64,000 nucleotides of DNA, taken from contig NZ_JAJFZL010000001.1 of NCBI RefSeq assembly GCF_020733635.1, positions 5,580,001 to 5,644,000 of the forward strand. The letters run 5' to 3'. The stretch's first letter is position 1. Each line of letters opens with the position of its first letter. The notes under the pieces were generated by a model. The model saw only the letters and a program-made list of their open reading frames with translations, was not told where the DNA came from and did no database searches. Below, in pieces: positions 1-64,000 of the stretch. The DNA comes from Nocardia spumae. Lineage in GTDB: Bacteria > Actinomycetota > Actinomycetes > Mycobacteriales > Mycobacteriaceae. The position numbers were made by a program, and so were the translations under genes.

Positions 1-2
1 AT

Positions 3-77
3 CTGGCCGACGCACTGGCCGCCATCGACACCATGCCCGACAACGAGATGCGTGCCCTGCTCGGTGAAGCCGAGTAG
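3..77 (+). CDS. C-terminal end of an upstream gene (partial)
   Basis: An open frame enters from the left edge and stops with TAG at 75-77. Only 24 residues are visible, beginning LADALAAIDTMP and ending RALLGEAE. Acidic tails of this kind are common at the ends of actinobacterial peptide-synthetase or condensation-type proteins, but the piece is too short to assign a family. It ends 34 bp before the most likely start of the cupin gene, so the two could be co-transcribed. Confidence 0.5.
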   Translation: MADALAAIDTMPDNEMRALLGEAE

Positions 78-111
78 CGCCGCCACCTCACGCAAACGAA
101 AAGGTTCTTCA

Positions 112-1002
112 TTGACCACCACGGAACAGCCCGTAGAGCGAGTGAAAGACCTGGACAGCGAGACCTTCTACCGTGACTTCGTGACACCGGGAAAGCCGGT
201 GGTCATCGAGAATCTGACGGCGGATTGGCGAGCCCTGTCCTGGAGCCCCGACTACTTCCGCGCAATCGGACAGTCCACCCGGCTCCCGATCAAGCAGGGC
301 GACGTCGCCGACGGGCGACAGGAAAGTGTGCTGCTATCCGACTATGTCGATGAGCTCGAAGCCCATGAGACGCGCGTCGGCGCCGGAGAGTCGGTGGCCA
401 GGCCCGGTTATCTGCACGACATCCCACTGTTTCGGCTCATGCCCAGCTTGATCGCCGATATCACCCCCTTCCCCGTGCATCTGCTGCCCGGCTTCTACCG
501 ATCGCGGTGGCACGACTACACCCAGCACTTCATCGGACCGACGGGCAGTATCACCCCGTTGCACTTCGACACGTTGCTGACCAACAACCTGTTCTTTCAC
601 CTGTATGGACGTAAGCGGTTCATCCTCGTCCCGGCGAACCAGAGACACCTGTGCTATCCGCGGGACTGGCGATGGACGCGCTTCGATCCGACGGCACCGG
701 ACTTCGACGAATTTCCGCTGGCACGGCAAGCCACGCCGCTCGTTGTCGACTTGGAACCCGGCGATGTGCTCTTCATGCCGGCGGGCACTCTGCATCACGT
801 TACGAACCTGAGTATCGCGATGTCGTTCAATATCGACTGGCACACCGTGGACAGCGCTCGGCACGGGACAGCGAGCGTGCTGCACGGGGCACCTTGGAAG
901 AACGCCTACTACAACCTGCTTTCCTACTCGGGCTTGCGCTTCGGGGTGCCCGAGAGACTTGTGTTCAGGCTGTACAAGTCATATCTCACCTACATCAGCT
1001 GA
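112..1002 (+). CDS. Cupin-like JmjC-type Fe(II)/2-oxoglutarate oxygenase
   Basis: This is a protein of about 296 residues of the cupin_8/JmjC family, which covers non-haem Fe(II), 2-oxoglutarate-dependent hydroxylases acting on proteins or carrier-bound metabolites. The metal site is visible as the HFD pair (TPLHFD) followed by a distal histidine in PAGTLHHV; between them lies the family's FILVPANQ strand. A substrate-side motif with W and P precedes it (PGKPVVIENLTADW). The TTG at 112 is chosen because AAAGG lies 8-12 bp before it; an ATG at 52 would overlap the upstream gene by 26 bp, and a GTG occurs at 142. Such genes next to carrier-protein genes often tailor natural products, but the upstream gene is cut off, so the substrate is unknown. 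Confidence 0.75.
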   Translation: MTTTEQPVERVKDLDSETFYRDFVTPGKPVVIENLTADWRALSWSPDYFRAIGQSTRLPIKQGDVADGRQESVLLSDYVDELEAHETRVGAGESVARPGYLHDIPLFRLMPSLIADITPFPVHLLPGFYRSRWHDYTQHFIGPTGSITPLHFDTLLTNNLFFHLYGRKRFILVPANQRHLCYPRDWRWTRFDPTAPDFDEFPLARQATPLVVDLEPGDVLFMPAGTLHHVTNLSIAMSFNIDWHTVDSARHGTASVLHGAPWKNAYYNLLSYSGLRFGVPERLVFRLYKSYLTYIS

Positions 1003-1232
1003 CAGGTCGCGCGCGGTCACCACGGCCTCGCCGTCGCCCGGTCGTGACGGCGGGGTCACCCGCACACTCGTCACCTGCTCGCCCTGCGAAGATCTTCCAG
1101 CGCACGGTGTCCGATATCTCGGTACGGCCGCAGCTCGCGGATCTCGGGATTTCGGCAGCCGGTGTACTCGCGTTGGAGCGATGCGGCCGAGGCAGACGGC
1201 CCGGACGGTCATGTCGAACAGACGGGAAAGAA
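1003..1232. other. Intergenic stretch without recognisable gene
   Basis: Between the cupin gene and the tRNA terminator only short frames typical of GC-rich DNA occur on both strands. I see no coding similarity, repeats or strong promoter here. Confidence 0.5.
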
Positions 1233-1266
1233 GTGTGGCCCGGAACCTGATGGTTCCGGGCCACAC
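1233..1266 (-). terminator. Rho-independent terminator of the initiator tRNA
   Basis: A perfect 15-bp stem (1233-1247 pairing with 1252-1266, starting GTGTGGCCCGG) with a 4-nt loop lies just 3' of the tRNA on the minus strand. Read on that strand the stem is followed by a pyrimidine-rich TTCTTTCCC. Its position 8 bp beyond the mature tRNA end makes it the tRNA terminator. Confidence 0.85.
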
Positions 1267-1273
1267 TCCCTAG

Positions 1274-1347
1274 TAGCGGGGACAGGATTTGAACCTGCGA
1301 CCTCTGGGTTATGAGCCCAGCGAGCTACCGAGCTGCTCCACCCCGCG
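1274..1347 (-). tRNA. Initiator tRNA-fMet (CAT)
   Basis: On the minus strand a complete cloverleaf can be folded: acceptor CGCGGGG pairing with CCCCGC, anticodon arm CTGGG-CTCATAA-CCCAG with anticodon CAT, and T arm with GGTTCGAATCC. Two initiator hallmarks are present: an unpaired first acceptor position (C1 opposite T72) and the GGG/CCC run in the anticodon stem. The 3' CCA is not encoded; the genome reads CTA after the discriminator A. Confidence 0.95.
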
Positions 1348-2461
<1,114 letters not shown>

Positions 2462-2517
2462 GCCCGGCAGTAGCGCTTCGCCGCCGGCCGGCAGGTCCAC
2501 GCGAACCACTGCGACTC

Positions 2518-2569
2518 GAACGAGATTCGGCGCCGCCATCCGATCGGATGGCGGCGCCGAATCTCGTTC
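2518..2569. terminator. Bidirectional terminator: perfect 52-bp palindrome
   Basis: Bases 2518-2541 are the exact reverse complement of 2546-2569, and the central GATC is itself palindromic. It sits between the converging rpf and UPF0182 genes, 57 bp after the rpf stop and 66 bp from the UPF0182 stop. There is no U-run, so termination would rest on stem strength. Confidence 0.8.
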
Positions 2570-2635
2570 TACGGCAGGGTGTCCGTTACCGCGGCGGTGG
2601 TCCGGGCAGCCGGCCGGATACCCGGACCATCACCG

Positions 2636-5600
2636 CTATCCGCCGGCCTTGTTGTAGTCGTCGATGGCCTTCTGCAGACCCTCGAGCGACTTGCCCAGCT
2701 GGCCGAGATCGCCGGACTTCTGCGCGTCCTCGACACTCTTCAACGCATCGTTGAGCTCCTTGACCGCCGCGTCCTTACCGGCCGAACCGGTTGCCGGGGG
2801 CGGGGTCGACGGCGGTGCGGTGCCCGTATTCGACGGCGGTGGCGATGTACTGCTCTGCTGGCCGGGTGGGTTGATCGCCGCCTGGCCCGGCTGCTGTGTC
2901 GTCGCCGCGCCCAATCCGTCCTGCACATCGTTGAGCGCGTCACCCAGCGTGGATTGATAGCCGACCTTGTCGCCGTAGGACGCGAGCACCTTCACCAATT
3001 GCGGGAACGATGCCGTGGTCGGACCGCTGTTGCGTTCCAGATACCAGGGTTCGACATACAGGATCCCGCCTTCACCTATCGGCAGGGTCAGCAGATTTCC
3101 GTATTTGATCTTGTTGGTATTCCCACCTGTCAGCAATGTCCGGTCATTGGAGACTCGGGCATCGGTGGTCATCGACGTCTGGACCTGTTGCGGACCCGGT
3201 GTCTGCGAATCCGTCGGCAACTTCAGCACCGTGAACTTGCCGTAGTTCTCCGGATCGGCGGCCACCTGGATGTATGCGGCCAGGAACTGCCGCTTGAAGC
3301 CGACCATCGCACTGGTCAGATTGAATTGCGGCTTACCGGTTTTCGGATCACCGATCAGCACGTAGTACGGCGGCTGATGCGCGTTGGTCGGGGTGTCCGA
3401 CGTCGGATCGTTGGGCACCGACCAGAACGCGTTGTTGGTGAAGAACTCCCGCGGATCGTTGACGTGGTACCGCGCCAGCATCTCGCGCTGCACCTTGAAC
3501 AGGTCCTCCGGATACCGGAAGTGTGCCCGCAACTCCGGTGAGATCTCGCTCTGCGGTTTCACCGAATTCGGGAACACCCCGCGCCAGGCGTTGAGCACCG
3601 GATCGGTCGGATCCACGTCGTAGAGGTTGACCGTGCCGTCGTAGGCGTCGACGGTCGCCTTCACCGAATTGCGGATGTAGCTGACTTCCTTGCGGGGCAG
3701 CGTACGACCGGTGTTCTGGTCGATGCTGTCCTCGACCACGCCCTCCAGCGAGGTGCGCTGCGCGTAGGGGAAGTTGTCCAGCGTGGTGTAGGCGTCGACG
3801 ATCCACTGGATGCGGCCGTTGACCACTGCCGGATACACGTCGCCGTCGGTGGTCAGCCACGGCGCCACCTGCTGCACACGGCTGCGGGGATCGCGGTTGT
3901 AGATGATCTTGGAGTCCGAGCCGATAGCGCCGGAGAACAGGATGTTGCGCTCGGCGTACTTGGCGGCGAAGGCGAGCCGGTTGAACCAGTTGCCGATCGG
4001 GACACCACCCTGGCCGGTATAGGTGTACTGCTCGGTGCCGGTGTCGTATTCACGCGGCGGCTGGTTGTTACCGCCCACGATCGCGTAGTCGGCATCGGAT
4101 TTGGAGATCATCTCGCCGTAGTAGATACGCGGCTGATCGACCGGGATGGCCTGCTTGTCCTTGGGCGTGAACAGATCGCTGACCGTCGACTTGTCGCCGA
4201 CGTTGAACACCGGATATCCGTAACCGCCGCTGGAACTGCTCGTCCCTGCCCCGGTGGCGGCCTGCTGGGTCTCCTTCGGCGGCGCCACGTTCACGCGGTT
4301 GGCCGGCGAGGCGACGAAGCCGTCGCCGTGGGTGTAGACGGTGTGTTTGTTGATCCAGTCGGTCTGGTTACCGGACAGGTTCTGCGGCACCAGTTCTCGC
4401 GCGGCGACGATGTAGTCCTGCTTCTCGCCGTTGATGGTGTAGCGGTCGATGTCCAGAGGATCCGGGAAGCCGTAGAAGTTCTGCAGCTGCTGACGCTGGA
4501 TGAACGTCTGGGTCAGCAGATTCGGATCGAGCAGGCGGATATTGCCGATGGTCTGCTGATCGGCCGGGATCGAACCCGGGTCCTTGGTCTGCGAACCCTT
4601 GTAGTCGACATAGGACACCTTGTCGTCGGTGAGCCCGTACGCCTGCCGGGTCGCGGCGATATTGCGCTGGATATAGGTCGCTTCCTTGGTCGCCGCGTTC
4701 GGGCGCACCTCGAACTGCTCGACCACCAGCGGCCACACCGCACCCACCAGAATCGACGACAGCAGCAGCAGCGCGGCCGCCATCGCCGGCACCCGCAGAT
4801 CACGCAGCACCACACCGGCGAAGAAGGCGACGGCGCAGATGATCGCGATCGACATCAGGATCAGCTTGGCCGGCAGCACCGCGTTGATATCGGTGTAGGA
4901 GCCACCGGTGAAGGTGGGCTCCTTGCGAGTGCTCGACAGCAACGAGTACCGGTCGAACCAGTAGGCGATCGCCTTGAGCACCACGAAGGTACCCGCGATG
5001 ACGGCCAGCTGGATGCGGGCCGGGCGGGTCAGGGTGCCCTCGCGCCCGGACAGCCGCAACCCGCCGAAGATGTAGTGGGTCACCAGGTTCGCGAAGAACG
5101 CGATCACCACCGCCACGAACAGCCAGTTCAGCAGCAGCTTGTAGAACGGCAGATCGAAGGCGTAGAAACCCACGTCGATGTGGAACTGCGGATCCTTGAT
5201 CCCGAACGATCCACCGTGCAGGAACAGCTGCACCGTCACCCAGCTCGACTGCGCGACCAGACCCGACAGCAGACCGACCAGCACCGGAATCCCGATGCCG
5301 AACAATCGCAGCCGGCCCATCACCGTGGTGCGATACCGCGCGATCGGATCGCTGGGTCCCGAGACCGGAACGAAGACCGGCCGGGTGCGGTAGGCGGCGA
5401 GCAGTGCGAGCCAGATGACCAGGCCGACCACGACCGCCACCACCAGGAACAACAGCAGGCGGGTGACCAGCACCGTGGTGAACACTTGACGGAATCCGAC
5501 CTCGCCGAACCACAGCCAATTGGTGTACGCGTCGGTCAACCGCGGGCCGACCAGCAGTAACGCCGCAATGACGAGCGCGGTGATCAGCAATATCCGGCTG

Positions 5601-5644
5601 CGTCGAGACAGCGAAGGTAAGCCTGTCGGGGGGCGCATGCCCAC
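2636..5644 (-). CDS. UPF0182 family large membrane protein
   Basis: A 1002-residue member of the UPF0182 (COG1615) family, whose function is unknown. About seven transmembrane segments occupy residues 15-320 (for example LLITALVIAALLLVG and LLLFLVVAVVVGLVIW). A large, probably extracytoplasmic domain follows to about residue 890, with the family's conserved tracts such as YIQRNI and YGEMI. The tail is a Pro/Ser/Thr linker and a short charged helix. Length agrees with the family. It matches the Rv3193c position of the mycobacterial gene order. The start MGMRPPTG is preceded by a 200-bp divergent promoter region shared with the PPA1309 gene. Confidence 0.9.
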   Translation of the reverse strand: MGMRPPTGLPSLSRRSRILLITALVIAALLLVGPRLTDAYTNWLWFGEVGFRQVFTTVLVTRLLLFLVVAVVVGLVIWLALLAAYRTRPVFVPVSGPSDPIARYRTTVMGRLRLFGIGIPVLVGLLSGLVAQSSWVTVQLFLHGGSFGIKDPQFHIDVGFYAFDLPFYKLLLNWLFVAVVIAFFANLVTHYIFGGLRLSGREGTLTRPARIQLAVIAGTFVVLKAIAYWFDRYSLLSSTRKEPTFTGGSYTDINAVLPAKLILMSIAIICAVAFFAGVVLRDLRVPAMAAALLLLSSILVGAVWPLVVEQFEVRPNAATKEATYIQRNIAATRQAYGLTDDKVSYVDYKGSQTKDPGSIPADQQTIGNIRLLDPNLLTQTFIQRQQLQNFYGFPDPLDIDRYTINGEKQDYIVAARELVPQNLSGNQTDWINKHTVYTHGDGFVASPANRVNVAPPKETQQAATGAGTSSSSGGYGYPVFNVGDKSTVSDLFTPKDKQAIPVDQPRIYYGEMISKSDADYAIVGGNNQPPREYDTGTEQYTYTGQGGVPIGNWFNRLAFAAKYAERNILFSGAIGSDSKIIYNRDPRSRVQQVAPWLTTDGDVYPAVVNGRIQWIVDAYTTLDNFPYAQRTSLEGVVEDSIDQNTGRTLPRKEVSYIRNSVKATVDAYDGTVNLYDVDPTDPVLNAWRGVFPNSVKPQSEISPELRAHFRYPEDLFKVQREMLARYHVNDPREFFTNNAFWSVPNDPTSDTPTNAHQPPYYVLIGDPKTGKPQFNLTSAMVGFKRQFLAAYIQVAADPENYGKFTVLKLPTDSQTPGPQQVQTSMTTDARVSNDRTLLTGGNTNKIKYGNLLTLPIGEGGILYVEPWYLERNSGPTTASFPQLVKVLASYGDKVGYQSTLGDALNDVQDGLGAATTQQPGQAAINPPGQQSSTSPPPSNTGTAPPSTPPPATGSAGKDAAVKELNDALKSVEDAQKSGDLGQLGKSLEGLQKAIDDYNKAGG

Positions 5645-5847
5645 GATGCCACTCTCCCAGGTCCGGCGGCGTACCGAAGCGAATATCGACCGGTACGCCG
5701 CAGTCCGATGATGCGTATGGTCCCTGCGGACCGTCTCTCGCGCCCCACTCTACGTAAAACGGGTCGGATTGGATCGCGATGGTTCCGGTATGCCGCGCCC
5801 GGCGCACCGGCGCCGCGGTATCGCGGTGGCGACGTACAGTGTCGGCC

Positions 5848-6435
5848 GTGACCCTGGACAACCCCTCCTCCGCCCTCTATCGCTGTATCCGCGACGTGGC
5901 CGAGTACGCCGACTCCGAGGGCTGGGATCAGCCGCCGCAGTTGTTCGCGCTGGTGCCCACCGCCGATCTGGTGGCCGCCGAGCCGACCCTCGAGGAACAG
6001 CTCGACGACGGGGCGGCGTTGACTCCCATTGCCCAGGAGGCGCTTCCCGACGATCTGACCGGCGATTCGATGGCGCTCGACGAGTTCCTCGCCACCACGA
6101 GCTGGCCGCCCGCGGTCCACGGCGTGGTGCTGGTCCAGCAGATCGTGGTGCTGCCGCCCACCGCCGAGCAGACCCTCGACGAGGCGATCGCCCCGCTGCT
6201 GGCCGATCGCGATGCCGCCGACCAGGCCGGGCGCGACGCCGCGCAGACCCATCCCGAGCGGCGCGACGCGCGGCTGTATGCCGGTGTGCTGCGCGAGGGA
6301 GTCTCGTTGTGCCTGTTGCAGTTACGGCCCGAGGAGGACGACGCGTTCCCGGATCTGGATCTGCGCACCGCGCCCAACCTGGCCCCCAACCTGGTCGAGG
6401 CGCTGCGCCACACCCTCGAGAACGAGCCGGACTAG
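5848..6435 (+). CDS. PPA1309 family protein
   Basis: A cytosolic protein of 195 residues of the PPA1309 family, conserved in actinobacteria and without a known function. It is acidic, has no membrane segment or signal, and contains family tracts such as LAATTSWPPAVHGVV-like sequence in the middle and LRPEEDD near the end. The GTG at 5848 begins the conserved reading VTLDNPSSALYRC; earlier starts add an Arg-rich stretch unlike the family. Its stop overlaps the stop of the converging protease gene by four bases. Confidence 0.8.
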   Translation: MTLDNPSSALYRCIRDVAEYADSEGWDQPPQLFALVPTADLVAAEPTLEEQLDDGAALTPIAQEALPDDLTGDSMALDEFLATTSWPPAVHGVVLVQQIVVLPPTAEQTLDEAIAPLLADRDAADQAGRDAAQTHPERRDARLYAGVLREGVSLCLLQLRPEEDDAFPDLDLRTAPNLAPNLVEALRHTLENEPD

Positions 6436-7457
6436 CCGCAGCTCGGTGCCGGCCGGCCGGCGTTGACGTCGTCGAGTGACTGGACAGCGCCGGCCAGGGT
6501 GTCGACCTTGACCAGCTTCAGCCCGTCCGGGGTGCGCTGGCGGGCCTCGTTGCAGTTGTCGGCGGGGACCAGGAAGGTCTCCGCACCGGCATCGCGGGCG
6601 GCGATCATCTTGTACTGGATGCCGCCGATCGGACCGACCTTGCCCTGGGGATCGATGGTGCCGGTGCCGGCGACGAAGCGCCCGCCGTTGAGTTCACCGG
6701 GGCTGAGCTTGTCGACCAGGGCCAGACTGAACATCAGACCGGCGGACGGGCCACCGATGTCGGCGAGGTTGAAGTCGACCTGCAGCGGCCCGGCCGGAAC
6801 TTCCTCCGGGGTGATGCCGAGATAGCCCTTACTCGAATCATCCGGTCGCGCGGCGAGTTTCACCTCGACGGTCTGCTCCGCGCCCTCGCGGCGGATCACC
6901 AGCGCGACGGTGGTCCCCGGTGCGGCGCCCTGCACCGCCTCGACGACGTCCTTGGACGTGGTGATCGGCTTGCCGTTCACGCTCATCAGTTCGTCGCCCT
7001 TGCGCAGCGCCTCTTTGGCGGGACCGTTGTCGGCGACCGTGCGCACCTGCACCTTGGTCGGGTACTTCAGGAAGTTCAGCGCCGCGAGTTCGGCGTTGTC
7101 CTCGGACTCCTTGAAATCGGCCTGGTTCGACTCGTCGACCTTCTCGCGCGGCACGCCCGGCGGGTAGACCTCCGCCCGCGGCACCAGGCCGTAGCGGCCG
7201 TCCACCCACAGGCCCAGCGCCTCGAAGATATTCAGCCCGTCGCGAACGGACACGGTCGTCATGTTCAGATGTCCCGAGGTCGGATCCAGCTGTGCGCCCT
7301 GCACCGCGACGACCGCTTTTCCTTCGACCTCACCGAGGGTATTGAAGGTGGGACCAGGGCCGAGAGCGACGAACGGCACCGTCACCGCGCTGCCCACCAC
7401 ACCGAGGACGAGCACTGGCACCAAGGCCGCTATCAAGGTGATGATCCGACGATTCAC
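6432..7457 (-). CDS. PDZ and Lon-type (S16) membrane-anchored serine protease, YlbL family
   Basis: A 341-residue protein with one N-terminal membrane anchor (residues 5-28, IITLIAALVPVLVLGVVGS), a PDZ domain around 120-210 (AKEALRKGDELMSVNGKPI) and a Lon-type S16 protease domain at the C terminus. The catalytic serine is visible in GGPSAGLMFSLAL and the lysine in IQYKMIAA. YlbL-type proteases act outside the membrane in protein quality control. The GTG at 7457 gives the proper anchor; the longer frame is an Arg-rich artefact. It diverges from the DUF2342 gene with only about 50 bp between starts, and matches the Rv3194c position. Confidence 0.9.
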   Translation of the reverse strand: MNRRIITLIAALVPVLVLGVVGSAVTVPFVALGPGPTFNTLGEVEGKAVVAVQGAQLDPTSGHLNMTTVSVRDGLNIFEALGLWVDGRYGLVPRAEVYPPGVPREKVDESNQADFKESEDNAELAALNFLKYPTKVQVRTVADNGPAKEALRKGDELMSVNGKPITTSKDVVEAVQGAAPGTTVALVIRREGAEQTVEVKLAARPDDSSKGYLGITPEEVPAGPLQVDFNLADIGGPSAGLMFSLALVDKLSPGELNGGRFVAGTGTIDPQGKVGPIGGIQYKMIAARDAGAETFLVPADNCNEARQRTPDGLKLVKVDTLAGAVQSLDDVNAGRPAPSCG

Positions 7458-7507
7458 CCGGCCCACAGTAGCGGCTCCGTGATCTCCATCCGCGTAGCCT
7501 TGGGGGC

Positions 7508-8980
7508 ATGAGCGACGTGCCCTTCGGATTCTCGAACCGCGACGACGATCCCGACCGCGACAAGCGTGATGATCAGTCCGGTTCCGGAGCGAACAACCCC
7601 TTCGCCTTCGGCATGGGATCCGCGGGTGCGGGCGGATTCGATCCCAGCGCATTCGGACAGATGCTGACCTCGCTGGGTCAGATGTTCTCGACCATGGGCC
7701 AGCCCGGCACCCAGTCCAGCCCGGTCAACTACGACGTCGCCAAGCGATTGGCCCGCCAGCAGCTCGGTGCCACGGTCTCCCCGATCACCGACGGCGCCCA
7801 GCGCGCGGTCAGCGATGCCGCCCATCTCGCCGAGTTGTGGCTGGACGCGGCGACCACCCTGCCCGCGGGCGCGACCAAGACGGTGGCGTGGACACCCAAC
7901 GACTGGATCGAGCAGACCCTGCCGACCTGGAAGCGGCTCTGTGATCCGGTGGCCGAGCAGGTCTCGGGGATGTGGAGTTCGACGCTGCCGGAGGAGGCCA
8001 AGCAGTTCGCGGGCCCGATGCTCGGCATGTTGGGCCAGATGGGCGGATTGGCATTCGGTTCGCAGCTGGGCCAGGCTCTGGGGCAGCTCGCGCAGGAGGT
8101 GCTGACCTCCACCGATATCGGCCTGCCGCTGGGGCCGGCCGGCACCGCGGCGCTGCTGCCCAGCGCGATCAGCGAGTTCAGCAAGGGACTCGAGCTCCCC
8201 GAGAGCGAGATCATGGTCTATCTGGCCGCCCGCGAGGCCGCCCATCAGCGGTTGTTCGGGCATGTGCCGTGGCTGCGCCAGCAGGTGCTGGGCGCGGTCG
8301 AGGATTACGCCCGGGGCATCCGGATGGACTTCTCGGCGATCGAGGAGGCGGCGCAGAACATCGACCCGATGTCGCTGACCGATCCGTCGAAACTCGAGGA
8401 GTTGCTGTCCCAGGGCACCTTCGAACCGCAGACCACCCCCGAACAGAAGGCCGCACTGGAACGGCTCGAGACCCTGCTCGCGCTCATCGAGGGCTGGGTG
8501 CAGGTCGTCGTGGCCGATGCGGTGGGCGACCGACTGCCCGGCGCGGGCGCGCTCGCGGAGACGCTGCGGCGCCGGCGCGCCACCGGCGGACCCGCCGAGC
8601 AGACCTTCGCCACGCTCGTCGGCCTGGAACTGCGCCCGCGCAAACTGCGTGAGGCGGCCACGCTGTGGCAGCGGCTGACCACCGGGGCCGGGATGTCGGC
8701 ACGCGACGCGGTGTGGGCACATCCCGATCTGCTGCCCGGTTCCGACGACCTCGACAACCCGGGCCGGTTCATCGACGGCGTGATCGGCGGGGGTGCGAAC
8801 GTATTCGACGATCCGCTGGCACAGCTGGCCGAGACCGAGGCACGCGAGCGTCGCGAAGGCGCCGCCGCGCAGCAGGAGCGGCCGGGCGGCGGGGCCGGGG
8901 ATTCAGCGGGCACGGACACCGATGCCGCCACCGCCCCCGAGGATTCCGATACCGACGAACCGGGCGAGAGCGGCAAGTAG
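7508..8980 (+). CDS. Zinc-dependent metalloprotease-like protein (DUF2342)
   Basis: A 490-residue actinobacterial protein of the DUF2342 family, annotated as putative hydrolase or zinc-dependent metalloprotease. The N-terminal 60 residues are Gly/Ala/Met-rich and probably disordered. The conserved core contains the candidate metal-binding helix AAREAAHQRLFGHVPWL around residues 238-254. The last 50 residues are acidic and low in complexity. The start ATG at 7508 follows GGGGGC. Its position after the PDZ protease matches Rv3195. The substrate is unknown. Confidence 0.82.
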   Translation: MSDVPFGFSNRDDDPDRDKRDDQSGSGANNPFAFGMGSAGAGGFDPSAFGQMLTSLGQMFSTMGQPGTQSSPVNYDVAKRLARQQLGATVSPITDGAQRAVSDAAHLAELWLDAATTLPAGATKTVAWTPNDWIEQTLPTWKRLCDPVAEQVSGMWSSTLPEEAKQFAGPMLGMLGQMGGLAFGSQLGQALGQLAQEVLTSTDIGLPLGPAGTAALLPSAISEFSKGLELPESEIMVYLAAREAAHQRLFGHVPWLRQQVLGAVEDYARGIRMDFSAIEEAAQNIDPMSLTDPSKLEELLSQGTFEPQTTPEQKAALERLETLLALIEGWVQVVVADAVGDRLPGAGALAETLRRRRATGGPAEQTFATLVGLELRPRKLREAATLWQRLTTGAGMSARDAVWAHPDLLPGSDDLDNPGRFIDGVIGGGANVFDDPLAQLAETEARERREGAAAQQERPGGGAGDSAGTDTDAATAPEDSDTDEPGESGK

Positions 8981-9008
8981 CGGCGGCACGCCCGGGTAGC
9001 GGGCGGAG

Positions 9009-9989
9009 TCAGCCCAGCCGTGCCTCCGCGGTCGCGTAGCCGAACAGCTTGCGGCCCTTGGACAGCGCGTCCACGACCACGGTCACCATCCGCCGGCGTG
9101 AGCTCAGCCACCCGACCTGGCCGCCGAATCGGATCGGCGCCGGGGCATCGGGGCCGACCGGAAGGTAGTGCATCCTCGGCGCGTACTGCACCCGCAGCTT
9201 GGTCAGCGCGGTCGGATCGCCGAGCCAGCGGCCGAGATATCCGGAGATCAGGCCGAACGTGAGCATTCCCGGGACCGCCGTCGCATGTCCGGGCGCGCCC
9301 GCGCTCGAATCGACGGCACCGGCGTGGCGCATGACATCGGCGGCCGCGATCGTGACGGTGGCGTCCGGCAGGTCGGCGCCGACGGCGAGCGGCCCGAGGT
9401 CGACGATCGGTCGCGGCAGGGCCGAGGTGATCCGATCGCGCCGGTCGGTGCGCAGCCGGCGCCGGACCGGCACGCGCTCGAGATCCTGCGGTTGCCGGGG
9501 CAGGCCCGGTTGCCCGCAGCCGACCGGCCGGGTGTGCACGAGCAGCGTCGAGGATCCGGTGGTGGTCACCTGGCCGTCGTGATCACGCAGCACGGTGGTC
9601 ACCGAGACGACGTCGTAATCGCGGTAGTGACGGAAGGATTCGAAGTCGACTTCACATCCGATCCGGTCACCGGCCAGCAGCGGCCGCGCGATCTCGAGGG
9701 TGCGGTCGGCGTGCACGACCCGGCCGCTGTGAAAGCCCGGGACCAGTGCGTCGAGGATCCGCTCCTCGGCCCGCATCCAGATCGTCGTGGCGAAGGTCGG
9801 CGGCGCCACCAGTGCCGCGAAACCGCGTGCGGCCGCGGCGCGTTCATCACAGTGGATGGGGTCGTCGGCGCCGACCGCCCGGGCGTAGTCGCGCATCACG
9901 TCCGCGACGATCGCGTATTCACTGCGGGAACGAAACCGATGTTCGCCGTGCAGGGGCGCCACCGGCACCTCGGGCGACGCACTGACCAT
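9009..9989 (-). CDS. MaoC-like (3R)-hydroxyacyl dehydratase, HadAB-type tandem hot-dog protein
   Basis: A 326-residue protein with two tandem hot-dog regions. The N-terminal half has the FAS1 dehydratase-region look of HadA (YARAVGADDPIHCDERAA, then VAPPTFATTIW); the C-terminal half resembles a MaoC partner (HATAVPGMLTFGLISGYLG). Such proteins dehydrate 3-hydroxyacyl thioesters in fatty-acid or lipid pathways. The second half lacks an obvious intact MaoC catalytic D-H pair, with DVMRHAGAVD in its place, so activity may rest on the N-terminal half. The ATG at 9989 follows GAAGGAGC. It is an insertion relative to the mycobacterial order. Confidence 0.7.
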   Translation of the reverse strand: MVSASPEVPVAPLHGEHRFRSRSEYAIVADVMRDYARAVGADDPIHCDERAAAARGFAALVAPPTFATTIWMRAEERILDALVPGFHSGRVVHADRTLEIARPLLAGDRIGCEVDFESFRHYRDYDVVSVTTVLRDHDGQVTTTGSSTLLVHTRPVGCGQPGLPRQPQDLERVPVRRRLRTDRRDRITSALPRPIVDLGPLAVGADLPDATVTIAAADVMRHAGAVDSSAGAPGHATAVPGMLTFGLISGYLGRWLGDPTALTKLRVQYAPRMHYLPVGPDAPAPIRFGGQVGWLSSRRRMVTVVVDALSKGRKLFGYATAEARLG

Positions 9990-10148
9990 ATTGCTCCTTC
10001 GAACGACACGAATCGCCACGATTGTCGGCCGAAGGGCATCGGCCGTTAGCACTCCCGGCTCCGGTCTGGAGAATTCACGGCGAGTCGGCGGGGGATTTTG
10101 TGAAACCGCGCGCACACCGCGGCCGCCGCGGCGGCGAGCCGCCGCCCC

Positions 10149-10175
10149 TGTGGAGAACGCCGAACCTGTGGATAA
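10149..10175. other. Pair of DnaA-box-like nonamers
   Basis: TGTGGATAA at 10167-10175 is the exact reverse complement of the strong DnaA box TTATCCACA, and TGTGGAGAA at 10149-10157 differs by one base. They lie 18 bp apart in the divergent promoter region upstream of the TOMM-like gene. Two nonamers can occur by chance, so a regulatory role is only a possibility. Confidence 0.3.
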
Positions 10176-10225
10176 CCAGCGGTTCTACGAGCGGAGCACA
10201 CCCGGCCGCCGGTCATACTCGGCCC

Positions 10226-11212
10226 ATGACGCTGTCGCACGCACGGGGACCGATGCTCCATCCGCGGGTTGCCGTACTGCGCCGCCCCTCGGGCGTGGTG
10301 CAGTTGGGGTGGGATCCGGAACACGCGGTGGTCCTGCAACCACCCGGAGTTCCCGCCGACGCGGTACTGACCTTCGTCCGGTTGCTCGACGGATTACACA
10401 GCCATCCCCAGATCCTGTGGGAGGCGGGCAGATCGGGTATCGGCGGCGCCGCGGCGCTGGGCCTGTTACGCGATATCGATGCCGCCGGGCTGCTGGTGTG
10501 GCCGCGGCCCGGGCGTACCCGCGTGCGCGCCGTGCACGTGCACGGCCGGGGGCCACTGGCGGACGCGTTGAGCGCGGAGATCCGCCGGCTGGGTATCACT
10601 CCCACCCGTTCGCACGAATACCGTTGCGCCGATACCGATCCCCTGCGGTCGACCGATCCCCTGCGGTCGACCGATCTGGTGCTGCTCACCGACGCGCTCG
10701 TACCGGCTCCGGAACTGGTCAGCGCGTTACTGATCCACCGGATCCCGCATCTGCAGGTGCGGATCCGCGACGGCCACGGTGTCATCGGCCCGCTGGTGCT
10801 GCCCGGCGGTACCAGCTGTCTGCGCTGCGCGGATCTGACTCGCGCCGACTTCGACGCCGAATGGCCCCATGTGGCGGCCCAGCTGCTGGGCCGTACCGGC
10901 TATGCCTCTCCGGCGACCATTGCCGCCACCGCCGCACTGGCCCTGCGCGAGGTCGAATCGATCGTGGGCGGCAGCACCGATGATCCTCCCCGCACTCTGG
11001 ACACCACCCTGGAGCTGGATCCGGCGACCCGTCGCATCGGCACCCGCACCTGGGCGCCGCATGCCTCCTGCGCCTGCCGCCGGATCGCCGCGCCGGTGCC
11101 GCCCGACTCCCGGGCCGGCGCGGGGGTGGCGACGGGTGGACCGTCGTACTCATCCGCACCGAACCGGCGGCCACGGCATCGACCACCTCAACAATCGACA
11201 GACAAAACCTAG
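10226..11212 (+). CDS. TOMM/E1-like protein with CxxC...CxC zinc-type motif (Rv3196-like)
   Basis: A 328-residue protein related to the cyclodehydratase/E1-like proteins of thiazole/oxazole peptide biosynthesis, at the position of Rv3196. Residues 185-280 carry the signature SCLRCADL and a later SCACRR, which together can form the structural zinc site of this fold. No Rossmann GxGxxG is intact (the region reads VHVHGRGPLADALS), so adenylation may be lost. No precursor peptide or partner enzyme is near, so it may be a stand-alone derivative. An in-frame tandem repeat, GATCCCCTGCGGTCGACC twice at 10637-10672, duplicates the residues DPLRST. The ATG at 10226 is chosen to exclude the Arg/Pro-rich upstream frame. 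Confidence 0.6.
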   Translation: MTLSHARGPMLHPRVAVLRRPSGVVQLGWDPEHAVVLQPPGVPADAVLTFVRLLDGLHSHPQILWEAGRSGIGGAAALGLLRDIDAAGLLVWPRPGRTRVRAVHVHGRGPLADALSAEIRRLGITPTRSHEYRCADTDPLRSTDPLRSTDLVLLTDALVPAPELVSALLIHRIPHLQVRIRDGHGVIGPLVLPGGTSCLRCADLTRADFDAEWPHVAAQLLGRTGYASPATIAATAALALREVESIVGGSTDDPPRTLDTTLELDPATRRIGTRTWAPHASCACRRIAAPVPPDSRAGAGVATGGPSYSSAPNRRPRHRPPQQSTDKT

Positions 11213-11240
11213 TTGACAGCTACTGTCATACAGCTAGATA
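11213..11240 (+). promoter_or_regulatory. Promoter with palindromic TetR operator
   Basis: TTGACA at 11213-11218 and TAGATA at 11235-11240, 16 bp apart, form a sigma-A-type promoter. The palindrome TGACAG-CTA-CTGTCA (11214-11228) covers the -35, and a second shorter palindrome CTGT-CAT-ACAG (11223-11233) lies in the spacer. This is the expected layout for autorepression by the TetR gene that starts at 11293. Confidence 0.75.
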
Positions 11241-11292
11241 CTTTCAGTGTCGGATCCTCGGGGGATCAACGGCGTGACAGTGGAGGTTCGGG

Positions 11293-11886
11293 ATGTCCTT
11301 GCGTGAGCGGCAACGGCGGCAGATTCGGCAAGAAATCCAGCGGGCGGCATTCGCCCTGTTCGTGCGATCGGGATTCGACGAGGTGACCACCGACCAGATC
11401 GCGGCGGCGGCGGGCGTCTCACCGAGCACGTACTTCCGGCATGTGCGCAGCAAGGAGGATCTGCTACTGGATCCGGTCCGCGAGGGCGGCGCCGGAATCG
11501 CCGCACTCCTGGAAGCCCGCCCCGGCACCGAGCCCGCCGACGTCGCTCTGGCGGCCGCGATCCTCAGCCGCTCGGCCGCACTGGGATCGGAGGAACTCGA
11601 GCAGTGGCGCGCGGCCTTCGCGACCGCCCCGCACCTGCTCGATCGGGTCGCCCTGATTCCTCCGGATCATCGAGTGCGACTGGTGGAACTGGCCGCTGAT
11701 CGGATGGGGACCGATCCCGGATCCGACAGCGGCCCGGGGCTGCTGGTGCATCTGATGCTCGCGGCGGCCGAGTTCGGCTATCTGCAATGGCTACGCAATA
11801 CCGACAACCCGGCGGCCTCCCTGCCGGTGTGCGTCGAAGCCGCGCTCGACGCGGTACTCGGCGACCGCTGGCGTACCGCGCGATGA
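11293..11886 (+). CDS. TetR family transcriptional regulator
   Basis: A 197-residue TetR regulator. The helix-turn-helix is clear at residues 27-60: FDEVTTDQIAAAAGVSPSTYFRHVRSKEDLL. The C-terminal ligand-binding half is Ala/Leu-rich and not diagnostic. GGAGG lies 9 bp before the ATG. It is 37 bp upstream of and co-oriented with the KstD gene, so it probably controls steroid or steroid-like oxidation along with itself, through the operator at 11214-11228. Confidence 0.9.
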   Translation: MSLRERQRRQIRQEIQRAAFALFVRSGFDEVTTDQIAAAAGVSPSTYFRHVRSKEDLLLDPVREGGAGIAALLEARPGTEPADVALAAAILSRSAALGSEELEQWRAAFATAPHLLDRVALIPPDHRVRLVELAADRMGTDPGSDSGPGLLVHLMLAAAEFGYLQWLRNTDNPAASLPVCVEAALDAVLGDRWRTAR

Positions 11887-11923
11887 GGTCCGCGACCATT
11901 TCGACCGAACAGGAACAACTCTC

Positions 11924-13612
11924 ATGACGAGCAACAGCGCAAGCGACGCGTTCGATGTGGTCGATGTGGTCGTCGTCGGCTCCGGCGCGGCCGGGATGAC
12001 CGCCGCGATCACCGCCGCCCGCCACGGCCTCTCGGCGGTCGTGGTGGAGAAGGCCGGTCGATGGGGTGGCTCGACGGCCCGCTCCGGCGGCGGGGTGTGG
12101 ATCCCGGGCAACTCGGTACTGCGCCGTGAAGCGCCGGACGACGACATCGCCTCCGCCCGCGCATATCTCACCAGCATCATCGGACCGGCCGTCGCCGCCG
12201 AGAGGATCGACACCTACATCGACCGCGGCCCCGAGGCTTTCGAGTTCCTGGCCGCGCACACACCACTGCGGATGAGCTGGGTTCCCGGCTACAGCGATTA
12301 CTACCCGGAGGCACCGGGCGGACGAGCCCACGGCCGCTCGGTCGAGCCGAAACCCTACGACGCCACGGCACTCGGTGCGGAATTGGCGACGCTGGAGCCC
12401 GACTATTCGAAGGCGCCGCGCAACTTCGTGCTCACCCAGGCCGACTTCCGCCAGATCCACCTGGGCCTGCGGAACCCGCGAACCCCGCTGCGCGCCATGC
12501 GGATCGGCGCGCGCTGGCTGACCGCCACTATCCGGGGCCGCCATCTGCTGGCGCGCGGGCAGGCACTGAGCGCGATGCTGCGCCACGGCATGCTCTCCGC
12601 CGGGGTACCGCTGCTGCTGGACACCGCACTGGTCGAACTGTGCACCGCGAACGGCCGGGTCACCGGAGTCGTCGTGCGGCACGACGGCCGGGAGCGGACC
12701 ATCACCGCCCGGCGCGGCGTCGTCATCGCATCCGGTGGATTCGAGCACAACGAGACGATGCGCAAGCAGTATCAGCGCCAGCCGATCGGCACCGAGTGGA
12801 CCGTCGGCGCCGCCGACAACACCGGTGACGGCATCCGGGCGGGTGAGAACATCGGCGCGGCAACGGCCTTCATGGCCGACGCGTGGTGGGGCCCGTCGAT
12901 CCCGCTGCCCCGCACCCCGTGGTTCTGCCTGGCCGAACGCAATCTGCCCGGCAGCTTGATCGTCAACGCGGACGGGACGCGATTCATGAACGAATCACTG
13001 CCGTACGTCGAAGCCACCCACCGCATGTACGGCGGGGACAACGGGCAGGGCGAGGGCCCCGGAGTGAATCTCCCAGCGTGGTTGATCTTCGATCAGCGGT
13101 ATCGCAACCGCTATCTGTTCGCGGGTCTGCCGCCGCGGCAACCGTTACCGCGGCGGTGGTTCGACAGTGGCGCGCTGACCCGGGCGGCGTCGATCGGCGA
13201 GCTCGCCGAGGCCATCGGCGTTCCGGCCGACCAGCTCACCGGAACCGTCGACCGCTTCAACTCCTTCGCGCACAACGGCGTCGACGAGGACTTCGGTCGT
13301 GGCGAGAGTGCCTACGACCGCTATTACGGCGATCCACGCCAGCGGCCGAATCCCAATCTCGGCGCACTGGTCGAGGCCCCGTTCTACGCCGCCCGGCTGG
13401 TCCCCGGCGACCTGGGCACCAAGGGCGGTCTGGTCACCGATAGTGACGGCCGGGTCCAACGTGGTGACGGCACCGTCATCGAGGGTCTCTACGCCGCCGG
13501 CAATGCCGGCGCCCCGGTCATGGGCCACACCTACGCCGGACCGGGCGCCACCATCGGCCCCGCCATCGTGTTCGGATATCTCGCGGCCCTGCATGCCGCC
13601 GCCGGTGGCTAA
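11924..13612 (+). CDS. kstD: 3-ketosteroid delta-1-dehydrogenase (FAD)
   Basis: A 562-residue flavoprotein that introduces the 1,2 double bond into 3-keto-4-ene steroids during sterol ring degradation. The FAD dinucleotide-binding motif VVVGSGAAGMTAA is at residues 16-28, followed by the KstD hallmark GGSTARSGGGVWIPGN. Candidate active-site tyrosines occur in NESLPYVEATHRMYGG and in the C-terminal GHTYAGPGATIGPA, which also binds flavin. Length fits the family. It follows a TetR gene and ends overlapping the stop of the converging Nudix gene. Related FAD-dependent 3-oxosteroid dehydrogenases with other specificity cannot be excluded. Confidence 0.85.
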   Translation: MTSNSASDAFDVVDVVVVGSGAAGMTAAITAARHGLSAVVVEKAGRWGGSTARSGGGVWIPGNSVLRREAPDDDIASARAYLTSIIGPAVAAERIDTYIDRGPEAFEFLAAHTPLRMSWVPGYSDYYPEAPGGRAHGRSVEPKPYDATALGAELATLEPDYSKAPRNFVLTQADFRQIHLGLRNPRTPLRAMRIGARWLTATIRGRHLLARGQALSAMLRHGMLSAGVPLLLDTALVELCTANGRVTGVVVRHDGRERTITARRGVVIASGGFEHNETMRKQYQRQPIGTEWTVGAADNTGDGIRAGENIGAATAFMADAWWGPSIPLPRTPWFCLAERNLPGSLIVNADGTRFMNESLPYVEATHRMYGGDNGQGEGPGVNLPAWLIFDQRYRNRYLFAGLPPRQPLPRRWFDSGALTRAASIGELAEAIGVPADQLTGTVDRFNSFAHNGVDEDFGRGESAYDRYYGDPRQRPNPNLGALVEAPFYAARLVPGDLGTKGGLVTDSDGRVQRGDGTVIEGLYAAGNAGAPVMGHTYAGPGATIGPAIVFGYLAALHAAAGG

Positions 13613-14280
13613 CCGTCGAACGCCCACACGGCGGCGGGACGGCCGGTGGCCTTCACCCGCGCGCGTTCGCCGGTGCGGGTCAGGCCCGGGATGGCGGCGA
13701 GGGTGCGGTTGAGATTGCCGGGATCGGGGCGGGTTCCGGTCAGGGCCGTGCTCAGCGCTACCGCGCGGGTGGCGGGAAAATGTTCGCCGATCAGGGCCCG
13801 GGTGAAGGTCAGGTCCTTCCAGAGCAGGTCGGCCAGCCGAGTCCGGGCGACCCCGACGATCATATTGTGATCGAAGGCCAGGGGCGGGACCTCATCGAAG
13901 GTGACCCATTCGGTGCCCGGATCGGTTGCCCGGCCGGATAATTCGCCCGCACCGGCCGCTTCGCTCGCGGCCGGATCGCCCAGTACCGCCCACATCGCGA
14001 TCGACAGTGTCGGGCCGCGCGGATCGCGATGCGGCTCATCGAAGGTCACCAGCTGGCCCACCGCCGGGATGCGCTCGTGCGCGACCCCCAGCTTGTCGTG
14101 CACGGCCCGCCTGGCCGCCTCGGCGAGGCGCTCGCCGCGACCGAGGAGCACACCGGGCAGGGCGAGCGCCCCGGCGAACGGATCCCATCGCCGGGGCGCC
14201 ACTCCGAAGGTGACGGTCGGGTCGTCGACGCCGAATCGGAGTGCGACGACATCGAGCGATACGGCCGATTGCTGCTCCAC
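13609..14280 (-). CDS. NrtR-like Nudix/winged-helix regulator
   Basis: A 223-residue protein with an N-terminal Nudix fold and a C-terminal winged helix ending GRPAAVWAF, the layout of NrtR-type regulators that sense ADP-ribose or a related nucleotide. The Nudix box is degenerate: the region reads GERLAEAARRAVHDKLGV, where catalytic REUxEE glutamates are replaced (R-A-V-H-D-K), so it probably binds rather than hydrolyses its ligand. The winged helix spans about 150-223. It is the last gene of a four-gene minus-strand operon, 9 bp after the PurA-like gene. Palindromes of the TAGTC-GACTA type at the operon start are its likely binding sites. Confidence 0.75.
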   Translation of the reverse strand: MEQQSAVSLDVVALRFGVDDPTVTFGVAPRRWDPFAGALALPGVLLGRGERLAEAARRAVHDKLGVAHERIPAVGQLVTFDEPHRDPRGPTLSIAMWAVLGDPAASEAAGAGELSGRATDPGTEWVTFDEVPPLAFDHNMIVGVARTRLADLLWKDLTFTRALIGEHFPATRAVALSTALTGTRPDPGNLNRTLAAIPGLTRTGERARVKATGRPAAVWAFDG

Positions 14281-14289
14281 GGCGAACCA

Positions 14290-15552
14290 TCATGCCGCAG
14301 CCGGGACCCGGACCAGCCGATCGGCACGGTCGGGTCCGTGGCCGGTCAGCACCACCGGTGCGGACAACCGCTGTTCCAGGAAATCCGGCACATCCGCGGG
14401 CATGGGCACCAGATCGGGTGTGCTGTGCGCGACCAGGCCGGTGAGTCGGCGCTGATATTCCAGATCTCGCCAAGGTCCGCAATCCAGCCGGCGCAGGTAC
14501 CCGTCCGCGGTGAAGTAGCCGGCGGCGGTCCGGATATCGCCGCGTCCGGCGATGATGTCGAGATGGTTGACGGCCAGTGCGTCCACTCCGGCGCAGGCGT
14601 CCACCGCATAGCGCAGCAGTATCGGATCGAGATGCCCCACCCGGAAGGCGCCCTGATATCGCCCGGTCGCGTTGTCCGGTTCCGGCATCGACAGCGTCAC
14701 CTCCTCGGTCGGGAAGGGGCCCGCACCGTGCCGAGTCTGGTAGGCGCGCGTCACCCCCAGTACCGCACCGGATTCGCCGATCCCGGCCAGCAGGGCACGG
14801 GCCCGGCGCGGCTCCACCGTCGACCAGGTGGTGTACGGGTGCAGGCCTCGCCACTCGTCGAGCAGTACGCCCTGCGCACCTTCGAAGACCAGCCGGCCAG
14901 CCGCCGCGAACGCGGCGAGCCGGTCACCCGGAACCACCGCCACCACCCGCGCGAATTCGGTGTAGGCGGCGACGAGATCGTCGACCGGATCGTAGCGATG
15001 GCGGCCGGTGGCCAGCAGTGGCGCGTAGTGCTGCTCGAGTGCGATGAGCTTGCGGCGCAGTACATCCGGACGTCGGCAGTCCCGGATCCGCGGTGCGTCG
15101 TGGTCGAGGGCATAGCTCGCGGTCTCCCCGATGCCCATTCCGCACGAACCGTGCCGGGCGGCACCCCGCGCATCCTCCCGGCAACGGTTGGCGGCCCCGT
15201 GGATCGGGGTGGTGAGCAAGGCCCGCTCGTCCACGAACAGCAGCTCCAGTGGATCGCGCACACCGAGCGCGGTCAGCGCCCGGGCCTCGGCGGCGAGGGC
15301 GATCGGATCCACCAGCACATGCCGCGCCAGCAGCGTCGGCACCCCGGACAGCGTGCCGGACCCGAACTGCCGGAAGGTGTGCCGCCGCGGACCCGAGACC
15401 ACGGTGTGCGCGGCCTGCGCACCCCCGTTGAAACGCACCACCGCCGACACGTCCAGCCCGGCCCGCGGCGAGCACAGCCAGTCCACGGTGGCACCCTTAC
15501 CTGCGTCGCCGAATCCCAGATCGACCACGATCACGTGACGGTCGCCGAACAT
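14290..15552 (-). CDS. PurA-like (adenylosuccinate synthetase family) protein with altered active site
   Basis: A 420-residue member of the adenylosuccinate synthetase fold, normally joining IMP and aspartate with GTP. The P-loop-like loop reads FGDAGKGATVDW, where standard PurA has GDEGKGK: the catalytic Asp and first Lys stay, but the Glu and second Lys are lost. The IMP loop GGNNAGHT is GGAQAAHT here, keeping the catalytic His. FEGAQG is intact, but the following DxDHGTYPFVTSSN loop is DEWRGLHPYTTWST. The guanine-binding KLD is HLD. It looks like a paralogue acting on a different substrate, not the housekeeping PurA. It lies between the vWA and Nudix genes with gaps of 15 and 9 bp. Confidence 0.8.
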   Translation of the reverse strand: MFGDRHVIVVDLGFGDAGKGATVDWLCSPRAGLDVSAVVRFNGGAQAAHTVVSGPRRHTFRQFGSGTLSGVPTLLARHVLVDPIALAAEARALTALGVRDPLELLFVDERALLTTPIHGAANRCREDARGAARHGSCGMGIGETASYALDHDAPRIRDCRRPDVLRRKLIALEQHYAPLLATGRHRYDPVDDLVAAYTEFARVVAVVPGDRLAAFAAAGRLVFEGAQGVLLDEWRGLHPYTTWSTVEPRRARALLAGIGESGAVLGVTRAYQTRHGAGPFPTEEVTLSMPEPDNATGRYQGAFRVGHLDPILLRYAVDACAGVDALAVNHLDIIAGRGDIRTAAGYFTADGYLRRLDCGPWRDLEYQRRLTGLVAHSTPDLVPMPADVPDFLEQRLSAPVVLTGHGPDRADRLVRVPAAA

Positions 15553-15567
15553 CGCATCGCTCCTTCG

Positions 15568-16551
15568 CTATCCGAACCGGACCTCGTCGTCACCGGCGGA
15601 TGCGGCCGGCAGGGCGCCCGCGCCATGACCGCGACCGCGCCCCTCGATCGAGGCCAGTGCCCGGCCGACCGCGTCGGCGGCATCGGAACCGATATCGCGC
15701 AGGTCGGCGAGACCGACGCCCAGATCGACGCGGTCCTCACCGATGCCGATGGTCAGCGCGATGAGTTCGCAGACCGCGGCCGGATCCTCCAGGCGCAGCA
15801 CCCTTTCCCCCAGCACTCCCCGCCAGTGCTCGGTGATATCCGGGTCGTTGTAGTAGTGCGATCGGTTGGGCAGGATGTAGTACACCTGCCATCGGTCGCT
15901 CAGCTCCCGGTAGATCGAGGACACCGAGACATCCTGTGTGACCTCGTCTCCGATGACCCGGCGGATGTGCGCGGCCGCGAGCCGCGACTTGTTCAGCTCG
16001 TCACCGACGATGAACAGGTACCCCTTGCGTCCTCGCTTGTCCCAGGCATCGGTGGCGGTGTGCCGGGCCATGAAATACGCTGCCAGCTCGTAGCTTTCGG
16101 ACTTCTGTCCGCCACCGCCACCCTCGAGCAGGATGAGGCGCAGCTGCTCGTCCATGCGATTGTCCGATTCGAACTGCCCGACCTGCAGCGGCACCCGATC
16201 GCAATCGGCGTCGCCGATTCCGCCGAACAGGATCTGCGGATCCTCGGCGTAGCCCTTGCGCTGCAACAGGCCGTGCAGGGTCGCCAGCTTCTCCTGCATG
16301 ACGCGCGGCACCACGCCCATCGATCCGGTGACATCGAAGAGCACCGCGATCGGCAGGGACGCCCCGTGCTCCGCGGAATCTCTCGATTCGCGCGCGCCCA
16401 CCCCGAACGGATCGAGCTGCGGATGGGCAACCCAGGCGGACAACGGTTGTGCTCGCATATCGGCGGTGTAGCCGAAATCGTCGAGTCCGCGGGCGGCGCG
16501 GAAGGTGCGGGCGGCGTCGTAGGCGCTGTCGTCCCACTGTCCGTAACCCAT
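15568..16551 (-). CDS. von Willebrand factor A domain protein
   Basis: A 327-residue vWA protein. The MIDAS metal site is seen as DVTGSMG around residue 95, followed later by a conserved Gly-rich GGGGGQKSESY stretch holding the MIDAS threonine/serine position and FIVGDE as the distal acidic position. The N-terminal 85 residues (YDAARTFRAARGLDDFGYTADM) are conserved-looking but of no named domain. No signal peptide or membrane segment, so it is cytosolic. The ATG at 16551 sits 5 bp after the kinase-like gene and gives the natural start MGYGQWDD; the longer frame is an artefact. In this operon it may be a metal-dependent scaffold. Confidence 0.82.
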   Translation of the reverse strand: MGYGQWDDSAYDAARTFRAARGLDDFGYTADMRAQPLSAWVAHPQLDPFGVGARESRDSAEHGASLPIAVLFDVTGSMGVVPRVMQEKLATLHGLLQRKGYAEDPQILFGGIGDADCDRVPLQVGQFESDNRMDEQLRLILLEGGGGGQKSESYELAAYFMARHTATDAWDKRGRKGYLFIVGDELNKSRLAAAHIRRVIGDEVTQDVSVSSIYRELSDRWQVYYILPNRSHYYNDPDITEHWRGVLGERVLRLEDPAAVCELIALTIGIGEDRVDLGVGLADLRDIGSDAADAVGRALASIEGRGRGHGAGALPAASAGDDEVRFG

Positions 16552-16556
16552 GGTGA

Positions 16557-17567
16557 TCACTGCCCTTTCGGTAGTTCCAACGGCCGGAAACGGCGGCGGC
16601 CGCACAGTCGATCGAGAAGGTCGTCGAATTCGCCGAGCAGGGTGTGCGCGTCGGGCCGCAGTCGCGGGGCCGGCTGCAGACATCCCCGGGCGAAGGCACG
16701 CATCGGCGCGGGCGTGCGCTCGCCGAGCATGGTGAGCAGGAGCCTGTGGGCCTGATACACATCGGTGCGCGGGTCCACCGCCTCGCCGATCTCGGGCGGG
16801 TAGTCGATCGTGGCGAGCGTGGCGGCCGCGGGGCGTCCCGGCCGGGTCGCGAACGACCAGCCCACCAGCACCACACCGTGCAGACGCGGATGGATCAGCA
16901 CGTTGTCGGGGTGCAGCGCGGTGTGGACCCACTGCGCGGTCGCGGCACCGGCCAGACAGCGCAGCAGCCGCCGATGTATCCACGCGTAGTCGCGCGGATC
17001 GAGCCCTCGCGGGTAGGCGGCGCGGACCCGTGCCAGCGTCACGAACTCCTCGGTCAGCGCGCCGAGGACATTCACCGCGCGTACCTCACCGTTCGCGGTG
17101 CCGGCGTGGTCGACGGTGTCGACCGGTCGCGGGAAGTACGGCGCGAGCCATCGATGATCCGCGCTCAGCGCGGCGAGATCGGCCAGCGCATTCCGCTCGT
17201 TCGCCAGTAGCGGGTTCGCGGCGGGCCGGCGCGCGATCTTCACGATCACATCGGGTGCGGCGCGATACAGATCGGCCACCGACCCGCGCGCGTGCATCGC
17301 CGCGAGGCGGTAGCTTCCGTGCCCACCGATCACCTCGACCGTGTCGGCGCCGATGGCCAGCCAGTCGCGATACAGCTCACCCAGGCGCAGGAACGCGGCA
17401 GTGGCCTCGGCGGTGGATGCCCGGTCCGGATGGAGTGCGGCGGCCAGCCGCAGATAGGTCCGATGCGCGTGCCGGCGGGCGATGGAACCGGCGACCCCGG
17501 CCTCGAACAGCTCCTCCGGACGCCCCACCTCCCGGAGGGCCGCTATCGCGTCTCGCGTCGTCGTCAT
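16557..17567 (-). CDS. J-domain plus pseudokinase protein
   Basis: A 336-residue protein with a J-domain-like N terminus (residues 30-75, HPD motif at 46-48 in AAALHPDR) fused to a protein-kinase-like domain. The kinase part keeps the beta-3 lysine (VIVKIARRP) and an alpha-C glutamate (NERNAL), but the catalytic loop is VHTALHPDNVLI, with Ala where HxD has Asp, and the DFG position reads LVGWSFA, with Gly for Asp. Both catalytic aspartates are gone, so it is probably a pseudokinase that binds a nucleotide or partner. A J domain suggests recruitment of DnaK. It is the first gene of the operon. No Shine-Dalgarno precedes the ATG; a TAGACT -10 ends 6 bp before it, so the transcript is probably leaderless. 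Confidence 0.75.
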   Translation of the reverse strand: MTTTRDAIAALREVGRPEELFEAGVAGSIARRHAHRTYLRLAAALHPDRASTAEATAAFLRLGELYRDWLAIGADTVEVIGGHGSYRLAAMHARGSVADLYRAAPDVIVKIARRPAANPLLANERNALADLAALSADHRWLAPYFPRPVDTVDHAGTANGEVRAVNVLGALTEEFVTLARVRAAYPRGLDPRDYAWIHRRLLRCLAGAATAQWVHTALHPDNVLIHPRLHGVVLVGWSFATRPGRPAAATLATIDYPPEIGEAVDPRTDVYQAHRLLLTMLGERTPAPMRAFARGCLQPAPRLRPDAHTLLGEFDDLLDRLCGRRRFRPLELPKGQ

Positions 17568-17591
17568 TGTTTTAGTCTAACTGACTAAAAC
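17568..17591 (-). promoter_or_regulatory. Operator palindrome on the leaderless promoter of the J-pseudokinase operon
   Basis: A perfect inverted repeat, GTTTTAGTC-TAACT-GACTAAAAC (17569-17591), abuts the ATG at 17567. Read on the minus strand it contains TAGACT, placed so that transcription would begin at or next to the ATG. A repressor bound here would block the promoter. TAGTC/GACTA half-sites resemble NrtR-type operators, and the operon itself encodes an NrtR-like protein. Confidence 0.75.
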
Positions 17592-17621
17592 CATCGGGGC
17601 CAGAGCTTCGACCAAATTTTT

Positions 17622-17638
17622 GTTAGTACGACTAAAAC
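17622..17638 (-). promoter_or_regulatory. Second TTAGT/ACTAA operator-like palindrome
   Basis: GTTAGTACGACTAAAAC repeats the half-sites of the operator at 17569-17591, with TTAGT-ACG-ACTAA in the centre and a shorter spacer. It lies about 30 bp upstream of the first site, where a second dimer could bind. Confidence 0.5.
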
Positions 17639-17796
17639 ATCGCCGACCTCCTCGAAGATCGTCGGCGAACCACGCTCACCCGGCACGTTTCCCACCCGGA
17701 CCGGCCATACTGTGACCGATGACACGTCCCGTTGCAGGGGGAGAGATCACCCGATTCACATGGCACGCGGCACGGTGGGTCAGCCATGATGGGTAT

Positions 17797-19140
17797 GTGT
17801 CTGAGATTGTGCGCCGTAGCTCATCCCGAAACGCCAAGCTGGCCAAAATTCCGCTCGGTATCGCGGGACGGGCCGCCGTGGGGTTCGGTCGCAAGCTCGC
17901 CGGCGGCGACAAGGGCGAGATCAACGCCGAGCTGAATCAGCGGGCAGCCGAGCAGATCTTCTCCGTCCTCGGTGAACTCAAGGGCGGCGCAATGAAATTC
18001 GGGCAGGCGCTGTCGGTGATGGAGGCCGCGGTACCCGAGGAGTTCGGCGAGCACTACCGCGAGGCGCTGACCAAACTACAGGCCGCCGCTCCACCGCTAC
18101 CGGCCCCCGCCGTGCACCGGGTCCTCGACCAGCAGCTGGGCACGGCCTGGCGCAAGCGCTTCCGTTCCTTCGACGACGAGCCCACCGCCTCGGCCAGCAT
18201 CGGGCAGGTGCACAAGGCCGAATGGTCCGACGGCCGCGCGGTCGCGGTGAAGGTGCAGTATCCCGGCGCCGACGAGGCCCTGCGGGCGGACCTGAAGACC
18301 CTCAACCGGATGGCCGGCATGATCGGCGCGGTCGTGCCGGGCGCGGACGTCAAACCCATCCTCGCCGAGATCACCGAGCGCACCGAAGAAGAGCTCGACT
18401 ACCGCACCGAGGCCGCCAATCAACGCCGGTTCGCCAAGGCCTTCGACGGCCATCCGCGTTTCCTGGTGCCGAAGGTGGTCGCCGGTGCGCCGAAGGTGAT
18501 CGTCACCGAGTGGCTCGACGGCACCGCGGTCTCGGGCATCATCAGGCGCGGACAAGACGATCCGGCCGGCACCGTCGACCTGCGCAATCACGTGGCGACG
18601 CTGATGGGGGAATTCCACTTCTCCTCCCCCGCCCTGGCCGGGCTGCTGCACGCGGACCCGCATCCGGGCAATTTCATGATGCTCGAGGACGGTCGCCTGG
18701 CGGTTCTGGACTTCGGCGCCTGCGCCCCCCTGCCGGACGGATTCCCTCCGGTGCTGGGTCAGATGGTCGCCCTGGCGGTCGAGGATCGCTTCGAGGAACT
18801 GACCGAGCTGATGTACACCAACGGCTGGGTCATTCCGGGCCGCAGGGTCACCCATGCCGAAATCGCGGACTATCTGCGCCCCTTCACCGACCCTATCCGA
18901 GAGGACTCGTTCCACTTCACCCGCAAGTGGATGCAGCGGGTGGCGGGGCGGGCCACCGATGTGAGCCGCCCGGAGATGAAAACCGGTATGTCACTGCAAC
19001 TTCCGGCCGAGCACATCATGGTGTTCCGGGTGCTGATGGGTTCGATCGGCATCTGCGCACAACTCGACGCCGAAGTGCCGTTCATGAAACTGATGCACGA
19101 CTGGGTGCCGGGTTACGCCGAATACCGCAGCGCCAGTTGA
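17797..19140 (+). CDS. ABC1 (UbiB/AarF-type) atypical kinase
   Basis: A 447-residue protein of the ABC1/UbiB family of atypical kinases or ATPases. The family signature KxGQ appears as MKFGQALSVME near residue 80, followed by the Ala-rich nucleotide loop region ASASIGQVHKAEW, VAVKVQYPG with the ATP-binding lysine, EELDYRTEAAN, and the catalytic segments LLHADPHPGNFMM and VLDFGACAPL. No membrane helix is seen. It occupies the Rv3197 position next to whiB7. The GTG at 17797 gives a start like mycobacterial homologues (VSEIVRRSSSRNAKL); an in-frame ATG at 17719 would add 26 residues. The substrate is unknown; a role in intrinsic drug tolerance with whiB7 has been discussed for mycobacteria. Confidence 0.85.
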   Translation: MSEIVRRSSSRNAKLAKIPLGIAGRAAVGFGRKLAGGDKGEINAELNQRAAEQIFSVLGELKGGAMKFGQALSVMEAAVPEEFGEHYREALTKLQAAAPPLPAPAVHRVLDQQLGTAWRKRFRSFDDEPTASASIGQVHKAEWSDGRAVAVKVQYPGADEALRADLKTLNRMAGMIGAVVPGADVKPILAEITERTEEELDYRTEAANQRRFAKAFDGHPRFLVPKVVAGAPKVIVTEWLDGTAVSGIIRRGQDDPAGTVDLRNHVATLMGEFHFSSPALAGLLHADPHPGNFMMLEDGRLAVLDFGACAPLPDGFPPVLGQMVALAVEDRFEELTELMYTNGWVIPGRRVTHAEIADYLRPFTDPIREDSFHFTRKWMQRVAGRATDVSRPEMKTGMSLQLPAEHIMVFRVLMGSIGICAQLDAEVPFMKLMHDWVPGYAEYRSAS

Positions 19141-19147
19141 TTATCGA

Positions 19148-19211
19148 GCGGTGAGCGCGCTCACCGCGAATACGGGTCGAGCCCCGCACCAGTCATCGGA
19201 TGCGGGGCTCG
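19148..19211. terminator. Bidirectional terminator between ABC1 kinase and whiB7
   Basis: Two hairpins lie between the converging genes. 19148-19167 is a perfect 20-bp palindrome (GCGGTGAG-CGCG-CTCACCGC). 19178-19188 pairs perfectly over 11 bp with 19201-19211 (CGAGCCCCGCA/TGCGGGGCTCG), followed on the plus strand by TTCGCGTTCCC. The second is the better terminator. Confidence 0.75.
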
Positions 19212-19267
19212 TTCGCGTTCCCATGGATGGCCGAGGCGGACCCGCCGACGGCCCGGACCGGCGCTGA

Positions 19268-19579
19268 TCACGCCAGTGCGACCTTGCGCGGGCGACCACG
19301 CGGCCGCTTGCGGGCGATCACGACGCCCTGTTCGAAGATTTCGCCACCCCAGACCCCCCAGGGCTCACCGCGATCCAGAGCGGCCGCGAGGCAGCCCTTG
19401 CGGATCGGGCAGGAGGCACACAGCGTCTTGGCCTCCTCCAGTTGAGTGGGGCTTTCAGCGAACCACAGGTCCGGGTCGCCGACTCGGCAGGGCAGTGCGA
19501 GCACGACGCCGCGGGCGCGGGTCGGCCTCGCGGCCTGGGTCGATCGGCATGTCACGCGAGAAACGGTCGCGGTGGACAC
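19268..19579 (-). CDS. whiB7: WhiB7 iron-sulfur transcriptional regulator
   Basis: A 103-residue WhiB7, the redox-sensitive Fe-S regulator that binds the primary sigma factor and turns on intrinsic antibiotic-resistance genes. The four cluster cysteines are C31, C54, C57 and C63 (LPCRVGD, TLCASCPIRKGC). The WhiB turn GVWGG is at 75-79, and the WhiB7-specific AT-hook RPRGRPRK at 92-99 contacts AT-rich DNA upstream of the -35. The GTG at 19579 is preceded by AAGGAGCAAGAC; the longer frame would run into the leader. It sits between the ABC1 kinase and uvrD2 as in mycobacteria. A leader of about 530 nt with an ORF and attenuator precedes it. Confidence 0.95.
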   Translation of the reverse strand: MSTATVSRVTCRSTQAARPTRARGVVLALPCRVGDPDLWFAESPTQLEEAKTLCASCPIRKGCLAAALDRGEPWGVWGGEIFEQGVVIARKRPRGRPRKVALA

Positions 19580-19623
19580 GTCTTGCTCCTTCAGCTCGTA
19601 CAGCAGTCGTTTCGTTGTCTTCC

Positions 19624-19677
19624 GCGAAACCGGTGCCGGTGGCTGGAGGCCGGATAAAACTATGGCCACGGTTTCGC
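19624..19677 (-). promoter_or_regulatory. whiB7: Alternative (antiterminator-type) stem in the whiB7 leader
   Basis: GCGAAACCG at 19624-19632 is fully complementary to CGGTTTCGC at 19669-19677. The second arm overlaps the terminator arm at 19664-19671, so the two foldings exclude each other. This is the expected geometry of a leader that can switch between stopping and reading through into whiB7. Confidence 0.6.
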
Positions 19678-19694
19678 TTCGGCGATCCGTGGCC
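19652..19694 (-). terminator. whiB7: Attenuator terminator in the whiB7 leader
   Basis: On the minus strand an 8-bp stem (GGCCACGG at 19687-19694 with CCGTGGCC at 19664-19671) encloses a CGC-CGAA-GCG inner hairpin and is followed by ATAGTTTTATCC. It lies about 20 nt beyond the stop of the leader ORF and 85 nt before the whiB7 start, so it can end transcription early. A further small hairpin GGTAGC-ACCC-GCTACC (19705-19720) overlaps the leader ORF stop. Confidence 0.75.
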
Positions 19695-19715
19695 AGGAGG
19701 CTGTGGTAGCGGGTG

Positions 19716-20045
19716 CTACCTGAGTCGACTTCGGTGTCGACTACTGATCACGGTCGCTGGGTGTGCATTGCGGAGGCGGGCTGCCCGCAGATCGGCCGTC
19801 ATACGATCGGCTTCTGCTGCGAAGGCGCGGGCTGCGTCGGTGTGGAAACCGACGTGTGCCTGATGCCAGCTCCACTCGGACTTGTCAGTGCCGATTGCAT
19901 ACGACGGTGCTTTCGAAACGGCACCGAAAATGCTTGCGACGGACAGACCGGTCCCCTGCAAGGCGAGGACCCCCCGGGAGGTGGACACGCATGGAACCAC
20001 CGGTGCCACAACGCTTCTCGAAGCGAGAGTCACGATGTTGTTCAT
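19716..20045 (-). CDS. Leader ORF upstream of whiB7 (109 codons)
   Basis: An ORF beginning MNNIVTLASRSVVAPVVPC and ending SSRHRSRLR precedes whiB7. Its ATG at 20045 follows a very strong Shine-Dalgarno, AGGAGGGAGG. It has no recognised domain; composition changes from hydrophobic at the start to Arg/Ala-rich at the end. Its stop lies inside one leader hairpin and 22 nt before the attenuator stem, so ribosome stalling in it could decide whether transcription reaches whiB7. In mycobacteria whiB7 leaders also carry upstream ORFs, but as I recall much shorter ones. It may act as a sensing peptide only, or also be a small protein. Confidence 0.6.
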   Translation of the reverse strand: MNNIVTLASRSVVAPVVPCVSTSRGVLALQGTGLSVASIFGAVSKAPSYAIGTDKSEWSWHQAHVGFHTDAARAFAAEADRMTADLRAARLRNAHPATVISSRHRSRLR

Positions 20046-20121
20046 TTTGTCTACCTCCCTCCTACTCGTAATCCGACTGATCACTGTGCGCGCCGGAATG
20101 CCCTCCCGGTGCGTGATCACC

Positions 20122-20160
20122 ACCCTACGGGGGCGATACACAACCGCACAACCTATTTTT
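20122..20160 (-). promoter_or_regulatory. whiB7: whiB7 autoregulated-type promoter
   Basis: On the minus strand an AT-rich block AAAAAT (20155-20160) lies just upstream of the -35-like TTGTGC (20146-20151); after 18 bp comes the -10 TAGGGT (20122-20127). AT-rich DNA right before the -35 is the recognised contact of the WhiB7 AT-hook, so this is the likely WhiB7-dependent promoter. The start of transcription would be near 20115, giving a leader of about 535 nt. Confidence 0.7.
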
Positions 20161-20197
20161 CACCTGCGGTTTTGCGGGTTCCAACACATCCGTCGGA

Positions 20198-22369
20198 TCA
20201 GCGGTCGCGCAGCCGGGATCGCACGATCGCCAACAGTTCCAGGCCGTACTGCTGCGACTTCTGCTGTCCGATACCGGGGATCGCCGCCAGCGCGTCCTCA
20301 TCGATCGGCACCTGCTCCGCGATCGCGGTCAGGGTTTTGATGCTGACCACCGCGAACGGTTTGATCCGCAATTCCTCGGCCCGTTGCCGGCGCCACTCCT
20401 GCAGGGCGCCGAGCAGTTCGGTATCCACCTCCGCCGGGCAGCTCGAGCACCGGCCGAGCAGGGTGTCGGTGGAATTCAACAGCGACAGGCCGCACACCCG
20501 GCACACCGGAAGCCGGCGGCCCCGACCGCCACGCACACCGGCATTGCGGGCGATCGTCGACGCCGGTGAATCCTCGGGCACCAGGCCGGTGAGGAATCGG
20601 CTCCGGCGCCGGTTGCGACGCCTGCCGTCGGCCCGGGCCAGCGCCCACGACAGCCGCAGATGTTCCCGTGCCCGGGTGACGCCCACATAGAGCAGCCGCC
20701 GCTCCTCCTCCAGACCGGCCTCGTCGGCCACCGCACCCCCGTCGCCGAGCACATGACCGATGGGCAGGGTGCCGTCGGTGAGCCCCACCAGGAAGACCGC
20801 ATCCCACTCCAGGCCCTTGGCCGCGTGCAGCGAGGCCAGTGTCACCCCTTGCACCGTCGGTGGATGACGGGCCTCGGCCCGGACCGCCAATTCCCGCAGC
20901 AGCCCGCCGAATTCGAGGTCGGCATCATGGGCGGCGAGTTCCTCGGCGAGCTGCACCAGCGCCACCAGCGCCGCCCAGCGTTCGCGGGCCTGCGCGCCCG
21001 CGGGTTCGGTGGCGGTCAGCCCCAAGCGGGCGAGCACCGCGCGAACCAGCGTCACCACCTCGGCGCCGCGCGCATCCGGCAGATCGTCGCGGGCGGCGGC
21101 CTGCCGCAGCGCCTGCACCGCCTGCCGGACGTCCGCCCGCTGGAAGAAGCCCTCACCACCGCGGATCTGATAGGGGATGCCGGCCTCGGTCAGTGCGTGC
21201 TCGTACACCTCGGATTGGGCGTTGATGCGGTACAGCACCGCGATCTCGGCGGCGGGCACGCCCTGGCCGATGAGCGCGGCGATCCGTTGGGCGACGGCGG
21301 TGGCCTCGGCCGTCTCGTCCTCGTATTCGACGAACTCCGGTTCCGGGCCCTCGGCGCGCTGCCCGACCAGCTGCAGCCGTGTACCGGCGATGCGGCCGCG
21401 CGCCGCGCCGATCACCCGGTTGGCCAGCGACACCACCTCGGGGGTGGAGCGATAGTCGCGTTCGAGCCGGACCACGGTCGCCTCCGGGAAGCGGCGGGAG
21501 AAATCCAGCAGATAGGACGGGCTCGCGCCGGTGAAGGAATAGATCGTCTGATTGGCGTCGCCGACCACGGTCAGATCGTCGCGATCGCCGAGCCACGCAT
21601 CGAGCACCCGCTGCTGCAACGGGGTGACGTCCTGATATTCGTCGACCACGAAGCAGCGGTAGCGGCCCCGGAACTCCTCGGCGACCGCCGGGTAATCCTC
21701 GAGGGCGGCGGCGGTGTGCAACAGCAGGTCGTCGAAATCCAGCAGCAGGCCGTCCGGGGTGTTCTTCAGGGTCTCGTAGCCGGTGTAGACGGCCGCGATC
21801 TTGTCCGCCTGATACGGGATATCGCGATGGTGGCGGTGCGCGGCGTGGGCGTAATCCTCCGGGGCGACGAGCGAGGCCTTCGCCCACTCGATCTCGCTCG
21901 CCAGGTCGCGCACGCTGTCGCCGGCGGTGGGCAGACCGACCCGATTGGCGGCCTGCGCGACGATCGTGAATTTGGAATCGATCAGCTTCCAGGGCACATC
22001 ACCGACGACCTGGGGCCAGAAGTACTTCAACTGGCGCAGCGCCGCGGCGTGGAAGGTGCGCGCCTGCACCGTGTTCGCGTCGCCGCCCAGGCCCAGGCCG
22101 CGCAGCCGCGCCCGCAGCTCACCCGCAGCCCGCGCGGTGAAGGTCACCGCCAGCACCTGATCGGCCCGGACGTGTCCGGCCGACACCAGATGGGCGATGC
22201 GATGGGTGATGGTGCGCGTTTTGCCGGTGCCCGCACCCGCGATCACGCAGACCGGTCCGCGGGGTGCCCGCACCGCCGCGGCCTGCTCCGGGTCGAGCCC
22301 GTCGAGCCGCAGGCTGGTCGGTGGAGTCGGGACAGGCACGCGCTCCATCATGACAGGGGGCACCGACAT
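20198..22369 (-). CDS. uvrD2: ATP-dependent DNA helicase UvrD2
   Basis: A 723-residue superfamily 1 helicase acting in DNA repair. Walker A is GAGTGKT near residue 47 in [16 protein letters not shown], motif II is [12 protein letters not shown], and motif VI-like sequence [14 protein letters not shown] is near 565. A CxxC...CxxC zinc site (CRVCG, CSSC) at about 622-645 and an HRDC domain at the C terminus ([21 protein letters not shown]) are the UvrD2 arrangement. It lies upstream of whiB7 on the same strand, as in mycobacteria. A second ATG occurs 18-21 bp into the gene and could be the real start. Confidence 0.93.
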
Positions 22370-22463
22370 CCGCGGACCCGTCCGATCTCCCGGTCACGAA
22401 CACACCGCGACGCCGGATCCCGGTTGCCTCGCTCCCTGCCGCGGCGCTGGTTAATGTGCCCGA

Positions 22464-22910
22464 GTGACCACCGACACACCGACCGGTGCACCACACGACC
22501 GGCACGCCACCTGGACCGCGTTGTTCGTCGACCTGGTCGCGGTCGCCGGAATCGGCCAGCTCACCCATGTCCTGCACCACGGCTCCGCCCCGGCCGATCT
22601 CGGCCTCTACCTGGTGCTGTACCTGGCGTTCCGGATGGTGTGGGCGACGGTCACCCGCTCCAGCGATATCGCTCACGAGGCCACCCGCACCCCGTTGACG
22701 GTGGCGGCGATGCTCGGCCTCGGCGTGATGGCCGCGGCGGTGCCCGCGACCGCCCTGGCCCCTGCTGTTCGGCGGTCTCGACCCGCATATCGGCGCGGTC
22801 TGGCTGGTGGCGGGCATCGCGGTCCTGATTCTGTGGGCCCTGGCCCGGGAGTGGGTCGCCGCGCATCGAAGACCCGACGGTGCGCGGCCGCCGCGTCCCC
22901 GAGACAAGCT
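22464..22910 (+). pseudogene. Remnant of an LtrA-type low-temperature-requirement membrane protein
   Basis: The first 95 residues match the N terminus of LtrA-family membrane proteins (WTALFVDLVAVAGIGQLTHVL, then RMVWATVTRSS). After about 22755 the similarity stops, and a hydrophobic piece with a typical end (HIGAVWLVAGIAVLILWALAREW) continues in another frame. Intact LtrA proteins have close to 400 residues, so most of the middle is deleted and the rest frameshifted. The remaining frame runs into the converging MarR gene. Confidence 0.75.
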
Positions 22911-23373
22911 AGCGGTCGCGCAGCACCCGCAGTGCCGCGGTGAAATCCGGTGTACCGGAGGCGAGCGGCCCGAAGAACATCCGGTCGCAGTCCTCCACCG
23001 CGACGATCGCCCGGTTCACCAGCGCCACCCCGGCTGCCGTGGGCACCAGTGATTTCGCCCGGCGATCGTGCGGGTGGTCGCGGCGCTCGATCAGCCCCTT
23101 CCCTTCCAGGGCACGCAACACCTGCGAGGTCATCATCGGGTCGGTGGAGGCGTGGACGGCGAGATCGCGCTGCATCACCGGGGTATCGGCATTCGCGCCG
23201 GCGAACCAGGTCAGCGCCGCCAGCAGGACGAATTGCACATGGGTGAGGCCGAACGGGTCCAGCGCGGCCCGGACAGCGGCCTGCCAGCGGTTGGTGACCT
23301 GCCAGAGCAGCAGTCCGGGACTGTCATCGGCCGAGCTGAATTCCGATCGCAGCGAACGGGTTTCGTCACTCAC
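22909..23373 (-). CDS. MarR family transcriptional regulator
   Basis: A 154-residue MarR protein with the winged helix at residues 60-115: DLAVHASTDPMMTSQVLRALEGKGLIERRDHPHDRRAKSL is the recognition helix and wing. It overlaps the EVE gene by four bases (ATGA), so it is translated with it. The TAGTA-TACTA palindrome in front of the operon at 24276-24293 is a plausible site for it. Confidence 0.88.
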   Translation of the reverse strand: MSDETRSLRSEFSSADDSPGLLLWQVTNRWQAAVRAALDPFGLTHVQFVLLAALTWFAGANADTPVMQRDLAVHASTDPMMTSQVLRALEGKGLIERRDHPHDRRAKSLVPTAAGVALVNRAIVAVEDCDRMFFGPLASGTPDFTAALRVLRDR

Positions 23374-23804
23374 CGGGCGGCCGCCGGCGTGAGCATCGCC
23401 CGCGAGATCACCGCGAAATCGTGGGCGCTCAGTTCCACCAGCCCACGCCGCAGTACCACGCCCCAGTGGGGCACGCTGGTCAGTTCGAGTTCACCGCGCA
23501 GGGTGTCGATCGGGATGTCACGGGCCTCGTGCCGATAGCTCACCGCTCGACGCCACGGCCGGAAGCAGCCGCTCTGATCCTCGGCCTGCCACACCGGCCG
23601 GTCGTCGATGGTGCCGACGGCGGTGAACGACTTCACCGGCTCCCCTTCACGCATGCCGGTCCTCGGCGAGTAGTGGACGAGTCCGTCGCCGGGCCGCATC
23701 CGTTCGACCGGCGCCCGTTTGCCGTGATTGGCCTGTGCGATACCGAGCGCCACGCCCCGGCGGACGTGATCGCGCGAGACGACGGCGAGCCAATACCTGG
23801 TCAT
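23370..23804 (-). CDS. EVE domain protein
   Basis: A 144-residue protein made of a single EVE domain, a PUA-like fold that binds modified bases in DNA or RNA. Typical features are the start YWLAVVSRDHVRRGV, the pocket segments RMRPGDGLVHYSPRTGM and FTAVGTIDDRPVW. AGGAGG at 23809-23814 fixes the ATG at 23804. It stands between an SRPBCC gene (25 bp upstream) and a MarR gene (overlapping). Stand-alone EVE proteins of this type are widespread and their ligand is mostly unknown. Confidence 0.82.
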   Translation of the reverse strand: MTRYWLAVVSRDHVRRGVALGIAQANHGKRAPVERMRPGDGLVHYSPRTGMREGEPVKSFTAVGTIDDRPVWQAEDQSGCFRPWRRAVSYRHEARDIPIDTLRGELELTSVPHWGVVLRRGLVELSAHDFAVISRAMLTPAAAR

Positions 23805-23829
23805 ATCTCCTCCTGACATGTCGATGCGG

Positions 23830-24270
23830 TCAGCCGCGGCCGTGCTGTGCGACGCGACGCGCCTGGGCGGTGGTCACCAGCGCGTCCAGATCCCGCTGGA
23901 CCGACCCGGCCAGGCCGCGGCCCATCAGCGCCGACCACAGCCGGCGCAGCGGGCCGGTCATGGTGATGGTCACCGACACCTCGCAGCCCGCCTCGGTCTC
24001 GACCACGCGATGCGCGAACACGAGCCGCGCGCCGAGCAGCCGGGAGACGTCGACGAACTCCTCATCGGTCAGCCGTTCGACCACGAACGGCACCTTCGGT
24101 CCACCCTTGGGCTTGAGCGTGCCCGTGGCCCCCTCGACGAACGGACCGTCCAGCCGGACCCACTCGGTATCGGTATTCCACTCCGGCCAGGCCGCCATAT
24201 CTGCCCAGACGGCGAAGAAGTCGGCGGGTGCGGCGGTCGAGACGGCGTGCGCGGTGGCGATCTGTGTCAT
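23830..24270 (-). CDS. SRPBCC (START-like) family protein
   Basis: A 146-residue polyketide-cyclase/START-like protein, a hydrophobic-pocket fold that binds lipids or metabolites. The start MTQIATAHAVSTAAPADFFAVWADMAAWPEWNTD is typical of the family, as is the C-terminal long helix. It is the first gene of the minus-strand SRPBCC-EVE-MarR operon. The ATG at 24270 lies next to a palindromic operator. Its ligand cannot be read from sequence. Confidence 0.8.
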   Translation of the reverse strand: MTQIATAHAVSTAAPADFFAVWADMAAWPEWNTDTEWVRLDGPFVEGATGTLKPKGGPKVPFVVERLTDEEFVDVSRLLGARLVFAHRVVETEAGCEVSVTITMTGPLRRLWSALMGRGLAGSVQRDLDALVTTAQARRVAQHGRG

Positions 24271-24275
24271 GAACT

Positions 24276-24293
24276 TAGTATGCGCGCTTACTA
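24276..24293. promoter_or_regulatory. MarR-type operator between SRPBCC operon and mycoredoxin
   Basis: TAGTATGCGCGCTTACTA is an 18-bp nearly perfect palindrome (only the central A/T pair at positions 6 and 13 breaks symmetry). It lies 6 bp before the SRPBCC start and 56 bp before the mycoredoxin start. Length and position fit a MarR dimer site. Confidence 0.6.
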
Positions 24294-24348
24294 CTTGAAT
24301 CACAACCCCGGTGGGAACACGAATATCCCGTTCGATGTTCAATCAGGC

Positions 24349-24600
24349 GTGACTGCTACTGACCTGACCATGTACTCGACGACCTGGTGCGGCTATTGCC
24401 GTCGCCTGGAGAAGCAACTCCAGGAGGCCGGCATCACCTACACCAAGGTCGATATCGAGCAGGATCCGACCGCCGCCGACTTCGTCGGCAGCGTCAACGG
24501 CGGCAACCATGTGGTGCCGACCGTCAAATACGCCGACGGCTCGACCGCGACCAATCCCAGCCTCGCGCAGGTGAAGCAGGCCCTCGCCGCCATCGGCTGA
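24349..24600 (+). CDS. mrx1: Mycoredoxin (Mrx1-type glutaredoxin-like protein)
   Basis: An 83-residue thioredoxin-fold oxidoreductase that reduces mycothiol mixed disulfides. The active site is WCGYC at residues 13-17, and the cis-Pro loop is HVVPTVKY, followed by ADGS. Length and motif are those of mycoredoxin-1. The GTG at 24349 gives the expected short N terminus (VTATDLTMYSTTW). It lies between uvrD2 and nudC as in mycobacteria and converges on nudC with a 10-bp gap. Confidence 0.92.
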   Translation: MTATDLTMYSTTWCGYCRRLEKQLQEAGITYTKVDIEQDPTAADFVGSVNGGNHVVPTVKYADGSTATNPSLAQVKQALAAIG

Positions 24601-24610
24601 GTGGCGCGGA

Positions 24611-25537
24611 TCAGCCCGCGACAGCCCAGGATTCGACGATGGTGCGGGCGATGGAGATCGAACCCGGCAGCAACAGACGCTGCTGCTCGGCCTCCGAGGT
24701 CTCACCGGTGACCGAACCCCACGCACCCGCGGCCAGGGCGGTACGCACCTCGTCGCGGGTGAACCAGTGGGCCTCGGCGATCTCACCGTCGGAGAAGAAC
24801 AGCGGCGCGGCCGGGTCGGCGACCGCGGCGAATCCCAGCATCAGCGATCGCGGCAGCGGCCAGGGCTGGCTGCCGAGATAGCGGATATCGCTGACCTCGA
24901 CCCCCACTTCCTCACGGATCTCACGCGCGACACAGCGCTCCAGAGACTCCCCCGCCTCCACGAAACCCGCGAGCAGGGAGAACATCCGCTCCGGCCACGT
25001 GTGCTGACGGCCGAGCAGTACCCGGTCGGCGCCGTCGTGGACCAGGCAGATCACGGCCGGGTCGATGCGCGGGAACTCCTCGTGTCCCGAAGCGTTGACG
25101 CGCGACCAGCCGGCGTTGGAGACCGTGGTCGGGCTGCCGTCGACCGCGCTGAACCGGGCGCGGTCGTGCCAGTTCAGCAGGGCCAGCGCGGTGGACAGGA
25201 TGCCGAGGGTCACATCGTCGAGCTGCAACGCGCTGCCGACCACCCGCAGATCCATCAGCTGACCGTCGAGCTCGTCGTCGCGGATCGCCCAGATGTGCGC
25301 GCCGTCGACCACGCCCAGCAGCACCGTGTCCGGGGTGGGCTCGGCCGCATAGGTCACCGCAGGTTCCAGGACGACCCGATCACCGTCGATACGAACCTGG
25401 CCCCGCCGGTTCATGCGCAGGAGTTTGGCGTCGGGCCAGCCCTGTTTCAGTGCTTGCTCGTCCGAACGCGCCGTTTCGGCGCGATCGAGGGCCGTGCGCG
25501 ACAACAACGGGACACCATTCAGTTCGAATACCGACAC
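24611..25537 (-). CDS. nudC: NADH/NAD pyrophosphatase NudC
   Basis: A 308-residue Nudix hydrolase that splits NADH and related dinucleotides and removes NAD caps from RNA. The Nudix box GFVEAGESLERCVAREIREEVGV is complete, and the NADH-specific SQPWPLPRSLM motif follows about 16 residues later. The zinc-ribbon cysteines of E. coli NudC are absent: the region reads FSAVDGSPTTVS and RVNASGHEEFPR. The reading DPAVICLV follows as in the family. It is 23 bp downstream of the potassium channel gene and probably in one transcript with it. Confidence 0.92.
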   Translation of the reverse strand: MSVFELNGVPLLSRTALDRAETARSDEQALKQGWPDAKLLRMNRRGQVRIDGDRVVLEPAVTYAAEPTPDTVLLGVVDGAHIWAIRDDELDGQLMDLRVVGSALQLDDVTLGILSTALALLNWHDRARFSAVDGSPTTVSNAGWSRVNASGHEEFPRIDPAVICLVHDGADRVLLGRQHTWPERMFSLLAGFVEAGESLERCVAREIREEVGVEVSDIRYLGSQPWPLPRSLMLGFAAVADPAAPLFFSDGEIAEAHWFTRDEVRTALAAGAWGSVTGETSEAEQQRLLLPGSISIARTIVESWAVAG

Positions 25538-25560
25538 GGTATCGAGACTATCTGTCCGCG

Positions 25561-26619
25561 CTATTTGTGCACGCGGCGGATGTAGAGGAGTTTGTCGCCG
25601 GTTTCGAGGGCGTCCACCTCCGGTTCGTCCACCCGGATCAACGTGCCCTCCCGCACGACGCCGAGCACGATATCGCGCAGATGCCGTGGCGAACCGCCCA
25701 CCTCGTCGGATTCGACGTCACGTTCGGCGATCGCGAAACCCGCCTCCGGGGTGAGCAGATCCTCGATCATGTCGACGACGCTGGGCGTGGTGGTCGCGAT
25801 GCCGAGCAGCCGCCCCGCCGTCTCCGAGGACACCACGACCGAATCGGCGCCGGACTGCCGCAGCAGATGGGTGTTCTCCGCCTCCCGGATCGAGGCGACG
25901 ATCTTGGCCTTGGCATTGAGCTCGCGCGCGGTGAGGGTGACCAGGACCGCGGTGTCGTCGCGATTGGCGGCCACCACCAGCGACGAGGCGTGCTGAACTC
26001 CGGCCAGCCGCAGCACATCCGATCGAGTCGCCGAACCGTGCACCGTCACCAGACCGGCGTTGGCGGCCGCCTCGAGGACCCCCGCGTCGGTGTCGACGAC
26101 CACGATCTCCGCCGGCTGGACTCCGTCGCCGAGCATCGCGTCGACCGCGGTCCGGCCCTTGGTCCCGTATCCCACGACCACGGTGTGATTACGCACCTTC
26201 TGCCTCCATCGCTGAATCTTGAACGCCTGACGTGACCGCTCGGTGAGCACCTGCAGGGTGGTACCGACCAGGACGATCAGGAAGAGCACGCGCAGCGGGG
26301 TGATCACGATCGTGTTGATCAGCCGCGCCTGTTCGGTGATCGGGGTGATATCGCCGTAGCCGGTCGTCGACAGCGACACCGTCGAGTAGTAGGCGGCGTC
26401 GAGCAGGGTCAGTTCCTCGCCGCGATTGTCGTGATAGCCGCCGCGTCCGAAGTACACCACCAGCGTCGCGGCCACCAGCAGCAGCACCGCGAACAGGACC
26501 CGACGAGTCAGCGAAACCCACGGGCTGGTGCGGAGTTCGGGAATACGCAGAATGCCGACCAGCGCGTAGTCGGGGCGTTCGGTCAAACGGCCCAGACCTC
26601 GTGAGCTGTCACCGAACAC
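25561..26619 (-). CDS. Potassium channel with RCK (TrkA-N/TrkA-C) domains
   Basis: A 352-residue K+ channel of the two-transmembrane type. The segments VLFAVLLLVAATLVVYFG and LINTIVITPLRVLFLIVLVG flank a pore with the selectivity filter STTGYGDITP. A cytosolic RCK domain follows with a Rossmann motif VVVGYGTKGRTAVDAM and VVDTDAGVL; a TrkA-C-like end closes the protein. It matches Rv3200c in position. Gating by bound nucleotide or ion is known for the family. Confidence 0.9.
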   Translation of the reverse strand: MFGDSSRGLGRLTERPDYALVGILRIPELRTSPWVSLTRRVLFAVLLLVAATLVVYFGRGGYHDNRGEELTLLDAAYYSTVSLSTTGYGDITPITEQARLINTIVITPLRVLFLIVLVGTTLQVLTERSRQAFKIQRWRQKVRNHTVVVGYGTKGRTAVDAMLGDGVQPAEIVVVDTDAGVLEAAANAGLVTVHGSATRSDVLRLAGVQHASSLVVAANRDDTAVLVTLTARELNAKAKIVASIREAENTHLLRQSGADSVVVSSETAGRLLGIATTTPSVVDMIEDLLTPEAGFAIAERDVESDEVGGSPRHLRDIVLGVVREGTLIRVDEPEVDALETGDKLLYIRRVHK

Positions 26620-26775
26620 GGCGCCCCCCGGAAATGTCGTTGCTCACCTGTGCCACAGCTCGGCAGCGTACCGGCCTGACGCCGACTCGACGGACCGGGC
26701 ACACGAGTGGAACAGTGACATATGTGGGGCGTGCGTCACTACACACTCGCCCGCGTACTCCTGAAGGGATACAGC

Positions 26776-27168
26776 ATGAGTGATGTCGGCCGAGCCTCGC
26801 ACCGGCGCGTGGTTCTGATGAGTACGGCACTGTTCGGCATGGGCACCCTGCATTTCCTCGTACCGAAGCCGTTCGACTCGATCGTGCCGCCCGCCCTGCC
26901 CGGCCGGGCCCGCACCTACACCTACGCCTCCGGAGTCGCCGAACTCGGTGTCGCGGTGGCGCTGGCGGTGCCACGCACCAGGCGCCTCGGCGGCCGGCTG
27001 GCCGCGCTGCTGTTCATCGCCGTCTTCCCCGCCAACGTCCAGTTCGCCGCCGATTCGGTGCGCAATCCGAAGGCCGGCGCACCGGTGAAGTGGGTGTCGG
27101 TACTGCGGTTGCCGCTGCAGGCCCCGATGATCTCCCAGGCACTGCGCATCAGCCGCGAAGCCGCCTGA
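26776..27168 (+). CDS. Small DoxX-like membrane protein
   Basis: A 130-residue membrane protein with about four hydrophobic segments (VVLMSTALFGMGTLHFLVP, GVAELGVAVALAVP, LAALLFIAVFPANVQFA). The layout resembles small DoxX-related proteins of COG4270, whose function is unclear. AAGGGA lies 8 bp before the ATG at 26776. It stands alone between the divergent channel gene and the converging adnB. Confidence 0.7.
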   Translation: MSDVGRASHRRVVLMSTALFGMGTLHFLVPKPFDSIVPPALPGRARTYTYASGVAELGVAVALAVPRTRRLGGRLAALLFIAVFPANVQFAADSVRNPKAGAPVKWVSVLRLPLQAPMISQALRISREAA

Positions 27169-27200
27169 GGTCGGTGCGCACGCCGCCGGGCGGGTCCGCG

Positions 27201-30200
27201 TCAGTCCAGAGCGGTGTCCGGCGGATAGCCGGCCTCGGGCGCGAAATCGGCCTCGGAGACCAACTCCGGGTCGGGCGCGGGCTCGGCGTCGAATCCGGAC
27301 GCGACGGCGGACTCCGATTCCGGAGCCGGCTCCGGGTCGTCACCGAAGTCCGGCTCGGGCGGGAGGTCGGCGGGCGCCCAGGACGGCGCCGCATCGGCGA
27401 TGAGGCCGGCCAGCTCGGCGGGGCCCGGCAGTTCGGCGGGTGCGACGGTGCGACCGCTGCGCACGTAATGAAATGCGGCGCCGACCTTTTCGAGTACCCG
27501 ATCTTCGGGTTCGCCGATGCGCGCGGCGATCATCCGCGCCCACGCCACCCGGTAGACCGCCAGCTGCATCGCCACCGACCGTTCCTGCGCGCGGGTCGGT
27601 TCGGCGCCGGTCTTCCAGTCCACGACCAGCCACCGGCCACCGGGCTCACCGAATACCGCGTCCATCCGGCCGCGGATCAGGGTGCCGCCGATACTGGTCT
27701 CGAATCCCACTTCGACATCAATGGGATTGCGGTCGGCCCACGGTGAGGCCAGGAACGCCTCCTGCAGCCGGACCAGATCGCCGTCGGTGCCGCCGCTGTC
27801 GGCCGCACCGGGCAGCTCGTCGAAATCCAGCAGGCCCACCGCGCCGAACCAGCGCTGCAGCCAGGCGTGGAATGCGGTGCCGCGCCGCGCGAGCGGGCTC
27901 GGCGGATACGGCAGCGGCCGACGCAGCCGGGCCGCCAGCTTGGCCGGATCGGCACGCATATCGACCAGCGCCGTCGCGGGCAGTTGTGCGGGCAGCTCCA
28001 CCTCGTGGATCCCGTCCGCCGTCGCGAAATGCTCGGCCAGCAGGGCATCCACATCGGCCGCCCACCCCTCGGGATCGGCCTCGGCGGATGCCCCGTTCTC
28101 GGCGGACGTCGTGGTGGCCGTCTCGGATTCGGCCGCCATATCGTCGAACAGATCCAGCTGGCGCGCCGGTTCGGCGGATCTCGACGGCACCGCGGCCGTC
28201 TCGGCCCGGCTCGCACCGACGGCGGTCCCGCGGCCGGCCGGTGAGAGTTCCGCCTCGGGCGGCAGGCTCGACATGGCCGCGCGGACGAGTGCCGCGCCCG
28301 CTTCCACCGCGGGGCGGCGCGCTCCCAGCGGATCCCGTGGCCAACCGGCGACCGCGGGATTGTCGGTGAACGGATTGCCCGCATCGCCCGCGGGCGCCTC
28401 GGCCCACACATCGATGCCGACCGTGCCGTGACCAGGTGACTCCGGATGTTCGGTCCACCGCTTCAGCTCGAGCAGGAAATCCGAGGGCCCCTTGGGAGCG
28501 GATCCGGTCTCGGCCCAGTGATGGGCCGAAACGAACAGTGCCCGTTCGGTTCTGGTGAGCGCGACGTAGAACAGGCGACGCTCCTCGTCGACGCGGCGGC
28601 GGGCGAGCGCGTCCTTGTGCTGCTTGATCGCCTGTTCGAGATCGCTGCGGTCGTAGAGTTCGCCGAGGTCGAGAACCGGGACGCCGTCGCGCCCGGCGGC
28701 GGAATCGGTGGTGTCCGAGCCGGGTTCGCGTTGCCGGTCCCCGCGCAACGCGGTGGGAAGTTCGGCGAGCGCGCCCAGCCAGGTACCCGCCGCGGTCCCG
28801 GAGGGGAACAGTCCGCGGACCACGTGCGGTACCGCCACCACCTCCCATTCCAGCCCCTTGGCGGCATGGACGGTCAGGACCTGCACCCGATCGTGGGCGA
28901 CCTCCACTTCGCCCGGCTCCAAACCGTTTTCGACCTCCTCGGCGGCGGCGAGGAAACTCAGGAGGCCGGGCAGGGTGGCGCGATGATCTCCGGCGTATCC
29001 GGCGACCACATCGGCGAAGGCGTCCAGATGTTCGCGCCCGGCACCGGCGCCGACGGCCGCGCGGCGGGTCTGACTCTCCACGCCCACCCCGATGGTGCGT
29101 TCCACATCGGCAACCAGCTCCGGCAGCGACTGTCCGCCGCGTTCACGCAGGCCCGCGAGTTCCCGGGCCAGTGCGACGATCCGCGCATATCCGGACTCCG
29201 AATAACGATGCGGCGGACCGGGATCGGCTATCGCGTCGGCGATTCCCGCCTGCTCGGCGGGCTCCGGCGCCACCGCGCGCAGGGCGGCCGACAGCGCCTC
29301 GGTATCGGTGATGGGCTCGGAGCGGCCCTGCTGCCCGACGATCGACAGATCCCGCGCCCGCGCCGACAAGGCCGCCAGATCGCGCACACCCAGCCGCCAG
29401 CGGGCGCCGGTGAGAATCCGCATGGCGGCGCTACCAGCGGCGGGGTCGGCGATCAGCCGCAGGGTGGCGACGATATCGGCGACCTCCGGGGTGGCCAGGA
29501 GCCCGCCGAGACCGACGATCTCCACGGGCAGCCCCCGCGCCCGCAGCGCCTCGGCCAGTGGCGCCGCATCGGCATTGCGTCGCACCAGAACCGCGGAGGT
29601 GGGTGGCGGCTGCCCGGCGCCGGAGTGGCGCGCCCACTCGGCGGCGATCCGCTCGGCGACCCAATCCCGTTCGTCGGCAACGGTGTCGGTGAGCGCGAGG
29701 GCGACGGTTCCGGCGCTCGCCTGCGGGCGCGGGCGCAGCGCGTCCACCGATACGGCCCCCTCGGCGTCGCGCAGCGGTTCGGCGATCAGATTCGCCAGAT
29801 CCAGCGCCTCGGGCGGATTCCGCCAGCTGGTGAGCAGCGGCAGCACCGGGGCGGGGGTATCGGGTGCCGCCGGAAAGTCGGTGGTGAAGCGGGGCAGATT
29901 GGCCGCCGAGGCGCCGCGCCAGCCGTAGATGGACTGCATCGGATCGCCGACCGCGGTCACCGCCGGCCGGGCGGCGAAATCCGGTCCCGACGCCGGGACC
30001 GCCACCTCGCCACCGACCGCACCGCGCTCACCGAACAGGGCGGCGAGCAGGATGCGCTGCGCGTGGCCGGTGTCCTGGTATTCGTCGAGCAGCACCAGCC
30101 GGAACCGCTCGCACTCGGCGGCCCCCACCTCGGAATGCGTCACGGCCAGCCGGGCCGCCAGTGACATCTGGGAGCCGAAATCCAAAGCGCCCCTGCGGCG

Positions 30201-30929
30201 TAACTCCTCGCCCAGGCGCGCCACCAGCGGCAGCAACGCCACCCGGTCCTGCTGGGCTTTGACGATCGCGCGCAATTCCTGCTTCGGACCGCCGCGCTGG
30301 CGCGGCCCGGCGGGCAGCGTGTCCACCAGCCGCTCCAGCTCGTGGTGCGCGGTCACGAGTTGTTCGGGCTCGACCAGGTGTTCGGCGAGCTGACCGGACA
30401 GCGCCAGCACCGCCTCGGTGACCGACACCGGGGTGCGCTCGGTATCGAGATCACCGTCCCAGCCGGTGACCACACGGTGCGCGAGCTGCCACAGCTGGGT
30501 TTCGGTGAGCAGCGTCGCGGAGGGTTCCACCGGCAGCAGCAGGCCGTGTTCGGACAGCAGCCGCCCCGCGTAGGAGTGATAGGTGCTGATCTCCGGTTCC
30601 GATCCGGCCAGCGTGGCACGCAATCGCCCGGTGCTGTCGATCTCCCGCAGCAACGGCGACCCGGCCAGCCGGGCCAGGCGGGTGCGGATACGAGTCGTCA
30701 ACTGCTGCGCGGCTTTTCGAGTGAAGGTCAAGCCGAGAACCGCGTCCGGGGCCACCAGCCGGTTGGCGACCATCCACACCACGCGCGCGGCCATGGTCTC
30801 GGTCTTGCCGGCGCCGGCCCCCGCCACCACGAGGGTGGGGCCGAGCGGTGCGGCGATCACGGCGGCCTGTTCGTCGGTGGGTGGCGGCAGACCGAGGGTC
30901 TGCGCCAACTCCCCCGGCGTGATCGTCAT
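27201..30929 (-). CDS. adnB: AdnB helicase-nuclease subunit
   Basis: A 1242-residue UvrD-like helicase with a C-terminal RecB-family nuclease, the B subunit of the AdnAB motor-nuclease that resects double-strand breaks. Walker A is VAGAGAGKTETMAARV near residue 35, motif II is LLDEYQDTGHAQR, and motif VI YVALTRTERALFVS is near 785. The nuclease core is visible as RGRMDAVFGE and VVDWKTGAEPT. Beyond the nuclease is an acidic, Pro/Glu/Asp-rich tail of about 60 residues. It overlaps the adnA stop by four bases (ATGA), so the two are co-translated, as in Rv3202c-Rv3201c. Confidence 0.93.
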   Translation of the reverse strand: MTITPGELAQTLGLPPPTDEQAAVIAAPLGPTLVVAGAGAGKTETMAARVVWMVANRLVAPDAVLGLTFTRKAAQQLTTRIRTRLARLAGSPLLREIDSTGRLRATLAGSEPEISTYHSYAGRLLSEHGLLLPVEPSATLLTETQLWQLAHRVVTGWDGDLDTERTPVSVTEAVLALSGQLAEHLVEPEQLVTAHHELERLVDTLPAGPRQRGGPKQELRAIVKAQQDRVALLPLVARLGEELRRRGALDFGSQMSLAARLAVTHSEVGAAECERFRLVLLDEYQDTGHAQRILLAALFGERGAVGGEVAVPASGPDFAARPAVTAVGDPMQSIYGWRGASAANLPRFTTDFPAAPDTPAPVLPLLTSWRNPPEALDLANLIAEPLRDAEGAVSVDALRPRPQASAGTVALALTDTVADERDWVAERIAAEWARHSGAGQPPPTSAVLVRRNADAAPLAEALRARGLPVEIVGLGGLLATPEVADIVATLRLIADPAAGSAAMRILTGARWRLGVRDLAALSARARDLSIVGQQGRSEPITDTEALSAALRAVAPEPAEQAGIADAIADPGPPHRYSESGYARIVALARELAGLRERGGQSLPELVADVERTIGVGVESQTRRAAVGAGAGREHLDAFADVVAGYAGDHRATLPGLLSFLAAAEEVENGLEPGEVEVAHDRVQVLTVHAAKGLEWEVVAVPHVVRGLFPSGTAAGTWLGALAELPTALRGDRQREPGSDTTDSAAGRDGVPVLDLGELYDRSDLEQAIKQHKDALARRRVDEERRLFYVALTRTERALFVSAHHWAETGSAPKGPSDFLLELKRWTEHPESPGHGTVGIDVWAEAPAGDAGNPFTDNPAVAGWPRDPLGARRPAVEAGAALVRAAMSSLPPEAELSPAGRGTAVGASRAETAAVPSRSAEPARQLDLFDDMAAESETATTTSAENGASAEADPEGWAADVDALLAEHFATADGIHEVELPAQLPATALVDMRADPAKLAARLRRPLPYPPSPLARRGTAFHAWLQRWFGAVGLLDFDELPGAADSGGTDGDLVRLQEAFLASPWADRNPIDVEVGFETSIGGTLIRGRMDAVFGEPGGRWLVVDWKTGAEPTRAQERSVAMQLAVYRVAWARMIAARIGEPEDRVLEKVGAAFHYVRSGRTVAPAELPGPAELAGLIADAAPSWAPADLPPEPDFGDDPEPAPESESAVASGFDAEPAPDPELVSEADFAPEAGYPPDTALD

Positions 30930-33900
30930 CGATCCGTCACCTGCCGGCCCGCGTCCTGCACCGGACAGCTACCGGCCACCCGGCAGTGCCGGCAGCCGTC
31001 GTTGCGCATGGCCAGAAAGCCCGGTCCGCGAGTGGCAGCGGCGGCGGCATGAATAGTCGTGCGCCACTGGGCGATACCGTCGGAATCCAGTGCGGCCTGC
31101 AGACGTTCGGTGGCGCCGTCGCGGCTGGGCTTGGCCACGTAGACCAGCCGGGCGCCACCGGGATCGACGTGCCGGCCGTCCACCTCCGCGGCGAAACCGC
31201 CGACCCCCGCGGCCACCTGATAGGTGGCCAGCTGCGCGTGCTCTTCGGCGGCCTGTTTGGAGACCGGATTCTTCCCGGTCTTGACATCGACGATCACGAA
31301 GCGGCCCAGCGCATCTCGCTCCACGCGGTCGACCCGTCCGCGAATTCGCACCGGCACCTCGTCCGGATCGCGGGCCGGCAGGACACAGTCCACCGGCACC
31401 TCGACGCCGACCTCGGACAATTCGGCACGGGTGTTGCGCAACCACGCCAGGAAGGTGTCGACCATCGATTCGGTGCGCCGTAGTTCCAGCCGGGAGTGCC
31501 AGCTGTGCGGACCGTCGGCGCCGGAACTCGGATCGACCGCCCTCCACGCCTTGACCAGCGCGGCCTTGACCTGGTCCTCGGTCACCCGGCCGGCGAGCGC
31601 CTGCACCAGCGTGTGCACCAGATTGCCCTTGACCGCATGGGGATTGTCACCGTCACCCCCACCGTGGCGTTCCAGCGCCCAGCGCAGCGGACACGTCTTC
31701 AGCAGTTCCACCGTCGACGGCGACAGCGCCACCGGGCCGTCACCATCGTCCCACAGCGCCAGTTCGGAACTCGGGTCCGCGATGCCGTACCACTCGTCGG
31801 GATGCGCACCCCGCACCCCGGCCCGGGCCAGCCGCGCCAACTGGGCGGCCGCGCGATCGCGGCGCGCCGGATCGGCGGCCTCATCGCAGACCACACCACG
31901 CAATTCGGCGATCAGCGCCTGGGCGATCAGTGCGCGCCCCGGGTCGACCGGCGCCGGAATGCGGCCCGGCTCACCGGGTTCGGCCTCGGGATCGAGTTCG
32001 GCCAGGAAGCGGGAGGGCACCAGATCGCGGTCACCGGTGACGGATTCGACGGCGGTGACCAGCAGGCTGTAGCGAGCCCGGCTGCAGGCCACCAACAGCA
32101 GCCGGCGTTCCTCGGCCAGAATCGGGGCAGCGCGGCTGATCTGCTCCCCGGGATCGGCCACCCCACCCACCAGATCGACCAGTTCCTCCACGCCGAGCAG
32201 GGTGCCGCGCGGGCGCAGATTGGGCCAGATCCCCTCCTGCACACCGGCGACGGCCACCACATCCCATTCCCGGCCCGCCGCCGCGTGCGCGCTGACGATC
32301 GCGACCGCGTCACCCGGTTCGGTGAGCGGCGCCGAATCCTGGTTGATCTCCTGCATTTCCAGATATTCCACGAACCCGTCGACGGACGCACCGGGCAGGC
32401 GGTCGACATAGGCGGCCGCGGCGTCGAACAGTCCGACCGCCGCGTCCAGATCGCGATCGGCCTGCACGGCACCGGACCCGCCGCGCTCGGATTGCGCCAC
32501 CCAGCGCTTCTCGAGTCGCGATGCCGTCCACAGCACCCACAGCACATCCTCGACGCCGGCCCCGCGCCGCAGCGCCCGGCGGGCGCGGTCGACCGCCTTG
32601 AGCACTCGGATCAGCGGTGCCACCTCGACCTCGGTGAGCTGCTGGATCAGGCCGCGATCGCCGACGCCGGTGATCAGATCCCGCAGTACCAGCGCCGAGG
32701 ACCGATCCAGTTCGGAGTAGGGAGCGAGCGCTTCCGAGGAGTCCTCGGCGCCGGCGGTTCCGGTCGCGGCGTCCTCGGTGGGCGAATCCGCATCGAGATC
32801 CGTGCGCGAGTGGCCGCGTTCGATGAGGGCCCGGCGAATACCCCGGCGCAAGCGGCGCAGGCTGATCTGGTCCGCACCGCCGAGCGGGCCCAGCAGCAGG
32901 TCGAGGGCGTCGTCATCGGTGAACAGCTCCGACCGGCCGCGTTCGGCGACCAGCAGCGCCCGCAGTGCCTGCAACATCCAGGCCGCGCCGCGTCGCCGCG
33001 CCAGCGGTGTCGTCGGTTTCGGTTGCAGCACGGGCACTCCCGCGGCGGTGAGTGCCCGCCGCAGCGGCCCCAGCGACAGCGGCACCGAGCGCACCACGAC
33101 CGCCATCCGCGACCACGGCATCTCGGCGGTGAGGTGGGCGCGGCGCAGATGGTCGGCGATGACGGCCGCTTCCTTGGCCGGTGTGGTGAGGACCCGCACC
33201 AGGACCTGTCCGTCCACGGCGGGGTCACCGAGCGGCGGCGGCCCACCGGTGCGTACCCCGAACCGGTGGGCCGTCCGTCCCGGCATGCGCCCGGCGATCC
33301 GCGCGACCGCCGCATGCACCGCCGGTGCGCAACGATGATCGTCGTGCAGGATGATCCGGCGTTCGGGCGGAGCATCGGGTTCGGTGACGAATCGGGTGTC
33401 CGCGCCACGGAAACTGAAGACCGCCTGATCCGGGTCGCCCGCCACCACGGTGGTCGCCGGGCCCGACCCGATCGCGCGAATCAGTTGCACGGCGAGCGGA
33501 TCCACATGTTGGGTGTCGTCGACCAGCAGGGTGCGGACGCGGTCGCGTTCGGCGGCGAGCAGATCGGCGTCGGAGATCAGGACATCGAGTGCCGCACCGA
33601 CGAGTTCGGCGGCGTCGAGCGCGGGCGCACTGGCCTCGGGCGCCTGCACCCCGACCGACCAGCGCAGCAGCATCGCGTACTCGTACCGCTGCGCGAACGC
33701 GCCGGCCGCCTCCCACTCCGCGCGATCGTGCAGCCGGCCCAGCTCGACCAGGTCCTCGGGTCCCAGATCCCGTTCGGTGGCGCGCAACATCAGATCGCGC
33801 AGCTGTTCGGCGAATCCGTCGGTGCCCAGCGCGGCGTGCAGGCGCTGCGGCCATAGCACCTCACCTCCGGCGGCGGCGTCGGCCAGCTCGCCACGCAGCA

Positions 33901-34354
33901 TCTCGCGGAGGGCGACATCCTGTTCGGCGCCGGTGAGCAATCGCGGCGGCGGGTTGCCGCGAGCAGCCGCGTGGGTGCGCAGGATCGCGAAGGCGTACGA
34001 GTGCACGGTGCGCACCATCGGCTCCCGGCTGGCGCCGGGTACGCCACCGAGTTCGGGCGCGACCGCGTTCAGCTGCCGGGTGAGTGCGCTGCGGACCCGC
34101 AGTGCGGCCTGTTTGGAATGGGTGAGGATCACCACCGATTCCGGATCGGCGCCCGCGGTGATCCGGTCGACGGCCAGATCGGTCAGCAGGGCGGTCTTCC
34201 CGGTTCCCGGACCGCCGAGTACCTGCCAGGGACGCCAGCCGGGATCCGCGCCGAACCCACCCGCGAACAGCGTTCGGACGTCGGCACCCCATTCGCGTTG
34301 CCGGGGTGCGGTCTCACTGCGGTGCACCAGTCGCACCGAGCTATCCGATCGCAT
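30926..34354 (-). CDS. adnA: AdnA helicase-nuclease subunit
   Basis: A protein of about 1142 residues, partner of AdnB. Walker A is VLGGPGTGKTALLTD near residue 40, motif II reads LLVDDTQHVDP where active UvrD motors have DE-Q-D, motif VI region is LLVACSRARYSLLVT, and the nuclease core is FVIVDVKTGKN. The C terminus CRHCRVAGSCPVQ with an upstream Cys (TCPLRWALERH) gives the four cysteines of an AddB-type Fe-S clasp. The ATG at 34354 (MRSDSSVRLVHR) is chosen; GTG codons at 34378 and 34357 are alternatives. The altered motif II agrees with a mainly structural motor. Confidence 0.9.
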   Translation of the reverse strand: MRSDSSVRLVHRSETAPRQREWGADVRTLFAGGFGADPGWRPWQVLGGPGTGKTALLTDLAVDRITAGADPESVVILTHSKQAALRVRSALTRQLNAVAPELGGVPGASREPMVRTVHSYAFAILRTHAAARGNPPPRLLTGAEQDVALREMLRGELADAAAGGEVLWPQRLHAALGTDGFAEQLRDLMLRATERDLGPEDLVELGRLHDRAEWEAAGAFAQRYEYAMLLRWSVGVQAPEASAPALDAAELVGAALDVLISDADLLAAERDRVRTLLVDDTQHVDPLAVQLIRAIGSGPATTVVAGDPDQAVFSFRGADTRFVTEPDAPPERRIILHDDHRCAPAVHAAVARIAGRMPGRTAHRFGVRTGGPPPLGDPAVDGQVLVRVLTTPAKEAAVIADHLRRAHLTAEMPWSRMAVVVRSVPLSLGPLRRALTAAGVPVLQPKPTTPLARRRGAAWMLQALRALLVAERGRSELFTDDDALDLLLGPLGGADQISLRRLRRGIRRALIERGHSRTDLDADSPTEDAATGTAGAEDSSEALAPYSELDRSSALVLRDLITGVGDRGLIQQLTEVEVAPLIRVLKAVDRARRALRRGAGVEDVLWVLWTASRLEKRWVAQSERGGSGAVQADRDLDAAVGLFDAAAAYVDRLPGASVDGFVEYLEMQEINQDSAPLTEPGDAVAIVSAHAAAGREWDVVAVAGVQEGIWPNLRPRGTLLGVEELVDLVGGVADPGEQISRAAPILAEERRLLLVACSRARYSLLVTAVESVTGDRDLVPSRFLAELDPEAEPGEPGRIPAPVDPGRALIAQALIAELRGVVCDEAADPARRDRAAAQLARLARAGVRGAHPDEWYGIADPSSELALWDDGDGPVALSPSTVELLKTCPLRWALERHGGGDGDNPHAVKGNLVHTLVQALAGRVTEDQVKAALVKAWRAVDPSSGADGPHSWHSRLELRRTESMVDTFLAWLRNTRAELSEVGVEVPVDCVLPARDPDEVPVRIRGRVDRVERDALGRFVIVDVKTGKNPVSKQAAEEHAQLATYQVAAGVGGFAAEVDGRHVDPGGARLVYVAKPSRDGATERLQAALDSDGIAQWRTTIHAAAAATRGPGFLAMRNDGCRHCRVAGSCPVQDAGRQVTDR

Positions 34355-34378
34355 CACAGCGGCTATTTCAACAGACAC

Positions 34379-34736
34379 CCCCGACAGAATTGAATTCCGT
34401 GACAGCAAACGCACCCCGGCACCGCGCTGTGTCCGACCTGTGATCGGCGCCACCCGCCACCGACCGGTATTCGCCGAATTCCCGGACACACCACGCTGGA
34501 GTGAACAAGTGCCTGGTGAGGGCCTCCCCGGCGGCAGTCCGCGGCACCGGGATCCGGCCGCCGCGAATATCGGACCGGAAATCGCGCGGCCGCACCCGTT
34601 CCCCGGCCGTTCACCGAAACGGACAGCCTCCGGCAATCGCCGACGGCGAATCCGGCACGACATTCGCGCTGCGCGCCAACACCTTTGCGCCGGGCCCCAC
34701 CGCCACGCTGCGCGCCGCCGGGCGGGCGACGGCACA
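34379..34736. other. Divergent promoter region between adnAB and lipV
   Basis: About 360 bp separate the two starts. I find no SOS-type GAAC-N4-GTTC palindrome, no RNA gene and no conserved small ORF; the open frames here are Arg/Pro-rich shadows. It should hold the adnAB and lipV promoters, but none stands out. Confidence 0.5.
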
Positions 34737-35519
34737 ATGAGCGGTGTGCACGACGCCCATGTTCATCGCTTCGGCCCCGCCGACGGTCACCTCGTCCTCG
34801 CCCTGCACGGGCTGACCGGACACGGTCTGCGCTGGGCCGACCTGGCCGAGCGCCATCTGCCCGAGGCCCGCGTGCTGGCACCCGACCTGCGCGGGCACGG
34901 CCGGGCCGGTGCGCTGCCGCCGTGGACCTACGAGCAGATCGTCGACGATCTCGTCGAGTTGCTCGCGGCCGATCTCGTCGAACACACCGAACCGGCGATC
35001 GTGCTGGCCCATTCGTTCGGCGCCGCGGTGGCCGTCCATCTCGCCCGCCACCGGCCGGATCTGGTGCGGGCGCTGGTCCTGCTCGATCCGGCGATCGGGC
35101 TGGATCCGCAGCTGGTCCACGACATCGCCGAGGCCGGGCTCGCCCGGCCGGACTATGCCGATATCGCCGAGGCGCGCCAGGACAAGCTCGCCACCGCCTG
35201 GGCCGATGTGGACCCCGGTCTGCTCGAGGCGGAACTCGCCCAACATCTGGTCGCGACACCCGAGGGCCGGATGACGTGGCGGATGAGCCTGCCGGCCATC
35301 ACCTCGTACTGGGGACAGCTGGCGCGCGAGCTGGTACTGCCGCCACCGCAGATCCCGACAGTGCTGGTCCAGGCCGGGAAAGCGCCCTTCGTCACGCCCG
35401 CCACCCGGGCGGCGTTCGCCACCCTGCCGCGGTTCACCCTGCACGAATTCGACTGCGATCACATGGTGGCCCAGGCGCGCCCCGCCGAAACCGCCGATAT
35501 CGTGCGGTCGGTGTTGTGA
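34737..35519 (+). CDS. lipV: Alpha/beta hydrolase, LipV-like
   Basis: A 260-residue alpha/beta hydrolase. The oxyanion segment is LALHGLTGHGLRW, the nucleophile elbow is LAHSFGAAVAV (A-H-S-F-G), the acid is probably in PTVLVQAGKAPFV or nearby, and the His is in DCDHMVA near the C terminus. It sits at the lipV (Rv3203) position. Its stop overlaps the start of the alkyltransferase-like gene (TGATG). The substrate is an ester or lipid that cannot be named from sequence. Confidence 0.82.
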   Translation: MSGVHDAHVHRFGPADGHLVLALHGLTGHGLRWADLAERHLPEARVLAPDLRGHGRAGALPPWTYEQIVDDLVELLAADLVEHTEPAIVLAHSFGAAVAVHLARHRPDLVRALVLLDPAIGLDPQLVHDIAEAGLARPDYADIAEARQDKLATAWADVDPGLLEAELAQHLVATPEGRMTWRMSLPAITSYWGQLARELVLPPPQIPTVLVQAGKAPFVTPATRAAFATLPRFTLHEFDCDHMVAQARPAETADIVRSVL

Positions 35520-35818
35520 TGGCCACCTCCGATGCCGAGATCGAACGAGTGCGCGAACTGGTGGCCGCGATACCGCCCGGACGGGTCGCGACCTACGGCG
35601 ACATCGCGGCCGCGGCCGGGCTGTCGACCCCGCGCACCGTCGGCTGGATCATGCGCACCGACTCGGCGGATCTGCCGTGGCATCGGGTGCTGCGTGCCGA
35701 CGGCACCCCGGCCGCCCACCTGGCGCATCGGCAGCTGCGCCTGCTGACCGAGGAGGGCTGCCCGACCCGCGGTGACCGGGTGGACCTGGCCGCGGCCCGG
35801 TTTCGCTTCGAGTCCTGA
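35519..35818 (+). CDS. Alkyltransferase-like protein (MGMT family, ATL)
   Basis: A 99-residue protein of the O6-alkylguanine transferase fold. The DNA-binding helix is visible (GRVATYGDIAAAAGLSTPRTVGWIM), but the acceptor cysteine of the PCHR motif is Trp here: LPWHRVLRADG. This is the hallmark of ATL proteins, which flag alkylated bases for nucleotide excision repair instead of repairing them. It is translationally coupled to lipV and matches Rv3204. Confidence 0.9.
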   Translation: MATSDAEIERVRELVAAIPPGRVATYGDIAAAAGLSTPRTVGWIMRTDSADLPWHRVLRADGTPAAHLAHRQLRLLTEEGCPTRGDRVDLAAARFRFES

Positions 35819-35896
35819 TCCGGCCCGGCCGATCCGGCGCCGACCCACGATGTCCGAATCCGCCCGTACCCGCCGGACGGCGTCTACCGTGGAGTT

Positions 35897-36631
35897 ATGT
35901 CCACCCGTCTGGCGTGCGTGGTGTTCGATGCGATCCGGCCCCGGACCGTGGCCCGGTTCTGGGCGGAGTTGCTCGGCTGGCAGGTCACCGTGGATCGTCC
36001 GGAGGCGGTCGAGGTGGCGGCCCCCGATCCCGACGCCGCCGATGTGGCTCTGATGTTCCTGCCGACGACCAGACCGAAATCCGGGAAGAACCGGATCCAC
36101 CTCGATCTGGTCGGACATTCACTGGATCATCAACGCGTCCAAGTGGATCGGGCGCTGGCGCTGGGTGCGCGACCGGCCGATATCGGGCAGGGCGCGGTGC
36201 CGTGGTCGGTGCTGTCGGATCCGGAGGGCAACGAGTTCTGTGTGCTGGAACCGCGGGAGGAATATGTCGACACCGGTGCGGTCGCCGCGATCGTGGTCGA
36301 TACCCCGCATCCCGGACAGCTGGCGCGGTTCTGGTCGGCCGCCGCGGGCTGGCCGCTCACCCACGACGAATCGGAGGTGGCCGGTATCCGCTCGGCGACC
36401 GGGCTGGGTCCGTGGCTGGAATTCCTGCGCACCGGGGTCGCGGATCGCGAATGCGATCGCCTGCGCCTCGATATCGTCGCCACCCCCACCGGTGATCCCG
36501 CCTCGGAGGTCGCGCGGCTCACGGCCGCCGGCGCCGTCGCGTGCGACGGCACCCCGCATCCGCCCGCACAGGCGGAACTGGCCGATCCGGAGACCAACCG
36601 CTTCCGGTTGCTGCTCGCGCCGAGTGATTGA
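35897..36631 (+). CDS. Two-domain VOC (glyoxalase-like) protein
   Basis: A 244-residue protein with two VOC modules (residues 5-118 and 125-244). Each begins with a beta strand and RFWxxxxGW-type helix: TVARFWAELLGWQV and QLARFWSAAAGWPL, and ends with DPEGNEFCVLEP or DPETNRFRLLLAP. These modules often form a metal site for glyoxalase, dioxygenase or resistance functions. Domain two lacks clear metal ligands, so it may bind only. Function is not assignable. Confidence 0.82.
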   Translation: MSTRLACVVFDAIRPRTVARFWAELLGWQVTVDRPEAVEVAAPDPDAADVALMFLPTTRPKSGKNRIHLDLVGHSLDHQRVQVDRALALGARPADIGQGAVPWSVLSDPEGNEFCVLEPREEYVDTGAVAAIVVDTPHPGQLARFWSAAAGWPLTHDESEVAGIRSATGLGPWLEFLRTGVADRECDRLRLDIVATPTGDPASEVARLTAAGAVACDGTPHPPAQAELADPETNRFRLLLAPSD

Positions 36632-36706
36632 CCGGGCGCACACCCTCGGCGCCTACCCGCCCGCACACTACGATCGGTCCATGATCAACCTGCCGGGTGG
36701 GCCGCT

Positions 36707-38440
36707 GTGACGACAGTCGACGCGATCGTGCTGGCCGGTGGGCGCGCCACCCGGATGGGTGGCGTGGACAAACCCGCGATCGCCGTGGGCGGGCGGGCGA
36801 TGCTGGGTGTCGCGGTGGAAGCGGTCGCGGCCTGTGCTCGCACCGTGGTCGTCGGCCCGCAGCGGCCGGAGCTCGGCCCCGGCATCCGGCAGGTGCAAGA
36901 GGTTCCGGCCGGGTCCGGACCGGTCGCCGCCCTGGCCTGCGGGATGCGCGCACTGCAGGAATGCGATTTTCCGGCGGATCTGGTGGTGGTCCTGGCCGCC
37001 GATCTGCCGTTCCTGACCGCCCCGGCGGTCGACGAATTGATCGAGCACGCAACGACTTCCGCGGCCGATGCGGTCTTCGCGACCGACGAGTCCGGGCGCC
37101 CGCAGTATCTGGTGGGCGTCTGGCGGCACGCGGCGCTGCTGGCGGCGCTGCAGCAGTTGGATTCGGTCGCCAATCAACCGATGAAGGCTCTCGTTCCGGT
37201 CGATACCGTCATGGTGCCGCTGTCCGGGATCGCCGACTGCGACACCCCCGAGCAGGTACGCGCCGCCCAGGCCGCGGCGCCGCCGCTGCCGTTGGAGCGG
37301 GCGCGCGAGATCCTGGCGACCGGCCTCACCCGGCTGCCGGTCCGCGAAGCCCGCCCGGCCTCGGTTCCCGGTGCGGCCCTGGCCGCGCCGCTGACCGCGG
37401 CCGAGGCGCTACCCCGGTTCGATGTCTCGGCGATGGACGGGTACGCGGTGGCGGGCTCGCCACCGTGGCGGCTGCGCCACGATGTCGGCTTCGCCGGCGG
37501 TGAGCGCCCGGTCGGTCTGCTCGCCGGTGAGGCGGTGCGGATCGCGACCGGGGCACATATCCCCGAGGGCACGGACGCGGTGATCCGCGACGAGTACATC
37601 CGGCTCGACGACGGTGTCCTGCGACGACTGCCCGACGCGCCGATCCGCGACGACATCCGCCGCCGCGGCGAGGATTGGGCCGTCGGCGATACCGTCGCCG
37701 CCGCGGGCACCCCGGTGACCGCCGCGCTGATCTCGGTGGCGGCGGCGGCCGAGGTGGCCACCGTCCGGGTCCGTGGACCGGTCCGGGCGCGAATCATCAT
37801 GACCGGCGACGAGATTCGCAGCGAGGGACCGCTGCACAGCGGCCAGACCCGCGACTCGATCGGCCCGGTACTGCCGAATCTGTTGTCCTGGCACGGAATC
37901 GCACCGTCGGACCGCGTCCATCTGCGGGATACGCCGAACGGATTCGACGAAGTGCTGACCGCCCCGTCCGATGACGATCTCCTGGTGATCGTCGGGGCGA
38001 CGGGCGGCGGCGCCGCGGATCAGCTGCGCAGTGCCCTGGATCGGGCCGGGGCGCGCATTCTGGTGCACCGCTTGCGGATGCGTCCCGGCGGTTCCACCGT
38101 GGTCGCCGAATTGTCCGGCGGCCCCGTGGTTCTCGGCCTGCCGGGAAATCCGTTCGCGGCGGTGGCCACGCTGTCGGCGTTGGCTCCGGCCGTCGTGTCC
38201 GGTCTCACCGGACGCCCCCCGGCACGGATTCGGACCGCTCCCCTGCTCAACGCGGGTGAGATCTCCGGACCGGTCCCACGGATCGTGCCCGCGCGCGCGG
38301 CTGCCGCGGGCGGCTGGCTGGGCGATGCGCATATTCGCACCGCCCATCTGGCCGGACTGCTCGATCGCGAAGCACTGGTCCTCGTCCCCGCCGGGGCCGC
38401 CGACGGCGCACCGGTCGAATACCTGCCACTACCGGGATGA
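36707..38440 (+). CDS. MobA-MoeA fusion for molybdenum cofactor synthesis
   Basis: A 577-residue fusion of two molybdenum cofactor enzymes. Residues 1-190 are MobA-like ([19 protein letters not shown], then DLPFLTA), which attaches GMP to molybdopterin. Residues 195-577 are MoeA-like ([34 protein letters not shown], ending with MoeA domain IV), which inserts molybdate. The MoeA motif GATGGGA reads in full ([12 protein letters not shown]), so the second half looks active. The GTG at 36707 follows the stop of no near gene. NarG, 5 kb downstream, needs the bis-MGD cofactor that these two activities finish. Confidence 0.92.
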
Positions 38441-38493
38441 ACCGTGCCCGCTGTGCGGCCGAGGGTTGCGCCGGCACCCACCCGCGCGCATTC

Positions 38494-38507
38494 TGTAACG
38501 CGTTCTA
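38494..38507 (+). promoter_or_regulatory. KstR-type operator
   Basis: TGTAACGCGTTCTA matches the cholesterol-regulator KstR consensus TNNAACNNGTTNNA at every fixed position. It lies 20 bp before the ATG of the SnoaL-like gene and just upstream of its CTAGGAGG ribosome site. Confidence 0.65.
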
Positions 38508-38526
38508 GAAATCTAGGAGGCCGTGC

Positions 38527-38904
38527 ATGTCCACCTCGAGCGAGCTCGTCACCACCTTCTGCGCCGAATGGCGCACCGGCACCCCCGAGTCGATCGTGGA
38601 GTTCTTCAGCGACGACGCCGTCTACCACAACATTCCGATGGAGCCGCTGCGTGGGAAGGCCGCGATCCTCGACTTCCTCCGGGGTTTCATCGGCAACTTC
38701 GGACATATCGACTTCGATATCCACCATCAGGCCGAGGTCGGCGCCATGGTGCTCAACGAGCGCACCGATCGCTTCACCGTCGGCGAGAACAAGGTCGAGT
38801 TGCCGGTGATGGGCAGCTTCGAGGTCCGCGACGGCAAAATCGTGGCCTGGCGCGACTACTTCGACATGGCGCCCTTCACGGCGATGGCCGCCCAGCAGGG
38901 CTGA
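38527..38904 (+). CDS. SnoaL/limonene-epoxide-hydrolase-like protein
   Basis: A 125-residue NTF2-fold protein of the limonene-1,2-epoxide hydrolase type. Candidate active-site residues lie in [18 protein letters not shown] and in [37 protein letters not shown], which carry the family's Asp-Arg-Asp relay (D..R..D). CTAGGAGG lies 6 bp before the ATG. The KstR-type site upstream suggests that it is induced with sterol degradation, in which NTF2-like isomerases and epoxide hydrolases occur. Confidence 0.82.
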
Positions 38905-39290
38905 CCGTCCCGGCGGGCACGCGATCGCGGTGGGCCGGGTCCGGGATCGGCACCGCCGCGAGCGGCCGCCGGGTATACGGGTCACCCGGTCTGCCGAAAA
39001 CCGCGGCCGTCGAACCGGTTTCGACCACCCGGCCGCCGCGCAGCACCACCACCCGATCGGGACACCGTGCACCACCGCCAGATCATGGCTGATGAACAGG
39101 CCGGCGAAGCCGTAGTCCTCACGCAGATCGGCGCACAGTTCCAGTACCTGCGCCTGTACCGACACATCCAGCGCACTGGTGGGTTCGTCGGCGACCACCA
39201 GGCGTGGCGCCAGCGCCAGGGCCCGCGCCAGCACCACCCGCTGTCGCTGCCCACCGGACACCTCGGCGGGTCGCGCACGGCGATTCCCGG
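38905..39290 (-). pseudogene. Remnant of a peptide-type ABC transporter ATPase
   Basis: The minus strand encodes the second half of an oligopeptide-type ATPase: signature [19 protein letters not shown], Walker [15 protein letters not shown], and the H-loop [13 protein letters not shown]. After HGV a frameshift moves the reading to [21 protein letters not shown] and [12 protein letters not shown]. The Walker A half is missing beyond 39290, where a different remnant begins on the other strand. So this is a truncated and frameshifted relic. Confidence 0.85.
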
Positions 39291-39577
39291 GGCGGGTACC
39301 TGATCTATATCGAAGACGGTCGAATCACGTTCGGATTCAACGCATTCGGACGCTATGCCGAAGTCTCCGCGCCGATCGCCGCCGGCACCCGGGAGATCGT
39401 CCTGGCCGCGACCGTACGCCCACGACTGCGCTCTGGGATTTCGCATCGCCCCTCGACGGCGCCTCCGTCGCGACCCTGCCCGAGCAGGTGCAACTCGTCG
39501 GAATGGCGGGCCCGCTGCGAGTGCCGGAGCCGGTGGTGCGGGCGGTGGAATCCGAAGCGGAGCTCGTCGCGGAATAG
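39288..39577 (+). pseudogene. Fragment resembling an arylsulfatase C terminus
   Basis: One frame reads [17 protein letters not shown] followed by a pattern like the beta-rich end of arylsulfatases, then a frameshift near 39420 leads to ALWDFASPLDGASVATLPEQ and VQLVGMAGPLRVPEPVV. Together they look like two pieces of a sulfatase tail. No sulfatase active-site region (CxPxR) exists upstream; the fragment begins where the ABC relic on the other strand ends. Confidence 0.5.
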
Positions 39578-39581
39578 CTTC

Positions 39582-39983
39582 CTAGGCTTCGGCAGAGGGA
39601 CGCACTGCCTGAACTTCGATGGCGGCGTGCACCTTGTCGATGCCGCCTCGCAGGATCGCCAGCGGGACGAAGTAGAAGGCATGGTTCCAGTACCGCTTGA
39701 CGATCTTGTCGAATACGCGCCGTGTCTCGGTCTCGGGCAGCATGCGCGCCACCGCTTCGACCGGCTCGCCTTTCACCTTGCCCAGCACTCCGCACTTCTG
39801 GATGGTGACCCGCGGGGTGTTCCCGATCCGCTTGGTCTTCCAGGATCCGTCGTCGGTGATGATCAGGAGCTTGTCGCCCTCGGGCACGCCCCAGACCGGG
39901 GTCGGCTTGGGCCTGCCGTCCTTGGTGAAGGTGGTCAGCAGCAGATACCTCGCGCGGTAGACATCCTCGAAGGTCGGAGCCAT
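39582..39983 (-). CDS. PPOX-class F420-dependent split-barrel protein
   Basis: A 133-residue flavin/F420-binding split-barrel protein. The start FEDVYRARYLLLTTFTKDGRPKPTPVWGVPEGDKLLIITDD and later SWKTKRIGNTPRVTIQKC follow the pattern of F420-dependent PPOX-class enzymes, with the K-R-I-N/T-P-R phosphate-binding stretch present. Reductases of this class act on quinones, biliverdin or small aromatic compounds. The ATG at 39983 is used; the frame could extend 13 codons further. It is intact, unlike its neighbours. Confidence 0.82.
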   Translation of the reverse strand: MAPTFEDVYRARYLLLTTFTKDGRPKPTPVWGVPEGDKLLIITDDGSWKTKRIGNTPRVTIQKCGVLGKVKGEPVEAVARMLPETETRRVFDKIVKRYWNHAFYFVPLAILRGGIDKVHAAIEVQAVRPSAEA

Positions 39984-40022
39984 GGAACGGTTCACCTCTG
40001 CTCGATCGCTTCCGGACAACAC

Positions 40023-40389
40023 TTAGCCGACAACCATAGTCGCGCCCAGCCGCGGCTGTAGCCGTTACGGAAGATCAGCACCGGCGATCGGCCTCCATCC
40101 GCTCATGTCACGACCGAACCGATTGCCGCGTAGCTGATTTCGTGCAGCCACCGATGATGCTCGACGGCGGGATTCCACTGTGTGAGAGGCAAGACGAATA
40201 CCGAACGCGGGGTGCGATGACGCTCCGATGCGGCTCGTGTCGACTACGCGGATGGTCGCCCGAACACGCCATCCTGCGGGCTGGGTCGGGTTCGTGATTC
40301 GAAGAATCCCCGTGGGCCTGCGCTCGTTTTCACCCCCGGTGAGTGGGGATGCCTTCACCGGGGATGTGCGGTTCTCCAAATACAAATCG
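40023..40389. other. Intergenic stretch of degraded sequence
   Basis: No intact gene or motif is seen. The minus-strand frame through here is a continuation of the broken DUF5753 relic and has no family similarity. Base composition is lower in GC than the flanks, as expected for decaying or transferred DNA. Confidence 0.4.
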
Positions 40390-40803
40390 CCCGTGAAGGT
40401 TTCCGCGTAGACGACGCTGTGCGCTTCATCGCCGAAACGCAGCATGACGAAGGGGCCCAGGGCTTCTCCCAGCAACCAATTCGGGCTGGTAGGTCGCAAT
40501 CTCCTGTGCAGCGGTCTCCAACCCGGCGTAGATGTCGAAGTCGGCGGGTATCAAGTCGTCGTACTCATGCCACTACTTCTTTGTATTGGCTTGCTGTGCA
40601 ATTTCTTTCATAGCCTCGATCTTCTCTCGATCGATGGAACAGCTTCCGGGTGAGGCCCTTCTCGATCCGCGTCAAGGTAGGGGCCGAGCGGCCGATGTGA
40701 TCGGCGGCCTCGGCCGGACTCATCCCGCCTCCTGCCGAGCCAGCCGCAGGTAATAACCGAGCTGGCGCTTCGGCAGCGAGAGCGCTTCCCCTGTTTCGAC
40801 CAT
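40390..40803 (-). pseudogene. Broken HTH/DUF5753 (Scr1-type) regulator
   Basis: The start is VETGEALSLPKRQLGYYLRLARQEAG, then a frameshift to MSPAEAADHIGRSAPTLTRIEKGL (an Xre-type helix-turn-helix), another to REKIEAMKEIAQQANTKK with a stop, then EYDDLIPADFDIYAGLETAA, and a last piece FVMLRFGDEAHSVVYAETF. These are in-order parts of an HTH plus DUF5753 protein, broken by at least three frame changes and a deletion. Intact members usually pair with a DUF397 gene; none remains here. Confidence 0.85.
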
Positions 40804-40954
40804 CACATGCCCCCTGGCTGTTGTCGTTTCGAGTTGAAACGGTGCTTGGCGAATTCTGTAATCCGTCCTGGCGCATTGCGTCACTTCACACGAAAGTTCA
40901 TGGGGCGCATGCAGCCCGTTTCCGCCCGCCGCGGCCCGTTAGGGAGCGTATCCG

Positions 40955-41340
40955 ATGACCGATTCCACAGCGAATAATTCACCCGCACAACAGGATCTCG
41001 CTGGTGCAGCAGGTCAACGACGACCACGACACGGTCACCGTCGTAACCAAGAGTGGCGAGAACGCGGTCCTCGTCTCCGAGTCCGATTGGACGGCTGGGA
41101 AACCTACACGTCCTGGCCGGCACGAGATCGAACGGTCCTGAAAGCAGCGAACAAGTTGATCACCGCGGTGCTCGCCGACCCGTTCACCGGCATCGGGAAG
41201 CCCGAGCCGCTCAAATACCAGCTTGCCGGGAACTGGTCGCGACGAATCACCAGAGAACACCGCCTGATCTACTACGTCACCGACAGCGAAGTCGCCATCG
41301 TGTGCGTAGGCGGACACTACGACGACCGAGGCACAGGCCG
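40955..41340 (+). pseudogene. Collapsed YefM-YoeB toxin-antitoxin pair
   Basis: In one frame the DNA reads ISLVQQVNDDHDTVTVV, then TKSGENAVLVSESDWTA, the N-terminal part of a YefM antitoxin. In another frame it continues directly as WETYTSWPARDRTVLKAANK, then LKYQLAGNWSRRITREHRLI and YYVTDSEVAIVCVGGHY, a YoeB toxin lacking only its first few residues. YoeB's catalytic Glu/Arg/His/Tyr region is intact. A deletion joined the two genes and removed the antitoxin's toxin-binding half. The ORF from 40955 could in principle produce a chimera with a nonsense N terminus and the toxin core. Confidence 0.8.
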
Positions 41341-41400
41341 ATCCACGACCCGGGAGAAGAGCCCGCACGACACGGGCTCTCGACCGCACTCCCGCCCGGG

Positions 41401-41868
41401 TCAGGGCTCGAGGTCGACAACCCCTGTGCCGCTGGCGATATCGAGTGGCACCGAGACCTGATCGTGCGCGATCAGCCAGGTGCCGTCGATCTTCCGCAGA
41501 CCGAAGGTGGCTCTGACCCACGTCCCCGGGGCGGCCGTGCCGTCGTTCAGCGTGCCGCGCAGACGCCCGAAGCCGTGCCCGTACGCCACGTCATCGCCCA
41601 CGACGAACGTCAGATCGCGGAACTCGTAGTCCACCTCCGCGAAGAACCGGAACACCTTCGCCCAGTTCTCCAGCTTCGCCGCAACCCCCGCATGCTGCAG
41701 CGGCGGCTCGACATCGAAGGACACCACGTCGGGCGTGTAGCCCTGCTTCAGGGCTTGGAGATCCTTGGTCCGCAGTCCCTCCACCAACTCGGCGAATCGC
41801 CCGCGAATCTCGGCCTCGTCCTGCGCGGCGCGGTCAGCGGGTGACCGAAAGTCGTTCGGCGTCGTCAT
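41401..41868 (-). CDS. SnoaL/SgcJ-type NTF2-like protein
   Basis: A 155-residue protein of the NTF2/SgcJ-YybH type with the typical middle DVEPPLQHAGVAAKLENWAKVFRFF and end DGTWLIAHDQVSVPLD. Function of such stand-alone members is unknown; some are steroid-isomerase- or cyclase-like. Its start overlaps the end of the FMN reductase gene by 35 bases, so the two are co-translated. Confidence 0.82.
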   Translation of the reverse strand: MTTPNDFRSPADRAAQDEAEIRGRFAELVEGLRTKDLQALKQGYTPDVVSFDVEPPLQHAGVAAKLENWAKVFRFFAEVDYEFRDLTFVVGDDVAYGHGFGRLRGTLNDGTAAPGTWVRATFGLRKIDGTWLIAHDQVSVPLDIASGTGVVDLEP

Positions 41869-42466
41869 GATCGGCTCCTTCCGGGGTGCTGTTCGAGGTG
41901 TCGGCGGCGGGCCGGCGCAGCGGCGCCAGCGCGGTGCTCCACGCGATGATCTGGTCCAGTGTCTTGGTCAAGGCGTCGGCATGGTGGTCGCGCGGGATGA
42001 ATGTGGTGTTGTTCTCGAAATCGGTGAGCACCGAGATCGAGACCTGGTAGCCGACGTCGGCCATGCCCAGTGTGCTGCAGACCGTGCGCAGTTGCACCAC
42101 GGCCCGGGCGCCGCCGTTCACCCCGTAGGAAACGAATCCGAGCGCCTTGTTCGTCCACTCCGCGAACAGGTGGTCCAAGGCGTTCTTGAGTACGCCGGGA
42201 GCGCCGCCGTTGTACTCCGGCGTCACGATCACGAAGGCGTCGAATGGGGCGATCCGTTCGGCCCAGGCACGGGTGTGTTCGTGGGCCGACGGGCCGAACA
42301 TCGGCGGCACCGGCTCGTCGAGATGGGGAAGTGGGTGGTCACGCAGGTCGACCAGTTCGAACTCGGCGTCGTCCCGCCGCGATGCCGTGTCCAGCACCCA
42401 CCGGGCGATCTGGGCGCCGTTGCGGTTGGGCCGGGTACTACCGAGGATGATGCCGATTCTGGTCAT
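41834..42466 (-). CDS. NADPH-dependent FMN reductase
   Basis: A 210-residue flavodoxin-like NAD(P)H:FMN reductase. The FMN phosphate loop is IILGSTRPNRNG at residues 5-16, and the family motif TPEYNGGAPGVLKNALDHL is near 80. Members reduce FMN, quinones or chromate, or supply reduced flavin to monooxygenases. CAGGAG lies 10 bp before the ATG. It is the first gene of a two-gene unit with the NTF2-like gene. Confidence 0.88.
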   Translation of the reverse strand: MTRIGIILGSTRPNRNGAQIARWVLDTASRRDDAEFELVDLRDHPLPHLDEPVPPMFGPSAHEHTRAWAERIAPFDAFVIVTPEYNGGAPGVLKNALDHLFAEWTNKALGFVSYGVNGGARAVVQLRTVCSTLGMADVGYQVSISVLTDFENNTTFIPRDHHADALTKTLDQIIAWSTALAPLRRPAADTSNSTPEGADHDDAERLSVTR

Positions 42467-42576
42467 ATCCGGAACTCCTGTGTCGCTGAAAGTGTCACAC
42501 CCTTCCGACGACACAGCCGTCCCGAATGTCAGGCCGTCGCGCGGGCCCGGCCGACAGGGCGACAGCTCGCGCTCGA

Positions 42577-43014
42577 TCAGTTCGCCAGCGCCTCGACCGT
42601 CACGGCCACGCGGCGAGCGCGGGTCTCGGGGCGCTTGGCGGAGGTGATCGACCCGACCTGCTCGCGCCTGCGGCTGTAGGACAGCCCGTCGAAGGCGGCG
42701 CGGAGCCCGGCCTCGGCCAGGGCTGCGGCCAGATCGTCGGGGACGGCGACGACCCGTTCGGCGGTATCGCGCTCGACGGTCACCTCGACGGTGTCACCCC
42801 GCTGCTTGCCGAGTTCGGCGCGAATGGCCCCGAGCACGCCCAGGCACGGGCCGTCGCCCATGGAGACGACGGAGCCGATGTAGTCGACGCCGTCGAAGGT
42901 CGCCCGCACCGGAATCCGGCCACCGCCGCCCAGTGCGGTGACCACCTCCACCGGCACCGCGACGTACGCACCGCCGCCGCGAGCGGATTCGATTCGCGCC
43001 TGGAAGCGTTCCAT
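42577..43014 (-). CDS. DUF1905/YdeI-type (OmdA-like) protein
   Basis: A 145-residue protein: residues 3-95 form a DUF1905 beta-barrel-like domain (ARIESARGGGAYVAVP, GKQRGDTVEVTVERD), and the end carries the helical YdeI/OmdA motif (ALAEAGLRAAFDGLSYSRRREQVGSI). Family members are of unknown function, sometimes linked to antibiotic tolerance. It stands alone. Confidence 0.8.
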   Translation of the reverse strand: MERFQARIESARGGGAYVAVPVEVVTALGGGGRIPVRATFDGVDYIGSVVSMGDGPCLGVLGAIRAELGKQRGDTVEVTVERDTAERVVAVPDDLAAALAEAGLRAAFDGLSYSRRREQVGSITSAKRPETRARRVAVTVEALAN

Positions 43015-43431
43015 ACCGGGATGCTAGCCGCCGGAGTCCGCTCCGGCGGCGACCGTTCCGCAAACAATGTCGCGGCCGTGGTAACCGGCGTCACTTTCGC
43101 CGGTGAACCGCTGTCCTCTCGACCCGATTCGGCGGCGCCGAATGTGTTAACAAATGTAAAACACCCGAGAAGCGCCCGTTTCCAAAGCTTCACCGCGCGG
43201 CCGCGTAACCCCGCTCCGACCGGACGGCGAGGTGACGCAAACCGATATCCGCCCAGGTCGGACCGGAATCCACCGGGCCGATCCGCAATTGCCCAGTGAC
43301 CGTCAGGTTTCCCGCACCTCACAGCTCACCATCCCCCTGAACGGGGTGTGAGCACATTGTTTTGCCGCCGTCGCCGGCGTCCCTACTCTCGGTTGCGTCA
43401 GCCCGATTTCACTTGTCTCGATGGGGGCGCT
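43015..43431 (+). promoter_or_regulatory. Upstream region of narGHJI
   Basis: No gene is seen. The region holds an AT-rich block with TTAAC-AAATGT-AAAAC (43147-43162), which matches the actinobacterial GlnR half-box pattern (GTNAC-N6-GAAAC) at eight of ten fixed places. A small CCCC-CTGAAC-GGGG hairpin lies near 43330. It should contain the nar promoter; GlnR control is only a suggestion. Confidence 0.35.
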
Positions 43432-46400
43432 GTGGTCATTTCACACCAGAAGGGTTCGACCCCCTCGTCAGCGTCGAACGGCGTAGCCGCGGAATCGAAC
43501 GGCGAGCACGCGACGGCGAGCACGGTCTCACCGTCCGACGCGCTCCTGACATTGGGCCGCTACTTCCAACGCGGTGAAGTGTCCGACGATCTGCGCACGG
43601 TGCACAAGGTCGGTGGGCGCGAGGCCGACGAGTTCTATCGCGATCGATGGGCCCACGACAAGGTGGTGCGGTCGACGCACGGCGTGAACTGCACCGGATC
43701 GTGTTCGTGGAAGATCTACGTCTCCGACGGTGTGATCACCTGGGAGTCCCAGCAGACCGACTATCCGTCGGTGGGCGCCGACAAGCCGGAATACGAGCCA
43801 CGCGGCTGTCCCCGCGGAGCGTCGTTCTCCTGGTACACCTACAGCCCGGCCAGAGTCCGCTACCCGTATGTACGCGGGGCGCTGCTCGAGATGTATCGAG
43901 ATGCCAAGGCCCGCGTGAAGGATCCGGTGCTGGCCTGGGCCGACATCGTCGAAGACGCCGAGCGGGCGAAGACCTACAAATCCGCGCGCGGCAAGGGCGG
44001 ATTCGTGCGGGCCGAGTGGTGGGAGGCGGCCGAAATCGCCGCCGCCGCACATGTTCACACGATCAAACAGTACGGTCCCGACCGCATCGCGGGCTTCTCC
44101 CCGATTCCGGCGATGTCGATGGTCTCGCACGCGGTCGGCGCGCGGTTCATCTCGCTGCTCGGTGGATCCATGCTGTCGTTCTACGACTGGTACGCCGATC
44201 TGCCGGTGGCCTCACCGCAGGTCTTCGGGGACCAGACCGATGTGCCGGAATCCGCGGACTGGTTCGACGCCGGCTACCTGATCATGTGGGGGTCGAACGT
44301 CCCGGTGACGCGAACACCGGACGCGCACTACATGACCGAGGCCCGCTATCGCGGCCAGAAGGTCGTCGTGGTCTCCCCCGATTACGCCGACAACACCAAG
44401 TTCGCCGATGAATGGCTCCCCGCCCGACCGGGCACCGATGCCGCGCTGGCGATGGCGATGGGTCACGTCGTACTCCGCGAATTCTTCGTGGAACGCTCGA
44501 CACCCCGATTCGACGACTACATCAAGCGCTACACCGATCTGCCGTTCCTGATCACCCTCGACGAGCGCGAGGGCGGCTGGAACGACAACGGTGAATACCA
44601 GGGCCACACCTGGCTGCCCGGAAAGTTCCTCACCGCGGCCGATCTCGCCGCGGCGGGTGACGCCGACTTCGATGTGGACAACGCCGACCACAAGACGGTG
44701 CTGCTGGACGGCGACGGAAATCCCGTGGTCCCCAACGGAACCCTGGGTGACCGCTTCGGCGATTCGGGCGCCGGACGATGGAACCTGGATCTAGGGGAGG
44801 TCGATCCCCTGCTGACGCTGTACGGCCGCACCGACGATGCTGCGGCCGTACAGTTCCCCCGTTTCGACGCCGCCTCCGCCGCCGTCACGCGCTCGGTGCC
44901 GACGATGACGGTGGCCGGACGCCGCGTCACGACCGTCTTCGATCTACTGCTGGCCCAGTACGGCGTGGGCCGGCCCGGCCTGTCCGGCGACTGGGCCACC
45001 GGCTACGACGACGCATCCGCGCCCTACACCCCCGCCTGGCAGGAAGCGATCACGGGAGTGCCCGCCGCCCAGTCGATCCGGATCGCGCGCGAATTCGCCG
45101 ACAATGCCGACCGTTCCGGCGGCCGGTCGATGATTGTGATGGGCGCGGGCACCAACCACTGGTTCCATTCCGATCAGATCTATCGCGCGTTCTTCACCCT
45201 CACACTGCTCACCGGCTGTCAGGGGGTGAACGGCGGCGGCTGGGCCCATTACGTCGGCCAGGAGAAGTGCCGTCCGGTGACCGGCTGGTCCACCCTGGCG
45301 TTCGGTCTGGACTGGCAGCGCCCGCCGCGGCAGATGCAGGGCACGGTGTTCTGGTATCTGACCAACGACCAGTGGCGCTACGACCCGTTCACCTCCGAAT
45401 CCTTCGCGTCCCCACTGGGTTCGGGAGCATTCGCCGGTCGCACGGCGGCCGACAACATCGCGCTCGCCTCCCGGCTGGGCTGGATGCCGAGCTACCCCAC
45501 CTTCGACCGCAATCCCCTGGATCTGGTCGACGACGCGGCGGCCGCGGGCATGTCGCCACAGGAGTATGTCGTCGACGGCCTGAAATCGGGTGAGCTGAAC
45601 TTCGCCTGCGAGGATCCCGACGCCCCGGAGAACTTCCCCCGGGTACTGACCGTCTGGCGGGCGAATCTGCTGGGATCCTCCGGTAAGGGCAACGAGTACT
45701 TCCACCGGCATCTGCTGGGCGCCGATTCGAATCTGCAGGCCGATGATTCCACCGGCGTGCGCCCCACCGAGGTGCGCTGGCGCGAGCAGGCCCCGACCGG
45801 CAAGCTGGATCTGCTGATGTCGATGGATTTCCGGATGACCTCCACGACGCTGTTCTCCGACATCGTTTTCCCGGCCGCGACCTGGTACGAGAAACACGAT
45901 CTGTCCTCCACGGATATGCATCCGTTCGTGCACGCCTTCTCCCCCGCCATCTCCCCGCCGTGGGAGGCGAAGACCGATTTCGACGCCTTCCATCGGATCG
46001 CGCGCGGATTCTCCTGGCTGGCCGAGAAACATCTCGGTGTGCGCAAGGATCTGGTCGCGGTGCCGCTGCAGCACGATTCGGCCGATGCGCTGGCACAGGC
46101 GCGCGGGCGGGTGCTGGACTGGAAAGCCGGTGAATGCGAGCCGGTTCCGGGGCGTACCATGCCGAAACTCGTAGTGGTGGAACGGGATTACCCGAAACTC
46201 GCGGAGAAGATGGCGGCCCTGGGCCCGCTGATCGAAACACTCGGTGTCACCACGAAAGGCGTCACCACGATTCCCGACGCCGAGGTCGAATATCTACGCG
46301 GTGTCAACGGCGCCGTGGTTTCCGGTGCCGCACAGGGTCGCCCGTCGCTGGCCAGGGACACGCACGCGGCGGAGGCCATTCTGGCCCTGTCCGGCACCAC

Positions 46401-47253
46401 CAACGGCCGGCTCGCGGTGGAGGGATTCCACGTGCTCGAGCAGCGCACCGGAACCCGGCTGGCCGATCTGGCCGCCGAACACGAGGGCAAGCGCATCAGT
46501 TTCGCGGACACCCAGGCCCGGCCCGTACCGGTGATCACCTCACCGGAGTGGTCCGGATCCGAGACCGGCGGGCGCCGGTACTCCCCGTTCACCATCAACA
46601 CCGAACGACTCAAGCCCTGGCACACCCTCACCGGTCGTCAGCACTTCTATCTCGATCACGACTGGATGATCGAACTGGGCGAGCAACTTCCCATCTTCCG
46701 GCCGCCGCTGGACATGTCGGCACTGTTCCGGGAGCCCGAGATCGGCACCGTGGGAGACGGCGCGATCGGTGAGAGGGGTGTCACCGTCCGCTACCTGACC
46801 CCGCATTCCAAGTGGTCCATCCACTCGGCCTATCAGGACAACCTGCATATGCTCACCCTCTCCCGGGGCGGGCAGGCCATCTGGATGTCCGATCGCGACG
46901 CCGCGAAAATCGGTGTGGCGGACAATGACTGGATCGAGGCGGTCAACCGCAACGGCGTCGTGGTGGCGCGGGCGATCGTCAGCCACCGGATGCCGGAGGG
47001 CACGGTGTTCATGTACCACGCGCAGGACCGCGCGGTGGATGTGCCGCGGATCGAGGGCACGCCACAACTGCGGGCGGGCAGGGGCAAACGCGGCGGTATC
47101 CACAACGCGCTCACCCGAATCATGATCAAGCCCACTCACCTGATCGGTGGCTACGCCCAGCAGTCGTTCGCCCTCAACTACCACGGGCCCACCGGAAATC
47201 AGCGTGACGAGGTCACCACGATCCGCAAACGTTCACAGGAAGTGGCGTACTGA
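43432..47253 (+). CDS. narG: Respiratory nitrate reductase alpha chain
   Basis: A catalytic subunit of about 1273 residues that reduces nitrate to nitrite at a bis-MGD molybdenum centre, facing the cytoplasm. The FS0 cluster ligands are in HGVNCTGSCSW and CPRGASFSWY. The Mo-ligating Asp lies in SFYDWYADLP, followed by DQTDVPESADW. Other Nar tracts are NHWFHSDQIYR and PAATWYEKHDLS. Length is that of NarG. The GTG at 43432 is chosen, after GGGGGCGCT; the frame could reach 43348. narH follows after 54 bp, in which the last 16 codons of narG are partly repeated. Confidence 0.97.
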   Translation: MVISHQKGSTPSSASNGVAAESNGEHATASTVSPSDALLTLGRYFQRGEVSDDLRTVHKVGGREADEFYRDRWAHDKVVRSTHGVNCTGSCSWKIYVSDGVITWESQQTDYPSVGADKPEYEPRGCPRGASFSWYTYSPARVRYPYVRGALLEMYRDAKARVKDPVLAWADIVEDAERAKTYKSARGKGGFVRAEWWEAAEIAAAAHVHTIKQYGPDRIAGFSPIPAMSMVSHAVGARFISLLGGSMLSFYDWYADLPVASPQVFGDQTDVPESADWFDAGYLIMWGSNVPVTRTPDAHYMTEARYRGQKVVVVSPDYADNTKFADEWLPARPGTDAALAMAMGHVVLREFFVERSTPRFDDYIKRYTDLPFLITLDEREGGWNDNGEYQGHTWLPGKFLTAADLAAAGDADFDVDNADHKTVLLDGDGNPVVPNGTLGDRFGDSGAGRWNLDLGEVDPLLTLYGRTDDAAAVQFPRFDAASAAVTRSVPTMTVAGRRVTTVFDLLLAQYGVGRPGLSGDWATGYDDASAPYTPAWQEAITGVPAAQSIRIAREFADNADRSGGRSMIVMGAGTNHWFHSDQIYRAFFTLTLLTGCQGVNGGGWAHYVGQEKCRPVTGWSTLAFGLDWQRPPRQMQGTVFWYLTNDQWRYDPFTSESFASPLGSGAFAGRTAADNIALASRLGWMPSYPTFDRNPLDLVDDAAAAGMSPQEYVVDGLKSGELNFACEDPDAPENFPRVLTVWRANLLGSSGKGNEYFHRHLLGADSNLQADDSTGVRPTEVRWREQAPTGKLDLLMSMDFRMTSTTLFSDIVFPAATWYEKHDLSSTDMHPFVHAFSPAISPPWEAKTDFDAFHRIARGFSWLAEKHLGVRKDLVAVPLQHDSADALAQARGRVLDWKAGECEPVPGRTMPKLVVVERDYPKLAEKMAALGPLIETLGVTTKGVTTIPDAEVEYLRGVNGAVVSGAAQGRPSLARDTHAAEAILALSGTTNGRLAVEGFHVLEQRTGTRLADLAAEHEGKRISFADTQARPVPVITSPEWSGSETGGRRYSPFTINTERLKPWHTLTGRQHFYLDHDWMIELGEQLPIFRPPLDMSALFREPEIGTVGDGAIGERGVTVRYLTPHSKWSIHSAYQDNLHMLTLSRGGQAIWMSDRDAAKIGVADNDWIEAVNRNGVVVARAIVSHRMPEGTVFMYHAQDRAVDVPRIEGTPQLRAGRGKRGGIHNALTRIMIKPTHLIGGYAQQSFALNYHGPTGNQRDEVTTIRKRSQEVAY

Positions 47254-47308
47254 CATGACGAGGTCACCACGCTGTATCCGATTGCGCTCACAGGAGGTGC
47301 GGTACTGA
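47205..47308 (+). repeat. Imperfect tandem duplication at the narG-narH junction
   Basis: TGACGAGGTCACCACG occurs at 47205-47220 and again at 47256-47271. The following part also recurs: GTTCACAGGAAGTGGCGTAC (47231-47250) against GCTCACAGGAGGTGCGGTAC (47286-47305), both followed by TGA. The first copy encodes the end of NarG; the second is noncoding and its last part holds the AGGAGGT ribosome site of narH. Confidence 0.85.
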
Positions 47309-48948
47309 TGCGTGTCATGGCACAGCTGGCCATGGTGATGAACCTGGACAAGTGCATCGGATGCCACACCTGCAGCGTCACCTGCAAACAGGCCTGGACC
47401 AATCGCGGCGGCACCGAATACGTCTGGTTCAACAATGTGGAAACCCGTCCGGGACAGGGCTATCCACGTGGCTACCAGGATCAGGAGAAGTGGAAGGGCG
47501 GCTGGAAGCTCGACCGCCGCGGACGGCTCACCCTGAAGTCCGGCTCGCGAATGAAGCGTCTGCTCAACATCTTCGCCAATCCCGACCTGCCCACGGTCTC
47601 GGACTACTACGACCCGTGGAGCTACGACTACGACAATCTGCTGTCGGCGCCGGCCATGGACACCACCCCGGTGGCACGGCCGAAATCGCTGATCACCGGC
47701 GAGGATACGAAGGTCACCTGGGGCGCGAACTGGGATGACGATCTCGGGTCGGGCCCGGATCAGGTGGGCCGGGATCCGCTGCTGTCGCGGCTGTCGGAGC
47801 AGGTCAAACTCGAGTTCGAGCAAACCTTCATGTTCTATCTGCCGCGCATCTGCGAGCACTGCCTGAATCCGTCCTGTGGCGCGTCCTGCCCGTCCGGCGC
47901 GATCTACAAGCGCGCCGAGGACGGCATCGTGCTCGTCGACCAGGACAAATGCCGCGGCTGGCGGCAGTGCATCACCGGCTGCCCCTACAAGAAGATCTAC
48001 TTCAACCACAAGACCGGCAAGGCCGAGAAGTGCACGTTCTGCTACCCGCGAGTGGAGGTCGGCATCCCGACCGTGTGCTCGGAGACCTGTGTGGGGCGGC
48101 TGCGCTATATCGGGGTGCTGCTCTACGACGCCGACGCGGTGCTCGAGGCCGCATCGGTCACCGATGAGACCCAACTCTATCCGTCCCAGCTCGGCGTCTT
48201 CCTCAATCCGCACGATCCGCGGGTGATCACCGAGGCCGAGCGCGCCGGCATCTCGCCGGAATGGATTGCGGCCGCCCAGGATTCGCCGGTCTACAAGCTG
48301 ATCGTCGACTACAAGATCGCCCTGCCGCTGCATCCGGAATACCGGACCATGCCGATGGTCTGGTACGTGCCGCCGCTGTCGCCGATGGTGGATGTGCTGT
48401 CGGAGACCGGGCACGACGGTGAGGACGCCGGCAATCTGTTCGGCGCTATCGACGCACTGCGGATTCCGGTGGAGTACCTGGCCGAACTGTTCACCGCCGG
48501 TGACGTCGCGCCGGTGCGCGCGGCCCTGCAGCGACTGGCGGGAATGCGCTCGTTCATGCGCTCGATCAATCTCGGTCAGGAGCCGGATCTCGAGCTCCCC
48601 GGCGCGCTGGGCCTGGAACCCGAGGAGATCGAGGCCATGTACCGGTTGCTGGCCATCGCCAAATACGAACACCGATACGTGATTCCGTCGGGCGCGACCT
48701 CGCGGGCGCACGAACTGGATTCCCTCGCCACCGGCTGCAGCCTCGACGGTGACGGCGGCCCGGGGATGACCGCATTCGATGTGACATCGGAGAAGTTCGC
48801 GCTTGTCGACGCCAATACCGCTGCGCCGGAACAGAAATCGGGCCGGATCAACCTGCTGAACTGGAACGGCGGATCGACCGACGGGCTGATGCCCTCGCGA
48901 CCCGGCGAACAGGCCACCGCCCCGGAGCCCACGGGGGCTCCCCGATGA
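47308..48948 (+). CDS. narH: Respiratory nitrate reductase beta chain
   Basis: A 546-residue iron-sulfur subunit that passes electrons from NarI to NarG. Four cysteine clusters are visible: CIGCHTCSVTCKQAW near residue 17, CEHCLNPSCGASCPSGA near 190, CRGWRQCITGCPYKK near 215 (with Trp in place of one Cys, the mark of the 3Fe-4S cluster in NarH), and CTFCYPRVEVGIPTVCSETC near 240. AGGAGGT lies 8 bp upstream of the ATG. Length agrees with the family. Confidence 0.97.
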   Translation: MRVMAQLAMVMNLDKCIGCHTCSVTCKQAWTNRGGTEYVWFNNVETRPGQGYPRGYQDQEKWKGGWKLDRRGRLTLKSGSRMKRLLNIFANPDLPTVSDYYDPWSYDYDNLLSAPAMDTTPVARPKSLITGEDTKVTWGANWDDDLGSGPDQVGRDPLLSRLSEQVKLEFEQTFMFYLPRICEHCLNPSCGASCPSGAIYKRAEDGIVLVDQDKCRGWRQCITGCPYKKIYFNHKTGKAEKCTFCYPRVEVGIPTVCSETCVGRLRYIGVLLYDADAVLEAASVTDETQLYPSQLGVFLNPHDPRVITEAERAGISPEWIAAAQDSPVYKLIVDYKIALPLHPEYRTMPMVWYVPPLSPMVDVLSETGHDGEDAGNLFGAIDALRIPVEYLAELFTAGDVAPVRAALQRLAGMRSFMRSINLGQEPDLELPGALGLEPEEIEAMYRLLAIAKYEHRYVIPSGATSRAHELDSLATGCSLDGDGGPGMTAFDVTSEKFALVDANTAAPEQKSGRINLLNWNGGSTDGLMPSRPGEQATAPEPTGAPR

Positions 48949-49072
48949 TCGAATTCCGTTGCCGGAAAGCCGGTTTCGCGCGTGCGCCGCTACCGCGGTC
49001 CGGCGACCGCCCTCGCCGCGCTCACGGCGCGGGCGCGGCCCGGCGACGCCACACCGGTCGAGGAGCTGTCTC

Positions 49073-49822
49073 ATGGGATTGCTGACCCCGCGCAAACGCC
49101 CTGCCCCCGCCATCGCGATATCCGAACGCGACCGCCGCCTGGTGTGGCGGATCTCCGCACTCCTGCTCGACTACCCGAGCCCCGATACGCTGGCGATGGC
49201 GGGTGAGTTGTCCGCTGCGGTCACGACGCTGCCCGATCCGGTGCGTGACCACCTCACCGCGCTGCTCACCCATCTCCGCGACACTCCACCGCTGACCTCG
49301 GCGCGCGACTATGTCGAAACCTTCGATCTGCGCCGTCGAGCCAGTCTGCACCTGACCTATTACGCCTACGGCGATACCCGCAAGCGTGGCATGGCGCTGC
49401 TGCGTTTCAAACACGCCTACCGGCACGCGGGTGCGGAACTGTCCGATCACGAACTGCCCGACCATCTGCCGGTACTGCTCGAATTCGCCGCCACCGTCGA
49501 TCCGATCGGCGGCGAACGCCTGCTGGGCGAACATGTGCCGGTGCTCGAGATGCTTCGGCTGTCGCTGACCGACAGCGCATCGCCCTACGCTGCCGCGCTG
49601 GCGGCCGTGCTGTGCACCCTTCCGCCGCCGACGACGGCCGACCGGCGCCGGATCGCGGAGCTGGCCGCACAGGGCCCGCCGGATGAGGACGTCGGCCTGG
49701 AAACGTATTCGATGGGCGGCGACACGATGCACCCCGCGATGAACCCCGCCCTGTATTCGCCACCCGCTGCCGAGAATTCCGCGACCGCAGGGCTTTTCGC
49801 CGGAACCGGAGACCGACGATGA
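49073..49822 (+). CDS. narJ: Nitrate reductase assembly chaperone
   Basis: A 249-residue TorD-like chaperone needed to insert the molybdenum cofactor into NarG. Family tracts YVETFDLRRRASLHLTYYAYGDTRKRGMALL and LPDHLPVLLEF are clear. The ATG at 49073 follows GAGGAGCTGTCTC; the frame from 48959 has no support. narI overlaps its stop by four bases. A 124-bp gap to narH is longer than usual in this operon. Confidence 0.94.
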   Translation: MGLLTPRKRPAPAIAISERDRRLVWRISALLLDYPSPDTLAMAGELSAAVTTLPDPVRDHLTALLTHLRDTPPLTSARDYVETFDLRRRASLHLTYYAYGDTRKRGMALLRFKHAYRHAGAELSDHELPDHLPVLLEFAATVDPIGGERLLGEHVPVLEMLRLSLTDSASPYAAALAAVLCTLPPPTTADRRRIAELAAQGPPDEDVGLETYSMGGDTMHPAMNPALYSPPAAENSATAGLFAGTGDRR

Positions 49823-50556
49823 CCTCCACCGTATGGGCGACGCTGCCCTATATCGCGTTCACCTCGTTCGTGCTGGGGCACCTGTGGCGCTACCGCAACG
49901 ACCAGTTCGGCTGGACCACGAGGTCGTCGCAGATCTACGAGTCCCGGTTGCTGCGGCTGGGCAGTCCGCTGTTCCACTTCGGCATGCTGGGTGTGATCGG
50001 CGGACACGTGCTCGGGGTGTTGATTCCGCAGTCGTGGACCGATGCGATCGGCATCTCCGAACACCTCTATCACCTGGTCGCGGTGTCGGCGGGCACGGTG
50101 GCCGGCATCGCCGTCGTTGCCGGAATCGCGATCCTCGCCTATCGGCGGCTGAGCGTGCCCGCCGTCCGCCGGGCCACCACCACCAACGACACATTCATGT
50201 ACGCGCTGCTGGCCGCCGCGCTGATCACCGGCCTGCTCAACACGGTCGGCAGCAATCTGCTCTGGGGCACCTACAACTACCGCGAGACCGTTTCCCCGTG
50301 GTTCCGCAGCATTTTCACCGCACATCCCCAGCCCGATCTGATGGTCGGCACCCCGTGGACCTTCCAGGCGCACGGCCTGATCGTGCTCACCCTGATCGCC
50401 GTCTGGCCCTACACCCGCCTGGTGCACATGTTCAGCGCACCCGTCGGTTATCTCGTCCGTCCCTACGTCGTCTACCGAAGCAAACCGGTGGACACCACCA
50501 ACAAGCGCAAGTACGCGCGCGCCTGGCAATCACCGGTCCTGCCGCCGAGCCGTTGA
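49819..50556 (+). CDS. narI: Respiratory nitrate reductase gamma chain (cytochrome b)
   Basis: A 245-residue integral membrane cytochrome b subunit that takes electrons from menaquinol. Five membrane helices are visible, from LPYIAFTSFVLGHLWRY to GLIVLTLIAVWPYTRLVHMF. Haem-ligand histidines are in FHFGMLGVIGGHVLG, and in the last helices (AHGLIVL, RLVHMFSAP). Start and stop are set by the overlap with narJ. It completes the narGHJI operon. Confidence 0.96.
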   Translation: MTSTVWATLPYIAFTSFVLGHLWRYRNDQFGWTTRSSQIYESRLLRLGSPLFHFGMLGVIGGHVLGVLIPQSWTDAIGISEHLYHLVAVSAGTVAGIAVVAGIAILAYRRLSVPAVRRATTTNDTFMYALLAAALITGLLNTVGSNLLWGTYNYRETVSPWFRSIFTAHPQPDLMVGTPWTFQAHGLIVLTLIAVWPYTRLVHMFSAPVGYLVRPYVVYRSKPVDTTNKRKYARAWQSPVLPPSR

Positions 50557-50735
50557 CACCGGCCGAGTGGTCACCGCGGTGATGCCAGAGGGTCGCGCAT
50601 TCGCGGATGTGGCGGACACCCGACACTCTCATCGCCGATGCGGGTAGCTGACGCCGAAGCCGCGGCATCGGTGGTGGAAGACGTTTCCCGCGGACCCTTG
50701 ACCTGGAGTGCGCTCCACGATCTAGCGTCGGCGGT

Positions 50736-51707
50736 ATGAGCGACAGGGGCCGGAGCGCGCCGAGTTTCGGGATCAAGACGACGCCAGCGCATGTGGGCTA
50801 CGCCGACATTCTGCGGGTGTGGCGGGAAGCCGACGAGATCCCCGAGATCGAGCACGCGTGGTTGTACGACCATCTGATGCCGCGGGCGGCGGTCGAGCTG
50901 TCCGCCCGCGATCCCGAGCGCGTCGGCCAGCCGGCCGCCGCCGGGCCCGGTACCGCCGGCCCGGTCTTCGAGGGGTGGACGCTGCTGGCGGCGCTCGCGG
51001 CCCGGACCCGGCGATTGCGGCTGGGCCTGCTGGTGACCAACAACCGAATCCGGCATCCGGCGCTGCTGGCGAAGATGGCGGCCACTGTCGACGTGATCTC
51101 GGGCGGGCGCCTGGACTTCGGCATCGGGGTGGGCGGATTTCCGCGCCGGGATCCACGTTTCGACGTGATGGTCGCGCCCGAATACGAGGCGTACGGGATT
51201 CCGATCGGCGCCTGGGGCGACGCGGTGGGCGCATTCGGCGAGGCGCTCGCGATCGTGCGGCGAATGTGGTCCGGGGAGGTGTTCGATTTCGCGGGCGAGT
51301 ACTACCGGCTCACCGGCGCCCACTGCGATCCGGCACCGCAGCAGCGGCCGCATCCACCGATCCTGATGGCCGGATCGGGTGCGTCGACGCTGCCGCTCGT
51401 GGCCGAGTACGCCGACCTGTGGAATGTGATCGGACCGCCCTTGGCCCCGGTCGCGCGACTGACCGAACACAGCCGGGCGCTCGATGAGCAGTGCGCGGCG
51501 ATCGGCCGTGATCCCGCACTGATCACCCGCTCGGTGCAGCTCCCGATCACCTACGCCGAGCCCGCGCGCACCCGCGATGTCCTCCTGGAGCTCATCGATG
51601 CCGGATTCACTCATCTGGTGCTGAATCCCCCGGCGCCCTTCCCCGACGGGGTCGCACGCTGGATTGCCGACGAATTGATCGCGCCGACCCTCGGGGCCAT
51701 CGACTGA
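50736..51707 (+). CDS. LLM-class F420-dependent oxidoreductase
   Basis: A 323-residue TIM-barrel luciferase-like oxidoreductase. Family marks are the N-terminal strand FGIKTTPAHVGYADI, LGLLVTNNRIRHPALLAKMAATVDVISGGRLDFGIGVG, and ILMAGSG for cofactor phosphate binding. Actinobacterial proteins of this type mostly use F420; use of FMN cannot be excluded. It stands alone after narI, and its substrate is unknown. Confidence 0.85.
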   Translation: MSDRGRSAPSFGIKTTPAHVGYADILRVWREADEIPEIEHAWLYDHLMPRAAVELSARDPERVGQPAAAGPGTAGPVFEGWTLLAALAARTRRLRLGLLVTNNRIRHPALLAKMAATVDVISGGRLDFGIGVGGFPRRDPRFDVMVAPEYEAYGIPIGAWGDAVGAFGEALAIVRRMWSGEVFDFAGEYYRLTGAHCDPAPQQRPHPPILMAGSGASTLPLVAEYADLWNVIGPPLAPVARLTEHSRALDEQCAAIGRDPALITRSVQLPITYAEPARTRDVLLELIDAGFTHLVLNPPAPFPDGVARWIADELIAPTLGAID

Positions 51708-51786
51708 TCCCTCCAGATCCGTTGTCGCACAATGCCTGGAAAACCCCGGTCTGCGTGATCATCGGCGCGACAGGGAAAATGAGTGG

Positions 51787-52980
51787 ATGGAAGACCCGGA
51801 TTTCCGGATCATCGACGCAATGACCACGAGCTCGGAACGCCTCAGGCTGATCGGACGCGAGGAGTCCCCGGCCGCCGCGGCGGGGGCACTCTCGTGGGTG
51901 ATGAACGTCGACGATGCGGACACCCCGCGCGATGTGATCGACGCCCTGGCACTCACGCCGTATCTCGACGGCACCCAACCACACGCGGTGACAGCGGAAT
52001 TGGAACATGTGAAACCCGACGCGCCGCTGTGCCCGGGTGAAGCCCGCATCCTGCGCACCGTCGACGACGACGGCACCCGCGCGCAGCTGGCGACAGGTCC
52101 GGGCTGGACCCTGCGCGTGGTGCGGCGCGGTAACGGCAGCGCCGAACTCAACGTCACCGCCACTACCGAGGAACTGGCCCGCGAGGTCATCGAAACCTGC
52201 TCCGCCGATGCCACGGCGGAGCCGGAAGCCGATGACACCCAGGTGTCGATGGGGTTCTGGCACCACGGCTCCCACGGGCCGAACCGGCGGCTGCGCACGA
52301 TCTCGGCGGCGTCGTGGCCGGAGATCACCGGCAACTACGGCGCCGAGGTGAGCGCGGCGATCCAGCGGTTGATGGACGTGCGCGCCGACGATGTGCGCGG
52401 CCGGTTGGTGCTGCTGCACGGTCCGCCGGGCACCGGTAAGACCTCCGCGCTGCGGGCGCTGGCACGGGAATGGTCGGACTGGTGTCAGGTCGACTGCGTC
52501 CTCGATCCCGAGGCGTTGTTCGCCAACCCCGGCTATCTCATGGAGGTGGCGATCGGCGTCGACACCTACGACGAGTCCAAACGCCGGTGGCGGCTGCTGG
52601 TGCTCGAGGACTGTGATGAGCTCATCCGCGGCTCGGCGAAAGAGACGACCGGACAAGGTCTTTCCCGACTGCTGAACCTCACCGACGGGATGCTCGGCCA
52701 GGGCCGCGATGTGCTGGTTGCCATCACGACCAACGAGAACCTGTCCCGCCTGCACCCCGCGGTGGTCCGCCCCGGCCGATGCCTGGCCCAGCTCGAGGTC
52801 GGTCGCCTGTCCGCCGCCGAGGCGGCCGCATGGCTGGCCCGCGAACTACCCGGCGCGCCGGCGCATCCGGTCGGCCCCGACGGTATGACCTTGGCCGAGC
52901 TGATCGAAGTGCGCGACAACAGATCTCGTATTCAGGCCGCACCCGCGGCTCCCGCTCCGGGCAGCGGCGGGTATCTCTAG
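51787..52980 (+). CDS. AAA ATPase with DUF5925 N terminus
   Basis: A 397-residue protein with an N-terminal DUF5925-like region (residues 1-160) and an AAA module. Walker A is LLHGPPGTGKTSALRAL near residue 218, Walker B LLVLEDCDEL near 275, sensor 1 VAITTNEN near 316, and the arginine-finger region HPAVVRPGRCLAQLEVG follows. The tail of 25 residues is Pro/Ala-rich and ends GGYL. Such proteins are found in Nocardia, Streptomyces and relatives; the target remodelled is unknown. No partner gene is evident next to it. Confidence 0.78.
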   Translation: MEDPDFRIIDAMTTSSERLRLIGREESPAAAAGALSWVMNVDDADTPRDVIDALALTPYLDGTQPHAVTAELEHVKPDAPLCPGEARILRTVDDDGTRAQLATGPGWTLRVVRRGNGSAELNVTATTEELAREVIETCSADATAEPEADDTQVSMGFWHHGSHGPNRRLRTISAASWPEITGNYGAEVSAAIQRLMDVRADDVRGRLVLLHGPPGTGKTSALRALAREWSDWCQVDCVLDPEALFANPGYLMEVAIGVDTYDESKRRWRLLVLEDCDELIRGSAKETTGQGLSRLLNLTDGMLGQGRDVLVAITTNENLSRLHPAVVRPGRCLAQLEVGRLSAAEAAAWLARELPGAPAHPVGPDGMTLAELIEVRDNRSRIQAAPAAPAPGSGGYL

Positions 52981-52994
52981 CAGCCCGCGCGGGG

Positions 52995-53423
52995 TCACAG
53001 CCGGATACCGTTGACCTCCAACGCCACCGCGATGTTGTCGCGTGTGGCGTTGGAGTAGGGGCAGACCTGATGCGCCGTCTCGACCAGCTCGACCGCTTGC
53101 TCGTCGGTGACCGACGGCAGCGAGATCCGTAGCTCCACACCGAGTTCGAACCGGCCACCGTCGATCGGTATCAAGCCGACCGACGAGTCGATGACCGCGT
53201 CGTCGGCGCGCAGCTTGCCGCGCTGCCCGATCAGGGCGAGCGTGGTCCCGAAGCAGGCGGCATATCCGATCGCGAAGAGCTGCTCCGGATTCGCGCCCGC
53301 GCCGTCACCGCCCAACTCCCTGGGTTGGCGTAGGTCCAGATTCAGTTGTCCGTCGGACGTGCGGCCGTGGCCATTCCGTCCTCCGGTCACACGAGCCTGT
53401 GCCTGGTAGAGCACCTTCGTCAT
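52995..53423 (-). CDS. ohr: Organic hydroperoxide resistance protein, Ohr
   Basis: A 142-residue thiol peroxidase of the Ohr/OsmC family that removes organic and lipid peroxides. Both redox cysteines are present: YAACFGTTL near residue 55 and HQVCPYSNATR near 120; the catalytic-site Arg lies in the N-terminal part. The ATG at 53423 follows GGGAGA. It diverges from the LLM oxidoreductase gene across an ACTTC-GAAGT palindrome, so its regulation is probably by the HxlR protein encoded downstream and not by a MarR-type OhrR. Confidence 0.93.
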   Translation of the reverse strand: MTKVLYQAQARVTGGRNGHGRTSDGQLNLDLRQPRELGGDGAGANPEQLFAIGYAACFGTTLALIGQRGKLRADDAVIDSSVGLIPIDGGRFELGVELRISLPSVTDEQAVELVETAHQVCPYSNATRDNIAVALEVNGIRL

Positions 53424-53465
53424 CGAGAGTCTCCCATTCGTTGATACCTGATTATGAACTTGGCA

Positions 53466-53482
53466 CTTCAAAAATAAGAAGT
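53466..53482. promoter_or_regulatory. HxlR-type operator in the ohr-LLM divergent region
   Basis: ACTTC-AAAAATAA-GAAGT (53465-53482) is a perfect 5+5 palindrome. The core TTCAAAAATAAGAAGT is repeated, with 14 of 16 bases identical, in front of the HxlR gene at 55129-55144. AAGTGCCA-type -10 signals for ohr lie next to it. Confidence 0.65.
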
Positions 53483-53523
53483 CAATAGCTACGCTCAGGT
53501 CCGCACGACGATCAGGAGGTGAC

Positions 53524-54468
53524 ATGGCACAGCTGGCGATCGGCTATCTACTGCCGACCCGGGACCGGACTGTCCGAGGCGACGACGATCCGGAACCCCT
53601 TGTGGCGCAAGCGCGGCGAGCCGAGGAGCTCGGGCTGGACTCGGTGTGGGCGGGAGAGAGTCCGGTGACCAGGCCGCGCGCGGATCCGACACTGCTGTTG
53701 GCCGCGGTGGCCCAAGCCACCGAACGCGTCGGGCTGGGCACGGCGGTACTGCTCCCGGCGCTGCGCCATCCGATTCTGCTGGCACACCAACTCGCCACTC
53801 TCGACCGGCTGTCGAACGGGCGGTTGATCACGGGCATGGGCGGCGGATTCCCCAGCCGGAACACCGAGGCCCAATTCGCCGCGCTCGGAATCGATTTCGG
53901 TCGGCGGATCGGCCGCATGCGGGAGTCGATCGAGATCATGCGGCGACTCTGGTCCGGGAAGACCGTCTCCTACGAGGGCGAGCACTTCACCTTCGAAGAC
54001 GTGCGGATCGCACCTACACCGGTGCGCCCGCGAGGCCCGGCGATCTGGCTGGCAGGCAGCGGCGGGCCGGCACTGCGGCGCGTGGCGGACCTCGCCGACG
54101 GCTGGCTCCCCTATCCGACCGAAGCGCGGATATACGCGACCGAACGGGCGATCATCGAGCAGCGGGCCGGGCGCCCGATCACCCCCGCGCTGTACGCGAC
54201 GCTCTGCCTGGACGAGGACCCGGACAGGGCACGTGAACGTCTGCGGATCAGCGTCGAGCGCTACTACAACGCGCCCCTCGAGTACATCGCATCGGTCCAG
54301 GCGCTGTTCGCCGGGACCGCGCGGGGAGCCGCGGACTGGTTGTCCGGCTATGCCGATGCCGGTGCTCGCCACATCGTCATCCGCCTGGCCACCGAGGACC
54401 ACGACCACGGACTGACGGAACTCGCCGACCGGGTGCTGCCGCTACTGCGCAAGGAGAATTCGCTGTGA
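53524..54468 (+). CDS. LLM-class F420-dependent oxidoreductase
   Basis: A 314-residue luciferase-like oxidoreductase with RRAEELGLDSVWAGES, LGTAVLLPALRHPILLAHQLATLDRLSNGRLITGMGGG and IWLAGSGGPALRRVADLADGW, the last binding the cofactor phosphate. AGGAGGTGAC lies right before the ATG. Its stop overlaps the GTG of the hydrolase gene, so both are made together. The HxlR-type site lies upstream. Confidence 0.87.
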   Translation: MAQLAIGYLLPTRDRTVRGDDDPEPLVAQARRAEELGLDSVWAGESPVTRPRADPTLLLAAVAQATERVGLGTAVLLPALRHPILLAHQLATLDRLSNGRLITGMGGGFPSRNTEAQFAALGIDFGRRIGRMRESIEIMRRLWSGKTVSYEGEHFTFEDVRIAPTPVRPRGPAIWLAGSGGPALRRVADLADGWLPYPTEARIYATERAIIEQRAGRPITPALYATLCLDEDPDRARERLRISVERYYNAPLEYIASVQALFAGTARGAADWLSGYADAGARHIVIRLATEDHDHGLTELADRVLPLLRKENSL

Positions 54469-55139
54469 CCACCTTCGTTCTCGTCCACGGCGCCTGGCAC
54501 GGCCCATGGGCGTGGGAGCGAGTCGTCCCGTTGTTGCACGCCGCGGGGGCACGCACCGTCGTCCCGGATCTCAGCGCCGTCGGAGACTGCGGGCTGCACG
54601 ACCACGCCGCCATCGTCGCCGCCGCGCTGGACACCGCACCGGACGAGGAGCTGATACTGGTCGGGCACAGTTACTCCGGCCTGGTCGTCCGGGAGGCAGC
54701 CGACACCCGACCCGATGCCGTCGCCCACATCGTCCTCGTGGACGGCTGGGCAGGAGCCGACGGCGCCAGCATGTTCAGCCTGGCCCCCGAGGCGTTCGCG
54801 CGGACCATCCGTGCGGCCACCGAAGCCCGCGGGGCCGGCCGGTGGATCCCGGCCCCGGCTCCGGCGGCATTCGGCATCACCGGCACCGCCGACGCGGACC
54901 GGCTGGCCGCGCGCCTGCTGCCACAGCCGTTGCGCACATTCACCGAACCCACCCGTCTCGGCGGGGCCGTCGACCGGATTCCCGGCACCGCGCTCTACTG
55001 CAGACCACAGACCTATCCGTTCGACCGATTCGGTGCGGCCCTCGGCTACCGCACCTGCGCGGTGGACGGCCCGCACGACGTGATGCTCACCGATCCCGAA
55101 CCCCTCGCCCGAACCCTCCTGGGACTTGTTCAAAATTGA
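54465..55139 (+). CDS. Alpha/beta hydrolase (EstC-like esterase)
   Basis: A 224-residue hydrolase of the type that starts TFVLVHGAWHGPWAWERVVPLL. The nucleophile elbow is VGHSYSGLV, and the end DGPHDVMLTDPEPLA holds the catalytic His. Plant methylesterases and bacterial EstC-type enzymes share this form. It is coupled to the LLM gene by a GTGA overlap, and lies just before the HxlR gene. Confidence 0.86.
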   Translation: MTTFVLVHGAWHGPWAWERVVPLLHAAGARTVVPDLSAVGDCGLHDHAAIVAAALDTAPDEELILVGHSYSGLVVREAADTRPDAVAHIVLVDGWAGADGASMFSLAPEAFARTIRAATEARGAGRWIPAPAPAAFGITGTADADRLAARLLPQPLRTFTEPTRLGGAVDRIPGTALYCRPQTYPFDRFGAALGYRTCAVDGPHDVMLTDPEPLARTLLGLVQN

Positions 55140-55155
55140 GAAGTACGAAGTCTAG
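55122..55155 (+). promoter_or_regulatory. HxlR operator at its own gene
   Basis: The TTCAAAATTGAGAAGT core (55129-55144) copies the site at 53467-53482 with two changes. A larger GACTT...AAGTC symmetry (55123-55151) surrounds it. It begins inside the last codons of the hydrolase gene and ends 14 bp before the HxlR GTG, as expected for autoregulation. Confidence 0.6.
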
Positions 55156-55164
55156 AGTGAGGAA

Positions 55165-55851
55165 GTGGACCAGCGAACCTACAACCAGTACTGCGCGACC
55201 GCGCGCACTCTCGACCTCGTCGGCGAGCGCTGGACGCTGCTGTTGATCCGCGAACTGCTGACCGGGCCGAAACGGTTCGGCGATCTACAGGCCAGTCTGC
55301 GCGGCCTCGGCACCGGACTGCTGGCCGCGCGCCTGAAACATCTGGAACGAGAGGGCCTCGCACAGAAGATCACGCTCCCGCCGCCCGCCCGTACCCCCGC
55401 GTACGCCCTCACCGAGGCCGGCCAGGAATTGGGACCGCCGATCCTGGGACTGGCCCGATGGGGTCTGAAGTGGGCGATGGGCGAACGGCTCGAGAGCGAG
55501 ACGTTTCATCCGGGCTGGGCGGTGCTCGGCCTGCGGGCCTGTTTCGATGCCGAGGCCGCGCGGGGGCTGTCCGCGGTGTACGAGTTCCGCATCGACGACG
55601 AGGTCTTCCATGCCCGGATCGAGGACGGAGCGATCGAGGCGCTGCACGGACCTGCCCAGCACCCCGACGCGACCATCACGATCAGCGAGGAGGCATTCCT
55701 CGAGGTGACCAGCCAGGGCAGAACATTCGCCGACGCGATCACGACCGGCGCGGCATCGGCCTCCGGTGACCGAAAGGCATTGGGCCGGCTGAAGAACCTC
55801 TTCCGGCTGCCCCGCCCCCACGACCGGACCACCGCGCCCGGCGTGGACTGA
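55165..55851 (+). CDS. HxlR family regulator with SCP2-like C-terminal domain
   Basis: A 228-residue regulator. The HxlR winged helix is at residues 8-100: CATARTLDLVGERWTLLLIRELLTGPKRFGDLQASLRGLGTGLLAARLKHLEREGL. Residues 120-215 form an SCP2-like lipid-binding fold (FHARIEDGAIEALHGPAQHPDATITISEEAFLEV). The fusion suggests direct sensing of a hydrophobic ligand. Start GTG after GAGGAA. Its likely sites are at 53465 and 55129. Confidence 0.87.
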   Translation: MDQRTYNQYCATARTLDLVGERWTLLLIRELLTGPKRFGDLQASLRGLGTGLLAARLKHLEREGLAQKITLPPPARTPAYALTEAGQELGPPILGLARWGLKWAMGERLESETFHPGWAVLGLRACFDAEAARGLSAVYEFRIDDEVFHARIEDGAIEALHGPAQHPDATITISEEAFLEVTSQGRTFADAITTGAASASGDRKALGRLKNLFRLPRPHDRTTAPGVD

Positions 55852-55969
55852 TCGATACCCACGGTGTCCGGTGAGTGTGTCGCACGCTGTCCGGCTTCGT
55901 GGACGCTCGCGTATGCGCACGAGCGTCACAACCATGGGAACACTCATCGGATCCCGGTGTACTGAATGC

Positions 55970-56488
55970 ATGACAGCGACCACCGCCTCCGCCACCACCT
56001 CGACCGCCTCCGGGTTCGCCACCGGCTCCCTGATCGGGGCGACCGTCACCACCGGCCTGCTGGCCGGCGTCTTCTACGCCTACGCCAGTTCGGTCATGCT
56101 CGCCCTGCGCCAGCTCGACGACCGCACCTTCGTCGATGTGATGAACCGGATCAACACCGTCATCGTCAATCCGATCTTCATGCTCAGCTTCCTCGGCTCG
56201 GTCGCACTCACCGGCCTCGCCGCCGTGCTGTATTGGCGCACCGATCAGCGCACCGTGCTCTGGTGGGTGCTGATCGCGCTGGCCCTGAATGTGATCAGCT
56301 TCCTCATCACCTCGGGCGGCAACGTACCGCTCAACAACGCCTTGGCCGACACGTCCTCGGGCGATTTCACCGCCCTGCGTGAGCAGTTCGAGGGATCGTG
56401 GGTAATCCTCAACATCGTGCGAGCCCTGTTCAACACCGCAGCCCTCGGTGTCCTCGCCTGGGCCCTGCGCGTCTCGAGCAGGGGGTGA
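55970..56488 (+). CDS. DUF1772 (anthrone-oxygenase-like) membrane protein
   Basis: A 172-residue membrane protein with four hydrophobic segments: GATVTTGLLAGVFYAYASSVM, IFMLSFLGSVALTGLAAVLYW, VLIALALNVISFLI and VRALFNTAALGVLAW, and the DUF1772 mark GGNVPLNNALA. Relatives include anthrone oxygenases of polyketide pathways, but most are uncharacterised. An ATG at 55934 could add 12 residues. Confidence 0.82.
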   Translation: MTATTASATTSTASGFATGSLIGATVTTGLLAGVFYAYASSVMLALRQLDDRTFVDVMNRINTVIVNPIFMLSFLGSVALTGLAAVLYWRTDQRTVLWWVLIALALNVISFLITSGGNVPLNNALADTSSGDFTALREQFEGSWVILNIVRALFNTAALGVLAWALRVSSRG

Positions 56489-56491
56489 AAC

Positions 56492-56514
56492 CTCCCGGCA
56501 GCACCGTCCGGGAG
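56492..56514 (+). terminator. Weak hairpin after the DUF1772 gene
   Basis: CTCCCGG at 56492-56498 pairs with CCGGGAG at 56508-56514 around a 9-nt loop. It has no U-run and is only 7 bp long, so it is at most a weak terminator. The rest of the gap to the next gene (to 56682) shows nothing clear. Confidence 0.35.
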
Positions 56515-56682
56515 AGCCGCCAGAACGATCACTCGCCGTCCTCCCGGACATCCCTGACCGCTTCGTTGACCTGATCGTGACTCCGAGTGGTGGCATGGTC
56601 GGCGGTCAGGAAAACGGCGACCCGCCGCAGACCTCCCACCCCCGGGAATACCGCGAGAGCGGTCGGCGGGAACCTGAACACC

Positions 56683-57489
56683 ATGTCGATCGCGCTCGTC
56701 AACGGTATCCGGTTGAGTTATCAGGAGTCCGGTACCGGACCGTTGGTACTGCTGATCTCGGGCAGCGGCAGCCCCGGACGGGTGTGGCGCACCTATCAGG
56801 TGCCCGCGCTGGTGGGGGCCGGATTCCGCGTCGTCACCTTCGACAACAGGGGAATCGCACCGTCCGAGGAGAGCGCCGACGGGATCACCCTCGAGGATTT
56901 GGTGGCCGATACGGCCGCGCTGATCGAGTATCTCGGCGCACCCGCGCATGTCGTGGGCACCTCACTGGGCGCGGTGGTGACCCAGGAGCTGGCTCTCACG
57001 CATCCGGAGCTCGTCGATCGCGCGGTGATGCTGGCCACCGCGGGCCGAGCGCATCCGATGCTGCTCGCGCTCGAAGCCGGTCGGGCCGCGCTGCACGACA
57101 ACGATATTCGGCTTCCGGCCGGATATCAGGCGGCCGTGGAAGCGGCACTGTATCTGTCGCCGCGCACCCTGGCCGACCCCGACGCGGCCGAACAGTGGCT
57201 CGACACATTCGAATTCGCGGCATCCACGCCGACGACCCCCGGGGTCCGAGCGCAACTCGGCATCGACCATTCCCGCAATCGACTCGCCGATTACGCACGA
57301 ATCAGCAACCCCAGCTTGATAATCGGTTTCGCCGATGACCAACTGGCACCACCGACGTATTGCCGCGAAGTTGCGGCGGCCATTCCCGGCGCCCGGTACG
57401 TCGAATTGGACGGCTGCGGTCACCTGGGTTATCTGGAGCGTCCGGAGGAGGTCGACAGGGTGTTGATCGACTTCCTTTCCGGCCGGTGA
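56683..57489 (+). CDS. Alpha/beta hydrolase of the biosynthetic operon
   Basis: A 268-residue hydrolase with a standard fold: LVLLISGSGSPGRVWRTYQVPAL with the oxyanion loop, VVGTSLGAVVTQELAL with the nucleophile Ser (GTSLGA), IIGFADDQLAPP with the acid Asp, and DGCGHLGYLERPEEV with the His. It lies 87 bp before an A-PCP didomain gene, so it could release or proofread a carrier-bound amino acid like a type II thioesterase. The ATG at 56683 follows GGCGGGAAC. Confidence 0.82.
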   Translation: MSIALVNGIRLSYQESGTGPLVLLISGSGSPGRVWRTYQVPALVGAGFRVVTFDNRGIAPSEESADGITLEDLVADTAALIEYLGAPAHVVGTSLGAVVTQELALTHPELVDRAVMLATAGRAHPMLLALEAGRAALHDNDIRLPAGYQAAVEAALYLSPRTLADPDAAEQWLDTFEFAASTPTTPGVRAQLGIDHSRNRLADYARISNPSLIIGFADDQLAPPTYCREVAAAIPGARYVELDGCGHLGYLERPEEVDRVLIDFLSGR

Positions 57490-57576
57490 AACAACCACGA
57501 TCGACATTCCCGACCTGTTCCCATTGTTGGCGATCACGTAACACCACGGTCGAATACCTCAATTACAGTCACCGGC

Positions 57577-59337
57577 GTGCGTACGCCCGATGAGGTGCCG
57601 CTCCAACCGCCGAATCGGACCTGGTTGCAGCGGTTGGAAGAACGAATTACCGAGGTCGCGCACGACGTTGCGCTGACAGATAGCCGATTGACATCGACAT
57701 ATCGAGAACTCGATCAGTGGGTGGATCGGATATGTCTGACATTGATCGAAGCCGGTGTCCGCGCCTCCGATTCGATCGCGGTGGTGGCACCCCCACGACG
57801 CACACCACACACGATCGCGGCCATGCTCGCCGTCTGGCGGCTGGGCGCGGTGTATGTACCGGTGGCGGCGGATCAGCCGCGAGAACGCACCGCGCAGATC
57901 GTGGCGGCCTGTTCGATCCGGCTGGCCCTGCTCGACCCCGATGCCACGAAACCCGCACTGCCCCAAGAGATCGCGTCTGTCGTCGTGCCTTCGACCGGCG
58001 GCCCGGTGGCGCCACCGGACTATCCGGTCGTCGAGTCGGACAGCCTCGCCTACGTGATCTTCACCTCCGGTTCGTCCGGCACACCGAAGGGCGTGGCGGT
58101 ACCGCATCGAGGCATCCTCGCCATGGCCGAGGCCACCGCCGAGGCCCTCGAACTGCGCCCCGGCTCCCGCATGCTGCAATTCGCGCCGGCCTCCTTCGAC
58201 GCATCCATCGCGGAGATCACCTCGGCACTCGGCGCCGGCGCGACGGCGGTCTTCGCCGGGCACGAACAGCTGTCGGACGGGATGGCCATCGCCGAAACGA
58301 TTGTCGCGCAGCGAATCACGCACGCGATCATGGTGCCGTCGATCCTCGCCGCGATTCCCCAGCAGCGGGTTCCCGCCGGGTTGAGCATGATCATCGCCGG
58401 TGAAGCGGCCAATCCGGCCGTGGTCGACGAGTGGACGGTCCGGCACCGCATCGTCAATTCCTACGGGCCCACCGAAACCACCGTCTGCGCCACCATCAGC
58501 GCCCCCCTGGCCGGCTCCGCACGACCCATCACGATCGGACATCCCATCGCGGGCACCACCCTGCGGATCGTCGGCGAGGACGGCGCCGCGGTGGAACCCG
58601 GTACGGCCGGCGAACTGTGGATCGGCGGACTCGGGGTGGCCCGCGGCTATCTCGGCATGCCGGCCGAGACCGCCCGAGCGTTCCTCGACGACCCGGTGAC
58701 CGGAGACAGGTTCTACCGCTCCGGCGATCTGGTCCGGCAATTACCCGACGGCGGGCTCGAATTCCTCGGACGCATGGATCGGCGCCTCAAATTGCGCGGC
58801 CGCCGCATCGAGCCGGCCGATATCGAATCCGTCGCCCTGCGCTGCGCGGGTGTGCGTCAATCGGCGGTCGTGGCGACCGCGACCCAACTGGTGTGCTGTG
58901 TAGTCGCCGACGACGGCGCCGACGCGGATCGGATCCGCCGATTTCTCGCCGATCAACTGCCCGGCTATCTGCTGCCGGACCGGGTGGAAATTATCGCCGA
59001 CATGCCGCGGACACCCCATGGGAAGACCGATTTCGCCGCCGTGGCCGATCTGGTGCACACCCCCGGTCCGAGCCGGCCGGCCCCGGAGTCGATGACCGCG
59101 GCCGAACGAGTGCTCTGTGAGCTCTTCGCCGAAATCCTGAATCTGCCCGAATTTCATCCGACGGACAGCTTTTTCGATCTCGGCGGCGAATCCATGGAGG
59201 CCGCACGGCTCACCCGGAGTATCCGCCGGAGAATCGGAGTCGAGATGACGATGCGGATGCTGCTCGACGCACCGTCGCCCGCGCAATTGGCGACACTGCT
59301 GTCGATTCCGGAACCGGATCTGGTCAGCGGCGGATGA
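57577..59337 (+). CDS. Stand-alone NRPS adenylation-PCP didomain
   Basis: A 586-residue protein with an adenylation domain (1-495) and a carrier domain (about 510-580). Core motifs: A3 FTSGSSGTPKG, A5 NSYGPTETTVCAT, A7 YRSGDLVR, A8 GRMDRRLKLRGRRIEP and the A10 lysine in TPHGKTD. The carrier serine is in FFDLGGESMEAAR. From the spacing with PheA I read a pocket code near D-A-A-I-I-A-S-V-C, which keeps Asp235 for an alpha-amino acid and suggests a hydrophobic or aromatic side chain. There is no condensation domain. Coupled by an ATGA overlap to a P450 gene. Confidence 0.9.
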   Translation: MRTPDEVPLQPPNRTWLQRLEERITEVAHDVALTDSRLTSTYRELDQWVDRICLTLIEAGVRASDSIAVVAPPRRTPHTIAAMLAVWRLGAVYVPVAADQPRERTAQIVAACSIRLALLDPDATKPALPQEIASVVVPSTGGPVAPPDYPVVESDSLAYVIFTSGSSGTPKGVAVPHRGILAMAEATAEALELRPGSRMLQFAPASFDASIAEITSALGAGATAVFAGHEQLSDGMAIAETIVAQRITHAIMVPSILAAIPQQRVPAGLSMIIAGEAANPAVVDEWTVRHRIVNSYGPTETTVCATISAPLAGSARPITIGHPIAGTTLRIVGEDGAAVEPGTAGELWIGGLGVARGYLGMPAETARAFLDDPVTGDRFYRSGDLVRQLPDGGLEFLGRMDRRLKLRGRRIEPADIESVALRCAGVRQSAVVATATQLVCCVVADDGADADRIRRFLADQLPGYLLPDRVEIIADMPRTPHGKTDFAAVADLVHTPGPSRPAPESMTAAERVLCELFAEILNLPEFHPTDSFFDLGGESMEAARLTRSIRRRIGVEMTMRMLLDAPSPAQLATLLSIPEPDLVSGG

Positions 59338-60554
59338 CCATCACGCTTCCGGCGACGAGCCACGACGAGACACGATCCCCGGATCTGACCGAGCCGGCGA
59401 CCCATCTGCGGCCGGAGATGGCGGAGTTCTGGCGTACGCGCCGGCAGCGGCAGCCGATCTTCCGGCACGAGGCCACCGCACACCGCCCCGGGTTCTGGGT
59501 CGTCTGCACCCACGAACCGGCGATGCGGATCTACCGTGACGCCACCCGGTTCACCTCGCAGCGCGGCAACGTCCTACTCACGCTGCTGGCCGGTCGCGAC
59601 AACGCCGCGGGAAAGATGCTGGCCGTCACCGATCCGCCGCGGCACAATCTGCTACGGCGCCTGATGACTCCCGCCCTGACCCGGGAAGCGGTGCGGGCAT
59701 TGACATGTCGGATTCGCGAACGCACCGCGCGGTTGCTCGCCCAGTGGGCGGGTTCGGGGGAATTCGACTTCGCCGACGAGATCGTCTCCCGCATTCCCAT
59801 CTGGACCATCTGCGATCTGCTGGGCATTCCCGACAGCGAGCACGAACTGCTGGTCTCGCTGACCAAACAGGCGCTGAGCTCCGACGATGCCGCGCAGTCG
59901 GCCACTTCGGCACTGGCCGCGCGCCAGGAGATCCTGCTCTGCCTGCTCGACCAGGTACAGGCGCAGCGACAGCATCCGGCCGAGGGGCTCATCGCCGGTT
60001 TGATCGACGCCGAGTTCGAGGGTGCGCCGCTGACCGACGACCAGATCGTCACGAACTGCTACAGCATCATTCTGGGTGGTGACGAGACGGCCCGGCTGAC
60101 CATGATCAACGCCGTGCACGCGTTCGCGGCAGATCCGGAGCTGTGGCGGCGATTCGGCGCGGTGGACGATCTCGGCACCGCGGTCGAAGAGATCATCCGA
60201 TGTTTCGCTCCCACCATGCATTTCGGCCGCATCGCGAATGTCGACGTCGATATCGACGGGGTGCGCATCGAGGCGGGGGACATCGTCACGATGTGGAACA
60301 TCTCCGCCAATCGCGACGAGCGACGATTCCCGGATCCGGACACCGTGCTCTTCGACCGCCGCCCCAACCCCCATCTCGCCTTCGGCTACGGCCCGCATTT
60401 CTGCATCGGCGCGCCACTGGCCCGTTTGGAGATCGCTATCGTGCTCGACGAACTACGCCGCACGACACGAAACATCGTCGCGACCGCACCGCCCCGGCCG
60501 CTGTATTCCAATTTCCTGCACGGATACGCCACCCTGCCGGTCGCATTCGGATGA
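59334..60554 (+). CDS. Cytochrome P450
   Basis: A 406-residue bacterial P450. The I-helix oxygen-binding motif is ILGGDETARL near residue 248, the ExxR is EEIIRCF near 285, and the haem loop is FGYGPHFCIGAPLARLE with Cys as ligand near 358. It overlaps the A-PCP gene. P450s paired with A-PCP didomains (as in aminocoumarin and related pathways) hydroxylate the carrier-bound amino acid, usually at the beta carbon; that is the likely role here. Electron partners are not encoded near. Confidence 0.93.
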   Translation: MTITLPATSHDETRSPDLTEPATHLRPEMAEFWRTRRQRQPIFRHEATAHRPGFWVVCTHEPAMRIYRDATRFTSQRGNVLLTLLAGRDNAAGKMLAVTDPPRHNLLRRLMTPALTREAVRALTCRIRERTARLLAQWAGSGEFDFADEIVSRIPIWTICDLLGIPDSEHELLVSLTKQALSSDDAAQSATSALAARQEILLCLLDQVQAQRQHPAEGLIAGLIDAEFEGAPLTDDQIVTNCYSIILGGDETARLTMINAVHAFAADPELWRRFGAVDDLGTAVEEIIRCFAPTMHFGRIANVDVDIDGVRIEAGDIVTMWNISANRDERRFPDPDTVLFDRRPNPHLAFGYGPHFCIGAPLARLEIAIVLDELRRTTRNIVATAPPRPLYSNFLHGYATLPVAFG

Positions 60555-60709
60555 CGACCTTCCAAGCCGAGCGCTATCGGATCGGCGCGAACCCGATACC
60601 GGCACCCGGCGCGTCCGCACCGCTGGACGAGTTCATCGCCGAAATCCGACGCCACCCTCGCCGGATGCCGCAGCGGGCCGGCCGTGGCCCCGGCGTGGCA
60701 CGCCCGTGA
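60551..60709 (+). CDS. Small coupled ORF after the P450
   Basis: A 52-residue ORF (MTTFQAERYRIGANPIPAPG, then ASAPLDEFIAEIRRHP, Arg-rich end) begins by an ATGA overlap with the P450 stop. I do not recognise it. Directly after its stop another frame reads VIDELCRDLTLR and ends at 60744, so it may be a gene truncated and frameshifted from a longer one, or a genuine small protein. Its coupling to the operon argues that it is or was translated. Confidence 0.45.
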   Translation: MTTFQAERYRIGANPIPAPGASAPLDEFIAEIRRHPRRMPQRAGRGPGVARP

Positions 60710-60782
60710 TCGACGAGTTGTGCCGCGACCTCACCCTGCGATAATCGCGTCGGAAATTTCTTTCGAAAAACTTCGGCCGCCG

Positions 60783-60810
60783 TGTCGATCCACAGCGGGT
60801 CCCGTTCGAC
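60783..60810 (+). promoter_or_regulatory. ECF42-type promoter
   Basis: TGTCGA at 60783-60788 and CGAC at 60807-60810, 18 bp apart, match the TGTCGA (-35) and CGA/TC (-10) pattern reported for ECF42 sigma factors. It lies 50 bp before the YciI gene, whose partner sigma gene follows, so autoactivation is likely. Confidence 0.6.
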
Positions 60811-60859
60811 CTATGCGTGAGAGGGTCCGGACGGATCCGTGAACCGAAGGAGACACACC

Positions 60860-61279
60860 ATGAAGTACATGCTGATCATGCGCGCCACCGACGAGGCCTA
60901 CGCGAGCATGGGCGAGATCGATTTCGACACCATGCTCGAGACGATGGGCAAGTTCAACGACGAGTTGATCCGGGCCGGTGTCCTGCTCGCGGCCGAGGGG
61001 CTCGAGGACGCCGCGCAGGGAGTGGTCGTCGACTACGACTCCGAGACCCCGGTAGCCACCGATGGTCCGTACGGTGAGACCAAGGAGTTGTTCGGCGGGT
61101 TCTACATTCTCGATGTGGCCTCGAAGGAGGAGGCGGTCGAATGGGCCAAGCGGATGCCGGTGATCGGGAAGGGGTTCAAGACCGAGGTCCGGCGGGTCCC
61201 GACGATCGACGAGTTCCCGCAGGACAACGTGTGGGTGCAGAAGGAGCGGGCCTGGCGCGAGGCCAACGGCCAGCTCTGA
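60860..61279 (+). CDS. YciI/DGPF-domain protein
   Basis: A 139-residue protein of the YciI/DGPF family: MKYMLIMRATDEAYA at the start, the signature TDGPYGETKELFGGFYIL in the middle, and a final helix. Such proteins stand next to ECF42 sigma factors and are thought to be part of their output or sensing. AAGGAG lies 8 bp before the ATG. The sigma gene overlaps its end. Confidence 0.9.
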   Translation: MKYMLIMRATDEAYASMGEIDFDTMLETMGKFNDELIRAGVLLAAEGLEDAAQGVVVDYDSETPVATDGPYGETKELFGGFYILDVASKEEAVEWAKRMPVIGKGFKTEVRRVPTIDEFPQDNVWVQKERAWREANGQL

Positions 61280-62553
61280 ACGGTCGCGAAGCCGTCGCCG
61301 CGGTCTGGCGCATCGAGTCGGCACATATCGTCGGTGCTCTCGCCCGCTATACCGGCGACTTCGCGCTCGCGGAGGACCTCGCCCAGGAGGCGCTGGCCGA
61401 GGCTCTGGTGACCTGGCCGCGCGAGGGGACGCCGCGCAATCCGGCCGGCTGGCTGCTGACGGTGGGCCGGCGCCGCGCCATCGACACCTTCCGCCGGCGC
61501 AGCGCCCTCGACGAACGGTATGCCGCCCTCGCCCACGGACTGGGTGAGGGCGGCATCGTCACCGGCGGCCCGGGCTCCGATCCGGCGGCCGCGGGCAGCG
61601 AACCGCTGTGGGATCCCGACCATATCGACGACGATGTGCTGGCTCTGATGTTCACCGCCTGCCACCCCATCCTCTCCCGGGAGGCCCGGGTGGCGCTGAC
61701 ATTGCGAGTGGTGGGCGGTCTCACCAGTGACGAGATCGCCAGGGCCTTCCTCGTTCCGGCGGCCACCGTACAGGCGCGGATCACGCGGGCGAAGAAAACC
61801 CTCGCCGCGGAGAATGTTCCGTTCGCGGTGCCGCCGGCCGACGCTCGGGCACAGCGGCTGGGGTCGGTGCTCAGCGTGATCTATCTGATCTTCACCGAGG
61901 GGTCCTCGGCCAGTTCGGGCTCGGACGTGATCCGCTTCGATCTGGCCGGGGAGGCCCAGCGGCTGGCGCGGGTACTGGCACGGCTCGTGCCCGACGAACC
62001 CGAGGTGCACGGACTGCTCGCGCTCCTGGAGCTGACGGCGGCCCGGTTTCCGGCGCGCACCGGTCCCGATGGTGAGCCGATCCTGCTGGAGGATCAGGAT
62101 CGCCGCCGCTGGGACCGCTCGGCGATCCGGCGCGGCCGGGCGGCGCTGGCCCACGCCACCGGGGTGGGCCGCGGCCTCGGGGCCTACGGTTTGCAGGCGG
62201 CGATCGCCGAATGCCATGCCGTCGCGCCGTCGGTGAACGACACCGACTGGCCGCGGGTGGTCGACCTCTACGAGGCGCTGAACCGGCTCGCGCCCTCGCC
62301 CGTGGTCGAGCTCAACCGGGCCGTGGCGGTCGCGATGGCCCGCGGACCCGCGGCGGGCCTCGAGATCGTGGACCGCCTGCGGGCCGGGGGCGCCTTGCCG
62401 AATTCCCAACTGCTGCCCACGGTTCGGGGCGAACTGCTCGCCCGCATGGGCCGGGCGGGCGAGGCGCGTGCGGAGTGGGAGCGCGCGCTCGAGTTGTGCG
62501 GCAACGAGGGTGAACGCTCGGTACTGCGTCGCAAACTCGACCAGCTGCCCTGA
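61231..62553 (+). CDS. ECF42-type RNA polymerase sigma factor with C-terminal TPR-like extension
   Basis: A sigma factor of about 425-440 residues. Region 2 spans VWRIESAHIVGALARYTGDFALAEDLAQEALAEALVTWPREG and NPAGWLLTVGRRRAIDTFRR; region 4 contains TLRVVGGLTSDEIARAFLVPAATVQARITRAKKTL. A C-terminal extension of about 200 residues, ending in TPR-like helices (ALYEALNRLAPSPVVELNRAVAVAMARG), is the mark of ECF42, and it controls activity in place of an anti-sigma factor. The start is uncertain: GTG at 61231 overlaps the YciI gene; a CTG at 61276 would fit the family length better. Confidence 0.88.
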   Translation: MGAEGAGLARGQRPALNGREAVAAVWRIESAHIVGALARYTGDFALAEDLAQEALAEALVTWPREGTPRNPAGWLLTVGRRRAIDTFRRRSALDERYAALAHGLGEGGIVTGGPGSDPAAAGSEPLWDPDHIDDDVLALMFTACHPILSREARVALTLRVVGGLTSDEIARAFLVPAATVQARITRAKKTLAAENVPFAVPPADARAQRLGSVLSVIYLIFTEGSSASSGSDVIRFDLAGEAQRLARVLARLVPDEPEVHGLLALLELTAARFPARTGPDGEPILLEDQDRRRWDRSAIRRGRAALAHATGVGRGLGAYGLQAAIAECHAVAPSVNDTDWPRVVDLYEALNRLAPSPVVELNRAVAVAMARGPAAGLEIVDRLRAGGALPNSQLLPTVRGELLARMGRAGEARAEWERALELCGNEGERSVLRRKLDQLP

Positions 62554-62555
62554 AC

Positions 62556-64000
62556 TCAGCCGGCGGCGAGGAACCTCCCGAAACGTTGCGAACCGAATTC
62601 GGGCGCCGCCACACCGGCACCGAAAACGTAACGGCCGCCCACGAATACCGCGTTCACCGCCTCGTCGTTGCGGTTGACCATCCGCGACAGGTTGCCGAAA
62701 CAGGGCATCGGGGCCTCGCCATAGCGTTCGAGGCGCGAATCCAGCGCGCTCGGATCGATCACCACCGCGTCGGCGCGATCGCCGACCCGCAGGCGCCCGG
62801 CGTCGAGCCCGTACCAGTCGGCCAGTTCCCCGGTGAGCCGATGCACCGCGTGTTCGATCGACATGAACGGACGGCCGGCCAGCTCGGCGTCGCGCACCCG
62901 GCGCAGCAGCCGCAGCCCGAAGTTGTAGAAGGCCATATTGCGCAGGTGCGCTCCGGCATCCGAGAACCCCAGCTGCACACCGGGATCGGCGGCGAAACGG
63001 TCCAGGACGCGCGGCCGGTGATTGGAGATCGTGGTCCGCCAGCGCACCTTCGGGCCGTACTCCACCACCAGATCCAGGAACGCGTCGACCGGATGGACTC
63101 CGCCGCGCTCCACGCCGACCTGCCCGAAGGTCTTGCCGATCACCGAGGTGTCCGGGCATTCGACGATCTCGGCGTCGAAGAAGTCCCGATGCCAGACGCG
63201 CGGACCGAATTTCCGATCGTAGTCCTTGCGGAACTGACGCCGATAACTCTCGCTCCGCAGCATGCGGTGCCGCTCGTCGAGCTGATTCGACAGGTGCAAT
63301 GCCGCTGCGCCGGAGCCGAATTCCTCGAACACCACCAGATCGATCCCGTCGGCGTACACCTCGAACGGCACCGGCAGATGCTGGAATCGGAAGTCCCCGC
63401 CGAGGGCGTTGATCACCCGCGCCATCGCCGGAAAGACATGCGCCACCAGCGGAATCGCCTTGATGTCGGCCGCCGACAGCAGGCTCACCTTCAACGCCGG
63501 CTGCCCCACGCCGAGACTGGACAGCGCCATCGCCACCAGACTCTGCGGCCGCGCCACATCCGGGCCGCCCTGTAGCGCCCGCCGCCGTTGCCGCAGGATC
63601 GCGTTCAGCTGGTGGCGTTCCCGCATCGGCGCGTAGGTCGACGGCAGCGTACGCGAGCGACAGGTGTCACCGTCGAGTTTGTCGAACATCAGCTGCTGGG
63701 ACGACATTCCGACGAACCCGGCGTCCAGCGCCTCTTCCAGGTGCCGCCGCATGGCGGTCAGTTCGCCGATGGTCGGTTTCACCTCGGTGCGGGTGGCCCG
63801 GTCCAATCCCATCTCGGCCGCCCGGATATCCGAATGTCCCAGAAACGCGGCCACATTCGGTCCCAGCGGCATGGCGTCCAACGCCGCCGCGTAGTCCTGG
63901 GCTCCCCGCCAGGTCTTCACCCCGGCGACCGCGTCGATGACGTGGCCGCGCGGAATGGCCTCGACTCGTCCGAAGAGGTCTCCGGCGGTCTCGGCGTCGA
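62556..64000 (-). CDS. N-acyl-D-amino-acid deacylase-type amidohydrolase (partial)
   Basis: The C-terminal 480 residues of an amidohydrolase of the D-aminoacylase type; the N terminus with the HxH metal motif lies beyond the window. Visible marks are NVAAFLGHSDIR with a metal His, LGFSDAGAHLRNMAF with the catalytic Asp, and DRADAVVIDPSAL near the end, which belongs to the small beta domain. The frame is open up to 63998. Members hydrolyse N-acyl-D-amino acids or related amides. It converges on the ECF42 sigma gene with two bases between stops. Confidence 0.85.
   Translation of the reverse strand, partial: DAETAGDLFGRVEAIPRGHVIDAVAGVKTWRGAQDYAAALDAMPLGPNVAAFLGHSDIRAAEMGLDRATRTEVKPTIGELTAMRRHLEEALDAGFVGMSSQQLMFDKLDGDTCRSRTLPSTYAPMRERHQLNAILRQRRRALQGGPDVARPQSLVAMALSSLGVGQPALKVSLLSAADIKAIPLVAHVFPAMARVINALGGDFRFQHLPVPFEVYADGIDLVVFEEFGSGAAALHLSNQLDERHRMLRSESYRRQFRKDYDRKFGPRVWHRDFFDAEIVECPDTSVIGKTFGQVGVERGGVHPVDAFLDLVVEYGPKVRWRTTISNHRPRVLDRFAADPGVQLGFSDAGAHLRNMAFYNFGLRLLRRVRDAELAGRPFMSIEHAVHRLTGELADWYGLDAGRLRVGDRADAVVIDPSALDSRLERYGEAPMPCFGNLSRMVNRNDEAVNAVFVGGRYVFGAGVAAPEFGSQRFGRFLAAG

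Follow-up and report, generated by a model that had tools for sequence, protein, structure and literature searches.

A group of four genes in a 64,000-nucleotide window of the Nocardia spumae genome raises the question of what task could join a J-domain protein with a dead kinase domain (JK), a vWA protein, a homologue of PurA and a Nudix protein (Table 1). All four genes lie on the minus strand, with intergenic gaps of 5 nt (JK/vWA), 15 nt (vWA/PurA-like) and 9 nt (PurA-like/Nudix), and the description of this layout and of the motifs lost from the proteins in the initial annotation agreed with the ORF coordinates and with the alignments presented below. The operon converges with kstD (11924-13612), which the end of the Nudix gene overlaps by 4 nt. 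That annotation also took the operon to be an insertion and counted TetR and kstD as part of it. Its inserted or mobile nature was supported; a comparison of the flanks of the fetched bacterial loci showed the relatives' operons to sit in differing genomic contexts, and some bacterial copies are plasmid-borne. TetR and kstD, however, do not belong to the inserted unit, since tblastn found no match to either in any of the six relatives carrying the operon at the same site.

Table 1. Genes of the operon and palindromes upstream of it (window coordinates)
Feature	Position	Strand	Product or sequence	Remarks
JK	16557-17567	minus	336 aa, ATG start	J-like N-terminal domain and pseudokinase domain
vWA protein	15568-16551	minus	327 aa, ATG start	MIDAS present
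PurA-like enzyme	14290-15552	minus	420 aa, ATG start	separate clade
Candidate NrtR-family repressor (Nudix gene)	13609-14280	minus	223 aa, GTG start	degenerate Nudix and winged helix
Operator-like palindrome	17569-17591		GTTTTAGTC-N5-GACTAAAAC	1 nt before JK start codon
Second, imperfect palindrome copy	17617-17637		2 mismatches	centre 47 bp upstream of first

The PurA-like protein matched the Pfam family Adenylsucc_synt (PF00709) at 2.3e-62, and its phage copies are annotated as PurA-like or as '2-aminooxy adenylosuccinate synthetase'. Together with the shared fold, these observations would suit an ordinary role in nucleotide supply, either as an extra PurA or as a PurZ-type enzyme for modified DNA. 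Such a role is nevertheless highly improbable. The host already encodes a true PurA elsewhere in its genome, and this scored 634 and 545 bits on the purA equivalog models, compared with 170 and 124 bits for the PurA-like protein (curated values 402 and 396, respectively). The phage 2-aminoadenylosuccinate synthetase PurZ is likewise a PurA relative carried by phages, but on the PurZ model NF038379 (cut-off 300 bits) the protein studied here reached 31 bits and three relatives 40-54 bits, whereas two Arthrobacter phage PurZ scored 364-366 bits. Moreover, Ser is reported to replace the catalytic Asp in all 147 phage PurZ (PMC12884076), while Asp was present in 63 of 64 PurA-like sequences. In the tree, the PurA-like rows formed one group (support 100/99), apart from both PurA and PurZ. 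Identity with either was ruled out by the model scores, the tree and the active-site columns.

These columns were compared between 64 PurA-like sequences and 21 true PurAs, the residues named here, K331 aside, being present in 21 of the 21 true PurAs. The catalytic D13 (63/64) and H41 (64/64) were kept, as were K16 of the P-loop (63/64), Q224 (64/64), T239 (62/64) and D333 (63/64) of the guanine site. The contacts to the IMP phosphate were lost: N38 was replaced by Q in 62 sequences, T129 remained T in only 3, and R143, a contact belonging to the second subunit, remained R in 4 (N38 and T129 we take to be contacts of the 5'-phosphate). In the aspartate loop, R303 was retained in 2 sequences (G in 59) and R305 in none; K18 was K in 2, K331 was also replaced, and V273 had become His in all 64. 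The earlier claim that the catalytic Asp and His are retained while the substrate loops are altered was thus confirmed. By alignment and tree, the PurA-like proteins form a clade that is neither PurA nor PurZ, with the residues for GTP chemistry intact and those for binding the IMP phosphate and aspartate lost; the clade further differs from PurA in adjoining vWA. Were the PurA-like protein a GTP-binding sensor or scaffold subunit, no new chemistry would be required and the module would be purely regulatory or chaperone-like. The loss of several substrate clamps and the non-enzymatic look of two partners would agree with this, but the Asp, His, Lys16 and Gln224 kept across phages and bacteria would be needless for a pure scaffold, and we regard the proposal as quite improbable.

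No Pfam model matched the vWA gene product, and the matches of JK to DnaJ (0.014; 15.9 bits as against 27.8) and APH (0.042) were both below the cut-offs, so the J and vWA calls are based on alignments and structural models. Across 55 vWA sequences, the MIDAS motif D73-x-T75-G-S77 was maintained (D73 in 55, T75 and S77 in 54 each), the Met-Gly start was conserved, and D114, Q123, E128, E152 and D184 were invariant. The AlphaFold model of the vWA protein (mean pLDDT 92.0) matched an integrin I domain in Foldseek (E 1.9e-6, TMt 0.66). The MIDAS reported in the initial annotation was therefore borne out by the alignment and by the fold. The sole match of a vWA profile to the PDB sequences, mS35 at E 0.1, was discarded. 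The HPD motif of JK occupies residues 46-48 and is flanked by helices 28-45 and 53-73 in the AlphaFold model (mean pLDDT 94.5). Among 52 JKs, the H was found in 52, the P in 49 and the D in 51; of 21 low-scoring viral JKs, 20 likewise have HPD, and the remaining ORF as called starts past this region. The intact HPD supports the possible link to Hsp70 proposed earlier. The HRD and DFG aspartates are both absent from the JK of N. spumae, as first described, and since the HRD Asp occurred in only 2 of the 52 relatives this is no artefact of aligning a single protein; the DFG Asp was found in 24, with Gly at that position in 26. Foldseek matched the JK model to protein kinases, the catalytically dead VRK3 (PDB 2jii) and a DnaJ-PKA chimera (4wb7) being among the best matches. 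With identities of 11-17% this likeness is one of kinase fold and no more, and the rmsd of 25 to the chimera means that the two domains do not superpose together. By these alignments and models, JK is a J-protein/pseudokinase.

Both vWA and PurA-like genes were present in 91 of 148 Nocardia genomes, and neither in the other 57. JK was present in 27 of the 148 and absent from 64 of the 91 module-carrying genomes; the Hsp70 link therefore cannot be essential. The PurA-like gene lay on the same strand as vWA and at most 2.8 kb from it in 79 of the 80 best bacterial and 79 of the 80 best viral relatives, the gap being 250 nt or less in 78 and 57 of these loci, respectively; JK was found in 58 of the 80 in either set. 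This co-occurrence, with the linkage in bacterial and viral loci, ruled out a chance gene cluster. The vWA and PurA-like genes are thus a near-obligate pair in phages and bacteria, with JK a frequent third gene. The core of the module is vWA plus PurA-like, and JK is accessory and dispensable. No general replacement for JK was recognised in JK-less phages, the family upstream of vWA in L006-L008 matching no other ORF of the set. The view that these parts are not usually found together was contradicted by a conserved module that recurs in hundreds of loci, phages included; a rarity of the four genes together elsewhere, which that annotation named as an objection to its own proposal, was checked in the Nocardia genomes and in bacterial and viral loci, and the check did not refute it. 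The distance matrices of vWA, PurA-like and JK were correlated (r 0.93-0.96 across 98 loci, 0.73-0.87 across 35 viral loci, with 0 of 999 permutations as high in either case), as shared descent alone would also make them.

Beyond the genus, the module was found in 84 of 397 genomes of the order (2 of them weak) and in 2 of 396 of the phylum, N. spumae being included in each count. Relatives occur in ∼190 mycobacteriophage records (a figure in which some phages appear both from GenBank and from RefSeq), in Rhizobium and Vibrio phages, and on 463 viral-contig stretches. In the PurA tree, the bacterial PurA-like rows were nested within the viral diversity at two places. The patchy spread in genus, order and phylum, the differing contexts and the plasmid copies would be compatible with defence, the bacterial copies acting against phages or the phage copies in superinfection exclusion, with PurA-like making a signal or toxic nucleotide sensed via JK/vWA. 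Against this, PADLOC returned only a weak kinase similarity for the operon, no effector domain was recognised, and in the tree the bacterial copies lie within the viral part, a better fit to a benefit for the phage; a defence function appears distinctly unlikely.

For the Nudix protein, Pfam returned Nudix at 1.2e-5 and NrtR_WHD at 12.6 bits, below its 27-bit cut-off. A profile built from 10 degenerate regulators had its best match in 2fml (4e-22), best over the Nudix part only, and matched AraR 5bs6 (12-213 of 215; 6e-19) and 3gz5, presumably the Shewanella NrtR (8-212; 2e-17). These matches over nearly the full length supported the degenerate Nudix box and NrtR-like winged helix noted at the outset, and place the last gene product, as far as sequence profiles can tell, in the NrtR family, whose members share Nudix and winged-helix parts over their whole length. 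The palindrome before JK starts with GTTTT and, over its 23 bp, has the same geometry as the NrtR site of M. smegmatis, given as GTTTTCGA-N7-TCGAAAAC in PMC6800001, where MsNrtR is likewise reported to have a degenerate Nudix box; the operator core is AGTC here and CGA in the NrtR family. A search of the 7.07 Mb genome allowing up to 3 mismatches found only the two copies of Table 1; the genome has two further NrtRs. The reversed pattern, used as a control at the same threshold, also occurred at one place, and by itself the weaker copy would therefore carry little weight. With no other palindrome in the genome at this threshold, a regulator of a wider NAD regulon was not supported. Among JK-bearing bacterial loci, 30 of 58 have the palindrome at -24/-25 relative to the start of the JK ORF, and among JK-less ones 11 of 22 have it within 200 nt of vWA; its arms co-vary between genera. 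A palindrome of this type is missing from about half of the bacterial loci and was detected in none of those from Amycolatopsis and the Micromonosporaceae. We favour reading the Nudix protein as a repressor of the NrtR family that controls its own operon, and not as an effector. An NrtR gene was present in 2 of the 80 best viral loci, and a tblastn search of 50,697 phage records (E 1e-3) gave no match to it. The regulators of the operons fell into four groups on their tree, the starred branches of which force at least two changes.

Phage gene neighbourhoods bear on the substrate. At viral locus L109, vWA and PurA-like are separated by NAMPT and a Nudix gene, and L147 has homologues of the two upstream (47% and 33% identity); a Vibrio phage has NADAR beside the module, and a Rhizobium phage a gene annotated NMN-AT/Nudix. 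Of 85 viral loci, 5 (L006, L007, L008, L109, L147) showed NAD genes, an association by example, with the neighbours partly scanned. The Pfam scan of viral neighbours took in 106 of 149 listed proteins, from 347 candidates in 50 loci, minus-strand and overlapping ORFs having been left out by eye; the families named here come from 25 listed of the 59 that matched. RNA-repair genes (HAD_SAK_2, RtcB, Thg1, TROVE and an exoribonuclease) were at least as frequent as NAD genes. With a polynucleotide kinase also among these neighbours, and 29-34 tRNAs reported in C1 phage genome announcements, PurA-like might act on an inosine-like base in RNA, most likely tRNA, with vWA and JK handling the ribonucleoprotein in phage tRNA repair or protection. 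The lost clamp for a mononucleotide phosphate would fit a base within a polymer, but no RNA-binding domain was recognised in JK, vWA or PurA-like and the regulator family points to NAD/ADP-ribose; we regard an RNA target as unlikely.

The reading we prefer, at a probability of about 0.36, is that of a mobile module that descends from phages and controls its own expression, and that would be induced by NAD stress, make a product other than adenylosuccinate and include an Hsp70-linked scaffold. We infer four steps, set out in order of falling certainty. The NrtR-type repressor would hold the operon off by binding the palindromes at the JK start. An ADP-ribose-like nucleotide, accumulating upon NAD+ consumption, would then release it. 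With GTP, PurA-like would activate an oxo group of a base resembling a purine or a pyridine and join this base to an acceptor other than aspartate; as the base would not be plain IMP, the substrate may derive from NAD or belong to a larger molecule. Finally, the metal site of vWA might present a target or hold a complex, which JK might bind via its dead kinase domain while recruiting DnaK. The phage could thereby offset or rewire host NAD- or nucleotide-based damage in infection, and bacteria, at two points in the tree, would have acquired the module to respond to the same stress. A bolder proposal, which we consider rather doubtful, is that of a new class of PurA-fold, GTP-dependent enzymes modifying an NAD-derived nucleotide or RNA-embedded base, with vWA as an obligate partner and often a pseudokinase that recruits Hsp70. 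Tailed phages would have spread this system, and bacteria would have domesticated it at least twice, under NAD-stress repressors that were recruited independently. Genes that phage records and viral contigs annotate as 'hypothetical', 'kinase' or 'adenylosuccinate synthetase' gain a single testable identity as this module, and a product other than adenylosuccinate would mean new purine- or NAD-type chemistry in phage infection. Through the recurring association with an NrtR-type repressor, the link to NAD stress is open to a direct test, and the results caution against PurZ-type naming of these phage genes.

TerY-P triads consist of a vWA protein, a kinase and a phosphatase, and there too vWA adjoins a kinase-fold protein; the operon differs in its dead kinase, its J domain and the PurA-like gene standing where the phosphatase does. 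ARG-centred NAD+/ADP-ribose conflict systems unite a Nudix-HTH repressor with a vWA gene (PMC9503650), as here, but the operon contains no phosphatase and no ADP-ribosylglycohydrolase (none of the four genes matched ARG in Pfam at E 1), and section 3.8 of that paper names neither a PurA-like protein nor a J-pseudokinase. A search of the open-licence full-text literature, with subscription papers and most preprints outside its scope, returned no description of the gene combination.

The degenerate regulator was also detected in 19 of the 57 Nocardia genomes that lack the module. The matching operator was absent at the 16 of these 19 loci that were fetched, and the neighbouring genes there were mixed, coding for an ABC protein with two ATPase domains, an aldehyde dehydrogenase and an SDR.

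The four genes form a conserved module with vWA and PurA-like as its core and JK, a protein with a J-like domain and a pseudokinase, as an accessory. The short intergenic gaps described in the initial annotation were confirmed from the gene coordinates (see table). The PurA-like and Nudix products matched Pfam models (2.3e-62 and 1.2e-5, respectively), the J and kinase scores of JK were sub-threshold, and no Pfam model matched vWA. AlphaFold models of JK and vWA, built from alignments of 46 and 48 sequences, were confident (mean pLDDT 94.5 and 92.0, respectively). Structures matching JK were protein kinases, including VRK3 and a DnaJ-PKA chimera (the chimera at rmsd 25), while those matching vWA were integrin I domains and related adhesin domains.

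Features at the locus (window positions)
Feature	Position	Strand	Remark
Four-gene operon (JK, vWA, PurA-like, Nudix)	13609-17567	minus	gaps 5, 15 and 9 nt
JK	16557-17567	minus	
vWA	15568-16551	minus	
PurA-like	14290-15552	minus	
Nudix (NrtR-family)	13609-14280	minus	
TetR + KstD-like pair	11293-13612		adjoins operon; no hit in 6/6 same-site relatives
Palindrome	17569-17591		9+5+9
Weaker palindrome copy	17617-17637		

A vWA profile search found at least 522 encoding stretches (of at least 585 pattern matches) in genome contigs and 463 (of 488) in viral contigs. The best 80 of each were read, some ending at contig ends; since only top-scoring loci were retained, the bacterial ones were all actinobacterial by title. 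PurA-like was present in 79/80 bacterial and 79/80 viral loci, JK in 58/80 of each, and an NrtR-type gene in 74/80 bacterial versus 2/80 viral loci. Between vWA and PurA-like, 78 bacterial and 57 viral loci had a gap of ≤250 nt; in the remainder it was ≤2746 nt. Among 148 Nocardia genomes, vWA was found in 91 and PurA-like in exactly those 91, the other 57 giving only PurA-type scores (∼175 bits). This co-occurrence, with the linkage in the loci read, contradicts the earlier view that these parts are not usually found together. JK was strong in 27 genomes, all among the 91, and the degenerate regulator (the Nudix gene) was found in 91/91 module-bearing genomes and 19/57 without the module. Across the order and phylum the distribution is patchy, vWA occurring in 84/397 (two weak, E above 1e-5) and 2/396 genomes, respectively, own genome included. 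The Rhodococcus and Tsukamurella plasmids examined carried all four genes, and versions of the module were present on alphaproteobacterial and Variovorax replicons. Of 50,697 phage records, 208 matched vWA (189 Mycobacterium, 10 Rhizobium, 6 Vibrio, 3 others), 190 matched JK (189 Mycobacterium, 1 Mycolicibacterium) and none matched the regulator (tblastn, E 1e-3). On a Rhodovulum plasmid (L012, 7001-8029) vWA is annotated as a TonB-dependent receptor, with no PurA-like gene found nearby. In one Nocardia genome (G072, C1:6050605-6051539) vWA lies in two pieces beside full-length PurA-like and JK matches.

The PurA-like residues were compared in 64 relatives and 21 true PurAs (from 25 actinobacterial loci, four being missed by the motif filter), numbered as in the host's true PurA. 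The catalytic Asp and His are kept, as first noted (Asp13 63/64, His41 64/64), together with Lys16 (63), Gln224 (64), Thr239 (62) and Asp333 (63). The substrate loops are changed, also as first noted. Residues lost in the family are Asn38 (Gln in 62/64), Thr129 (kept in 3), Arg143 (4), Arg303 (2; Gly in 59), Arg305 (0) and Lys18 (2), and every one of the 64 has His at Val273. All these positions were invariant in the true PurAs (21/21). In PurA, N38 and T129 contact the IMP 5′-phosphate; K331 is a further position replaced in this family. PMC8342488 reports that R303 contacts aspartate and the IMP O2′ and that, in PurZ, an arginine of the second subunit pairs with the alpha-phosphate. The simplest reading of the residue pattern is that PurA-like would be a GTP-driven enzyme, its acceptor not being aspartate and its substrate not being held like IMP. 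The tree separated the 64 sequences, as a single group (100/99), from the 22 PurA and 2 PurZ rows, the tool warning of long branches and an unsure join to PurZ. Bacterial rows were nested within viral ones at two places, starred branches forcing at least two changes; the first nest held 14 rows (13 actinobacteria and Variovorax), with two viral contigs among them, and the second held four alphaproteobacteria. The name ‘2-aminooxy adenylosuccinate synthetase’ appears both on this family and on a PurZ-model match (e.g. L004 7980-9308, L008 7866-8978, L208 1486-2619); on these phage records it looks like a mislabel.

The HPD motif was kept across 52 JKs (H 52, P 49, D 51) and in 20/21 low-scoring short phage JKs. 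Of the two kinase aspartates first noted as lost, that of HRD was kept in just 2/52 and that of DFG in 24/52; the catalytic Asn remained in 15. In one Variovorax JK (L002, 4747-5949) a CxxC...CxxC zinc-ribbon-like start, seen by eye, replaces the J domain. In Nocardia genome G126 (C48:42155-42259), 35 codons immediately upstream of vWA match the C-terminus of JK and are perhaps a remnant of a lost JK. The best conserved of the proteins was vWA (87–89% in five nova-group loci, versus 74–76% for JK). The window resembles Nocardia DNA, its nearest relatives by vWA among the matches listed being N. elegans, N. nova, N. mikamii, N. aobensis and N. cerradoensis (87–89%). In mycobacteriophages CharlieB, LolaVinca and others vWA matches in two pieces, one place being annotated as an HNH endonuclease, which looks like a homing-endonuclease insertion. 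Gene distance correlations within the module (0.93–0.96 for 98 loci, 0.73–0.87 for the 35 viral loci only) indicate that its genes evolve together, a result that shared descent alone would also yield.

In six relatives (L014, L015, L016, L023, L026, L071) the operon was flanked as it is in the window, by uvrD-like, whiB-like and ABC1 genes on one side and a ThiF-like gene on the other (ABC1 named by Pfam, the other three by eye); these flanks were not seen at the other 74 bacterial loci, within up to 6 kb of flank each. Because all six carry the operon at this site with no match to TetR/kstD, the operon was probably already there in an ancestor of this group, and TetR/kstD probably came separately, or was lost in those six. 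The claim that TetR/kstD belonged to the same insertion is therefore not upheld.

A perfect palindrome stops 1 nt short of the JK start, and its weaker copy lies 47 bp farther upstream. Allowing ≤3 mismatches, the whole 7.07 Mb genome contained it at these two places only; the reversed-pattern control gave one place. It lay at -24/-25 in 30/58 JK-bearing bacterial loci and, in addition, at +11 of an ORF called too long (L054); it preceded vWA in 11/22 JK-less bacterial loci. Its arms change together between genera (GTTTTAGTC in Nocardia/Rhodococcus, GTTTGAGTY in Saccharothrix/Lentzea, CTTTTACTC in one Gordonia, TTTCTAGTC in Tsukamurella). By profile, the regulator belongs to the NrtR family, as the initial annotation had it. 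In a midpoint-rooted tree with 31 other NrtRs, the operon regulators fell into four groups, starred branches forcing at least two changes. For M. smegmatis NrtR, PMC6800001 reports the site GTTTTCGA-N7-TCGAAAAC and release from DNA by ADP-ribose (50 mM) despite lost hydrolase activity. We regard the repeated NrtR-type association as the best clue to the stress answered by the module. Repressor relatives in module-less Nocardia (L243-L258) are close to the module's own and lie in mixed contexts, the operator being absent in the 16 loci examined.

The phage neighbours point to both NAD and RNA repair. In one viral locus (L109) NAMPT and a Nudix gene sit between vWA and PurA-like, and in another (L147) their homologues lie upstream. 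Vibrio phages have NADAR and TROVE near the module, a Rhizobium phage has an annotated NMN-AT/Nudix there, and C1 mycobacteriophages have a polynucleotide kinase. Viral neighbour clusters, one member of each being scanned, included R2K ATP-grasp (16 loci), ligase (16), HAD_SAK_2 (11) and exoribonuclease (11), these counts being examples, not enrichment. We tentatively propose, at slightly better than one chance in three, a phage-derived, NAD-stress-induced module in which a GTP-using PurA-like enzyme would work with an Hsp70-linked scaffold. The main rival, that the PurA-like enzyme acts in an RNA-directed manner, seems unlikely. Of the known parts, NrtR, the J protein and vWA are family members and the PurA-fold protein is a new branch; no described match to the assembled system was found in open-licence full-text literature. 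The initial observation itself was confirmed, and its interpretation partly borne out: the altered PurA-like enzyme, dead kinase and NrtR-like gene stand, but the TetR/kstD link and the rarity of the combination do not. Near one viral module (L128, 9241-10875), an ATP-dependent DNA ligase holds an internal HNH/AP2 segment, perhaps an intein.
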